43,570 nucleotides of DNA from the IMG/VR virus record IMGVR_UViG_3300018417_000016, positions 1 through 43,570 of that record, one strand, 5' to 3'. The notes below the pieces were generated by a model that worked only from the letters and a program-made list of their open reading frames with translations, did not search any database and was not told the DNA's origin. Position 1 is the stretch's first letter. Every line of letters starts with the position of its first letter. Positions 1 through 43,570 of the stretch are shown here, one piece after another. The stretch comes from a virus. A program made the translations under genes and the position numbers.

Positions 1-2
1 AT

Positions 3-626
3 AAAACTGGTCAGAAAACTATCGAAATGATTGGTGCAAACTTTGTTGCATCTGAACCATCTATCTTTGGCACACCTAGTCAAGATTACATTAAGAAAGA
101 AATCGCTTGGTACGAAAGCGAGTCAACTAACATCTACGACATCAATAAAGAGTCTGGAGCTGATGCCCCTGCTGCTTGGAAATATTCAGCAGACAAGCAT
201 GGCAATATCAACTCTAACTATGGCCATCTTGTTTTCTCGGATAAGTACTTCAAACAATTTTATATGGCCTTTGATGAATTATGGTGTAATCCAGACAGCC
301 GCCGTGCTCAAATGGTTTACAACCGTCCATCAATCTGGGTTGAATTCAATGAAGGCGGTAAGTCTGACTTCATCTGTACAAATGCACAAACATTCTATAT
401 TCGTGATGGTGTCTTGATGATGGTATCTCAAATGCGTTCTAATGATGTTGTTTTTGGCTATAAGAATGATTATGCTTGGGCACAATACCTTATGGACAAG
501 TTTGTTTCTAATTGGAATGAAATGGCTGCAGTTACAGGTGAACATGGCGAGATTGAAAAAGGTATGCTCATCTGGCAAGTCATGAACTTGCATGTTTACG
601 AAAGACATTTTAATTTGGTGAAATAA
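3..626 (+). CDS. 42: dCMP hydroxymethylase (gp42), 5' partial
   Basis: Converts dCMP to 5-hydroxymethyl-dCMP with methylene-tetrahydrofolate, the first committed step to hydroxymethylcytosine DNA. The frame is open to the left edge, and the residues before the first ATG (position 27) already match T4 gp42 (KTGxKTIE, then IGAxFVA), so the true start is outside the window. Counting from the Met at 27, the thymidylate-synthase-fold catalytic Cys is C117 (SDFICTN). The pyrimidine-selecting position, Asn in thymidylate synthase, is Asp (D148 in GYKNDYAW), as in T4 gp42; this favours dCMP over dUMP. The C-terminus stops soon after the HVYxRHF motif and is shorter than T4's by about 25 residues. The stop overlaps the next ATG by one base (TAATG). 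The family call is firm; exact substrate is inferred from the Asp. Confidence 0.95.
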   Translation, partial: KTGQKTIEMIGANFVASEPSIFGTPSQDYIKKEIAWYESESTNIYDINKESGADAPAAWKYSADKHGNINSNYGHLVFSDKYFKQFYMAFDELWCNPDSRRAQMVYNRPSIWVEFNEGGKSDFICTNAQTFYIRDGVLMMVSQMRSNDVVFGYKNDYAWAQYLMDKFVSNWNEMAAVTGEHGEIEKGMLIWQVMNLHVYERHFNLVK

Positions 627-862
627 TGGAAAAGCCTAATAAGCTTATTCTTATCTCTGATATTATTGAGACAAGAGTACGAAAAGAAAAAGAAATTGAG
701 TATTACCAAAAACAAATCGAGAAAATACAGCAAAAAATGTTCTTTCTTCAAAAAGATTTAGAAATTACAAATCTTATCATAGATATGATTGAAAAAGAAA
801 AAGTTGTAGACATAAAAGAGCGAATGGAACAAAAGCTCTTAGGTAAGAAAGATGATGGGTAG
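626..862 (+). CDS. Small coiled-coil hypothetical protein
   Basis: A 78-residue, strongly charged protein, rich in Lys, Glu and Gln, predicted mostly helical. Residues 18-60 have heptad-like hydrophobic spacing typical of a coiled coil. I do not recognise a family. It starts on the last base of the gp42 stop codon and overlaps the dCMP deaminase start by 11 bases, so it is embedded in the nucleotide-metabolism operon and probably translationally coupled. No signal peptide or membrane segment is visible. Function unknown; an adaptor or oligomerisation role is only a guess. Confidence 0.7.
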   Translation: MEKPNKLILISDIIETRVRKEKEIEYYQKQIEKIQQKMFFLQKDLEITNLIIDMIEKEKVVDIKERMEQKLLGKKDDG

Positions 863-1391
863 AATGGAATATTACGAAGAAAGATACCAGCGAGAAAGCT
901 ATTGGGATTATATGGGACGACGTATGCGAGAAGAAGATCAAAAAGATCTCAAGTGGGATCTGCGCTTTATGCAAATGGCACATACAATTTCTACTTGGTC
1001 CAAAGATCCTTCAAGTAAAATTGGCGCCGTAGTTGTCAATGATGAGAAACGTATTCTTGCTACTGGATACAACGGTTTTCCAAGAGGTATTGAAGACAGC
1101 GAAGAACGGCTTAATAACAGAGATGAAAAGTATCCTCGCATTATTCATGCTGAAATGAATGCATTGATGAATGCTCTTTACAATGGTGTATCTGTTAAAG
1201 GTTGCACCTTATACGTATATGGATTACCAATATGCCCAGATTGCACTAAGTGTGTTATACAAGCTGGAATTAAGCGAGTTGTAATACCTACGTTTAAAAC
1301 TAAAAAAGGTGAATGGGAAAAAATTTGGCTTGAAAAAAGTTTACCAATGTTTAAGGAAAGTGGTGTCGTAGTCGTGGATCTAAGTTTATAG
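852..1391 (+). CDS. cd: dCMP deaminase
   Basis: Zinc-dependent deaminase turning dCMP into dUMP, which supplies thymidylate synthesis in phage-infected cells. The zinc-site motif is present: H99-A-E101 (HAEMNA, with E101 as the proton shuttle), followed by C128 and C131 in PICPDCTK. The core runs from about residue 35 (LRFMQMAHTIS) to 150, the usual layout of the T4 Cd/ComEB family. The first 30 residues are a charged extension (YYEERYQRESYW), longer than usual. Starts at 852 or 855 are both possible; both overlap the preceding gene. In an hmC phage this enzyme competes with gp42 for dCMP and so helps set the T:hmC balance. Confidence 0.93.
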   Translation: MMGRMEYYEERYQRESYWDYMGRRMREEDQKDLKWDLRFMQMAHTISTWSKDPSSKIGAVVVNDEKRILATGYNGFPRGIEDSEERLNNRDEKYPRIIHAEMNALMNALYNGVSVKGCTLYVYGLPICPDCTKCVIQAGIKRVVIPTFKTKKGEWEKIWLEKSLPMFKESGVVVVDLSL

Positions 1392-1420
1392 TTGACATTT
1401 GGCTAAATATAAGGTAAAAT
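1392..1420 (+). promoter_or_regulatory. Sigma-70-type (early) promoter
   Basis: TTGACA at 1392-1397, a 17-base spacer, then TAAAAT at 1415-1420: a near-consensus host promoter in the short gap before the glycosyltransferase gene, whose ribosome site AAGGAG lies at about 1434-1439. It would start an early transcript covering the glycosyltransferase, mutase and methyltransferase genes. A TAAATATA element at 1404-1411, inside the spacer, resembles the late motif but is weaker. Confidence 0.7.
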
Positions 1421-1444
1421 GTAACTAAAGTGTAAGGAGTCATA

Positions 1445-2542
1445 ATGAAAAAAATTCTTGTAACCGGTATGAATAAGCTCCAATGTACGAAAGACTTCTT
1501 TCTACAGCAACAGCTTCAAGTAGTACCATCTCACTATTCGCTTATTCGTTGTCTTGAAGATATGGGCTACGAGGTTGAGCAAAGACCTGTAAGACTAGGC
1601 GAGAACCTAGATGAATATGATGAGGTAATTGTATATATCCACAGTATTCAGGCTTTCTGTCAGTTCCTCTGGGCCGGTCTGTATGCAGTACACGCTCGTC
1701 CAAACTGCATTATTGCTTTTGATGATTGGCAGTTTAAACAGATCTACAGCACCATTGAAACATACAAAGAGAAGCTTGAAGCAAATGATGAAGGCGTATT
1801 CCGTCAGTATCTCTTTGATCTATGGCAAGGTGTCGAAGATAAAGATACTGTTGCGTCATATAAAGAACAATATATTGATGCTTGTAATATTATCACCAGT
1901 AAAGAAAATCGTCTGCTTGTAAGTGCGTTTGCAGGTGGCGATATGTCAACACTAGAACTTGGCTGGAAAGAAGAAAACGTTTATACATACAATCCAAATC
2001 CATATCACCTGAATCGTCGCTCAGACAACGGTTATGGAACTGGAACAGTAGCACTAGATAATTTCTTTGGTGATACCCCAGAAAAAGAAATGAAATGGAA
2101 TTTTGCGTCTCTTGTACAAGAGAAAACGCGAAAATGGCTCAAGGCGCAGCAACCTGACGATTGGAAGTGGGAAATTGTTTACTACGGAGCGAAGCGTGGT
2201 AAGTATAAGTCAGAGCGTAAAACCGAACCCGAAATGGTAAAAGTATTCGAACAACAATGGGGCTGTCTAATGCCCGGATACTTCCATGCCGGATCTGGGT
2301 GGTGGCGAGCACGCCCACTGCAGGTTGCTGACGCCGGTTCTATTATCATTGGTGATAAACCTGAAATGATGGTTTACTATCAAGACGACGCATTGGCTGG
2401 TCTAAAAGTACAAGACGTTGAAGCAATGGATCTTACTCAATTGCAAACAACTGCTAAAGCTCAGCGTGATGCTCTATATGATAACCATCCTTTGAATACT
2501 TTCGTACAACAGGAAGAAATCAAAAGGTGTTTGGAAGCATGA
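1445..2542 (+). CDS. GT-B-like glycosyltransferase, candidate hmC-DNA glycosyltransferase
   Basis: A 365-residue protein. The start MKKILVTGMN and the region near residue 62 (EVIVYIHSIQAF) look like the N-terminal Rossmann half of a GT-B enzyme. The C-terminal half starts near residue 243 with IVYYGAKRGKYKSER, which resembles the YGG-x-x-R-x-G-x-R stretch of T4 beta-glucosyltransferase. A later segment, RARPLQVADAGSIIIGDKPEM (residues 288-308), resembles the nucleotide-sugar-binding RVWETMASD region. These are similarities by eye, not an alignment. The gene follows gp42 and dCMP deaminase and overlaps a UDP-galactopyranose mutase by the ATGA junction, which suggests a sugar transferred to hydroxymethylcytosine. 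A surface-glycan transferase is the alternative. Confidence 0.6.
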   Translation: MKKILVTGMNKLQCTKDFFLQQQLQVVPSHYSLIRCLEDMGYEVEQRPVRLGENLDEYDEVIVYIHSIQAFCQFLWAGLYAVHARPNCIIAFDDWQFKQIYSTIETYKEKLEANDEGVFRQYLFDLWQGVEDKDTVASYKEQYIDACNIITSKENRLLVSAFAGGDMSTLELGWKEENVYTYNPNPYHLNRRSDNGYGTGTVALDNFFGDTPEKEMKWNFASLVQEKTRKWLKAQQPDDWKWEIVYYGAKRGKYKSERKTEPEMVKVFEQQWGCLMPGYFHAGSGWWRARPLQVADAGSIIIGDKPEMMVYYQDDALAGLKVQDVEAMDLTQLQTTAKAQRDALYDNHPLNTFVQQEEIKRCLEA

Positions 2543-3549
2543 AGAGAATACTTGTAGTAGGAGCCGGTTTATCTGGTGCGACGATTGCTCGTGATCTTGC
2601 TGATATAGGCTATAAGGTTCATGTAATCGATCGTCGTAATCATGTCGCAGGTAACGCTTATGATTATGTAAATGAACACGGCATCCGAGTTCACGAATAT
2701 GGTCCTCATTTGTTTCATACAAACAACGAGCGAGTATTCACTTGGATGTCACGATTTACTGAATGGGTTGAATATCGCCATAAAGTAAAAGCTCAACTAG
2801 AAGATGGCCGATACGCTACACTACCGGTTAATCGAGAAACAAAAGATATGGTCGGTGAAGAAAATGTTCTTGATGTATTCTTCCGTCCATATACAAAGAA
2901 AATGTGGGGAGTTGAACTAGACCAACTCAATCCTGATATTATTAATCGCGTACCAATTCGTGATGATGATAATGAGTACTATTTCCCTGATGATAAGATT
3001 CAGTACATGCCACGACACGGCTATACGAAGATGGTTGAGAATATGCTCCATCATCATAATATCACTCTAGGTCTTAATACAGATTTCAATGTTAACATGG
3101 AAAAGAATTACGATCATGTTTTCAACTCTATGCCAATTGATCAGTACTTTGAATTTAAATATGGTAAGCTTCCATATCGATCAATTAAGTTTGAAACTGT
3201 GAGCTTACCAATTCCACAGGCTCTGCCTACCGCAACTGTGAACTTTACTCACCACGGTCCAAAGACTCGTGTGACTGAATGGAAAAATATCCCTTGTCAC
3301 GGAGATAATAAATATATCACAACACTGACTTTCGAAGAGCCATGCGACTACGCTGACAACAATTTCGAAAGGTACTATCCGGTTAAAGATCGTGATGGTA
3401 AGAACAGAGAGTTGTATGAACGATATAAAAATGACCAGCCAGAGAATGTTACCTTTATAGGACGCTGCGGTTTGTATGCTTATCTTGATATGCATCAGGC
3501 AGTTAACTCAGCTTTGGCAATAGCGAGAAAGTTTATAGATGATGAATGA
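2539..3549 (+). CDS. glf: UDP-galactopyranose mutase
   Basis: FAD enzyme interconverting UDP-galactopyranose and UDP-galactofuranose. Visible motifs: dinucleotide-binding VVGAGLSGATIA near the N-terminus followed by the Glu/Asp-like strand end HVIDRRNHVAGNAYD; the diagnostic EYGPHLFHTN; RPYTKKMWG; and the C-terminal FAD/substrate segment GRCGLYAYLDMHQAVNSAL. At 336 residues it is a little shorter than bacterial Glf (about 370-390). I chose the ATG at 2539, which overlaps the previous stop (ATGA) and has an AAAAGG ribosome site upstream; a GTG at 2527 would add four residues. Coupling to the glycosyltransferase implies it makes that enzyme's donor. Mutase activity on UDP-arabinose is a possible variant of this family. 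Confidence 0.9.
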   Translation: MKRILVVGAGLSGATIARDLADIGYKVHVIDRRNHVAGNAYDYVNEHGIRVHEYGPHLFHTNNERVFTWMSRFTEWVEYRHKVKAQLEDGRYATLPVNRETKDMVGEENVLDVFFRPYTKKMWGVELDQLNPDIINRVPIRDDDNEYYFPDDKIQYMPRHGYTKMVENMLHHHNITLGLNTDFNVNMEKNYDHVFNSMPIDQYFEFKYGKLPYRSIKFETVSLPIPQALPTATVNFTHHGPKTRVTEWKNIPCHGDNKYITTLTFEEPCDYADNNFERYYPVKDRDGKNRELYERYKNDQPENVTFIGRCGLYAYLDMHQAVNSALAIARKFIDDE

Positions 3550-4753
3550 TTTTACCCATGCAAGTATAGTCCCACTTATTGGAGGTGAAACCATTGGTTC
3601 ACATCGAGCCTTTGGTGCACCACCAATTCATTTTATGTCATACGAAGCATTCGAAGGTAATGACAAACACATCCTTAATTATTACAATAATGAAATACCG
3701 TACCATGTATTAGATGCTGGTAGTAGCATTCCAGAACAAAAGGCTGATGTTGTATCGTCAGTTTGTCCTTGCGCTGGTTTGTCTATGATGTCGCATGGTT
3801 ATGGTGACGATAATGATAATAATAAATGGATGATTGAAACAGCAAACCTAATTCTTGGTGATTATCAACCAAAATGTTTTTGGGGTGAGAATGCTCCAGG
3901 ATTTGCTGGTAAAATTGGTACAAATGTTAGAAACCAAATGAAAGCGATTGGTGCAGATAACGGTTATACTATGTCCGTATATCGTACTAAGTCATTGCTT
4001 CATGGTGTACCACAAGTTCGAGAACGCTCATTTTACTTCTTTTGGAAAGATACAAATGGGCAGGTTCCAATTTTTAATTATTACAATCGCGAATATACTC
4101 CGATCGAAGAGTTAATTCGTAATGTAAAATCAAACTTCCAGACAGAACCAATCAATAAGAAAAAGCCATCGGATAATCCGTACTATAAGTATATCCTTGA
4201 AGAAGTTGAAGGTGGTAAGACTCATACAGAACATTCTAAGGATGTCGATCCAACATCAGCTCGTGGTGTAGATGCTTTCTCTTATATCGAAAGAGCAGGT
4301 AAAACATACAATGAAGTAGCCGAATGGATGGAAGCAAATGGCTATGAGAATGAAGTTGAGAAATGTAAGTACAAACATGAAAAGCTTGCGCGTGGCGGAA
4401 GTATCATGAGAAGAGGTGTAATTGTTCCAAAAGATCGTATTGGTGCTTTTGTTGGTCACTATCCTACTATGCTTACTCATCCTGATGAAGATCGATTTAT
4501 TAATTACCGAGAAGCTATGTCAATCATGGGGCTGCCCGAAGACTTTGAATTGGTCGATGCGGGCCCTAAAGTAGCAAACCATATATGCCAAAACGTACCT
4601 GTGCAAACAGCCACAGACATGGCTACAGAGGTTCTAGCAACACTCCGTGGTGAAAGAAAAATGGTTGACACCGACTACATTTTGCAGTATAATGGTACTC
4701 AGAAGTTAGAATATAACGAAAAAGTTACAACACTTGAGGCGTTTTTTGGATGA
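3539..4753 (+). CDS. DNA cytosine-C5 methyltransferase
   Basis: A 404-residue Dcm-type enzyme. Motifs in order: a degenerate SAM motif I (PLIGGETIG, residues 12-20), motif IV with the catalytic Pro-Cys at P77-C78 (SVCPCAGLS), motif VI E117-N118 (WGENAP), motif VIII Q159-V-R161-E-R163, and motif IX/X at the C-terminus (NYREAMSIMGLPEDF, then VANHICQNVPV). The stretch between residues 190 and 290 would be the target-recognition region. It overlaps the mutase by 11 bases and the next gene by 4. Its presence in a phage predicted to hydroxymethylate its cytosines is odd: it may act on unmodified cytosine, on host DNA, or as a repurposed C5-modifying enzyme. The fold call is firm; substrate is not known. 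Confidence 0.88.
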   Translation: MMNDFTHASIVPLIGGETIGSHRAFGAPPIHFMSYEAFEGNDKHILNYYNNEIPYHVLDAGSSIPEQKADVVSSVCPCAGLSMMSHGYGDDNDNNKWMIETANLILGDYQPKCFWGENAPGFAGKIGTNVRNQMKAIGADNGYTMSVYRTKSLLHGVPQVRERSFYFFWKDTNGQVPIFNYYNREYTPIEELIRNVKSNFQTEPINKKKPSDNPYYKYILEEVEGGKTHTEHSKDVDPTSARGVDAFSYIERAGKTYNEVAEWMEANGYENEVEKCKYKHEKLARGGSIMRRGVIVPKDRIGAFVGHYPTMLTHPDEDRFINYREAMSIMGLPEDFELVDAGPKVANHICQNVPVQTATDMATEVLATLRGERKMVDTDYILQYNGTQKLEYNEKVTTLEAFFG

Positions 4754-5385
4754 GAACAGACTTTATACTAGACTTTGAAACAATAGGGCAATGCTCTCGT
4801 ATTGCACCAGCAATTGATTGTTCTTATACAATATTCATATGGGATCGTTTTCTTGATGAGCCTTATTCGTTTCATGAACTAATATCCGGCGCTCATAGAT
4901 CTAAACTTTCGATTCAAGATCAAATTAAAAACTATGATTTTTCTTACAAGTCAGAAGACTTAGATTGGTGGATGAATCAATCAAAAGAAGTGCGCGCAAA
5001 TATTAAACCGAGAGATACTGATCTTACAGTAGTTCAATTTATAGAAGAAATGATTGGCTACCTTCGCTCTCAAGATAAAATTGATTATTGGTGGAGTAGA
5101 TCAAACAGCTTTGATCCTGTAATTCTTGACCACCTTTCAATGTCAATAAAGAAAGATAAGTTTTTAAACGAATATATTCCTTACTGGAAGAACCGTGATA
5201 CTCGAACGTTTATTGACGCTAAGTTTAACTTCACTACAAAAAATGGATTTGTGCCCGTAGAAAATAAAGAGTTATGGGAACAAGTATTTAATGCTCATAA
5301 TAGTACGCATGATATCGCCGCAGATATTTTGAGACTTCAAGCTATTCATAGAGCAGAAAATGATATGGAGCAAGTAGAAATATGA
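4750..5385 (+). CDS. dexA: DexA-like 3'-5' exonuclease
   Basis: DnaQ-superfamily (DEDDh) exonuclease matching T4 exonuclease A. Metal-binding residues: D8 and E10 in ILDFETIG, D122 in SNSFDPVIL, and the closing H187/D192 pair in HDIAADI. Other conserved blocks shared with DexA are WWMNQSKEVRANIKP and the NRDTRT segment before the third motif. At 211 residues it is close to T4 DexA (227). It begins in an ATGA overlap with the methyltransferase and ends in one with the next glycosyltransferase. T4 DexA degrades single-stranded DNA; a part in host-DNA breakdown or recombination is the likely role. Confidence 0.88.
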   Translation: MRTDFILDFETIGQCSRIAPAIDCSYTIFIWDRFLDEPYSFHELISGAHRSKLSIQDQIKNYDFSYKSEDLDWWMNQSKEVRANIKPRDTDLTVVQFIEEMIGYLRSQDKIDYWWSRSNSFDPVILDHLSMSIKKDKFLNEYIPYWKNRDTRTFIDAKFNFTTKNGFVPVENKELWEQVFNAHNSTHDIAADILRLQAIHRAENDMEQVEI

Positions 5386-6242
5386 AAATTGAAGTAAGTA
5401 TTGAAGAGTTAAGAAAGCACAAGCTCTTCATTGGAACACCAATGTACGGTGCGCAGTGTGCAGGTACATACACAAAGTCTTGTACAGACTTATCTATGAT
5501 GTGCGCTCATAACGGAATTCCTTTGCAATTCTATTATTTGTTTAATGAAAGCTTAATTCAACGAGCTCGTAATTATATTGTAGATGAATTTTTGCGCTCT
5601 GATTGTTCTCATTTAGTATTCATTGATGCAGACATTGGCTTTAATCCTCGTGATATCTTAGGATTGCTTGCTGTACAATTAGCAGACCCAGAAAACAAAC
5701 ACGTCGTTACTGGCCCATATCCTAAAAAGACAATCGCTTGGGAAAAAGTACAAGCTGCAGCGAAAGCAGGTAAAGCAGATGATAATCCTTTTGAATTAGA
5801 AAACTATACTGCTGATTATGTATTTAATCCTGTGAATAAGAAAACATCATTTAATCTGGGCGAGCCACTTGAAATTGGTGAAGGTGGTACTGGATTCATG
5901 CTAATACCACGAGAAACTCTTGAAAAATTTAAAGAAGCATATCCAGAACTTGGTTATAAACCAGACCATGCTCGTACAGAGAACTTTGATGGTACCCGTG
6001 AAATTACTGCTTTCTTTGATTGCATTATTGATCCAGATACTAAACGTTATTTGTCTGAGGATTATTTCTTTTGCAAATGGGTTCGTAAAGCTGGTATGAA
6101 AGTATGGTTGTGCCCTTGGATGCAACTACAGCATATTGGTCAATACGTGTTCAAAGGTTCGTTAGGTCATATCGGTCAACTTGGTATGTCTGCAACAGCG
6201 GATGCAAAAAGCAACCGTAAAAATTACCGGAAAAAAAAGTAG
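5382..6242 (+). CDS. GT-A family glycosyltransferase
   Basis: A 286-residue GT2-like enzyme. The DxD metal/nucleotide-sugar motif is D82-A-D84 in VFIDADIGF, preceded by the SLIQRARN stretch that lines the donor site. A GGTGFMLIP segment and the SEDYFFCKWVRKAG acceptor/base motif follow, and the C-terminus HIGQYVFKG is typical of a family found in many marine T4-like phages near the clamp gene. Because that family also occurs in phages without hydroxymethylcytosine, DNA may not be its target; a glycan or capsid protein is possible. It may instead add a second sugar to modified bases. Overlaps dexA by the ATGA junction. Confidence 0.8.
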   Translation: MKIEVSIEELRKHKLFIGTPMYGAQCAGTYTKSCTDLSMMCAHNGIPLQFYYLFNESLIQRARNYIVDEFLRSDCSHLVFIDADIGFNPRDILGLLAVQLADPENKHVVTGPYPKKTIAWEKVQAAAKAGKADDNPFELENYTADYVFNPVNKKTSFNLGEPLEIGEGGTGFMLIPRETLEKFKEAYPELGYKPDHARTENFDGTREITAFFDCIIDPDTKRYLSEDYFFCKWVRKAGMKVWLCPWMQLQHIGQYVFKGSLGHIGQLGMSATADAKSNRKNYRKKK

Positions 6243-6271
6243 TTGACAGTGAATGAAAACCGTGATATATT
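6243..6271 (+). promoter_or_regulatory. Sigma-70-type promoter of the clamp gene
   Basis: TTGACA at 6243-6248, 17-base spacer, TATATT at 6266-6271. It lies in the gap before gene 45 and starts right after the previous stop codon. Together with the late-like motif just downstream it gives the clamp gene a stacked early and late promoter region. Confidence 0.75.
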
Positions 6272-6272
6272 T

Positions 6273-6280
6273 AATAAATA
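6273..6280 (+). promoter_or_regulatory. Late-promoter-like motif (AATAAATA)
   Basis: Seven of eight bases match the T4 late -10 motif TATAAATA. It sits 27 bases before the gp45 start, downstream of a sigma-70 promoter. T4 gene 45 is likewise transcribed at several stages. Weak on its own because A+T-rich octamers are common here. Confidence 0.4.
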
Positions 6281-6307
6281 ATCTGTGAAATCAAGGAGTT
6301 ATATATA

Positions 6308-6970
6308 ATGAAATTTAGTGAACGTACTCTTACGATCCTTAAAAGTTTTGCGACAATCAACAAGTCTATCCTGATGAAGGAAGGCAATGTTCTCAAAACT
6401 GTAACACCGGAAAAGACATTGGTTGCAACTGCAACAATTCCAGATCAAATCCCGGCACAAGCATGTGTTTATGATTTGTCTCGATTCTTGTCTATTCTCG
6501 GTCTATATCAGGATCCGGATGTTGAATTCCATGATAAGTACTTTACTATTCAGGATGGTAAACGTAAAACCAAGTACGTGTATGCAGACATTTCTATGAT
6601 TCATGCAGCACCTGAAAAAGATATTCAATTACCATCGGCCGATGTCGAGGTAACTGTTTCTTGGGAAGATATGTCGTCTGTTGTTAAAGCAGCCGGTGTT
6701 CTTCAATTTTCAGAAGTTGCTTTCGTTGGTGAGGGTGGTAAAATCTACCTAAAAGCAATTGATAGCAACAATGATAATTCTGATGATTATGGCGTCGAAA
6801 TTGGCGTTACATCTGATGAATTTAAGATTATCATTAAAACCGATAATCTTAAGCTTTTGCCTCAGGATTACCAAGTTACTCTATGCGCAAAGGGTATCTC
6901 TGAGTTCAAAAGTGAGGGTGTCACATATTTTGTGGCAATTGATACTAAGTCGACTTATAAGAAAGGATGA
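6308..6970 (+). CDS. 45: Sliding clamp (gp45)
   Basis: Trimeric DNA-polymerase processivity clamp, also the mobile activator of late transcription in T4. The opening MKFSERTLTILKSFATINKS aligns with T4 gp45 (LLKNFATINS). The SRFLSILGLYQDPDVEF block, LKLLPQDYQVTLCAKGIS block and the YFVAIDTKST C-terminus are also conserved. 220 residues versus 228 in T4. A strong ribosome site (AAGGAG at 6293-6298, nine bases upstream) precedes the ATG. Presence of gp45 agrees with the T4-type late promoters in this window. Confidence 0.95.
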   Translation: MKFSERTLTILKSFATINKSILMKEGNVLKTVTPEKTLVATATIPDQIPAQACVYDLSRFLSILGLYQDPDVEFHDKYFTIQDGKRKTKYVYADISMIHAAPEKDIQLPSADVEVTVSWEDMSSVVKAAGVLQFSEVAFVGEGGKIYLKAIDSNNDNSDDYGVEIGVTSDEFKIIIKTDNLKLLPQDYQVTLCAKGISEFKSEGVTYFVAIDTKSTYKKG

Positions 6971-6976
6971 TAAATT

Positions 6977-7249
6977 ATGGCTGAACAAGAACAGCAACAG
7001 CAGGAACAACAGGTAAATATCTCATTGCAGGATATTGCTACAGTTGTTCAAATGATTGATGTGGTCTCACGTCGTGGTGCCTTTGAAGGCAATGAAATGG
7101 CTGGCGTAGGTATGCTACGCAATAAGATGGACATGTTCCTCCGTCAAAATGCACCACAAGGCGAAGAACCAAAAGGTCAAATGCCAAACGCCGAAGCGCC
7201 TGCAGCAGTACCAGCGGATGCTCCTCTGGCTGATAAGGTAGCAAGCTAA
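6977..7249 (+). CDS. Conserved small hypothetical protein downstream of gp45
   Basis: 90 residues: a Gln/Glu-rich start (EQEQQQQEQQ), a predicted helical core (LQDIATVVQMIDVVSRRGAF, then VGMLRNKMDMFL) and a Pro/Ala-rich flexible tail from about residue 60. Similar short proteins with an 'xxIDxxxxRGAFxxxEM' core are common in T4-like phages, but I cannot attach a function. It follows gp45 by six bases and is followed immediately by a strong hairpin, so it is probably the last gene on the abundant clamp transcript. Confidence 0.75.
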   Translation: MAEQEQQQQEQQVNISLQDIATVVQMIDVVSRRGAFEGNEMAGVGMLRNKMDMFLRQNAPQGEEPKGQMPNAEAPAAVPADAPLADKVAS

Positions 7250-7437
7250 TGACTATGGGCGGGGAAGTATCCCCGCCTATTTACCGTAACTGTGAATTCT
7301 GTGGAAAAGAATTTAAAGTTGTACTTTTCCACAACTATGTGATATATTGTTCTAGCAAATGCGTTAATGACGCTCTTAATTATGAAAACGGTGAAACATG
7401 TCAATCGAATCAAAAACAAATGAAGTCCTCTGGGTAG
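7249..7437 (+). CDS. Small zinc-finger-like protein
   Basis: 62 residues with a CEFCGKEF knuckle near residue 15 and a YCSSKC pair near residue 34, together a plausible four-Cys zinc site. The ATG overlaps the stop of the previous gene (TAATG), and the ORF runs 40 bases into gene 44. A strong hairpin (7258-7277) lies inside its first codons, which makes the start uncertain, but there is no other Met before the Cys motif. The spaced Cys pairs argue for a real gene. Function unknown. Confidence 0.55.
   Translation: MTMGGEVSPPIYRNCEFCGKEFKVVLFHNYVIYCSSKCVNDALNYENGETCQSNQKQMKSSG
7258..7282 (+). terminator. GC-rich hairpin, terminator or attenuator
   Basis: A perfect 8-bp stem, GGCGGGGA (7258-7265) and TCCCCGCC (7270-7277), with a four-base loop, followed by TATTT. 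It lies just after the gene that follows gp45 and before gene 44. The T tract is short, so termination may be partial. Confidence 0.6.
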
Positions 7438-8351
7438 AAAAGTATCGTCCACAAAAAATTGATGACACAATTCTTCCAGAAAAAACTAAAGCAGCTTTCA
7501 AAAAATTTGTAGCTGATGAATCTATTCCAAATTTACTACTAAGTGGTGGTCCAGGTGTTGGCAAAACTACTATCGCCAAAGCTATGCTCGACGAACTTGG
7601 CTGTGATTATATTGTTAAAAACGGCTCACTTAACGTCAATATCGACACACTCCGATATGACATCTCCACGTATGCCAGCGCGGTATCCTTATCAGGTGGC
7701 AGAAAATACGTCATCTTTGACGAGGCGGACTATCTCAACGCAGCATCTGTTCAACCCGCACTCCGCAATTTTATTGAAGAATATTCAAGCAACTGCGGGT
7801 TTATCTTTACTTGTAACTTTAAAAATCGTATAATTGAACCACTGCGTTCTCGTTTGTCTGAGGTAGACTTTACGATTGAACAAAGCCAACGCCCACAACT
7901 TGCAATGCAGTTTATGAAACGTGTCAATGCTATTCTCGATAATGAAAGTGTTGAATACGATCAAAAGGTTGTTGCTCAAGTAATTCAAAAACATTTCCCT
8001 GATTTTCGTCGTGTACTTACCGAATTGCAATCCTATGCTGCCACTGGTAAAATTGATGAAGGTATCTTTGTTAATCTCAAACAAGAATCGATGGATGAGC
8101 TCTTTAAACTTCTAAAGAGTAAAGACTTTACAAATATGCGTAAGTGGGTTGCTCTCAACTCAGATCAAGATATGAATGAAATGTTCCGTCGGATCTATGA
8201 CATGGCAAATGATAAAGTGCAGCTCAAATCCATGCCAGGCTTTGTTGTAACTCTTGCTGACTATATGTACAAATCAAGTCTAGTAGCTGATCAAGAAATA
8301 AATATGGTTGCGTTCCTAACAGAAATCATGCTAGAATCGGAGTACAAATGA
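7398..8351 (+). CDS. 44: Clamp-loader ATPase subunit (gp44)
   Basis: AAA+ subunit that opens gp45 and loads it on DNA. Walker A is GGPGVGKTT (residues 50-58), Walker B VIFDEAD (105-111), sensor 1 is in CGFIFTCNFKNRI, and the arginine-finger SRC-like motif reads PLRSRLSE. The N-terminal WVEKYRPQKIDD and the HFPDFRRVLTELQSYAATG block match T4 gp44 closely. 317 residues versus 319 in T4. The start lies inside the upstream small ORF with no strong ribosome site, suggesting coupled or modest translation. Ends with an ATGA overlap. Confidence 0.95.
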   Translation: MSIESKTNEVLWVEKYRPQKIDDTILPEKTKAAFKKFVADESIPNLLLSGGPGVGKTTIAKAMLDELGCDYIVKNGSLNVNIDTLRYDISTYASAVSLSGGRKYVIFDEADYLNAASVQPALRNFIEEYSSNCGFIFTCNFKNRIIEPLRSRLSEVDFTIEQSQRPQLAMQFMKRVNAILDNESVEYDQKVVAQVIQKHFPDFRRVLTELQSYAATGKIDEGIFVNLKQESMDELFKLLKSKDFTNMRKWVALNSDQDMNEMFRRIYDMANDKVQLKSMPGFVVTLADYMYKSSLVADQEINMVAFLTEIMLESEYK

Positions 8352-8551
8352 GCGATATTGGACCAGTAGCACCTATTGTTGTAAGCTCTTATGTAAGTAC
8401 AACTATAGATCCATACAAAGAAACGGTTTCAAAAGTAACACATACAGATCTCAGCGGCTCAATTAGAGTTGAGGCTATTGATTATATTCGTTACAATCGT
8501 GAAGGTGAACTCGTGAAACCTGAAAAGCAAATTGTCGATATTTCAGTATGA
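8348..8551 (+). CDS. Small hypothetical protein between gp44 and gp62
   Basis: 67 residues with ATGA overlaps at both ends, which is the main support for its reality. It begins with a neutral, beta-prone stretch (GPVAPIVVSSYVSTTIDP) and has a charged second half (VEAIDYIRYNREGELVKPEK). No family, membrane segment or metal motif is recognisable. Located inside the clamp-loader operon, so expressed with replication genes. Confidence 0.65.
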   Translation: MSDIGPVAPIVVSSYVSTTIDPYKETVSKVTHTDLSGSIRVEAIDYIRYNREGELVKPEKQIVDISV

Positions 8552-8748
8552 GTAAATGGTTAAGCAAGCTTATCGAAAAACATACTTGCCATTTTTGTGG
8601 CAAAAAACTTGATAAGAAAAACATATATACTATAAACATGGATACATTAGAAGGACCACACACTGTTGTGTCGTGCCAACCATGTGCTGACGATTTTGAT
8701 GATATATTAAAAGCTATAGAGGATGTACATAATGAGCAAGGACTATAG
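8548..8748 (+). CDS. Small zinc-ribbon-like protein
   Basis: 66 residues with two Cys pairs: CHFCGKKL near residue 14 and CQPCADDF near residue 47, spaced as in a zinc ribbon. The C-terminal part is an acidic helix (DDILKAIEDVHNEQ). ATGA overlap with the previous gene and 17-base overlap with gp62. It is the second putative zinc-binding microprotein within the clamp-loader operon. Possibly a transcription or RNA-polymerase modifier, but that is a guess. Confidence 0.7.
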   Translation: MSKWLSKLIEKHTCHFCGKKLDKKNIYTINMDTLEGPHTVVSCQPCADDFDDILKAIEDVHNEQGL

Positions 8749-9136
8749 TCCATTTGATTTTATGAATGCGGTATCCTTTACAAAAGAGGATGTCATTCGT
8801 AACAACGATAACCCAGAGTTAATCGAAAAGCAATATACTCCTTATGTGGTAAATCGTGGATTTACTAACTTCGAGGATACAATTCTTCATGCTAACGAAA
8901 TGAATATGAGGCATCACCTTTTCCATGATGCTCAATTTCAATATTATCGTGGAGCACTTCGTAAACGTAAACGTTTTTCTAAATGGCCGAAGGCTAAGAA
9001 AAGCGATGATCTAGACGCAATTCAACAAGTCTATCAATGCAACCGCACCGTTGCTAAACTCTACCTGAAAGCATTATCTTCAGATGATCTTAAACAGATC
9101 CATAGCAAGATGGTAACAGGGGGAGTTACAAAATAA
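8732..9136 (+). CDS. 62: Clamp-loader small subunit (gp62)
   Basis: Partner of gp44 in the clamp loader. The protein resembles the short gp62 of marine T4-like phages: SKDYSPFDFMNAVSFTKE start, KQYTPYVVNRGFTNFEDTIL, ANEMNxxHHL, and RKRKRFSKWPK, which recalls the RGKRYGKWAK of T4 gp62. At 134 residues it is shorter than T4's 187. I chose the ATG at 8732 because an AGAGG ribosome site lies nine bases upstream; the in-frame ATG at 8723 has no room for one. Order 44, small genes, 62, regA follows T4. Confidence 0.88.
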   Translation: MSKDYSPFDFMNAVSFTKEDVIRNNDNPELIEKQYTPYVVNRGFTNFEDTILHANEMNMRHHLFHDAQFQYYRGALRKRKRFSKWPKAKKSDDLDAIQQVYQCNRTVAKLYLKALSSDDLKQIHSKMVTGGVTK

Positions 9137-9148
9137 TAAATATAAATG
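9135..9148 (+). promoter_or_regulatory. Late-promoter-like motifs before regA
   Basis: AATAAATA (9135-9142) and, overlapping it, TATAAATG (9141-9148), each one base off TATAAATA, in the 69-base gap before regA. No sigma-70 -35 box is visible. The gap otherwise holds an A-rich leader and a weak AAGG ribosome site. Confidence 0.35.
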
Positions 9149-9205
9149 ATGGTCAAAAGGGCATCGTGAATAAAAAACAAAAATATAAAATAAGGTGCTG
9201 TTGTT

Positions 9206-9610
9206 ATGCAAGAAGAAGACATTTTCAAAGGTGTCGGTATTGAGATCACTCTTCCTTCTCCAGACAGTTTTTTAAAGGTTAAAGAAACGTTAACGCGTAT
9301 AGGTATTTCTTCGCGTAAAGAAAGAAAGCTATACCAAACATGTCATATTTTACATAAGCAAGGTAGATATTCTATCCTTCACTTTAAAGAGCTGTTTATT
9401 TTAGATGGAAAGAAGAATACTTTTACCGACGAAGATAAATCTAGAAGAAATACGATTGTAAATCTTTTAGAAGAATGGGATTTAGTTAGGGTTGTAAAAC
9501 CCGAAGAATCGGAGGAACCAGTGGCTCCACTAAATCAAATCAAGATTCTTTCTCACAAAGAAAAATCTGGTTGGACTTTAGAAGCCAAATATAATATTGG
9601 GAAAAAGTGA
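9206..9610 (+). CDS. regA: RegA translational repressor
   Basis: RNA-binding repressor that blocks ribosome binding on many early phage mRNAs, including those of clamp-loader genes and itself in T4. The match to T4 RegA is strong: IEITL, FLKVKETLTRIGI, LYQTCHILHKQGRYSILHFKELF, DEDKSRRNTIVNLLEEWDLVRVV, and a KYNIG ending. It carries about ten extra residues before the conserved IEITL (134 residues versus 122). The start at 9206 is preceded by AAGG about 12 bases upstream, a weak site consistent with autoregulation. Confidence 0.95.
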   Translation: MQEEDIFKGVGIEITLPSPDSFLKVKETLTRIGISSRKERKLYQTCHILHKQGRYSILHFKELFILDGKKNTFTDEDKSRRNTIVNLLEEWDLVRVVKPEESEEPVAPLNQIKILSHKEKSGWTLEAKYNIGKK

Positions 9611-9612
9611 TT

Positions 9613-10122
9613 ATGAATGTATATAAAGTGAATGAAAGAGCAGAGCTTCCAGAATATGCCACAGATGGATCAGCCTGTTTCGATGTTAAAGCATGTATTG
9701 AAAATGGTCAACGTTTAAAATCATATAATGCATGGAATAAAGAGATGCCCGTGGTTGTAAAGGGTGTTGGGCAAAGTAAAGACGCTTTCCAGTTGCCACC
9801 ATCTGTACGAGTACTTGTTCCTACAGGTTTGATCTTTGATATTCCTGAAGGCCACGTAATGAAAATGTATATCCGTTCTGGAACTGCTTTGAAAAAAGGG
9901 TTGACATTGGTGAATGGAGTTGGTATAATAGATTCAGACTATGTGGAAGAAAGTTTCCTTATGTTGGAAAACATTTCAGAAAGCATGGCCTTAATAGAAC
10001 ATGGTGAACGTATTGCTCAATGTTTAATAGAGCCAATTACTCGTGAACCAATCGAAGAAACTACAGAAAGACCCGTGCAAAAAACTGACCGAGATGGTGG
10101 TTTTGGCTCAACAGGCTCGTAG
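9613..10122 (+). CDS. dut: Trimeric-type dUTPase
   Basis: Hydrolyses dUTP to dUMP and diphosphate, keeping uracil out of DNA and feeding thymidylate synthesis. All five motifs of the all-beta family are visible: I ATDGSACFDVKA (16-27), II RSGT (88-91), III GIIDSDYVEE (104-113), IV GERIAQCLIEP (131-141), V RDGGFGSTG (160-168). An insert of about 30 residues sits between motif I and the following strand (residues 28-62). T4 itself uses an unrelated dCTPase/dUTPase (gp56); whether this one also accepts dCTP is unknown. ATG at 9613 chosen; a GTG at 9607 overlaps the regA stop. Confidence 0.93.
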   Translation: MNVYKVNERAELPEYATDGSACFDVKACIENGQRLKSYNAWNKEMPVVVKGVGQSKDAFQLPPSVRVLVPTGLIFDIPEGHVMKMYIRSGTALKKGLTLVNGVGIIDSDYVEESFLMLENISESMALIEHGERIAQCLIEPITREPIEETTERPVQKTDRDGGFGSTGS

Positions 10123-10127
10123 TTTCA

Positions 10128-10135
10128 TATAAATA
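10128..10135 (+). promoter_or_regulatory. T4-type late promoter
   Basis: Exact TATAAATA just after the dUTPase stop. It would start transcription near 10142, giving a leader of about 80 bases for the heat-shock protein, oxidase and phasin-like genes. Confidence 0.65.
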
Positions 10136-10137
10136 AT

Positions 10138-10164
10138 AGTGGGAATGCCTTATGGGTTCCCACT
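10138..10164 (+). terminator. Hairpin after dUTPase, with a second small hairpin downstream
   Basis: AGTGGGAA (10138-10145) pairs perfectly with TTCCCACT (10157-10164), with an inner CC/GG pair possible, followed by TTT: a terminator for the replication operon. A second stem, GCCG (10172-10175) with CGGC (10185-10188), follows. The late start site falls inside the first hairpin, so late transcripts would carry only its second arm plus the small hairpin. Confidence 0.6.
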
Positions 10165-10224
10165 TTAAACCGCCGGTTATAAAACGGCAAACATAATCTT
10201 GCTTGAATAAAAGGAGATAGCAAA

Positions 10225-10671
10225 ATGAACACTAATGCACGTAGATTCACTGCGGATTTAATTAATGATCCGTTCTTTATTGGCTTTGATCGTATGCTAG
10301 ATCGTATGAAAGATGCGACACCAGGCCAAAACAATTACCCTCCATATAACATCGTAAAAGTAGATGATGACAATTATGTCATTGAATTAGCATTGGCTGG
10401 ATTTAATGATGAAGAAATCGAAATTGAAGTAAAAGACGGTGTGCTTTCCGTGGAAGGACGTAAAGACGAAGAAACAGAGACTAAATATCTTCATAAAGGT
10501 ATTTCAGCTCGTCACTTCAGACGTACATTCAACCTAGCTGATACAATTGTTGTCGGTGGTGCTGAAATGAATAATGGCATCCTTACAATTGAATTAGAAA
10601 ACATAATCCCTGAAGAGAAGAAGCCACGTAAAATTTCTATTAATCGTGCGCAGGAATTTTTAAAGGGATAA
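10225..10671 (+). CDS. hsp20: Small heat-shock protein (Hsp20/alpha-crystallin family)
   Basis: ATP-independent holdase chaperone. The N-terminal arm contains the IbpA-like DPFFIGFDRMLDRM; the alpha-crystallin domain begins at NYPPYNIVKVDDDNYVIELALAGF (about residue 34) and runs through VLSVEGRK and HFRRTFNLAD to the NGILTIEL signature near residue 118. The C-terminal anchor is of the I-x-I kind (KISIN). 148 residues, normal for the family. Such genes are common in marine T4-like phages and may help fold or protect virion proteins. Strong AAGGAG ribosome site, under a late promoter. Confidence 0.93.
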   Translation: MNTNARRFTADLINDPFFIGFDRMLDRMKDATPGQNNYPPYNIVKVDDDNYVIELALAGFNDEEIEIEVKDGVLSVEGRKDEETETKYLHKGISARHFRRTFNLADTIVVGGAEMNNGILTIELENIIPEEKKPRKISINRAQEFLKG

Positions 10672-10686
10672 AAGAAAGCTATCTAT

Positions 10687-11277
10687 ATGAGAACACCTGT
10701 TGATATGAGCGACAGAGTTGCTTATTTTCTAACTATGACTTTTCGCTGGTTTGCGGACACATTCTTTGCAAAAAGATATGGCCATAGAGCAGTAGTATTA
10801 GAAACAGTAGCAGGTGTTCCTGGCATGGTAGCTGGAATGTGGAACCATTTGCGATCCCTACGTAAAATGGAACCTGATGATCGTGGTTGGATTAAGACGT
10901 TACTTGACGAAGCTGAAAATGAACGTATGCACTTAATGATATTCATTGAGATTGCGCAACCAAATTGGTTTGAACGTGGATTGATTTTATTTGCTCAGTT
11001 TGTGTTTTGGCATTTTTACTTTATATTATATGTCTTTTTTCCAACCACGGCTCATCGCATGATTGGATATTTTGAAGATCAAGCTGTTGTTAGCTATTCT
11101 CAATACCTAAATAAAATTCATAGTGGATACATCGAAAATATTGATGCTCCACAAATTGCAATCGATTATTATAAATTAAAATCGGATGCAAAACTCAGTG
11201 ACGTAGTAATCAAGGTTCGTGAAGACGAGCAAGGCCATGCTAACGTCAATCATTTAATGGCCGATGAACTAAAATGA
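10687..11277 (+). CDS. aox: Alternative oxidase (diiron ubiquinol oxidase)
   Basis: Oxidises ubiquinol and reduces oxygen to water at the inner membrane without pumping protons. All six diiron ligands of the AOX/PTOX family are present: E39 in LETVAGVPG, E79 and H82 in NERMHL, E130 in GYFEDQAV, E181 and H184 in REDEQGHANVNH. A hydrophobic stretch (LILFAQFVFWHFYFILYVFF, about residues 99-118) fits the membrane-bound helix. At 196 residues it has only a short N-terminus, like bacterial AOX. It sits in a late operon between a chaperone and two small phasin-like genes. The fourth motif reads FEDQA rather than the usual LEEEA. AOX is favoured over cyanophage PTOX, but the two are related. Confidence 0.9.
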   Translation: MRTPVDMSDRVAYFLTMTFRWFADTFFAKRYGHRAVVLETVAGVPGMVAGMWNHLRSLRKMEPDDRGWIKTLLDEAENERMHLMIFIEIAQPNWFERGLILFAQFVFWHFYFILYVFFPTTAHRMIGYFEDQAVVSYSQYLNKIHSGYIENIDAPQIAIDYYKLKSDAKLSDVVIKVREDEQGHANVNHLMADELK

Positions 11278-11315
11278 ATATTTGTAAACCACACATACAC
11301 AAACAGGAGAATAAA

Positions 11316-11522
11316 ATGAACGAATATATGTCTAACATGTGGATTGACGCAATCCAGAATGCAAAACGAGGTTGGGTATCAACTTGGGTAAAAGATGAAA
11401 CACTCAGTAAACCATTGAATGATTTTATCGACACTCAAACCGCATTTACAAAAGCGTCCCTTAAACAAATCAATGAATTTTCTAATGCAACAGGCGAGAT
11501 GCTCGCTAAGGTGGTGAAGTGA
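11316..11522 (+). CDS. Small helical protein, phasin-like (first of a pair)
   Basis: 68 residues, predicted all helical (MWIDAIQNAKRGWVSTWVKD, then ASLKQINEFSNATGEMLAKV). The amphipathic helix pattern and the FTKASLKQINEF segment recall short phasins, proteins that coat polyhydroxyalkanoate granules, but this is weak similarity by eye. ATG at 11316 is chosen for its AGGAG ribosome site eight bases upstream; a longer frame starts at 11274 without one. Overlaps the next gene at TGATG. Confidence 0.6.
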   Translation: MNEYMSNMWIDAIQNAKRGWVSTWVKDETLSKPLNDFIDTQTAFTKASLKQINEFSNATGEMLAKVVK

Positions 11523-11749
11523 TGTCTAATAAAAACCCATTCGAAATCCGTTCAGAAATGTTGCAACTTGCAAAAGAGTATATGGATCAGCAGTATCACA
11601 TGAATGTGACATTTGCTGAAAAAATGATGGAGCAAGGTAAGATGCAGATGGAAGAATTTCAAAAAGTCACAGAAATGTATTCTATCGAAGATATGATGGC
11701 AAAAGCCAAAGAAATGTATTCCTTCGTTTCTGATAAAGGCGACAAGTAA
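11522..11749 (+). CDS. Small helical protein, phasin-like (second of a pair)
   Basis: 75 residues, Met- and Gln-rich helices (EMLQLAKEYMDQQYHMN, KMMEQGKMQMEEFQKVTEMY). The opening NPFEIRSEMLQLAKEYM and its heptads resemble the N-terminal helix of phasin-family proteins. The start at 11522 overlaps the previous stop (TGATG); a GTG at 11519 is the alternative. Its stop codon abuts the stop of the opposite-strand tape-measure gene with no base between them. Function not established. Confidence 0.6.
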   Translation: MSNKNPFEIRSEMLQLAKEYMDQQYHMNVTFAEKMMEQGKMQMEEFQKVTEMYSIEDMMAKAKEMYSFVSDKGDK

Positions 11750-13648
11750 TTACTGAACTAGGCCCGATGTCATACCATATGGCGCCGGGCCTGATCCACT
11801 TCCCCCACCAAAAGAATTTACAGTGCTAACAGAAGTTTGATTTCCACCATCTACTACGCTTACTGGCGCAGTTACGTTATTTTGTGGAGCATGAACAATT
11901 ACTGCTCCGTCCATTCCCGCAGCACCAGAAATTCTATCAGCACGAGTAAATGCAGACTGTAATATTCTGCCTTCTGGAGAACCAAATGGAACAACCGCTT
12001 CCGTACCGTGAAGCATAGCTGCTGTCCCCGCTCCGAAATTTCTAAATCCGTCAGTGCCTCTCATAAATTGATTTTCTACGAGCTGATTCCAACGAGTTCT
12101 CATTTCTCCTCTTTGTTTAAATGGTGTATCATTTGCTTCAAAATAATCGTCAATAGCAGTACGTCCTGCATTTTGAAGAAACGTTTCTTTAGAACCCAAC
12201 ATTAATCGATTCAAAGGGCCCGTAAGAAACTCAGAAGTTGCTTCGTCGTATTGTCTTCCATATAAATCTCTTAAAGTTTGTATACTAGAAGCATTTCCGC
12301 TTAATGCTCCTTCAACAGCCGAAGCAATACCAGGTGCCATATCTTCTCTTGGCTGAAGAAAATTGAACTCTTGGTTTGCTAAATTAGCTTCTAATGCTTG
12401 TCTTATCTGTTCAGCAGATTGTTCTAAAGTTTCCCTTGCCGCGTCAGATGTTGCTGTTCTAATTTGGTCAATAACATCTTGGTGTAATTCTACTAATGAG
12501 TCAATTTCTTCTTGGTCTAGACCACCCGCGAATGCAGCTTGAATTTCAGCGTTTCTTTGTTCTAACTCTGCTATGAGAGCTGTTTCATTTTCTGCATTTC
12601 GTCTTTCAATCCAGTTTTTAGCAACTACCCCTAGAGCAACAGCTCCTGAAGCAATAAGGAATGCGATCCCAATTGGATTCCCCAACACGGCCGGCCCTAA
12701 TAAAGCTAGTAATGAAGCACCACCGATGGTAACATTTACCATATCCCCGATTAGCCCGGCGTTCGCACCACCTTCTTCAGCACCAGTTTGTTCACGGATC
12801 CAGTTTGAAAGATCATCTGCGTAATAAAGTCCAAGTCCAGCAACTACAGTTGCTAAGCCTCTTGGAACACTCATTAATTTTCCTTTAAGACCGCCTCCGG
12901 TGTTTTGCATGATGCCGCCCACTGCTCCTCTTGCACCGGCAGTTACTAATCCGCCAGCGGCAATCGCGGTTACAACATCTCCTACACCAGTTTCACCCAG
13001 CCAATCGTTAAATTGCTGAATTCTAGTGCCCATAATGTTTACGCTGTCTTTAACAGTAGTAAAATCAATTTCACCAATAGATTTTGAAACATAATTTACC
13101 GTGTTTGCTAATCCATCAAAATCTACTTGGGCTATTCCTTGATACGCTCTATTGAATGTTCCGGTCATTTCTTGCCATTCAATATTTTTAATAGAATTAA
13201 TCATTTTATCAAAGCCACCATCGGTTGACTCGTTAATGTATCCTTTAAGAAGATTATATCCTACAAAGATGCCACCGGCAGCTAATGCAATATTTTTTAG
13301 AGTTAAGGCTGAAGTGATGCTGTCACCCACCTTTTCAATCATTTCATCAGTTTTTTTAGAACTATCTTGAGTTTCTTTTTCTGTTTCTTCTCTTTTTTGT
13401 TTTTGAAGTTCTTCAAATTGCTCTTTTGTTCTTTGCGCTTCTAACTCGTCAGCCTGTAATTTAGCTTGTAGTCCAAGAGATTCTGTTTGAGCTTCAATAT
13501 TTTTAGAGATAACACCAAAAAGATCGTTGAATTTACCTAGTTCTACTTTCACAGACTTAAGCGAATTGGTACCGGTATTGCGCATCAAGTCGCCTTCGGC
13601 TTTTAACCTATCGATTATAGCTTGTGTTTCTGCTGACATAGTAGCCAT
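11750..13648 (-). CDS. Tail tape-measure protein (gp29-like)
   Basis: 632 residues, close to T4 gp29 (590), which sets tail length. An N-terminal coiled coil (about 45-105, rich in Gln, Glu, Lys) is followed by hydrophobic segments near 115-134, 225-245, 262-280 and 305-345, as tape measures have for membrane passage. The ATAAMLHGTEAVVPFG-type block near residue 550 (FGAGTAAMLHGTEAVVP) is a hallmark of tape-measure C-termini. The tail ends in a Ser/Gly/Asn-rich stretch. It follows the gp26/short-ORF pair by eight bases, the classic position for a tape measure after tail chaperone genes. A GGAA ribosome site precedes ATG at 13648. Confidence 0.85.
   Translation of the reverse strand: MATMSAETQAIIDRLKAEGDLMRNTGTNSLKSVKVELGKFNDLFGVISKNIEAQTESLGLQAKLQADELEAQRTKEQFEELQKQKREETEKETQDSSKKTDEMIEKVGDSITSALTLKNIALAAGGIFVGYNLLKGYINESTDGGFDKMINSIKNIEWQEMTGTFNRAYQGIAQVDFDGLANTVNYVSKSIGEIDFTTVKDSVNIMGTRIQQFNDWLGETGVGDVVTAIAAGGLVTAGARGAVGGIMQNTGGGLKGKLMSVPRGLATVVAGLGLYYADDLSNWIREQTGAEEGGANAGLIGDMVNVTIGGASLLALLGPAVLGNPIGIAFLIASGAVALGVVAKNWIERRNAENETALIAELEQRNAEIQAAFAGGLDQEEIDSLVELHQDVIDQIRTATSDAARETLEQSAEQIRQALEANLANQEFNFLQPREDMAPGIASAVEGALSGNASSIQTLRDLYGRQYDEATSEFLTGPLNRLMLGSKETFLQNAGRTAIDDYFEANDTPFKQRGEMRTRWNQLVENQFMRGTDGFRNFGAGTAAMLHGTEAVVPFGSPEGRILQSAFTRADRISGAAGMDGAVIVHAPQNNVTAPVSVVDGGNQTSVSTVNSFGGGSGSGPAPYGMTSGLVQ
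11760..11792. terminator. Hairpin at the convergent operon junction
   Basis: AGGCCCG (11760-11766) pairs perfectly with CGGGCCT (11786-11792), with an inner CATA/TATG stem (11771-11774 and 11778-11781). It lies within the last codons of the tape-measure gene, 11 bases past the facing stop codons. No U run follows on either strand, so it may act as an mRNA 3' stabiliser or a weak two-way terminator. Confidence 0.4.
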
Positions 13649-13656
13649 TTTAATTC

Positions 13657-13824
13657 CTACTTATTATTCTCTTTTTGTTGTTCGATAAACTCGATTAGCA
13701 TTGCAAAATAAAGATCTCTTTCATATGGTATTAAGCCTTCAATATCACTTATTGAATATTTATGGTGCTGTGCCAAAGCGAACACCTGCTTGTAATATTC
13801 GCCGAGATTGATATGACACAGCAT
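13657..13824 (-). CDS. Short ORF, probable -1 frameshift extension of the gp26-like protein
   Basis: 55 residues (start MLCHINLGEYYKQVFALAQ, then HHKYSISDIEGLIPYERDLY, ending QQKENNK), helical and charged. It lies between the gp26-like gene and the tape measure. Its ATG overlaps the upstream stop (TAATG) but has no ribosome site at a usable distance. It is in the -1 frame relative to the gp26-like gene, and a T TTT TTT heptamer lies just before that stop, so it may be made as a fusion ending RTFFYLMLCHINLG. The position and size recall the T half of G/GT tail chaperones and the gp51-type hub-assembly proteins of T4-like phages. Too short for a routine gene call, but likely real. Confidence 0.7.
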   Translation of the reverse strand: MLCHINLGEYYKQVFALAQHHKYSISDIEGLIPYERDLYFAMLIEFIEQQKENNK

Positions 13825-14531
13825 TAGATAAAAAAAGTGCGCATGCCCTCCACGACAAATGTTTGTTCTTTACCATTACTATTTACGTACTTCATTTCAT
13901 GTCTTAGTCTTGGCATATTCTCAAAAAACTTTTGAATTTGAGATACCACGGTGTTTGTTAATGTTTCCATAAATGCGTCAATTTCATTCTGAGTATAATT
14001 TTTAAATTCATGAATCTCATCCTCAGAAGCTACTTTATCTAGACATGAAACCAAAATAAAATAATTTACTAAAGGATCTTTTGGATCCATTTCAATAATT
14101 TTAACAAAGTTGTCAATATTAGGAAGTTTTAAAAATAAAGAATACTCGTCATTGAGTTTAATTTTAGAACTTTCTAAAAAATCATCGCCAATTTCTAATT
14201 TTATTTCATCCACATCTAATTTAAGATTTACTGATTCATCAGTATCAGGATCTTTAATATTAAAATCTAAGCTATTATCAACTGATTTTGATCTAAGCAT
14301 TAAATACGCATATTCTAAATCAATCATAGGAAGCTCTAAAACATCTACATCAACTAAGCAATTATTTACTATCTGTTTTAAAGCAAGCACCTCTTGCATA
14401 GCATCTTTAGATTCATTAGCCACAAGAAGAATCTTTTCTTCTTTCACTGTATATTGCCTATATTTCACTGTTTTTTGAGTTGTCGGCAAAGTCATCTCAA
14501 AAAGTGGTAAATCAATTTTGGGTAATGCCAT
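13824..14531 (-). CDS. 26: Baseplate hub protein (gp26-like)
   Basis: 235 residues resembling T4 gp26-type hub proteins: LPLFEMTLPTTQKTVKYR, VKEEKILLVANESKD, LKQIVNNCLVDVDVLELP and DLEYAYLMLRSKSV are the conserved N-terminal blocks. The C-terminal half is acidic then helical (NYTQNEIDAFMETLTNTVVSQ). It lies upstream of the tape measure, where other phages keep their tail assembly chaperone, and it ends in the likely frameshift site. A GGAG ribosome site precedes the ATG. The gp26 label rests on remembered family features; a chaperone role similar to lambda gpG is an alternative reading. Confidence 0.75.
   Translation of the reverse strand: MALPKIDLPLFEMTLPTTQKTVKYRQYTVKEEKILLVANESKDAMQEVLALKQIVNNCLVDVDVLELPMIDLEYAYLMLRSKSVDNSLDFNIKDPDTDESVNLKLDVDEIKLEIGDDFLESSKIKLNDEYSLFLKLPNIDNFVKIIEMDPKDPLVNYFILVSCLDKVASEDEIHEFKNYTQNEIDAFMETLTNTVVSQIQKFFENMPRLRHEMKYVNSNGKEQTFVVEGMRTFFI
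13830..13836 (-). promoter_or_regulatory. Slippery heptamer for -1 frameshifting
   Basis: Seven consecutive T on the minus strand, read in the zero frame as T TTT TTT and ending two codons before the stop. A GGAGG sequence (13847-13851) lies 10 bases upstream, the spacing known to stimulate -1 frameshifting in dnaX. Slippage would fuse the gp26-like protein to the 55-residue ORF. No strong downstream hairpin was seen. Confidence 0.6.
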
Positions 14532-14546
14532 AATTTATATCTCCAA

Positions 14547-15299
14547 TTATCTAAATATCCTATCAAAAGCATTTTTTGCGGATGTATATTTGTTGACGGC
14601 TTCTTGCACATTGCGAGGTACTAGATTCTGTCCAATCAACTGGCCAAAGGAGCCGACTGCATTCAGCATTCCTAATAAACCGTTCCCTCTACCAAACCTT
14701 GCGGTTGGCGAGCCTATTCTCTCTCCAGTGTATTGAATTCTATCATATTGGAATTGAACTGGAAGAACTGTGTATTGATCATTATTTTCCCAAGCCAAGT
14801 CAATATCACCAACTAGGATTGGGAATGCATTATCGAGAATCACTTCATAATAAGATCCTGAAGTTTCGTAATGCGTAGAATAATGTCTGATAATTATACG
14901 GCATGCATAATCATCTTTGTATCCAACTTCAAATGGTAATTTACCATCCACTTCCGAAAATGATCCAGCAGCAGTAGAATAGTTTACTACATTTTGTACC
15001 CACGAATGGAAAAATGACAATACCTGATGGTCTGAATCACATAGGAAAAGTGTTTGAACTGGCTCGGTACTTACAGCGGTTGGCATCATTTTACGGAACT
15101 GGCCAACTTGAAGGTTTTCAGCGGCTTGTACTACCATGCCAGGAATAATAGCATTTTTGCAGAAGAAAGTCAAGTCTCTTGAATTTGCTCTAGACCGTAC
15201 TCCTCTTGGGCTCATAATTTGGACCTCAAACAGAGATCCTCGAGCAGGACCGCCGAAGAAATCCATCTGAGCTTTAAATTCGTTAATTCTAAATGCCAT
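14547..15299 (-). CDS. 54: Baseplate tail-tube initiator (gp54-like)
   Basis: 250 residues with a tail-tube-like fold signature. The middle matches gp54: a 'LFLCDSDHQVLSFFHSWVQNV' type helix (about 104-125), then beta strands and the segment DNAFPILVGDIDLAWENNDQ before the final VQFQYDRI strand, comparable to the TGCIPISCGAPELSYDGDNQIAVFDVTFAY stretch in T4 gp54. The C-terminus is a short Gly/helix tail (NGLLGMLNAVGSFGQLIGQ). In T4 gp54 caps the hub and starts tube polymerisation together with gp48, whose gene is also in this window. Shorter than T4's 320 residues. Confidence 0.75.
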   Translation of the reverse strand: MAFRINEFKAQMDFFGGPARGSLFEVQIMSPRGVRSRANSRDLTFFCKNAIIPGMVVQAAENLQVGQFRKMMPTAVSTEPVQTLFLCDSDHQVLSFFHSWVQNVVNYSTAAGSFSEVDGKLPFEVGYKDDYACRIIIRHYSTHYETSGSYYEVILDNAFPILVGDIDLAWENNDQYTVLPVQFQYDRIQYTGERIGSPTARFGRGNGLLGMLNAVGSFGQLIGQNLVPRNVQEAVNKYTSAKNAFDRIFR

Positions 15300-15922
15300 T
15301 ATCTGCCTCTTATAATTTGACGAGAATCACGATAAACTTGTGTAGCAGTGGCACCAATAAATTTCTGTGTTGGTAAGAACAAAGCAATATCCCATTCGGT
15401 TGGATTGATATATGCCGGTTTAGTTCTTACATGGGCATTTAAGTAATGTTTTACACAGGGTGCAAATTGTTTAAACTTAGCTGCTCCATTCAAAATTTTA
15501 TATGATGCGTTTATCCTTGTACTCTCGTCAAAATTCTTATTTGTTAGAACCGTATACAACTGGTCCATTAGTTTCGCTCTTAAGATCGGCGGCAAATAAT
15601 GCATATTAATACCTAAGAATCCGCCCTTAGCTTTATTTATTGGAAAAATGAGCGGAAATTGGTCGTAATATGGAAGCTTATCTTTGTGCTTTGGATCATA
15701 TGTCATTAAGTACATATTACCCATCATAAATCTACTATCTTGACGACGATTAGAATCTTGTCTCATTTCACGAATAAGTTTGTCGCCTTGACTTCTGTTC
15801 CTAGAAGTGCGAGTAATATCTTTTGCTTGTTGTCTGTACCAGTCACGCGCAGCCTGAGTACGAGCAGGAACTTGTCCTGATCGAATACCTTTTAAAACAA
15901 TGTCGTTAAAAAGTGATGCCAT
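15299..15922 (-). CDS. Conserved virion structural protein, function unknown
   Basis: 207 residues. An N-terminal basic, Gln/Arg-rich region (residues 15-60) is followed by a compact core: MGNMYLMTYDPKHKDKLPYYDQFPLIFPI and GFLGINMHYLPPILRAKLMDQLY. This core recurs in marine T4-like phages next to baseplate and head-completion genes, but I cannot assign a T4 gene number. It overlaps gp54's start by one base and gp4's stop by one base, so it belongs to the same late operon. A structural or completion role is inferred from context only. Confidence 0.7.
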   Translation of the reverse strand: MASLFNDIVLKGIRSGQVPARTQAARDWYRQQAKDITRTSRNRSQGDKLIREMRQDSNRRQDSRFMMGNMYLMTYDPKHKDKLPYYDQFPLIFPINKAKGGFLGINMHYLPPILRAKLMDQLYTVLTNKNFDESTRINASYKILNGAAKFKQFAPCVKHYLNAHVRTKPAYINPTEWDIALFLPTQKFIGATATQVYRDSRQIIRGR

Positions 15923-16389
15923 TATTTGATTCCTAAAGTTTCTTCTGTATAAATTTTAAACTCCCAACCTCGTTGAGCACAGTACATTTGAGCAGCTTTC
16001 CATTTTGCTTCATTGATACCGTAAGTTTTTACCTCGTTTAAATATTTTCTAGACACTCGTCCTTTTGCTGTCGTTTTCTTTGATCTGTCTGGTGGTCGTG
16101 TTTGATGTTTTGGTTTAATTTCAATCATCAAAGTTTTTGATCCACCTCCAGGCGTTTTAGCTTTTACAATTACATCTGGAAAATAACGGTGCCGTCTGCC
16201 ATCAATAGGCGAATAATATGGAACCACTACTTCCTCACTTTGCCACCAAATTACATCAGGGTGTTTATCACAATAACTAAAAAATTTTAACTCCCATGAA
16301 GATCTGTAAAATATTTTAGTTGGGTCACCCTTGTATTTGTTTGGATTTTTAGGCCGAAACCTTCCGTTATAAGCCAAACAACACTCCAT
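15922..16389 (-). CDS. 4: Head completion protein gp4 (TnsA-like nuclease fold)
   Basis: 155 residues matching T4 gp4 (150). Conserved blocks: FRPKNPNKYKGDPTKIFYRSSWE, SEEVVVPYYSPIDGRRHRYFPD, then SRKYLNEVKTYGIN and CAQRGWEFKIYTEETLGI. The PD-(D/E)xK residues are D72 (YFPD) and E90-x-K92 (IEIKPK), as in TnsA-type endonucleases. gp4 acts at head completion after packaging in T4 and is needed for tail joining. The ATG at 16389 has no visible ribosome site; the leader from the minus-strand late promoter would be only about 21 bases. Confidence 0.92.
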   Translation of the reverse strand: MECCLAYNGRFRPKNPNKYKGDPTKIFYRSSWELKFFSYCDKHPDVIWWQSEEVVVPYYSPIDGRRHRYFPDVIVKAKTPGGGSKTLMIEIKPKHQTRPPDRSKKTTAKGRVSRKYLNEVKTYGINEAKWKAAQMYCAQRGWEFKIYTEETLGIK

Positions 16390-16396
16390 ATTTTGT

Positions 16397-16404
16397 TATA
16401 AATA
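16397..16404 (+). promoter_or_regulatory. T4-type late promoter, rightward
   Basis: Exact TATAAATA, 42 bases before the gp48 start, expected to begin transcription near 16411. Confidence 0.7.
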
Positions 16405-16416
16405 GAAATAATAAAC

Positions 16417-16424
16417 TATTTATA
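16417..16424 (-). promoter_or_regulatory. T4-type late promoter, leftward
   Basis: Exact TATAAATA on the minus strand (TATTTATA on plus), 28 bases before the gp4 start, expected to begin transcription near 16410. It faces the rightward promoter at 16397-16404 with 12 bases between them. Confidence 0.7.
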
Positions 16425-16445
16425 AGCAGAAGGTAGCGTCATCAC

Positions 16446-17531
16446 ATGACAAGTAGACCAGAAGTCTTTAGAAGAGAAGCGGAAAGAAACAGTGCAGGGG
16501 CTAATGTATTTCGCTATCCTTCTAAGCCATACCCTCATAGTATGCTGTTGTTATTTAAAGAATTCAGTTATGAAGCAGGATATGCTCAAAACGAATATGC
16601 AACCGGAAGTAATGGTTCTGGCGGCTTGCTTTCGACTATTTCTGACTCAACTGGTAGAAGAAGCTCCGGCGTAGGAATACGAGGTGGAAGATCTGTTGAA
16701 CTTCCATTCCCAAAACAATTACAAGACTCTTCAAATATTACTTTAAATGGTATTAGCCGAGATCCTTTGGTTGAACAAGCAACCAACTATTTAAACCGAG
16801 TAGCAATGGGTGGAACGGGAACACTTGGAGATTTACCTGCTTCTATTCAAAATGCTGGAATGCAGCTAGCACAAATGATAAAAGGTGGAGACGGAAACGG
16901 TTTTAGTTTACAACAAGTTGCTCGTGACTTAGGTGCTACAACAAATAAAGATTCTGCATTAATTGCTCGATATTTACTACAACAAGTTTCTCCTTTAATT
17001 GGAGATGTGGGACAATCAATTAATTTGGCTGCAGGGCAAACTTTGAACCCAAAAGAAACTCTCGTTTTTGAAGGAGTACAATTAAGAAGCCACCAATTCT
17101 CTTGGGATTTATATCCAGAAAATGTTCAAGACTCAGAGCAAATTAATAATATCGTTAACGTAATTAAAAGATCAACACTTCCACAAACCGTCAACTTCCA
17201 AGCGGCAGGGTTTGATTTTAATAGAGCATTCTTAAAGTTTCCACATGTTGTATATACGTATCTAATAGGTGTAGACTCCGCGTCATTTATGAAATTTAAA
17301 CCAGCTATGGTAACTAATTTTACAGTTGAGTATGGAGCAGGTGGAACAATGGCTTTATTAAAAGGTGGTAAACCGGCCGGCGTTACGATTTCTTTATCAA
17401 TGCAAGAACTAGCAATCGAAACCGCGGAAGATTATGGTGAAGCAGCATTAGCAGCAAATGCGGGAATTGTAAGCGATGCTGATAGAGCTGTACAAGATGC
17501 CAACCTAGATCCTAGAGGTGGAGGAGCATAA
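16446..17531 (+). CDS. 48: Baseplate tail-tube cap (gp48-like)
   Basis: 361 residues resembling T4 gp48 (364). The N-terminal VFRYPSKPYPHSMLLLFKEFSY block is the recognisable signature. The central part is helical (LQQVARDLGATTNKD, ALIARYLLQQVSPL), and the C-terminal half is a tube-like beta domain (GVQLRSHQFSWDLYPENVQDSEQINNIV, PAMVTNFTVEYGAGG). With gp54 it forms the platform on which the tail tube polymerises. It is the first gene of the rightward late operon, 42 bases after an exact late promoter. The stop overlaps the next start by one base. Confidence 0.82.
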   Translation: MTSRPEVFRREAERNSAGANVFRYPSKPYPHSMLLLFKEFSYEAGYAQNEYATGSNGSGGLLSTISDSTGRRSSGVGIRGGRSVELPFPKQLQDSSNITLNGISRDPLVEQATNYLNRVAMGGTGTLGDLPASIQNAGMQLAQMIKGGDGNGFSLQQVARDLGATTNKDSALIARYLLQQVSPLIGDVGQSINLAAGQTLNPKETLVFEGVQLRSHQFSWDLYPENVQDSEQINNIVNVIKRSTLPQTVNFQAAGFDFNRAFLKFPHVVYTYLIGVDSASFMKFKPAMVTNFTVEYGAGGTMALLKGGKPAGVTISLSMQELAIETAEDYGEAALAANAGIVSDADRAVQDANLDPRGGGA

Positions 17532-17905
17532 TGTCAAAATATTTTGAAAGTTTTCCAGTTATAGATTATGAAGGATACCGAGTAAAAGATATTACTCGTA
17601 GAAACGGTTTTACAAAAATCGCCGCATCTAATCCTTCGTTGTACTTACCTTTTACAGTAAAAGAAGGCGAGAGACCAGAAGACATCGCAAACTATTATTA
17701 TGGATCAACTGATTATACTTGGTTGGTTTACATGTCAAATAATATTTTAGATCCATATCATCAGTGGCCAATGGCTGAAGCAGATTTTAATAACTACTTA
17801 ATTGAAAAGTATGGTACAGAATCTGGACGCGTTGGCGACGATGTTGTTGAATGGACAAAAGAAGATAATGGTGATAACATCATCTATTATTACAGAGAGG
17901 TGTAA
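17531..17905 (+). CDS. 53: Baseplate wedge protein gp53
   Basis: 124 residues with the LysM-like core of gp53: LPFTVKEGERPEDIANYYYGST followed by DYTWLVYMSNNILDPYHQWPM, matching T4's region GSPRPEELANAIYGNPQLYWVLLMCNDNYDPYYGW. It lacks the long C-terminus of T4 gp53 (196 residues). gp53 locks wedges together around the hub. Start overlaps the gp48 stop by one base. Confidence 0.9.
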   Translation: MSKYFESFPVIDYEGYRVKDITRRNGFTKIAASNPSLYLPFTVKEGERPEDIANYYYGSTDYTWLVYMSNNILDPYHQWPMAEADFNNYLIEKYGTESGRVGDDVVEWTKEDNGDNIIYYYREV

Positions 17906-17908
17906 TAA

Positions 17909-18166
17909 ATGGCTGTAGATATTATCAAACTAGCACCTGAATCTTTCCAAACTATTTATTTACGTAAAGAAGATCGCGTTATTCTTCGTACAGAACAAGG
18001 CCGTAAAATTATCATTAAGCGTATTATTCCAAGTGAATGGAAACCTTGGAAAGTCTATGACCAAGAAACCTATGATAATGAAAATAAGAAAGAAATATTC
18101 TTAATTGATAGAGCATTTGTACCGGTTATTTCTGCAGAATTTACACGAAAAATTAGGCAAGGTTAA
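17909..18166 (+). CDS. Small conserved hypothetical baseplate-operon protein
   Basis: 85 residues, beta-rich and basic (YLRKEDRVILRTEQGRKIIIKRIIPSEW; ends FVPVISAEFTRKIRQG). It lies between gp53 and gp27 genes with three bases before it and a one-base overlap after, so it is part of the baseplate operon. No family is recognised and T4 has no gene at this place. A small structural or assembly role is inferred from position. Confidence 0.7.
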   Translation: MAVDIIKLAPESFQTIYLRKEDRVILRTEQGRKIIIKRIIPSEWKPWKVYDQETYDNENKKEIFLIDRAFVPVISAEFTRKIRQG

Positions 18167-19581
18167 TGGCAGACACCTGGTTTAGCCCATCAGAATTTAA
18201 AATCACTCGAGCTGCTATTACAACTTATGATGGCAGTAAGACTGAAGATTTGTCTGGAAACTTTATTACGCGCTTTACAATTGAGCAGGCGATGGATAAA
18301 GTTTCTTGGAGTGGATCTTTGTCGATTGCTGATGCTACTGGGTTTATGGAAAAATTTCCGTTAAGAGCTGAAGAAAAATTAGATCTTTGGATACGAGCAT
18401 TTGATTTTGGCGAAACGACTAAATTGATGTGCCGTGTACATAGCATTACAAATATACAGCCTTCAGATAACTCGAATATGGTTACATATGATATAAATTT
18501 TGTTTCCGAAACATCTTTTAATGCTTCACTTAAAAAAGTAACTGCACCTTTTAGATCTTCTATTAGTGGTATTGCAAAGGCAGCGTTTACTCTTTACTTT
18601 GCACCGGTTGGCCAAGGCTCAGCTCTAGATCCTGACGATAGATCTAGAACACTAGCTCTTGCTTCACAAAGCTTTCCTTTAAATACACAGGAATATGATA
18701 GGCAATTTTTTGTACAACCTACTGTTGGTATTACAAAAGTCATTATTCCCGATTTATCACCAACAGAAGCAATGTATTTTTTAGCGGCGAGAGGATATAA
18801 TCCAGATAGTCCATCTCAAACTTTTAGATTCTTCGAAACATTAGAAAATTATTATTTTTGTACAGACGAATATTTTTTAAAAGGACTTAAAGACAATAGA
18901 ATCGAAAGATTCTTTTATGCGCCAAAAGCAGACTTAACACCAGAGAATGCTCGCTCTCAAGTAAGTAGAATTGAAAATCTTTCAGTAATTAGTAAGGGTA
19001 AAAATACAAGCTCTGAAATATATAACGGTTCATACCGAAATGAAATTGCTGAAATTGATTTAGTACGTCGTAATTTTACAGTTCATAAATTTAATTATGA
19101 TAATGCTAAATATATAGATATGAATGGAAAGACTAAAAAAGAAGAAGACGATCCTCATACACCAGAGTTTAAACGAGATGTTTTTACTCAACAAAATGCT
19201 CGTAGGTTTATGTTATTTAAAACATACCAAAAGCCTGGAGATCTTCCATCTTCTTTACACGCAAATAAACATCTTTCTGAAATTGTTCAAAATAGAGTTT
19301 CTTATTATCATCACTTAAATGGAACAGTGCTTGCTGCTTCTATGAAAGGTCGTATGGACCTTAGACCTGGCCAAGTAATTCATCTTGATATAAAAAATTT
19401 AAATCAGGCCGAAGATGGAAAAGTGGAAATTAACCGAGCACTTGGCGGTCGATATTTAATTCAAGCTACTAATCATAGTGGAGAAGGAAATACATTAACT
19501 ACTTCATTAAGATTGTTGAAATTTGATTTTAGTTCTGGTAATGAAGGAACTGAAGATCAACAAATACCAGAGGTTACATAA
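18166..19581 (+). CDS. 27: Baseplate hub protein gp27-like
   Basis: 471 residues. A tail-tube-like domain at the N-terminus (FITRFTIEQAMDKVSWSGSLSIADATGF, then LDLWIRAFDF) and another toward the C-terminus (GTVLAASMKGRMDLRPGQVIHLDI and GRYLIQATNHSGEGN) fit the gp27/VgrG hub architecture, where two pseudo-repeats form a pseudo-hexameric ring under the tube. Longer than T4 gp27 (391). It directly precedes the gp5 gene with a one-base overlap, as expected for proteins that form the (gp27-gp5)3 cell-puncturing device. Confidence 0.85.
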   Translation: MADTWFSPSEFKITRAAITTYDGSKTEDLSGNFITRFTIEQAMDKVSWSGSLSIADATGFMEKFPLRAEEKLDLWIRAFDFGETTKLMCRVHSITNIQPSDNSNMVTYDINFVSETSFNASLKKVTAPFRSSISGIAKAAFTLYFAPVGQGSALDPDDRSRTLALASQSFPLNTQEYDRQFFVQPTVGITKVIIPDLSPTEAMYFLAARGYNPDSPSQTFRFFETLENYYFCTDEYFLKGLKDNRIERFFYAPKADLTPENARSQVSRIENLSVISKGKNTSSEIYNGSYRNEIAEIDLVRRNFTVHKFNYDNAKYIDMNGKTKKEEDDPHTPEFKRDVFTQQNARRFMLFKTYQKPGDLPSSLHANKHLSEIVQNRVSYYHHLNGTVLAASMKGRMDLRPGQVIHLDIKNLNQAEDGKVEINRALGGRYLIQATNHSGEGNTLTTSLRLLKFDFSSGNEGTEDQQIPEVT

Positions 19582-21698
19582 TGGAAAGCGGCATAGGACT
19601 ACAAAATCCTTTATTTTTTATAGGAGTGATCGAAAATAATGTCGATCCTCGTAAGGAAGGTCGTGTGCAAGTTCGCGCCTTTGGAGTGCATGGAACAAAT
19701 AAGCAAGTACAAAGAGATGAATTGCCTTGGGCTTTGGTTATGCAAGGTGATTATAATCCAAATAATATTCCAAAGGTAAACAGCTGGGTGTTTGGTGTGT
19801 TCTTAGATGGTCGAGATGCTCAAGAACCAATGGTGATGGGTTTAATTCCTACGCAATATGCTACAATTATTGATCCAGTAAAAAATGGATGGGGCCATAT
19901 TCCAGATAAAGATGGTAATGAAACTGCTCACGGATCTGCTCCGCAAGACGTTATGCAGCCACAGCAATCTCGTTATTTAAGAGGCGAATATATTCAAGAA
20001 ACTCCAGTTCTTACTCAAGAAATGGGTAGAACTGTTGACGTTAAAGTTGGTGGTACGGAAGAAACGTGGGATCAGCCAGCATCTGCATTTAATACACAAT
20101 ATCCTCATAACAAAGTTTGGGAAACTGCTCATCATAGTATTGAATTAGATGATACTCCAGGCGGCGAACGAGTTACAGTACGTCATAAATCTGGTTCATT
20201 TATTGAGATAGATTCTCGAGGAACTACAACAAATAAAACAGTCAGCGATCATTTTGATGTAATGGATCGCAAGCAACACGTGGTTGTTGGCGGCATGAGT
20301 ACTGTAACTATTATGGGTAATAGTTATGTTTATGTTCGTGGAAATAAAATAGAAGAAATCGAAGGTGATTTAACAACTTTAGTGCATGGTAACCATATGC
20401 TTTCTGTAGGTGGCCAATCAGTTCACCAAGCAGGCGAGCAAGTTTCTGTACGAGGTGCCGACGTAAGAGTCAATGCTAATGCAGGCACATTATCAATCAA
20501 TGCTCAAAAAGAATTACAGCTTTCGGGCGGTGATTTAACTGCCGGTCAGTATGGCGCTATTTCTATGAAAGCAGAAAAGATTCTCGTAGATGCTACCGAC
20601 AAACTTGGTTTAAGAGGAAATACACAAGTTAATATTCAAGCTACTGCTGAATTAAATATCTTTTCTGTAGCAGTGAATCAGTTAGCAACAATTTGGAACG
20701 CTAAATCGCTAGGATCTACATTTATATCAGCTGGTGCTAATATGGATTTAGATGCTGCAGTAAGTGTAGCAGTTGGAGGTGGCGTTACAACAGATATCAA
20801 TTCACCTATTGTTAACATAGATAATTTTGTAAATCTTGCAGGCGGATTAGCTCGTTCATCTACAGCATCTGCTACCACTGGTATAGCCACAGCTGACTTT
20901 TCAGTTCCACCAGTAAATCAACAGCCGTTCGTAGCAGGATCTGCAATTCCTGAAATTGCTTGGTATGCAGAAAAAGTTGTGGCGCCTGAGCCGACTTCTA
21001 AATCGACATCTGTATTACCAAAAGATAATCCGGGCTCTTATGGCTCATCTGGATATTCTTCTAGAGATCACGGCGGCGAAGGAGGAGGAAGTAGCTCACC
21101 TTCAACGATAGGTGATATCACAGCAGCAACTCAAAGTGCTGTAACTCCATTGCTTGACTTTATTGGAAATAAAGAAAGCGAAGGATATGATGATATATCA
21201 GGTTTAATTTCTCAATCTCGCTATCCTGCTAAATCACTTACACAAATGACTATTCAAGAAGTACTTGATTGGCAAGAAAGTATTGATCAATACCAATTGT
21301 CTGAAGCGGTTGGTCGTTATCAAATTATGGAAGATACATTACGTGGTTATAATAATGATAGCTCTGCAGGGCCAGGCAATCCATTATATACTCGAGCAGG
21401 TATATCTGCTGGTGATTTATTTAGCCCACAAAACCAAGATAAAATGGCAATCATTTTACTTAATCAACGTGGATTACAGAAATTTGTGGATGGTGAACTT
21501 ACAAGAGAACAGTTTGCAAATAACCTTGCAAACGAATGGGCTTCACTACCATTAGTTACAGGACCAAACGCTGGTAGAAGTAAGTATGCCGGAGATGAGG
21601 CTGGTAATAGAGCTCTTACAACCGTTCAAGAATTCTTAAACGCTATTGATGCGGTTAAAGCCGGTCATGATGCAGTACTAAGTGGAGGTGCAGGATAA
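19581..21698 (+). CDS. 5: Cell-puncturing hub protein gp5 with C-terminal lysozyme-like domain
   Basis: 705 residues. Residues 8-95 are the OB domain (FFIGVIENNVDPRKEGRVQVR, VFLDGRDAQEPMVMGLIPT). Residues about 170-420 form a VgrG-type beta-helix spike with repeated short strands (KVGGTEET, HFDVMDRKQHVVVGGMS, LHGNHMLSVGG-like turns). A Ser/Gly-rich linker (about 480-515) leads to a lysozyme-like domain in the last 170 residues, with ESEGYDD, then AVGRYQIMEDTL and AGDLFSPQNQDKMA, typical of phage muramidases. E of NKESEGYD is the likely catalytic acid. In T4 the lysozyme sits between OB and helix; here it is at the C-terminus, so the domain order is rearranged. Confidence 0.88.
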   Translation: MESGIGLQNPLFFIGVIENNVDPRKEGRVQVRAFGVHGTNKQVQRDELPWALVMQGDYNPNNIPKVNSWVFGVFLDGRDAQEPMVMGLIPTQYATIIDPVKNGWGHIPDKDGNETAHGSAPQDVMQPQQSRYLRGEYIQETPVLTQEMGRTVDVKVGGTEETWDQPASAFNTQYPHNKVWETAHHSIELDDTPGGERVTVRHKSGSFIEIDSRGTTTNKTVSDHFDVMDRKQHVVVGGMSTVTIMGNSYVYVRGNKIEEIEGDLTTLVHGNHMLSVGGQSVHQAGEQVSVRGADVRVNANAGTLSINAQKELQLSGGDLTAGQYGAISMKAEKILVDATDKLGLRGNTQVNIQATAELNIFSVAVNQLATIWNAKSLGSTFISAGANMDLDAAVSVAVGGGVTTDINSPIVNIDNFVNLAGGLARSSTASATTGIATADFSVPPVNQQPFVAGSAIPEIAWYAEKVVAPEPTSKSTSVLPKDNPGSYGSSGYSSRDHGGEGGGSSSPSTIGDITAATQSAVTPLLDFIGNKESEGYDDISGLISQSRYPAKSLTQMTIQEVLDWQESIDQYQLSEAVGRYQIMEDTLRGYNNDSSAGPGNPLYTRAGISAGDLFSPQNQDKMAIILLNQRGLQKFVDGELTREQFANNLANEWASLPLVTGPNAGRSKYAGDEAGNRALTTVQEFLNAIDAVKAGHDAVLSGGAG

Positions 21699-23299
21699 TG
21701 GCTTGTACATGTCAACCAGGAAAGGCGCTTTGTGAAAGCTGTTTAAAGTCTGTATACGAAAGAAATGCGGTTCCTACTGGCCCGCTTTCTAATCCTAATG
21801 GTGAATATACATTTGCGCAAGTAGAAGTTTTTGAAAAACAATTTACAAACAATATTGTTGAAGATGTTCAAAGCACTGCATTAGCCGAATATTCTAGAAA
21901 ATATTCTGATTTTTATGATACAGTTGAATTAATTAACCGTGACTTTTTGCAAAGACCTACAATTAAACAACAGTTACCAAATTATCCTGTTTTAAATAAA
22001 CGTTTAGAAAAAGGTGTTCTTACTCCTTTAGAATTTGCGGCGTTTATCAAAGATCAAAATTATACACCAGCAACTGCTATCATATCAAGTAATGCGCAAG
22101 GATCGAGATTCCTTAGTGAACTTGAAGATTATTATAATGGCGATTTTGCTACAAGCGTTATGGGTGGCTTTTGTTCTTTGTTTGGAAGTATATTTGCAGC
22201 TGTTGACGCTTTCTTTGATATGATTGGTCAAATTGATGGATTAGTTCAAGATGTTCTTGGGTTTATTCAAAGAATTAAAAACGTTAAAAATGAATTATTA
22301 GCAGCCTTTGAAGCACTTAAAGTAAAAGCTCTTATTGAATCAATTAAAGAAAAAATCAGTGATATGGTTGAAGGAGCTATTAAAAAAGTTTGTCAATCAA
22401 TTGCTAACTTTAATGTCGAAGCAATTACTGGACCACTTCCAACTCCAACACCTGCTCAAGTAAAAGTTGCAGAGCAGGCAGAAGAAAAGAAAACAGAGTT
22501 ACAACAAATTTGCGGAGATGATAACGCAAAAAGAATTAAAGAAAAAATTAAAGCTTTAATTGATTATGCGATAGGATTATTTGCAAATCCATCAGTAGAA
22601 GAAATCGTAGCTTTAATTGCTCGTATTTGCGCAATGGCAACTGGTATTGAAGGTTTGTTTCAAAAACTCAAAGATCCACTTAGTGATTTTTCAAATCGCT
22701 ATGACGAAGTATTTAATAGCTTATCAAATGCTTCAAATAGAGTCACAGGTGAAGCAATTAGAGCTGGAGCGATTCGTCCTCTTGAAACGACTAGACAAAA
22801 TCTAATAAATACAGCTAAAGAACTATGGGAAGATGCAGGAAATATTAGAGAACCAACATTAGAAGAATTGAAAAATTTACCTTCGTGGGAACAAATTAAA
22901 GAACACCACGATAAGTTAAGAATTCAAGGCGGCTGGACAAATCCAGATACTGGAATGAAACCAATGTGGGAAGGTTGGACTAAAGTAAATCCTATAGTAA
23001 AAGTTTTGGTTATGAGATTACAAAAGGCAGCAAAAGACGAAGGAATTATTAGTAGTTATTTAATTTTAAATAGTGGATTTAGAAGCCAGCAATACAACAC
23101 TAAGGTTGGAGGAGCTAAGCAATCACAGCATTTGCAAGGCAACGCAGTTGATTTAACATGGCCAGGATTCAGTCCACGTAGTGAAGCACTTTTAGAGTTT
23201 GTATCGTTAGCGCGCAAAGAAGGCTTTAGAGGAATTGGTTATTATAAAGACTTTATTCACTTAGACATCGGCCCAGAAAGATCTTGGGATAGAAGGTAA
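21698..23299 (+). CDS. Baseplate-associated protein with C-terminal M15 peptidase domain
   Basis: 533 residues. The N-terminus has a Cys-rich knuckle (CTCQPGKALCESC). A long helical middle includes amphipathic stretches (GSIFAAVDAFFDMIGQIDG, then LVQDVLGFIQRI). The last 100 residues are an M15-type zinc DD-peptidase: SGFRSQQYN, H478 in QSQHLQGNAVD with D485, and H521-L-D523. These give the HxxxxxxD...HxD zinc site. It probably cuts peptide cross-links in peptidoglycan during infection and is likely a virion protein because it lies between gp5 and gp25. T4 has no counterpart in this position. Confidence 0.85.
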   Translation: MACTCQPGKALCESCLKSVYERNAVPTGPLSNPNGEYTFAQVEVFEKQFTNNIVEDVQSTALAEYSRKYSDFYDTVELINRDFLQRPTIKQQLPNYPVLNKRLEKGVLTPLEFAAFIKDQNYTPATAIISSNAQGSRFLSELEDYYNGDFATSVMGGFCSLFGSIFAAVDAFFDMIGQIDGLVQDVLGFIQRIKNVKNELLAAFEALKVKALIESIKEKISDMVEGAIKKVCQSIANFNVEAITGPLPTPTPAQVKVAEQAEEKKTELQQICGDDNAKRIKEKIKALIDYAIGLFANPSVEEIVALIARICAMATGIEGLFQKLKDPLSDFSNRYDEVFNSLSNASNRVTGEAIRAGAIRPLETTRQNLINTAKELWEDAGNIREPTLEELKNLPSWEQIKEHHDKLRIQGGWTNPDTGMKPMWEGWTKVNPIVKVLVMRLQKAAKDEGIISSYLILNSGFRSQQYNTKVGGAKQSQHLQGNAVDLTWPGFSPRSEALLEFVSLARKEGFRGIGYYKDFIHLDIGPERSWDRR

Positions 23300-23301
23300 A
23301 A

Positions 23302-23718
23302 ATGGTAGCAAGATTATTTACACCAAAGAGCAAAAAGGTTACGATCTATCAAGACTTTAAAAAGGATCTTGAGATTAGCCCGTTGTCGGCCGATTTAACT
23401 TTAAATAAAGATGAAGACGCAGTAAAAGAATCAATTAAAAATCTAATACTCACTGACCGTGGCGAAAGACTTATGCAGCCAAATATTGGTGGAAATATTA
23501 CCGCCATGTTATTTGAGAATATCACACCATCAATTATGAAATTAATTGAAGATAATGTAAGAGATACGATTGCATTATATGAACCAAGAGCAGAATTACA
23601 AAACGTAGCAGTATCTTCTAATATAGACGATAATACAGTTAAAGTAAGAATTACTTTTTTCATCAAGAACGTTGAGCAGCCAATCGAACTTGATGTATTC
23701 TTAGAGAGGACTAGGTAA
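23302..23718 (+). CDS. 25: Baseplate wedge protein gp25
   Basis: 138 residues, the gp25/TssE-like wedge subunit (T4: 132). Signature blocks: LEISPLSADLTLNKDEDAVKESIKNLILT followed by GERLMQPNIGGNITAMLFEN and the C-terminal strand pair. The conserved GERLMQPxIG core, containing the EPR-like loop role, is clear. gp25 initiates sheath assembly on the baseplate. It lies two bases after the peptidase gene and abuts gp6. Confidence 0.93.
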   Translation: MVARLFTPKSKKVTIYQDFKKDLEISPLSADLTLNKDEDAVKESIKNLILTDRGERLMQPNIGGNITAMLFENITPSIMKLIEDNVRDTIALYEPRAELQNVAVSSNIDDNTVKVRITFFIKNVEQPIELDVFLERTR

Positions 23719-25626
23719 ATGGCCAAGCTAAATATTTCAGAATTAGACTTTGAGTCAATTAAGACTCAGTTTAAAGACTATCTGAGAAATCAAACGCAAT
23801 TCAAAGATTATAACTTTGAAGGTTCGAACATGAGTGTGTTCTTGGATGTATTAGCATATAATACTTTCCAGAATAACTTTTATGCTAATATGGCAATTAA
23901 CGAGATGTTCCTCGACTCGGCTGTCTTAAAAAACTCGGTGATGTCTCATGCCAAAGAATTAAATTATTTACCTCGCTCTCGTAGATCTGCTCGCGCTGTT
24001 GTAAACGTAACAATTACTGATGATTCTATTGAAGGACAAACAGTTACAATTCCAGCTTATTCTCAATTTAGTACAACATTCCAAGGTACTCAGTTTGATT
24101 TTGTAACAGATAGAACATGGATTGCTCGTAAAACCGCACCAAATACTTTTGTTGCTAATAACGTTGAAATTTATGAAGGTCAAATGCTCGCATCATTCGA
24201 AAGAGAAGGTTACTTTATTGGTGATGATGGAATTCTTCGTGTTATTTTAACAAACGAAAATGCTGATACAGATTCTATTGAAGTATTTGTTGATGCTGAA
24301 GAAACAGATGACGCAAACGTTTTCTTAAGACGCAATGATATTTTTGGTGTAGGTGCTACTGATAAAGTATTTTATGTAGAACCATATTATGACGGTCGCT
24401 ATACAGTTTACTTTGGTAATAATAAATTTGGTTTACAACCCGAAGCATTTGAAGATATTCGAGTAAGATATCGTATTACTTCTGGAATTGAAGCAAATGG
24501 AGCTTTTAGTTTTAATTTAGAATTAACGTCAGATAATGCTTCTGCAGAAGTTGTTACAGTTCAAAATGCGGCAGGTGGCGCAGAAAGAGAAACACTTGAA
24601 AGTATTCGTTATTACGCTCCTAAGTCTTTGCAAATTCAAGAACGAGCAGTTACAACAAAAGATTATGAAGTATTACTACAAACTCAATTCCCAGAAATTA
24701 AAGCAATCTCTGCTTATGGTGGCGAAGAATTAACTCCTCCACAATTTGGTAAAGTTGCAATTTCAGTTTATCTTGGCGAAGGCAGAGAAGGATTATCGAA
24801 TACTTTATCGAGTGCTTATATCGCGTATCTAGAAGATAAATCACCAATTGCTGTGGAACCTATTTTTATTGATTCAGAATTTATGTATGGTTGCGTAAAT
24901 GCTGACGTTTATTATGATCCGAAAGTGACTAAGAAGTCTGCTGGCCAAATCGAAGTAATGGTAAGAAATGCAATTTCGACATATAACACAAATAATCTTG
25001 ATAATTTTGACGTAACGTTACGATTATCTAAACTTACAAAAGATATTGATGCAAGTGAAAATGCAATTGTAAGTAGTGAAACATCGGTTTGTCCTTACGT
25101 TATTTACAGCCCAGCATTAAATCAAACAGAAAGCCCATCATTTAAGTTTTACGCAAAGCTTGTAAAACCGTATCCATTTAATATTGATAGAGGATTTACT
25201 GATTATAAGCCTGCGGTTAAGAGTAGTGTTTTCCAATATAACAACGTAGATTCATTTTTCCAAGATGACGGTTTAGGAAATATTCAAATTGTTACTTCTG
25301 ATCTAGTAAACCCACAGGTAGTTAAGCCTATTGCTGGTAGCATTAATTATGATACTGGAGAAATTAGCTTAACAGGATTTAAAACAGAAGGCTTTGAAGG
25401 TTCAGGTATTCGAGTTATGGTAACAACATCTATGGATGATATTAAAACACCTGCTGGTAGAATCTTCCTTATTAAAGATGATGATGTGACTGTAAATATA
25501 ATTGAATCGGGCTCAGCTCTTAGCGTTGCTACATCATCAGCAACAACAGCATCAACGTCAACTGTTACTGGTTCTACTTCATCGTCAAGTAGTAGTGGAA
25601 GTAGCGGAGGGAGCAGCGGGTACTAA
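23719..25626 (+). CDS. 6: Baseplate wedge protein gp6
   Basis: 635 residues against 660 in T4. Conserved parts include the N-terminal ELDFESIKTQFKDYLRNQTQFKDYNFEGSNMSVFLDVLAYNTFQNNFYANM arm, the LDSAVLKNSVMSHAKELNYLPRS helix, and RAVTTKDYEVLLQTQFPEIKAISAYGGEE in the core. gp6 dimers form the inner ring of the baseplate. Odd feature: the last 45 residues become a Ser/Thr/Gly low-complexity tail (TVTGSTSSSSSSGSSGG), which the T4 protein lacks. It overlaps the next gene by one base. Confidence 0.93.
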   Translation: MAKLNISELDFESIKTQFKDYLRNQTQFKDYNFEGSNMSVFLDVLAYNTFQNNFYANMAINEMFLDSAVLKNSVMSHAKELNYLPRSRRSARAVVNVTITDDSIEGQTVTIPAYSQFSTTFQGTQFDFVTDRTWIARKTAPNTFVANNVEIYEGQMLASFEREGYFIGDDGILRVILTNENADTDSIEVFVDAEETDDANVFLRRNDIFGVGATDKVFYVEPYYDGRYTVYFGNNKFGLQPEAFEDIRVRYRITSGIEANGAFSFNLELTSDNASAEVVTVQNAAGGAERETLESIRYYAPKSLQIQERAVTTKDYEVLLQTQFPEIKAISAYGGEELTPPQFGKVAISVYLGEGREGLSNTLSSAYIAYLEDKSPIAVEPIFIDSEFMYGCVNADVYYDPKVTKKSAGQIEVMVRNAISTYNTNNLDNFDVTLRLSKLTKDIDASENAIVSSETSVCPYVIYSPALNQTESPSFKFYAKLVKPYPFNIDRGFTDYKPAVKSSVFQYNNVDSFFQDDGLGNIQIVTSDLVNPQVVKPIAGSINYDTGEISLTGFKTEGFEGSGIRVMVTTSMDDIKTPAGRIFLIKDDDVTVNIIESGSALSVATSSATTASTSTVTGSTSSSSSSGSSGGSSGY

Positions 25627-27944
25627 TGGCCGATAATCAAGTCACTCTAGTCGAAAAAAATATTGCTTTTAAAATAGCAAATCAATTTCCTGCTTATTAT
25701 CGTATATACGGTAAAGAGCTTATTGATATGGTTGAGCAATATTATAGATTCGTAGAATCAGAATCAAACATGGGTGTATACAATACACGACAAATGTTTG
25801 AATATCGCGACATTGGAACAACCCTTGCAGAAATGCTCATTTATTTCAAAAAGAAATTTATGTCAGATCTGCCAAATATTGATGACGATAGAACGTTACG
25901 ATTTGTGATTCGTAATATTATGGATCTTTACAGACGTAAAGGTACTGAAGCCGGATTAAAATTGTTCTTTAGAATGTTTTATGAAGCAGATGTTAAAGTA
26001 AATTATCCCGCAAAATATATGTTTAAGCCTTCTGAATCAAATTGGAAGACTGGTACATATTTGCAGATGTTTAAAAATACTGGTACTTTCACAAACAGAG
26101 ATGGAAGTAAAGAATATACATACGCAGATGCTTTAAGTAAAAATATTTATGGATCTATTTCAAAAGCCGAAGCAATTGTAGATAAAATTAATTTTGTTTA
26201 TTTGGCTGGTACTTTAACACCTATCATTTATATCACAAATCCAAAAGGTAAATTTATTAAGTACGACGATATTCTTGCGCGTATTGATGGAGAAGATATT
26301 GCCTTTGGTAAGCTCAATGGTTCAGCAGATGCTTTAATTATTGATTTAGAATATGGTGGGACCACAGATAACGAAATCGGCGATATATACAGCATTGAAA
26401 GCTCGTCTGGATACGGATCAGGTGGTAAAGCAATTGTAACTGAGTTGCAAGATGAATTTACTGGTACTGTAAGATATACTTTAAAAAATGGCGGTTTTGG
26501 ATATACCATTGCAAATACAAAACTTCAAGTTTCAAATCAGGTAGTAATTTTAAATAACCAAGATTTTAGATTTGAAATACTTGAAGTTTTATCTGATAGT
26601 GCAGGAAACGAAGGTACTGTAATTGGTCAAAACAGATCTGCGGTAGGCGTTAAAATGGAGCCAGGCCAAACATTTGCAGTAAACAGACCGATTTCAACAA
26701 ATAGAGCAAGCGGAAACTTTACACTTACGGCATATGATCCGGTTGCAAATACCGGCGATATCTTTAGTGTATCAACAAAAAATGAAAGCTCACCTGGACC
26801 GTTATATGCAAACACCGGAGTAATTACTGATGCTAAAGTAGAAGCATTAGAAAATGTCGAAACAGTAAGTTTAATTACTGATGTTATTGCTCCATTTACT
26901 TTTGTTCCTTTAAATTCATCAGATTATAATGCGAATCCACCAGCAGCTGCACTTATGTCAGGTTCAGCAAGCCCGGTTACGCTTTCAACACCATTGAATC
27001 AAGCATTTGATTTAACACCATTTGATATTGGTACTATTCAATCATTTGAAAATATTAATCCCGGCGCTGATTATGTAAATGATACATTTACTGTAGTGCG
27101 TGACGAACAAATGATTGCATTCGACAGATATAATCAAGTAATATTAGTAGAAGATTATACTGCGTCTTTCACTGTAGGCGATGAAATTACACAAGCGTCT
27201 ACAGGAGTGACTGGCGAAATTATAAAGCTTGATAATGATAGAAGACTTATATATGTTCTTCCATATTCTTATTATGGATTTAGAATTGGTGGCGCCGATG
27301 ATATTACTCATAAAGGTAGAAACTTTGCGATCAGCAGTATTGAAAGAGACTATGATTCAATGCAGTTTGGTAACAACGCCATTATGGAAAACAAAACAGA
27401 ATTTTCAACTGGTAGAATTTCTGCAGCAGAAATACGTGATTCAGGGTTTGGATATATTGATAAAGAAACTGTTTATTTAGTTGATGATGAAGGTACTAGA
27501 CACGCAAAAGCTGAACTAAGAGCTACATCGCAAGGTATTACTGCAGGATTTTGGAGTAGCCAATTCTCACATATTAACGGTTATAGAACAAATCCTGATA
27601 CAAATGTTTTTGAATATTATGATAGTAAAAAGAAAATTCAAGACAGTGATTTTATTCAAGAATATTCTTACGAGTTAAAATCAACGGTAACAGTTGCAAA
27701 ATATGAGCAAGTATTAAAAGACACAATGCATCTTGCTGGTACAAAAATGTTTGGCAACTTTGAATATAATAAACTTACCGGACCAACCTTAACTCATAAA
27801 TTCGCTCTAAGAGTAAAAGACGATTATATCGTTGGTGGAAGTCCAATTGTTGGGCCAGATCAAGATGTCGGTGATCAGACGGTGAGAGCTGATAGCGTCG
27901 TTTATTCTGTTGATACTATTAACATTACTTCTGATAACGCTTAA
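25626..27944 (+). CDS. 7: Baseplate wedge protein gp7-like
   Basis: 772 residues. The N-terminal 130 residues (FPAYYRIYGKELIDMVEQYYRFVE, RDIGTTLAEMLIYFKKKFM, RTLRFVIRNIMDLYRRKGTEAGLKLFFRMFYEADV, YPAKYMFKPSES) are the signature of the gp7-type wedge protein in marine T4-like phages. The rest is a series of beta domains (for example EYGGTTDNEIGDIYSIESSS and ASFTVGDEITQASTGVTGEI). Shorter than T4 gp7 (1032), so some peripheral domains are absent or different. It follows gp6 and precedes fibre-related genes, as in T4. Confidence 0.75.
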   Translation: MADNQVTLVEKNIAFKIANQFPAYYRIYGKELIDMVEQYYRFVESESNMGVYNTRQMFEYRDIGTTLAEMLIYFKKKFMSDLPNIDDDRTLRFVIRNIMDLYRRKGTEAGLKLFFRMFYEADVKVNYPAKYMFKPSESNWKTGTYLQMFKNTGTFTNRDGSKEYTYADALSKNIYGSISKAEAIVDKINFVYLAGTLTPIIYITNPKGKFIKYDDILARIDGEDIAFGKLNGSADALIIDLEYGGTTDNEIGDIYSIESSSGYGSGGKAIVTELQDEFTGTVRYTLKNGGFGYTIANTKLQVSNQVVILNNQDFRFEILEVLSDSAGNEGTVIGQNRSAVGVKMEPGQTFAVNRPISTNRASGNFTLTAYDPVANTGDIFSVSTKNESSPGPLYANTGVITDAKVEALENVETVSLITDVIAPFTFVPLNSSDYNANPPAAALMSGSASPVTLSTPLNQAFDLTPFDIGTIQSFENINPGADYVNDTFTVVRDEQMIAFDRYNQVILVEDYTASFTVGDEITQASTGVTGEIIKLDNDRRLIYVLPYSYYGFRIGGADDITHKGRNFAISSIERDYDSMQFGNNAIMENKTEFSTGRISAAEIRDSGFGYIDKETVYLVDDEGTRHAKAELRATSQGITAGFWSSQFSHINGYRTNPDTNVFEYYDSKKKIQDSDFIQEYSYELKSTVTVAKYEQVLKDTMHLAGTKMFGNFEYNKLTGPTLTHKFALRVKDDYIVGGSPIVGPDQDVGDQTVRADSVVYSVDTINITSDNA

Positions 27945-27951
27945 ATAAATA
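27944..27951 (+). promoter_or_regulatory. Late-promoter-like motif (AATAAATA)
   Basis: One base off TATAAATA, overlapping the gp7-like stop codon and 26 bases before the next start. A second late start for the tail-fibre-like gene is plausible. Confidence 0.4.
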
Positions 27952-27976
27952 ACTATAAAAACTAATAGGAGCTCAC

Positions 27977-28960
27977 ATGGCAAAGCAAGTTATTAACTAC
28001 GGCACAGCAGCCAACGACGGAACCGGTGACGCGCTTAGAAATGCCATGATTAAAATCGTGTCTAACTTTGACGAGTTATACGATGGGCAGTTTTCAGGCA
28101 GCTGGAACAATCTGAGCGATATACCAAACTCACTCATTGGAATTTTTGGTATTGTAGACGGTTCTAACAATCAAGTATTAACAACAGACGGAAATGGAAA
28201 TTTAACGTTTGCTAACGCAACTGCGTCATTTAATACAGGAGATATTGATGCGCATTTAAACGTTAGTACTGCTGCTAATAATCAAATTTTATCTTGGGAT
28301 GGTACTGACTATGCTTGGGTGAATGATGCTACAGGCGGCAGTGGCGGTGGCCTGTCTAATACAGAAATTATAAATCTTGTAACTGGTTCAGATTTAGATA
28401 TGGGTGGCAATAAAGTATTATTTGCCAATGTGTACGATCAGGTTTCAGATCTACCAAGTGCTTCAACATATCATGGCATGTTTGCTCACGTACACGCAAC
28501 GGGTAAAGGTTATTTTGCTCACGCAGGTGCATGGGTAGAACTTGCTAATATGTCTGATGTCAGCGGCGGTGGCGGTAACACAGGTACTCTTGAAACAAGA
28601 ACCACTAAAGTTCATACCGCAACAAGCTTAGGAAACAATACTCAAGTTACGGTAAACATAGACGGATTTAAATCTTTCGGATTAATGAAAATTGAAACTT
28701 CACATGCATCATGGGTAAGACTTTATACAGATGCTACTTCGCAAACAAACGATGCTTCTCGTGCGCAAACATCAGACCCTGCACCTGACGCCGGTGTTCT
28801 TGCCGAAGTAATTACAACAGGTGCACAAACTGTAAAACTTTCGCCGGGAGTGTTTGGATGGCTTGAATCTGGAAATCAAATTCCAATGACAGTGAAAAAC
28901 TTATCAGGCTCAACACAAAACGTTGTTACAACTTTAACACTTGTTCAGCTAGAGGCGTAA
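27977..28960 (+). CDS. Tail-fibre or baseplate-appendage structural protein
   Basis: 327 residues. Starts with the widespread virion-attachment motif INYGTAANDGTGDALRNAMIKIVSNFDELY, found at the N-terminus of many phage fibres and appendage proteins. A Gly/Ser-rich hinge near residue 120 (TGGSGGGLS) and another near 200 (SGGGGNTG) separate the N-terminal region from a compact beta C-terminal domain (THASWVRLYTDATSQTND-like, ends with VVTTLTLVQLEA). Probably trimeric and virion-associated, perhaps linking the wedge to fibres. Good AGGAG ribosome site. Confidence 0.7.
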   Translation: MAKQVINYGTAANDGTGDALRNAMIKIVSNFDELYDGQFSGSWNNLSDIPNSLIGIFGIVDGSNNQVLTTDGNGNLTFANATASFNTGDIDAHLNVSTAANNQILSWDGTDYAWVNDATGGSGGGLSNTEIINLVTGSDLDMGGNKVLFANVYDQVSDLPSASTYHGMFAHVHATGKGYFAHAGAWVELANMSDVSGGGGNTGTLETRTTKVHTATSLGNNTQVTVNIDGFKSFGLMKIETSHASWVRLYTDATSQTNDASRAQTSDPAPDAGVLAEVITTGAQTVKLSPGVFGWLESGNQIPMTVKNLSGSTQNVVTTLTLVQLEA

Positions 28961-28961
28961 A

Positions 28962-30620
28962 ATGGAACGCAGAGAATGGATTGTTACTCTTCATCGTAAA
29001 GAAGATTTAGAATCTTTTTATGAAGATATGGAAACACCCGGTGGCAATCTGTTTATTCCAGATAGAGCCGTTGAGGTTGCGAACAAAAGATTAATTAGTC
29101 GTAATACTCATTACATGCTTACTGACGAAGAAGTTGAATTGGTAAAAGCAGATCCAAGAGTTTGGGATTGCGATTTAGCAGAGCTTGTTGATATTACAAT
29201 CAAACCTCAATATACAATTACAAATGGCGCCTTTGATAAAGCATGGGGTGATTCGGCTACAGACGTAAACTGGGGTTTATTAAGACATAGCGAAGCCACA
29301 AATAGAAATAACTGGGGCGACGGCGGTGTATCAACAATTACTACAGATTTAACAATTACTGCGTCTGGTAAAAATGTTGATGTTGTAATTGTTGACGGGC
29401 ATATAGATCCTCTTCATCCAGAATTTGCGGTTAATCCTGACGGCAGCGGCGGAAGTCGAGTTGTTCAATTTAATTGGTTTTCATTAACTAATCAAGTAAC
29501 CGGTGGTTCTAATGGAACATATGTTTATACACCATACGTAGATAGCGGTAATGCTGATAGAACTAACGATAATAATCATGGTTGTCATTGTGGCGGAACT
29601 GTTGCTGGTAACTCACAGGGATGGGCCAGAGATGCTAATGTTTACAATATAAGTCCATATGGTACTAATCCTAATAGCCTCTCCAGCTCATTTATGTGGG
29701 ACTACATCAGGGTTTGGCACAATAGCAAAGCAATTAATCCTGCAACTGGAAGAAGAAACCCAACAATAACAAATAATAGTTATGGATCTGTGATTACATG
29801 TGGCGATAATAATTTTGATAATATTACAGAATTTACTTATAGAGGTGTTGCTTATAACCCAGGCAGAGATTTAACTGAAGCAGAATTGGATGCTCGTGGC
29901 TGCTATACACCAAGCGGAATTAATGTAGATTTTCCAAACTATTTTACTTCTCGCCAAGCTGATATGCAAGATGCGATTGATGATGGAATCATTATTGTAG
30001 CTTCTGCTGGTAATGATGCTTGGAAAACAGTAAATAGTTCAGATCAAGATTACAACAATACTTGCAAAGTTGCTTATTTTGGAACGTCTTACACTTTTTA
30101 TCCGCATAGAGGAACGGGATCTGGTGCCGGTTATGCACCAATTATCAATGTGGGCGCACTTGGTAATGATAATAATGAAGATAAAGCATCATTTAGTAAT
30201 TGCGGCAGTCAGGTAGATGTTTATGCAGCAGGCGAAGCAATTAATAGCAGTGTACATGAAAAAGCTGGTGATATTGCAGATCCAAGATTATCAGGATATA
30301 ATTTTGACAAGTATCAAGGTACGAGTATGTCAGGTCCTCAAGTTGCGGGTGTTTTAGCTTGTCTTGCAGAGTCGTGGCCAAATATGACTCAAGCAGAAGC
30401 ACATGCTTGGATTGTAGATAATGCAGCTGAAAATTTAATGTTTGATACACAAGCAGATGATCCAAACGATATTCAAAGTTTGCAAGGTGCTCCAAACAGA
30501 ATCCTTCGTTGGATTAACCAAAGACCAGAAGATGGGAATACTGTTCCCAAGAAAAATTTTAAACCGAGACCAACAAGTGGACGTACTTACCCTCGTCCTC
30601 TCATACGTAGGCGCGGCTAA
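28962..30620 (+). CDS. Subtilisin-family (S8) serine protease, probably virion-associated
   Basis: 552 residues. The S8 triad is visible: D145 (VVIVDGHID), H206 (NNHGCHCGGTVAG, like the proteinase K HGTHCAGTVAG motif) and S455 (GTSMSGPQVAG). The oxyanion Asn is in ASAGND. Residues 1-80 resemble an I9-type inhibitor propeptide (WIVTLHRKEDLESFYED), so self-processing is likely. The 35-residue C-terminus is Pro/Arg-rich. It sits between a fibre-like gene and gp8 inside the late baseplate operon, which argues for packaging in the virion, where it might process fibres or digest host surface proteins. Catalytic residues all intact. Confidence 0.9.
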   Translation: MERREWIVTLHRKEDLESFYEDMETPGGNLFIPDRAVEVANKRLISRNTHYMLTDEEVELVKADPRVWDCDLAELVDITIKPQYTITNGAFDKAWGDSATDVNWGLLRHSEATNRNNWGDGGVSTITTDLTITASGKNVDVVIVDGHIDPLHPEFAVNPDGSGGSRVVQFNWFSLTNQVTGGSNGTYVYTPYVDSGNADRTNDNNHGCHCGGTVAGNSQGWARDANVYNISPYGTNPNSLSSSFMWDYIRVWHNSKAINPATGRRNPTITNNSYGSVITCGDNNFDNITEFTYRGVAYNPGRDLTEAELDARGCYTPSGINVDFPNYFTSRQADMQDAIDDGIIIVASAGNDAWKTVNSSDQDYNNTCKVAYFGTSYTFYPHRGTGSGAGYAPIINVGALGNDNNEDKASFSNCGSQVDVYAAGEAINSSVHEKAGDIADPRLSGYNFDKYQGTSMSGPQVAGVLACLAESWPNMTQAEAHAWIVDNAAENLMFDTQADDPNDIQSLQGAPNRILRWINQRPEDGNTVPKKNFKPRPTSGRTYPRPLIRRRG

Positions 30621-30627
30621 AAATCTT

Positions 30628-30635
30628 TATAAATA
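30628..30635 (+). promoter_or_regulatory. T4-type late promoter
   Basis: Exact TATAAATA, 23 bases before the gp8 start and eight after the subtilase stop. Provides a separate late start for gp8 and the fibre cluster. Confidence 0.65.
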
Positions 30636-30657
30636 TTAAAAAAGCTCAAGGTGTGAA

Positions 30658-32298
30658 ATGGCAGAAGTCTTAACAACAAAACTCAAGAACGATACTTTAC
30701 GTTTGTTCTATGATGATATCGCAAACAACGAATTTTACTTCGCTGTCTCGTCAATTGCATTGACTGAGCTTACAACTGTTGACGCGGTGAATTCGCAGTT
30801 TAGTAAAAATGATTTCTTAGAAAATATTATTTTTGGTAAGCAAGTTTTAACTTCAGATATTAAATATATGATTAGATATTATCCTTGGCAAAAAGATAAT
30901 GTTTATACTCAATATGATGATAAAGTAAATTTAGACGGCACTAATTTTTATGCGGTTGTCGAACCAAATAACAACGATTCTGGTGATTATCGTGTTTACA
31001 AATGTTTAAACAATAATAACGGCTCAGCTTCTACTACTCCACCAAATTATAATGCTGAAACAAATCAGCAGCTTTATTTAATGCCTGATGGATACTTGTG
31101 GAAGTTTATGTATTTCTTAACTGAGCAAGAGTTTGAAGCGTATAATGCGGTCGGTTATATTCCATTGCCTGGAACTTTTAATGAAAATCCAGCAAACACC
31201 GCAATCACTGGTTCACCAGTAAGTAGTATCTTTGTAGAAAATTATATTGATAACAACGGTTATGTTCATATCGATAGTGCTGCAGTATTCGGCCCTGCTC
31301 AAAACGATGGAACAATTGTAATTACTGCAGAAGGTTTATCAGAAATTAGTAATTACTATTCTGGTATGACTGTATATATTACGATTAGTTCAACACAAGA
31401 GTCGCATGCTTACACTGTTGATACTTACACATTCGAGCAAGGAACCGGCAGAGGTAGATTTAAAGTACAAGGCGATCCTTTAGGAGACGGAGTCGTAAAT
31501 GGCTCGTCCGCTAAAATTGTACCTACAGTAGAAATATCAGGAGATGGAACTGGCTGTACAGCAATTCCAAAATTGGATGATGGGACAATTAAAACCATTG
31601 AAGTAATCAATACAGGATCAAATTATAATAATATTGTTGCTACAGTAAAAGATCCGTTATTTAATTTTGATCCTGACGATAATAATTCTATTGATGTTAG
31701 GGCTGTTTTAAGACCAATATTGGCTCCAAGAGGAGGCCATAACTATAACCTAATTGATGAGCTGCAATGCCGTCATGTTTTACTATATGGTTATATTACA
31801 GAAACAGATAATAATGCAATTGGTAAATCAAACAGTTATTCTGTGGTTGGATTAGTTAAAAATCCGACATTTACACCTGATCCTGCAAACAATCAAATTA
31901 CAGATTCACCAACGGTTTTTGACAATAGAATTGAAATTATTACAGATGATTATTCAAAAGTAACAATCAATTCTTTAGTATCTCAAATCGATGTAGATAA
32001 TAATAAAACATTTGAAGGTAGAGTTCATTCAGTAAAAGCAAGTTCTAATTCTATTTTCTTGTGCAGTTATATGGGTCCTTATGTAAATCAAGCAAATAAT
32101 GATATTGCTTTAGACCCTACTAAAGATTTGATCAATGCAACAGGTCAAAGATTGCAAATAAATACACCAGTAGCCAACAATATTATTGAATCACGGTATA
32201 CCCAAAGATCTGGAACAGTGTATTTTATGGAAGACTTTGTTCCTCTTGAACGAACAGAAACTTCTAGAGAAGAATACAAGCTAGTCTTGGAAATTTAA
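30658..32298 (+). CDS. 8: Baseplate wedge protein gp8-like
   Basis: 546 residues. The N-terminal third matches gp8: RLFYDDIANNEFYFAVSSI, the KYMIRYYPWQKDNVYTQYDD segment and DGYLWKFMYFLTEQEFEAY. The long C-terminal part adds two or more beta domains (residues about 190-440) not in T4 gp8 (334 residues), presumably extra docking surfaces. Position after gp7-like and before fibre genes agrees with T4. RBS AAGGTG precedes the ATG. Confidence 0.82.
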   Translation: MAEVLTTKLKNDTLRLFYDDIANNEFYFAVSSIALTELTTVDAVNSQFSKNDFLENIIFGKQVLTSDIKYMIRYYPWQKDNVYTQYDDKVNLDGTNFYAVVEPNNNDSGDYRVYKCLNNNNGSASTTPPNYNAETNQQLYLMPDGYLWKFMYFLTEQEFEAYNAVGYIPLPGTFNENPANTAITGSPVSSIFVENYIDNNGYVHIDSAAVFGPAQNDGTIVITAEGLSEISNYYSGMTVYITISSTQESHAYTVDTYTFEQGTGRGRFKVQGDPLGDGVVNGSSAKIVPTVEISGDGTGCTAIPKLDDGTIKTIEVINTGSNYNNIVATVKDPLFNFDPDDNNSIDVRAVLRPILAPRGGHNYNLIDELQCRHVLLYGYITETDNNAIGKSNSYSVVGLVKNPTFTPDPANNQITDSPTVFDNRIEIITDDYSKVTINSLVSQIDVDNNKTFEGRVHSVKASSNSIFLCSYMGPYVNQANNDIALDPTKDLINATGQRLQINTPVANNIIESRYTQRSGTVYFMEDFVPLERTETSREEYKLVLEI

Positions 32299-32312
32299 GG
32301 AAACATAAGTAG

Positions 32313-35300
32313 ATGCCTATTAATACAGACTTAAATATCGCGCCATATTTTGACGACTTCGATATTGAGAAACAGTTCTACAAAATCCTGTTTAAACCAG
32401 CGTATGCTGTACAGGCGAGAGAGCTTACTCAACTTCAGACAGTTCTTCAAAACCAGGTCGAACAATTTGGAGATAACGTCTACCAAGAAGGTAGTGTTAT
32501 TAAAGGTTGTAACTTTACAGATCTCAACGGTTTGAAATATGTAAAAGTTGTAGATAAAACCGGATTCGACGTAGAAACTTTTATTAGTGGACCGTCCATC
32601 ATCACTGAAAGTGGTGTTGAAAAAGAGGTAGACATTGTTTACGAACTCGAAAGTGGTACTGGACTTAAGGCATCGGTCATTACTGCTTCTCGTGGTTTCG
32701 AAACACGTCCACCAGATCTAAACACTTTTTATATTAACTATTTAAATACTGAAGATGCAGGTAAATCTGCGTTCGCGGCTGGTGAATTAATTACCATTAA
32801 CAAATATGTTTATGAAAAGTCTGCAGAAAGAACTGATCTTCAAGAGCTTAACGTTGCTACAATTAACGTTACTCTTCAAACAGATCACGAAGGTGATTCA
32901 TTCGGTATTCAGGCATCGCCGGGTGTTATCTTCCAAAAAGGTCACTTCTTATTTACAGCAGCGCAAACTCTAATTGTTTCTAAATATACAAATCAACCTG
33001 ATTTAAAATCTGTTGGCTTTGAAGTAAAAGAAGAATTAATTACCGCATTACAAGATGGTTCGTTGTACGATAACGCTAATGGATCTAAAAACGAAAACGC
33101 TCCAGGCGCTGACAGACTTAAAATGGTTCCAAGTCTGGTGGTTAAAGAAACATCAGTGGCAGATACCGACGTTAACTTCTTTACGTTAATTAGATATCAA
33201 GAAGGTAACGCTGTTCAATTGCGTGACGTTACTCAGTTTAATTCTATTGCCGAAGAATTTGCAAGAAGAACATATGAAGAATCTGGCAATTATGTATCAG
33301 ACAAATTTAGATTAGATTTAGATAGAAGAAACGACAATCTAGTTGTGCTTGTGGGTAAAGGCACTGCATATGTAAAAGGATTCAGAGTAGAAAACTCTGG
33401 TAAAATTTCTTTTAATGTCGATAATGTAGCAAATACTGTTACACAAAACGACCAAGCTATTTCACTTGACTATGGATCATATGTAGATATTACAGACTTA
33501 AGTGGCACATTTGATCTAGATTATAGTCCTGTTTCTTTACAAAACGGAGGCGGCAGCGTAATTGGTTTAGCTTTCGTAAGAAATGTAACAAAAGAAAAAT
33601 TATATCTATTTGGTGTTAAAATGACACCACCAAATGTATTTGAATCAGTAACAAGAATTGTAGGTACTAGTGGTGTAGCAACTATTGCCGCATCTTCAAA
33701 AGTAAAAGAATTTAAAAATTCTCCTATGATATTTGATTCAGGAACATCTTTCTTAAGATCAGTATCAGATACAATTGTTCCAGTACGTGGCACAGATAAC
33801 AACGTATCAGTATCAGGAGACTCAATTACAATTACGTCTGCAGTTGACGAAGATTTTGCAATTAATCAGGACGATATGGTTTTTGTAGATGCTACAAATA
33901 CTCAGGTAGATATTGTAAGTCATAGTGTTACAAACAATAGTACTGAATTAACAGTGAATCTTGATCCTGGAGTTTCTTCTCCGGCCGGTCAGTTATATTT
34001 TAATAAGAGATTAAAAGGCACGAAAGGTAATTCGCACGCAAAACTTGCTAAAGAAGTGTATGTAAAAATTACTTATTCATCAGCTACAGCAAGATATAGT
34101 TTGGGGTTCCCTGATGCTTACGAAATTCTAGGTGTATGGGAAGGCTCCACCGGAACTGGTACAGACATTAAAGATAGCTTCAAACTATATAATAACCAAA
34201 ATGATCACTTCTATGATATTTCATATATGGAATATATTAGCGGTCGTCCTCAGCCGGCAAATGGTACAGTTACAATTAAATTAGGAGTATTTGAACCAGT
34301 AACATCTTCAGGTTCATATTTCTTTAACATTAATAGTTATCCTATTGATGATAGTGCTACACCTGCGGCAAACACAATAAAATCTACAGATTTAGATACT
34401 TATATTAGTTCTACTGGAAGAGGTTATAACTTAAGAAACTGTTTTGATTTCAGACCACATGTGGATAAAGATTCAAACGTGGCTTATACTCATACTTCTG
34501 CTTCTGGTGCAGGTACTGTTACTACCGCAGTCGGAGGATATACATTAGCATTTACTGGATCATTTGCAGTTCCAGCTTTATCTTCAAATATTACAACAGA
34601 CGTAGAGCATTATCTAGGAAGAGTTGACTTAATTACTATCGATTCTTACGGTATTACTTCGATTGTAAAAGGTGACGAGTCAGAAAATCCAGTTTCTCCG
34701 AAAGTTGGCCCAGACGAACTTGTAATTGGTCAAGTTAATATTCCTGGCTATCCTGTTCTATCTTCAAGAGAAGCTCAAGAGGCAGGTAAGTTAGATTGTG
34801 CTGTTAAAATTAAAGGTAAAGGCACACAAGTTTATACAATGCGCGATATTGAAAAAATTGAAAAGCGCATTGAAGGTCTTGAATACTATATTTCTTTAAA
34901 TCAATTAGAGCAAAGCACAGAAAATCTTACAGTTTTAGATGAAAACGGGTTGACAAGATTCAAAAATGGTTATATAGTAGATCCAATGAACGACACGGTA
35001 ATTGCAAATACCGATGATCCTAATTATAAAGCTGCTATTCATTTTGATAAAAGCATTCTTACTCCTGCAGTAAAAACATATCCAATTGATTTAAAATATA
35101 AATCATCGACCGGTGCTTCTATTTTCCCAACTGTAAACGAAGCAGAAACAGGAACTCTTGGCAGAAATGCAAACATCAAGTTGTTAGGTCAATCTTATGC
35201 AACTAATTTTAGAAACTGCGTAAGTAACTTTTGGAAATACAGCGGTAATGCAGAATTATCACCAAGCCACGATATGGCTCATGATACTGTTCAAAACCCA

Positions 35301-37646
35301 ACTCCAGTTGAAATTGATTTAGTTACTCCATTCCAAGATCTTCAAGAATTCTTACCTATTACTGGTGAGCAAAGAGGGGCTGTTCAAGAATCACTTGCTA
35401 GTGAAACTTGGAACGGTAACAGAAGAACGAGAGTATTTAACAGAACAGAAGAAGTAACTCAACAAAGCATTCAAGTAAACGACGTAGGCTCAAATTTAGT
35501 TGGTGATTTTGTTACTAACGTAGCGTTTAATCCATTTATGAGAGCTCGTGATATTAAGGTTTATGTTTCAGGTCTGAGACCAAACACACGACATTATTTC
35601 TTCTTTGATGGAACTGCTGTAGATGCGCATATTACTCCTGGCACAGTCAACTCAGATTTTGCTAGAGATATTGGAAGATTCGGATCGAAAGGTGATATTG
35701 TAAAATCAGATGCAAACGGTGTATTGAGAGCAATATTCTCGATTCCTGACGCAACGTTCTATGTTGGCGACAGAGTTTTAACTGTTGTTGATGTTGCTCA
35801 ATTCTCAAGCATTGATTCAGCTTCTACTTCTAAAGCGGAAATTGCATATCATGCTTACAACATTTCTCAAGAAAAATCAACACTTTCTACACGAGTTCCT
35901 GAGGTTACAGAAATTTCAGAGACAACAACACGAAACCTTGCAAATAGAGTAGAAACACGCCGCTTCGGCGGTGATCCTCTTGCTCAAACATTCTTTATTA
36001 AGAAAGGTATGGGTAAAGGTTCAAATACCGTATTTATTTCAAAAGTTGATTTATTCTTTAGACGTAAAAGTAATATAAACGGCGTAACAATTACACTTCG
36101 CGAAGTTATCAATGGTTATCCATCAGGTACTATTTTGCCATTCTCTAAAAAGCATTTAAAAGCTTCTCAAGTAAATGTTTCAAATGACGCAACAGCGGTT
36201 ACTGAAATAGAATTCGATGCACCAGTTCGTATGGATGTTGAAAAAGAATATGCAGTGGTAATTATGCCAGATGCCAATGATCCAAATTACTTGCACTACA
36301 CAGCAAAAGTTGGTGGTACTGACTTTGTGACGGGTGGTTCGGTTGTTATGGACTGGGGTGACGGTGTTCTATTTACATCAACAAACAACCGTGCATGGAA
36401 ATCATATCAAGACGAAGATATTAAGTTTAACTTATATCGTCATGAATTTAACAATGCAACTGGTACCATTACACTTACAAACGATGATCACGAATTCTTA
36501 ACATTAAGTGACTGGGATGGAAGATTTACTCCAGGCGAAATTGTCTACAAAGATGTAAGCGCTGGATACAGTGTTGCTATGGTTCAAAACACAAATGTAA
36601 TTACACAGTCAGGAAATGACTTTGCTGTCGATTATGCAGCCGGTGATTACATCATGGTTACAGCTGGAAGCAATTCAGAAATCTTTAGAATCGCAAGTGT
36701 TGATAGCTCAACTCAAATGACTACAGATCATCCATGTCCATTCAATGGAGCAACTGCAACTGGTAAACCACTTGTAGCTGGTATTGTATGTCATTATAAT
36801 AAAAGAACAGCAAATGAGCTTCATATAAAACAAAGCTCTGCTACAAATAGTAAAAAGTTTGTTGCAACTGATACCATTACTGGATTTACGAGTGGAACAA
36901 GTGGTACAATTGGTTCTGTAGATAATATTAATGTGAGCTATATTCAGCCATTGATTCAAAAATCAAATGATTCAGTAACTACTACACAGCTTAAAGGTAC
37001 ATTTACTGATCCTGGTAATCTTTCTGCAACATATGATATGAATATGAACTTTGGCCAGAATAACGAGTTTACTCGCAAAGGTGCAGTAATTTATAGTAAA
37101 TCAAACAACTTTATTAATCCGAAAACATTTGATATTAAAGTAGATATGGCTAATAAGTCTAATGTAACATCAACTCCATTTGTTGATTTAGAATTAGCAA
37201 CGATATTAGCATATCAATATCAAGTTACAAATACTTCAGCAACTACATCAAAATATATTTCAAGACGCATTGAGTTAGCGGCAGATTTAGATGCCGAAGA
37301 TTTAAATGTTTTCTTAACGGGATATAGACCAAACGGTACTGACATTAAAGTTTATATTAGACCACAGCATACGCAAGACAGCTCAGCGTTTGATACAATT
37401 AATTGGATTGAGCTTGAAATGATTGAAGGTAAAAATACATATTCATCTTCAATTAATACATCAGACTTTAGAGAGTATCGTTATGCTGTAGCTGATGCTA
37501 ATAAAAATTCTGGTGTACTTAGATATACAAGCACGGCTGGTACATTTGATGGATATAGAGCCTTTTCAATTAAAATCGAACTCTTAGCTCCAAATCAATT
37601 TAATGCGCCGTTTGTTAAAGATTATAGAGGGATCGCATTAACATGA
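32313..37646 (+). CDS. Giant baseplate/tail-fibre structural protein (DUF4815-type)
   Basis: 1777 residues, the largest complete gene here. The N-terminus (YFDDFDIEKQFYKILFKPAYAVQARELTQLQTVLQNQVEQFGDNVYQEGSVI) is the hallmark of a family of large tail proteins in marine T4-like phages. Later beta-rich segments include a fibronectin-like SGLRPNTRHYFFFDG (around residue 1090). A coiled coil lies near KIEKRIEGLEYYISLNQLEQ (residue 850), suggesting trimerisation. It occupies the place of T4 gp9-gp12 and is probably the fibre-attachment or short-fibre analogue. Function in T4 terms is inferred from location. Confidence 0.75.
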   Translation: MPINTDLNIAPYFDDFDIEKQFYKILFKPAYAVQARELTQLQTVLQNQVEQFGDNVYQEGSVIKGCNFTDLNGLKYVKVVDKTGFDVETFISGPSIITESGVEKEVDIVYELESGTGLKASVITASRGFETRPPDLNTFYINYLNTEDAGKSAFAAGELITINKYVYEKSAERTDLQELNVATINVTLQTDHEGDSFGIQASPGVIFQKGHFLFTAAQTLIVSKYTNQPDLKSVGFEVKEELITALQDGSLYDNANGSKNENAPGADRLKMVPSLVVKETSVADTDVNFFTLIRYQEGNAVQLRDVTQFNSIAEEFARRTYEESGNYVSDKFRLDLDRRNDNLVVLVGKGTAYVKGFRVENSGKISFNVDNVANTVTQNDQAISLDYGSYVDITDLSGTFDLDYSPVSLQNGGGSVIGLAFVRNVTKEKLYLFGVKMTPPNVFESVTRIVGTSGVATIAASSKVKEFKNSPMIFDSGTSFLRSVSDTIVPVRGTDNNVSVSGDSITITSAVDEDFAINQDDMVFVDATNTQVDIVSHSVTNNSTELTVNLDPGVSSPAGQLYFNKRLKGTKGNSHAKLAKEVYVKITYSSATARYSLGFPDAYEILGVWEGSTGTGTDIKDSFKLYNNQNDHFYDISYMEYISGRPQPANGTVTIKLGVFEPVTSSGSYFFNINSYPIDDSATPAANTIKSTDLDTYISSTGRGYNLRNCFDFRPHVDKDSNVAYTHTSASGAGTVTTAVGGYTLAFTGSFAVPALSSNITTDVEHYLGRVDLITIDSYGITSIVKGDESENPVSPKVGPDELVIGQVNIPGYPVLSSREAQEAGKLDCAVKIKGKGTQVYTMRDIEKIEKRIEGLEYYISLNQLEQSTENLTVLDENGLTRFKNGYIVDPMNDTVIANTDDPNYKAAIHFDKSILTPAVKTYPIDLKYKSSTGASIFPTVNEAETGTLGRNANIKLLGQSYATNFRNCVSNFWKYSGNAELSPSHDMAHDTVQNPTPVEIDLVTPFQDLQEFLPITGEQRGAVQESLASETWNGNRRTRVFNRTEEVTQQSIQVNDVGSNLVGDFVTNVAFNPFMRARDIKVYVSGLRPNTRHYFFFDGTAVDAHITPGTVNSDFARDIGRFGSKGDIVKSDANGVLRAIFSIPDATFYVGDRVLTVVDVAQFSSIDSASTSKAEIAYHAYNISQEKSTLSTRVPEVTEISETTTRNLANRVETRRFGGDPLAQTFFIKKGMGKGSNTVFISKVDLFFRRKSNINGVTITLREVINGYPSGTILPFSKKHLKASQVNVSNDATAVTEIEFDAPVRMDVEKEYAVVIMPDANDPNYLHYTAKVGGTDFVTGGSVVMDWGDGVLFTSTNNRAWKSYQDEDIKFNLYRHEFNNATGTITLTNDDHEFLTLSDWDGRFTPGEIVYKDVSAGYSVAMVQNTNVITQSGNDFAVDYAAGDYIMVTAGSNSEIFRIASVDSSTQMTTDHPCPFNGATATGKPLVAGIVCHYNKRTANELHIKQSSATNSKKFVATDTITGFTSGTSGTIGSVDNINVSYIQPLIQKSNDSVTTTQLKGTFTDPGNLSATYDMNMNFGQNNEFTRKGAVIYSKSNNFINPKTFDIKVDMANKSNVTSTPFVDLELATILAYQYQVTNTSATTSKYISRRIELAADLDAEDLNVFLTGYRPNGTDIKVYIRPQHTQDSSAFDTINWIELEMIEGKNTYSSSINTSDFREYRYAVADANKNSGVLRYTSTAGTFDGYRAFSIKIELLAPNQFNAPFVKDYRGIALT

Positions 37647-37849
37647 TAAATCCAGCATTGCGCAGAGATGAAAATAGCGGAGCTGTACTTAATACCGACG
37701 TCACAGCTTTAAATAAATATAAACAAGAAAGAGCATTACGCCGTAAGGTTGACCAGCTTATTCGTGATTGTGATGAAGTAAAGCAATGCTTAAAAAACGT
37801 TAATGAGCGATTAGAAAAAATAGAGAAACAAATCAATGTCCAAGCCTAA
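37643..37849 (+). CDS. Small coiled-coil protein in the fibre cluster
   Basis: 68 residues. A flexible start (MINPALRRDENSGAVLNTD) followed by a highly charged coiled coil (ALRRKVDQLIRDCDEVKQCLKNVNERLEKIEKQ). ATGA overlap with the giant protein gene, 14-base overlap with the next fibre gene. Probably a trimerising linker or a chaperone of the fibres, but this is not shown. No T4 counterpart recognised. Confidence 0.7.
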   Translation: MINPALRRDENSGAVLNTDVTALNKYKQERALRRKVDQLIRDCDEVKQCLKNVNERLEKIEKQINVQA

Positions 37850-39023
37850 TATTACAGAAATAGCAACAACCCAAACATTTCAGAATTGGTTAGATAAAAC
37901 CAATGAAATGGTTTTGCTCTTTAAAAATAATACTATGACTGCTTCGGGTACCGGCGATAGCACAACTGGTGATGCTACTCTTATTGGCGACTTTACGGCA
38001 AACAGTGTTGTTGTATTTGATGAACTTCAAACAGATGCGGTAGCTGCCAGAACTGCTGGTGGAACTATTGCTTATGCTTCTCCAGTTACAATTACAGGTG
38101 CTACTCAGTCAGTTGTAGCTACTTTCCAATATACCGCGTCAGGTGGTAGAACACGATATACCAACGGTGCATATGCATGGGATATTGGTATGGAAAATAG
38201 TACTACAACTAATTTTATCATGAATTCTCAAGCAGGTACACAGCTTACTTTAACACCTAACGGTGTTCTTACAGTTCCAAGCATTATCGTAACTTCTGAA
38301 ATTACTTTCCCAACCGCGAATGGCGTTGCTACTGGTACAATCGAAGTTGCTAACGCTACAATTTCTGATACGTTAACTGCAAATACAATTAATGCAACTC
38401 TAATCAATTGTGATGATATTAGAGGAAATCTTTACGGAGACATTTTTACGCCAGACGGAGTAAAAGTTTTTGAAAACGGACCAGGCAGTGGTCTTCCAGC
38501 GACATTTACAGGTAACGTTTTAGGTACAGTAAGCTCACTTACTAACCATAATACAAATGCCCTTACAGAAGGTGCTAATAACTTTTATTTCACGACTGCA
38601 AGAGCAAGAGCCTCCTTGCAAGGAGGAACGGGCGTAACTTACGATTCAGCGAACGGTATTATTTCTATAGGACAATCGGTCGGTGAAGCCGCTGATGTTT
38701 TATTTAATACAGTAAGTGCGACAGGAGATATTACTGCGTTTGCTTCTGTTTCTGATATTGCAATGAAAGAAAATATTAATCCAATTGAAAATGCTTTAGA
38801 TAAAGTAATGCAGCTCGGTGGATATACATTTAACTACAAAAACAGACCCGGCGAAGAAATGACTGGTGTTATGGCTCAGGAAATTGAGCAAGTATTGCCA
38901 GGAATTGTATATGAAACAACAGACCCGGAAACAGGCGCATCGACATACGCAGTTCGACATGGAAATCTAGTAGGATTACTTATAGAGGCCATTAAGGAAC
39001 TATCGGCAAAAGTGGGGAAGTAA
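37836..39023 (+). CDS. Tail fibre with C-terminal self-cleaving chaperone (peptidase S74)
   Basis: 395 residues. Residues 1-300 are a beta fibre with repeated Thr/Asn/Gly turns. The last 90 residues are an S74 intramolecular chaperone, with the Ser-Lys dyad S306/K311 in SDIAMK and the typical YTFNYKNRP, GVMAQEIEQVLPG, and LVGLLIEAIKEL blocks. The chaperone trimerises the fibre then cuts itself off at the Ser. The start overlaps the coiled-coil gene, and it is a likely receptor-contacting protein. Domain calls are firm, receptor unknown. Confidence 0.85.
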   Translation: MSKPNITEIATTQTFQNWLDKTNEMVLLFKNNTMTASGTGDSTTGDATLIGDFTANSVVVFDELQTDAVAARTAGGTIAYASPVTITGATQSVVATFQYTASGGRTRYTNGAYAWDIGMENSTTTNFIMNSQAGTQLTLTPNGVLTVPSIIVTSEITFPTANGVATGTIEVANATISDTLTANTINATLINCDDIRGNLYGDIFTPDGVKVFENGPGSGLPATFTGNVLGTVSSLTNHNTNALTEGANNFYFTTARARASLQGGTGVTYDSANGIISIGQSVGEAADVLFNTVSATGDITAFASVSDIAMKENINPIENALDKVMQLGGYTFNYKNRPGEEMTGVMAQEIEQVLPGIVYETTDPETGASTYAVRHGNLVGLLIEAIKELSAKVGK

Positions 39024-40004
39024 ATGCCTATTAAGACATCGGGTCCCATTAACATCCAAGACATTATTGATGAGTTTGGCGGTACTGGATCACTGAGTGA
39101 TTATTATCGTGGTGGCAATTATGTACCCAATAAAAATGCAAACTCTGCTATTCCCGTAGCAGGATCTGGTCTTCCTATTTCTTTGGGTCAATTTTACGGT
39201 GCTACTAAAATTATTACTTTAGAATTTAAAGCGTATGGTGGCGGTGGAGCTGGTGGTTCTGGTTTTGAAAACAATTCTGATATTGTAAGTAATGCGGGTT
39301 CGGGCGGAGCTACAGGTATTATGCTTATGTCAACTTTTGATGAACGTGTAGATGTAAACGGCGGCGTGGTACCTGATGTAATTGCAAGAAATTATTTTAT
39401 ACAAGGTGCATTCGACTTAACACGGGACGGACAAATATTTAGCCCGTCTGCAGCGGGCACGTTTGGTGGACTAGGCGGACTCAATAACGCGTTCAGCGAT
39501 GCTAATGCGACTGCTGGAGAAGGTTCTGATTTTGGTGTAGGTGGCGCAGCAGCCGCTCGAAATAGTGCTGGTGGCTCGGCACCTTGGGGGCACTGGGGTG
39601 CAGCTGGCGGTGGCGGTGGCGGCGACCAAGGTAATGGAGATAGCTATGAATTCTTTGGTTTGATTAACAGAGGTGGCGCTGACGAATGGGGTAAAGCCGG
39701 CGCAGGTGGACAGCATGACGGAAGATGGGAAGGCAAACTTGATATAGATGTAGAAGTAGACTATGTCGTACAAGTTGGTAAAGGTGGAACTCCAGCATTT
39801 GATGTAGGTAACCACGACGGCGGTTACGGAAATCCAGGCTATATGGAATTTACTGTGGATAGTGCTGCTAATCAATTATTCCAATTTGCACCCAGTGGCG
39901 GTGGATCTAACGATGATAGAAATAAATCGTATTATTTTGGTTTTCGTGTAAATAGAAATGGCACAGTAACAAGATTTCCTGTACCTACTAGTGGAGTAGT
40001 ATGA
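39024..40004 (+). CDS. Glycine-rich adhesin-like tail protein
   Basis: 326 residues. The first 60 residues (SGPINIQDIIDEFGGTGSLSDYYRGG, then LPISLGQFYGATK) are an attachment motif seen in several marine phage tail proteins. Residues 70-260 are Gly-rich (YGGGGAGGSG, WGAAGGGGGGDQG, GKAGAGGQHDG), recalling polyglycine-helix receptor adhesins such as the T-even gp38 type, though no homology is claimed. It begins right after the S74 fibre stop and overlaps the next gene by ATGA. Likely a host-recognition tip or capping protein. Confidence 0.65.
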   Translation: MPIKTSGPINIQDIIDEFGGTGSLSDYYRGGNYVPNKNANSAIPVAGSGLPISLGQFYGATKIITLEFKAYGGGGAGGSGFENNSDIVSNAGSGGATGIMLMSTFDERVDVNGGVVPDVIARNYFIQGAFDLTRDGQIFSPSAAGTFGGLGGLNNAFSDANATAGEGSDFGVGGAAAARNSAGGSAPWGHWGAAGGGGGGDQGNGDSYEFFGLINRGGADEWGKAGAGGQHDGRWEGKLDIDVEVDYVVQVGKGGTPAFDVGNHDGGYGNPGYMEFTVDSAANQLFQFAPSGGGSNDDRNKSYYFGFRVNRNGTVTRFPVPTSGVV

Positions 40005-40636
40005 TGGTAGATTCAAATATTTTTCGAGGCTATTATGATATTCTAGACGAAGCATTAGATATATTTCCAATCAGTATCCAAACTACGTTAGAATTCGTTA
40101 GACGCCAAGATACACATTCAGTTGTAATTTACATCCGCAATAACTCAGAAGAAATCAGAAAAGATATAGATAACTTTGTAGGCAAATATGGATTTTCAAT
40201 ACCAAGAAGATTATATGAGCCTGGCCCTGAAGGAACAAGAACCGGTTTAATTGCCATTGATTTAGGCACGCTGAGTACTGAAAGTCTTAGAATTTATGTT
40301 ACCACAACTCATAATAAACCTGCCGACTTGGGTACAGAATGGCATTGGGGAAATGGTTATTATTTAAATAAGCAAGGTAATGTGTTAGGTAAAAAACATT
40401 ATCATATTAATTTAAAACTAAGAACCATGAAAGTAGATTATTTTGACTCAGAAGATAATTTAGAAGCTTCTGGAACAGATCAAGAAAATATTACTGATGA
40501 TTGGAAAATTTGGGGAGGTCCTGAAAACTTATATAATGATGTTGTGAAAAGCGGTTTGGGATACTCATTTGGACATAAAACAAAAAAAGATCAAGGCTAT
40601 TTTGTTGTAGCACTTCCTGGGCAACGCTACGGCTAA
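40001..40636 (+). CDS. Hypothetical protein downstream of the adhesin
   Basis: 211 residues, soluble, no metal or membrane motif. The N-terminal half looks alpha/beta (EALDIFPISIQTTLEFV, SVVIYIRNNSEEIRKDI), the C-terminal half beta with many aromatics (TEWHWGNGYYLNKQ, KHYHINLKLRTMKVDYFDS). ATGA overlap with the Gly-rich adhesin suggests coupled expression and perhaps a complex or chaperone relation. No family recognised. It ends just before an exact late promoter. Confidence 0.7.
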   Translation: MMVDSNIFRGYYDILDEALDIFPISIQTTLEFVRRQDTHSVVIYIRNNSEEIRKDIDNFVGKYGFSIPRRLYEPGPEGTRTGLIAIDLGTLSTESLRIYVTTTHNKPADLGTEWHWGNGYYLNKQGNVLGKKHYHINLKLRTMKVDYFDSEDNLEASGTDQENITDDWKIWGGPENLYNDVVKSGLGYSFGHKTKKDQGYFVVALPGQRYG

Positions 40637-40640
40637 TTAT

Positions 40641-40648
40641 TATAAATA
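40641..40648 (+). promoter_or_regulatory. T4-type late promoter
   Basis: Exact TATAAATA, 30 bases before the long structural ORF. The ribosome site AAGGG lies at about 40665-40668. Confidence 0.65.
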
Positions 40649-40678
40649 ATAAGAAAAACATACAAGGGTAATAGACGC

Positions 40679-43570
40679 ATGTCAAAGATTTCAGAATTAG
40701 GTCCGATAAAAGGCGCCAATACCAGATCCGAGGACCTCTTTGTCATTGTTAACTTGATTCAGGGTGACGACGGTACAAAAAACATAACTCGAAAAGAGTT
40801 AGTTCAAGCCATTCAATATGAGATTTTTGATAGAATTACCATTACTGGTGGATCAATCAGCAACGTTACGATCAGAAATTCTCAGATCGACAACAACACA
40901 ATGAATCAAAACACCTTTACCAACGGTGATATCGAAGATACTGATATTGCTCGTGGTACTATGGATGGCACAGATATTCGTAATGTTGCTATTGCAAACT
41001 CTACGATTGAAGGCTCTGATTTCTCAGATGGTACTGGTAACAATAACGTCTTTACAAATACTATTGTAGATCAAGGCCAGTTAAATAATTCGACTGGTAA
41101 TAACGATACATTCACAAATTCTACAATTGATGACTCATTCTTCAATAACGTTACAATTGAAGGCGGTACTGCAAATAACCTTATCCTTACAAACATTCAA
41201 ATTGATGAGCTTATTCTTGAAGATGCTGTTATTTCTAACTCAGAGATGTTTGATACAGCGATCTCAAACAGCACTGTTGAGAACTCAACAATTTCTGGTA
41301 ACACTCAAATCTTTGACGTTGATATCGCTAATGCTGATATCCGTGATACAGATTTAGATAATGTTACAATTACAAATTCCAGATTTGCAAATGGCGATAT
41401 TTGGGATACTCGTATTGCTAACTCAGAAATTGTTGATACAACCGCAAACAATATTGTAATTACAAATTCTGAACTCAATGATAGTACAGCAAACAATGTT
41501 CAGATTACTAATTCTGATTTCTCAGATGGTACTGGTAACAATAACACATTTACTAATCCAACATTGCAAGACGCTACACTTACTGGTAGCATGGATCAAG
41601 TTGTTGCAACAAACATTACAATTTCATCTTCGACTTCTGATGGATTAGAACAAAACAGATCTAAAATTGAAAACTCAGATCTAAACGAAGTACGTATTGC
41701 TAACTCAACTATTGATGAGTCACAGCTTGCTGACTTCAATATGGAGCTTACAAAAACATTCGAAGCTCCAATCGATGAAGATTCTTACTTTGCTCTAAAG
41801 AACGTCAAAACTGGCGAAACTGAGCAAATGACATATCGTCAGCTTTATGACGAGTTTTCTAGAAAAACAAATAAAGCTCTTAAAGTGCATGTTGCTTCAG
41901 ATGGTGACGACGCAAATCCTGGTACTATTCTTCAGCCAGTTCGTACTCTAAAAAGAGCTGAAGAACTTTGTTTGGAAAAAGCGGGTGGATTGTTCGACCG
42001 TAATGACATTAATAATGCAGTTCATATTTCGGTAGGTCCTGGTACTTACTATGTTGATGAGCCAATTATGCTACCAGATGATTGTTCTATGACATCAACA
42101 GCTGGACAGTATGCAACAGTAATTCAAAAGAAAAAAGGTTGGGAGCGCACTAACGGTGTTCTAGTTGGATCTGGCTGTTATGTTCAAGGTTTCTCATACA
42201 TGAACTTCGAGGTTGATAACTTCGACCAGCCTGAAGGCGGATTTGCAATTGCTTATCGTCCAGGTGCTTTACTACGTCGTTCACCATATCTTCGTGACTC
42301 TACACAGCTTTCAAACTTTAATCGTTTAGACGTTGAGCCACCACTTAACCCATTTAACTCAAAAGGCACAATCCTTGACTTAGGTCAAGAATTCTATTTA
42401 GAAGTAGGACATAGTGCACAATCAAACTTTGAGATTGATGACGAAGTAACATTTTCAAGCGGTGCTTCAGGATATATTTCATATATTGACGATATCGATT
42501 CAAACCGTCAGATTTATGTACGTAATCTAAAAGGTAATGTAGAAGTCGGTGATCAGTTATTTGCTCAGCGTGGCGGTACAGGTACTATCGAATCAATCGG
42601 TATTGATGACTTCCCGAACAGACTAGTTGGTCGAGGTGGTGGTTGTCTACTTGCAGACAGAGCTGTTCTAGATACTGACTCACTTTATACATACGTACTT
42701 TGTTTTGGTTTCACACCTCGTACTCAAAACGGTACAGGTTACGTTGCTAAGAACGGTGCTGGTGTCAACGGTATCGGTTCATTGTCAATCTTTACTCGCC
42801 AAGCGTTCTTTGCTCTTGACGGCGGTCAAATGACATTGAACAACTCAGGTTCTCAGTTTGGTGACATCTCAATGCGTGCACGTGGTAGCACAGTAATTAT
42901 TAAGCCAGCTGAAGCTCCTAGAGATTCTGATAAGCAAGGTCTTAACTTAATTGCAAACACCACATTTGCTGATCAGCTTGATGAGAATTCACAAGATATC
43001 GTCGATAATATGGTATATTATCTTACTGCAAATACTACAACAGGATTTAATGGCGCGCCTGGTCTTGGCTATCAAGGTTATAATGCAGACAAGTGTTTCC
43101 GCGATACGGGCCTAATTATCGATAGTGCTTCATATGACGTCGCAACAAACGGTAACTACTGGGGTCGTTTAAACGGTATTACTTATCAATCACCAATCTC
43201 ATATGTTGTTGTTAATGAACAGCTTACAGAGACAGTTGGATCTGTTGAGCATATCAAAGAGTCAGTTGACTTTATCTTTGAAAATGCAAATACTCAAGTT
43301 CAATCGCGTTTGGATAGATCATTCGACGAAACAATTAACATTTTAAATAACGGCGAAGCCGCGGCAAACCCAATTATATTTGCTACAACTGACGATCAGC
43401 ATGCTGTTGCAGCTCGTGAGCTTGTTCAAGATAACAGAGATTTGATCATTAGCGAATTCGTTGATTGGATTGATAATAACGAAGAATTCTACGCATATGA
43501 TAGCGCCAAGTGTGAGCGCGACATTCAAGAGTACATTCTACCTGCAACGAAGTTTGACATGTTGCTGGAT
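40679..43570 (+). CDS. Very large beta-solenoid-like tail structural protein, 3' partial
   Basis: Open from the ATG at 40679 to the right edge: 964 codons without a stop. The start SKISELGPIKGANTRSEDLFVI and KNITRKELVQAI resembles virion proteins of marine T4-like phages. Residues about 50-350 form degenerate repeats with an Asn/Ser/Thr-Ile pattern (NSTIEGSDF, NVTIEGGTAN, DTDLDNVTITNS), expected for a right-handed beta-solenoid. After that comes a VASDGDDANPGTILQPVRTLKRAEE segment, the signature seen at the N-terminus of pectate-lyase-like helices. Likely a tail-spike or fibre that binds or cuts host polysaccharide, unless purely structural. C-terminus lies outside the window. Confidence 0.8.
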   Translation, partial: MSKISELGPIKGANTRSEDLFVIVNLIQGDDGTKNITRKELVQAIQYEIFDRITITGGSISNVTIRNSQIDNNTMNQNTFTNGDIEDTDIARGTMDGTDIRNVAIANSTIEGSDFSDGTGNNNVFTNTIVDQGQLNNSTGNNDTFTNSTIDDSFFNNVTIEGGTANNLILTNIQIDELILEDAVISNSEMFDTAISNSTVENSTISGNTQIFDVDIANADIRDTDLDNVTITNSRFANGDIWDTRIANSEIVDTTANNIVITNSELNDSTANNVQITNSDFSDGTGNNNTFTNPTLQDATLTGSMDQVVATNITISSSTSDGLEQNRSKIENSDLNEVRIANSTIDESQLADFNMELTKTFEAPIDEDSYFALKNVKTGETEQMTYRQLYDEFSRKTNKALKVHVASDGDDANPGTILQPVRTLKRAEELCLEKAGGLFDRNDINNAVHISVGPGTYYVDEPIMLPDDCSMTSTAGQYATVIQKKKGWERTNGVLVGSGCYVQGFSYMNFEVDNFDQPEGGFAIAYRPGALLRRSPYLRDSTQLSNFNRLDVEPPLNPFNSKGTILDLGQEFYLEVGHSAQSNFEIDDEVTFSSGASGYISYIDDIDSNRQIYVRNLKGNVEVGDQLFAQRGGTGTIESIGIDDFPNRLVGRGGGCLLADRAVLDTDSLYTYVLCFGFTPRTQNGTGYVAKNGAGVNGIGSLSIFTRQAFFALDGGQMTLNNSGSQFGDISMRARGSTVIIKPAEAPRDSDKQGLNLIANTTFADQLDENSQDIVDNMVYYLTANTTTGFNGAPGLGYQGYNADKCFRDTGLIIDSASYDVATNGNYWGRLNGITYQSPISYVVVNEQLTETVGSVEHIKESVDFIFENANTQVQSRLDRSFDETINILNNGEAAANPIIFATTDDQHAVAARELVQDNRDLIISEFVDWIDNNEEFYAYDSAKCERDIQEYILPATKFDMLLD
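41015..41047 (+). repeat. 33-bp perfect direct repeat, copy 1
   Basis: Identical to 41513-41545, 498 bases later and in the same reading frame. It encodes the SDFSDGTGNNN element of the solenoid repeats. Confidence 0.85.
41513..41545 (+). repeat. 33-bp perfect direct repeat, copy 2
   Basis: Second copy of the in-frame repeat. Recombination between copies would delete exactly 166 codons without breaking the frame. Confidence 0.85.

Follow-up and report, generated by a model that had tools for sequence, protein, structure and literature searches.

A putative DNA-modification cassette in a T4-like virus

The window analyzed here is a 43,570-base viral fragment from an IMG/VR record that carries T4-like replication and baseplate genes. 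At positions 3-6242 lies a block of genes that a first-pass annotation had read as a candidate cassette for sugar-modified 5-hydroxymethylcytosine (hmC), possibly with galactofuranose, the five-membered-ring form of galactose. Gene-by-gene comparison with Pfam, PHROG and PDB confirmed that all of the cassette genes are present where they had been placed, far above chance, including a dCMP hydroxymethylase, a glycosyltransferase (GT) and a UDP-galactopyranose mutase (UGM), with the last two coupled by ATGA. The features are as follows.

3-626, + strand: dCMP 5-hydroxymethylase of the T4 gp42 type (PDB 1b49, E 1e-57), with its 5' end lost at the contig edge
626-862, + strand: small open reading frame, TAATG-coupled to the hydroxymethylase, without a confident family
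852-1391, + strand: dCMP deaminase (PF00383, 2.3e-23; PHROG 174)
1392-1420, + strand: sigma70-like promoter candidate ahead of the GT gene (TTGACA-17-TAAAAT, 11/12)
1445-2542, + strand: GT-B-fold transferase (GT), the proposed hmC-DNA galactofuranosyltransferase (PHROG 14998; AlphaFold2 model; fold match to T4 beta-glucosyltransferase, 1qkj)
2539-3549, + strand: UGM, with an ATGA overlap with GT (PF03275, 1.2e-52)
3539-4753, + strand: C5-cytosine methyltransferase-like protein with intact Cys, Glu and Arg motifs (PF00145, 4.6e-22)
4750-5385, + strand: 3'-5' exonuclease-like protein (PF16473, 5e-12; PHROG 255 exonuclease, 1e-25)
5382-6242, + strand: GT-A-fold glycosyltransferase-like protein (PHROG 1574; model; PDB GT-A matches)

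The genes for GT, UGM, the methyltransferase, the exonuclease and the GT-A protein are joined by consecutive overlaps of start and stop codons. The sigma70-like site at 1392-1420 is situated 24 bp upstream of the GT start, and a second such site, at 6243-6271, precedes the clamp gene. Because these sites lie ahead of both the GT and clamp genes, the stretch from GT through the GT-A gene possibly forms one unit, apart from the hydroxymethylase genes. This promoter evidence is suggestive only, since shuffled sequence contained sites of this class at least as often. GATC counts gave no useful signal.

The hydroxymethylase and the expected base

The hydroxymethylase is intact in an overlapping contig (L002), where it is 232 amino acids long and 47% identical to T4 gp42. 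The window protein has the attributes of a T4-type enzyme, namely the thymidylate synthase fold, the catalytic Cys148, the dCMP-selective Asp179 and E60, and it retains E60, R123, R124, C148, R168, S169 and D179 of gp42. RB69-type enzymes, which have been reported to make 5-hydroxycytosine (PMC13390438), share ~24-25% identity with both T4 gp42 and the window protein, and are without E60 and the NDxxFGxxND block. Since the T4-type residues are kept here and the E60 block is missing from the RB69-type enzymes, the base expected in this virus from the protein sequence is hmC. In the larger window-like contigs, no gp56-type dCTPase was detected, a result that is uninformative by itself. Phages Aes508 and FBB1 have a T4-type hydroxymethylase and the dCTPase gp56 alongside the GT-UGM pair.

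A transferase with a BGT-like fold

No confident Pfam match was found for GT, and its PHROG family, 14998, is annotated as 'unknown' (3e-28). A sequence search against PDB yielded chance-level matches only, with no T4 beta-glucosyltransferase (BGT) chain among them, and a comparison of folds was therefore needed. An AlphaFold2 model of GT, built from 22 homologues (pLDDT 78, pTM 0.77), was searched against 350,542 PDB chains with Foldseek. Its top match was T4 BGT (1qkj, E 4.5e-5), and a second BGT entry, 1bgu, was within the top ten. The model is thus that of a two-domain GT-B protein that appears most like a DNA-modifying GT-B enzyme, with a moderate degree of similarity (TM 0.52/0.54 and 12% identity to 1qkj). 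A structure search could have grouped GT with surface-glycan enzymes, which would have spoken against the first-pass reading; it did not. The GT profile (A1) found no match in the T4 genome, and we describe GT as resembling BGT by fold and do not class it as a BGT family member by sequence.

The viral matches to GT comprise its own family and, more weakly, a protein of Shigella phage SSE1 and assorted viral transferases. Distant members were sought with single-protein scans, since a profile that included them had no stretch conserved enough for scanning. Among 84,980 bacterial and archaeal genomes, relatives of GT were found at 4 loci only, at the sensitivity of that scan. In two of them the GT-A and clamp genes are ordered as in the viral contigs, and one further locus has the order hydroxymethylase-deaminase-GT-UGM. 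At this sensitivity, the GT family appears to be almost virus-only.

The mutase and the supply of its substrate

UGM probably starts at the ATG at 2539, which is part of the ATGA overlap; the open reading frame as called mechanically begins at the GTG at 2527. The protein has a GLF domain, an FAD motif and the conserved Arg, His and Tyr residues, and it keeps 13 of the 13 active-site residues that were compared with the Klebsiella enzyme. Nine of these are invariant across 123 homologues, the varying ones being F151, F152, Y185 and D351. It is predicted to convert UDP-galactopyranose (UDP-Galp) to UDP-galactofuranose (UDP-Galf).

A GalE-like gene was found near GT in 39 of the 72 loci with UGM versus 1 of the 21 loci without it (Fisher p 3e-5, a significance inflated by related rows). 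On the tree, the galE-UGM link comes down to four independent pairs only and is not significant, in a test that is underpowered. UDP-glucose 4-epimerase GalE was the best NCBIfam match for 10/10 of the GalE-like proteins tested, below the equivalog cut-off. In about half of the UGM-containing loci GalE would probably complete a route from UDP-Glc through UDP-Gal to UDP-Galf. No GalE lies beside GT in the window. The Gordonia phages Forza and GodonK have a member of the GT family and no UGM, and mycolata hosts make their own UDP-Galf, for arabinogalactan.

GT and UGM travel together

In the homologous loci first fetched, UGM was directly downstream of GT in 34 of 34. We gathered 104 distinct GTs, 79 of which had UGM nearby (79/102 judged), 23 of which did not, and 2 of which were not judgeable. 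The pair spans T4-like, Kyanoviridae-like and actinobacterial phages. Cultured carriers include Aeromonas phages 25, Aes508 and phiAS4, Stenotrophomonas phage IME13 and Erwinia phage FBB1, and in cultured T4-like phages of these three host genera the order is reversed, UGM-GT. Phage C48C1 has the order GT-UGM, and actinophage DSL-LC01 also carries the pair.

A hydroxymethylase gene lies within a few kb in 40 of the UGM-containing loci and a TET gene in 12. In the Kyanoviridae-like viruses, a TET/JBP dioxygenase is encoded upstream of the pair in 17/17 loci with sequence there, and in C48C1 such a gene overlaps the GT start. With either a hydroxymethylase or TET beside it, the same pair is therefore accompanied by two unrelated hydroxymethylpyrimidine routes. 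Loci such as L035, L158, L170-174 and L181 had neither gene nearby. ThyX was seen in place of the hydroxymethylase in some GalE-GT-UGM loci. No C5-methyltransferase was found in the genome of C48C1, a member of the TET-linked group. Providencia phage PSTRCR_121 has a distant member of the GT family whose neighbors are RB69-type arabinose genes and a 5-hydroxycytosine-synthase-type protein; UGM is missing there.

Viewed from the UGM side, GT is adjacent in 55 of 72 related viral loci and absent beside UGM in the other 17, whose UGMs are up to 82% identical. The 7 of these 17 loci that were inspected look like LPS clusters (GT8, GT25 and sugar methyltransferases), and a family scan of one GT-less locus found GT8, GT25 and methyltransferase genes together with a GalE-like gene. 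For 13 of the GT-less loci, a search of the rest of the contig also found no GT. Given these LPS-like clusters, UGM is common to DNA-type and surface-type cassettes, and it is assigned to the DNA cassette here by its adjacency to GT.

A clade of transferases without UGM

Thirteen of the GTs form one supported clade, nested within UGM-containing relatives, in which gene order is unchanged and UGM is missing wherever this could be judged. A search of contigs of this kind, all of them fragments, turned up no UGM at another position. Counting positions that are at least 90% conserved outside the clade, it differs from the 72 UGM-containing rows by five substitutions, at positions 219, 221, 289, 291 and 295, all of them within 219-221 and 289-295 (GWWRARPLQVADAG -> GWWRSRVQQVVDAG). 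In other clades, whose stems measure about 0.2-0.7, there are 0-4 such changes, without this clustering. The clustering was spotted after the fact; its P is 0.004 when judged by the span and 0.013 by the motif. Since the substituted residues are situated in the C-terminal domain, they may contact the donor, and the clade offers a natural comparison for donor choice.

Other genes of the block

The C5-methyltransferase motifs are conserved in 111 homologues. Such an enzyme in the same gene block is odd if all cytosine C5 positions are filled. The 3'-5' exonuclease-like protein probably serves replication rather than modification. The model of the GT-A protein (pLDDT 87) matched GlfT2, COLGALT1 and other GT-A enzymes in PDB (E about 1e-6); GlfT2 and collagen galactosyltransferases are among the many GT-A enzymes whose fold the modeled protein resembles. 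The GT-A gene also adjoins the sliding-clamp gene in phages absent from the GT/UGM matches. Because this adjacency recurs in two such phages, Cr30 and DLP6, we set the GT-A gene aside as a required part of the cassette. It is a possible candidate for a second transferase in the sugar pathway. The first-pass annotation had noted the C5-methyltransferase and GT-A genes in the same block and proposed that the latter could add further sugars. Their presence was borne out, and the proposal about further sugars was weakened by the clamp neighbor of GT-A in other phages.

Proposed pathway and alternatives

Our combined findings suggest a pathway in which the hydroxymethylase would convert dCMP to hm-dCMP, which after phosphorylation would be incorporated into DNA. 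UGM would convert UDP-galactopyranose, which the host or probably, in many relatives, a phage GalE would supply, to UDP-galactofuranose, and the BGT-like GT-B enzyme would transfer galactofuranose to the hydroxymethyl group of hmC in the replicated DNA, where the sugar may shield the DNA from nucleases. Sequence and model supply the enzyme families, the intact active sites, the BGT-like fold and the conserved linkage of GT, UGM and hydroxymethylation enzymes, from which we infer hmC in DNA as the acceptor, galactofuranose as the sugar and protection as the effect. We estimate a probability of roughly 0.65 that the cassette yields DNA with galactofuranosyl-hmC, and consider glycosylated hmC of any kind to be very likely. 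The earlier proposal of phage-made hmC together with a furanose donor derived from the mutase is supported by the BGT-like fold and by the near absence of the GT family from bacterial and archaeal genomes, and further by the GalE genes beside GT-UGM, the two hydroxymethylation routes and the motif changes in the UGM-less clade.

The alternatives differ in the donor, the target or the acceptor. UGM may be a passenger or belong to another pathway, with GT taking its sugar from UDP-galactopyranose or, like T4 BGT, from UDP-glucose. This would fit the UGM-less clade of 13 with its unchanged gene order, as well as the best fold match of GT, which is to a UDP-Glc enzyme. However, direct coupling of UGM to GT is seen in distant lineages, whichever of the two genes comes first, and the changes in two conserved motifs of the UGM-less GTs are what a switch of donor would predict, so we regard a passenger role as unlikely. 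Enzymes of the UGM type can act on UDP-arabinopyranose in vitro, and GT could also glycosylate hmC with another furanose, such as arabinofuranose made by UGM from that donor. Pentoses are put on cytosine by RB69 and Thanatos (PMC6024577, PMC12838424), and the distant GT member in PSTRCR_121 neighbors arabinose genes in a setting without UGM. The companions of GT-UGM are nevertheless GalE-like rather than pentose-making enzymes, the UGM residues match those of the hexose enzyme of Klebsiella, and the pair was not seen with a neighboring gene for arabinose-5-phosphate isomerase or RmlA-kinase; another furanose thus seems rather improbable.

It is also conceivable that the target of GT and UGM is the LPS of the host surface, as a block to superinfection, and that their place beside the hydroxymethylase is incidental. 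Published comments take phage UGM to be a cell-wall gene (PMC6630229, PMC10611076), consistent with the 17/72 related viral UGMs that lack GT and the LPS-like nature of the loci inspected. The BGT-like fold of an almost virus-only GT family, the hydroxymethylase or TET genes within a few kb of so many UGM-containing loci (40 and 12) and the window itself, where the pair has no GT8/GT25 cluster next to it, argue against this, and render a surface role quite unlikely. Finally, the acceptor may be 5-hydroxycytosine or 5-hydroxymethyluracil rather than hmC. RB69-type phages glycosylate 5-hydroxycytosine (PMC13390438), and TET might oxidize thymine in C48C1, since no C5-methyltransferase was found there. 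Yet the window enzyme is gp42-like, having kept D179 as well as the E60 that RB69-type enzymes lack along with the NDxxFGxxND block, and we consider a different acceptor highly improbable.

On a broader scale, we are inclined to think that galactofuranosyl-hmC is a widespread viral base that owes its synthesis to a portable module of GalE, GT and UGM, common to T4-like, Kyanoviridae-like and actinobacterial phages and served by the two hydroxymethylpyrimidine routes, with UGM dropped where the donor comes from the host or the GT motif has changed. To our knowledge, galactofuranose is not an established DNA decoration, and in open-access texts we found no link of UGM or galactofuranose with phage DNA modification. 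If our reading is true, a furanose hexose joins the known DNA sugars, PHROG 14998 gains a function, and some phage UGM genes that have so far been read as cell-wall genes are explained.

Comparison with known systems

Bacterial Glf/Galf-transferase glycan pathways share with this cassette a UGM with an intact active site, often with GalE near, but in the window UGM is paired with a BGT-like, virus-restricted transferase, not with a GlfT or an enzyme of an LPS cluster. Cytosine hypermodification linked to TET, reportedly described by Burke et al. in 2021 (as cited in PMC11404850), combines a TET dioxygenase with further base-modifying enzymes. C48C1-like viruses have GT-UGM next to TET, whereas the window uses a dCMP hydroxymethylase. 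Shewanella phage Thanatos likewise has a sugar on cytosine from a phage-made donor, but the sugar is a pentose placed directly on the C5 oxygen, and the paper makes no mention of UGM (PMC12838424).

RB69 and its relatives, with arabinosyl-hydroxycytosine DNA (PMC6024577, PMC13390438), resemble the cassette in combining an unusual, phage-supplied nucleotide sugar with a GT-B transferase, and a distant member of the window GT family lies beside RB69-type genes in PSTRCR_121. Their base enzyme, however, makes 5-hydroxycytosine, and their donor genes are an isomerase and an RmlA-kinase, not UGM. The RB69-type arabinose-5-phosphate isomerase, RmlA-kinase and 5-hydroxycytosine synthase are absent from the cassette region, and the RB69 genome was not matched by the window GT profile. 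The T4 gp42/BGT system differs in that T4 has no UGM and draws on host UDP-glucose, and in the 12% identity between BGT and the window GT. Both systems belong to T4-like viruses and combine a dCMP hydroxymethylase with a GT-B transferase, BGT being the solved structure closest in fold to GT, and in T4, too, the gp42 and BGT genes are neighbors.

The genes for the GT-B-fold transferase (GT, 1445-2542) and the UDP-galactopyranose mutase (UGM, 2539-3549) were found with other gene partners in related loci. Three of these (L170, L173 and L174) carry a row of UDP-glucose 4-epimerase-like (GalE), GT, UGM, cytidylyltransferase-like and ribonucleotide reductase-like genes, with ThyX 5′ of the GalE-GT-UGM row in each, as confirmed by Pfam in L173; neither a hydroxymethylase nor a TET/JBP dioxygenase (TET) gene was found near this row. 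Phage C48C1 carries TET-GT-UGM, and neither a PF00145 methyltransferase nor a PF00303 enzyme was detected in its 156-kb genome. The substrate of its TET may be thymine or host-made 5mC.

The two genes also occur separately. In Providencia phage PSTRCR_121, a distant GT-family member is present and UGM is absent. This gene is flanked by replication genes and by RB69-type arabinose and 5-hydroxycytosine genes, and its product is a candidate arabinosyltransferase. In a group of actinophages (L077-L088), closely related cassettes, with GTs ~80% identical, differ in whether UGM lies between two GT-family genes, a natural presence/absence comparison. Viral UGM genes without GT (L184, L188, L190, L193, L239 and L242) are at most 82% identical to the UGM of the window; the loci inspected were clusters with GT8/GT25-like and methyltransferase genes, and are probably surface-glycan islands.

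A small gene lies 5′ of the hydroxymethylase in two homologous loci (L006, 7852-8211; L146, 6910-7338), the latter weakly matching DUF1599 (nucleotide modification associated domain 1) below the cut-off (E 0.0018). A C5-methyltransferase-type enzyme is recurrent in hydroxymethylcytosine cassettes, and distant relatives of that in the window (3539-4753) were found in cyanophage S-TIM5, Pseudoalteromonas phage XG4 and Bacillus phage G (gp301, close by gene number to gp306, which has been likened to the T4 alpha-glucosyltransferase; PMC6024577). Finally, the GT-A-like gene (5382-6242) may be an independent replication-module transferase, since a sliding clamp gene lies directly 3′ of it in Caulobacter phage Cr30 and Stenotrophomonas phage DLP6 too.
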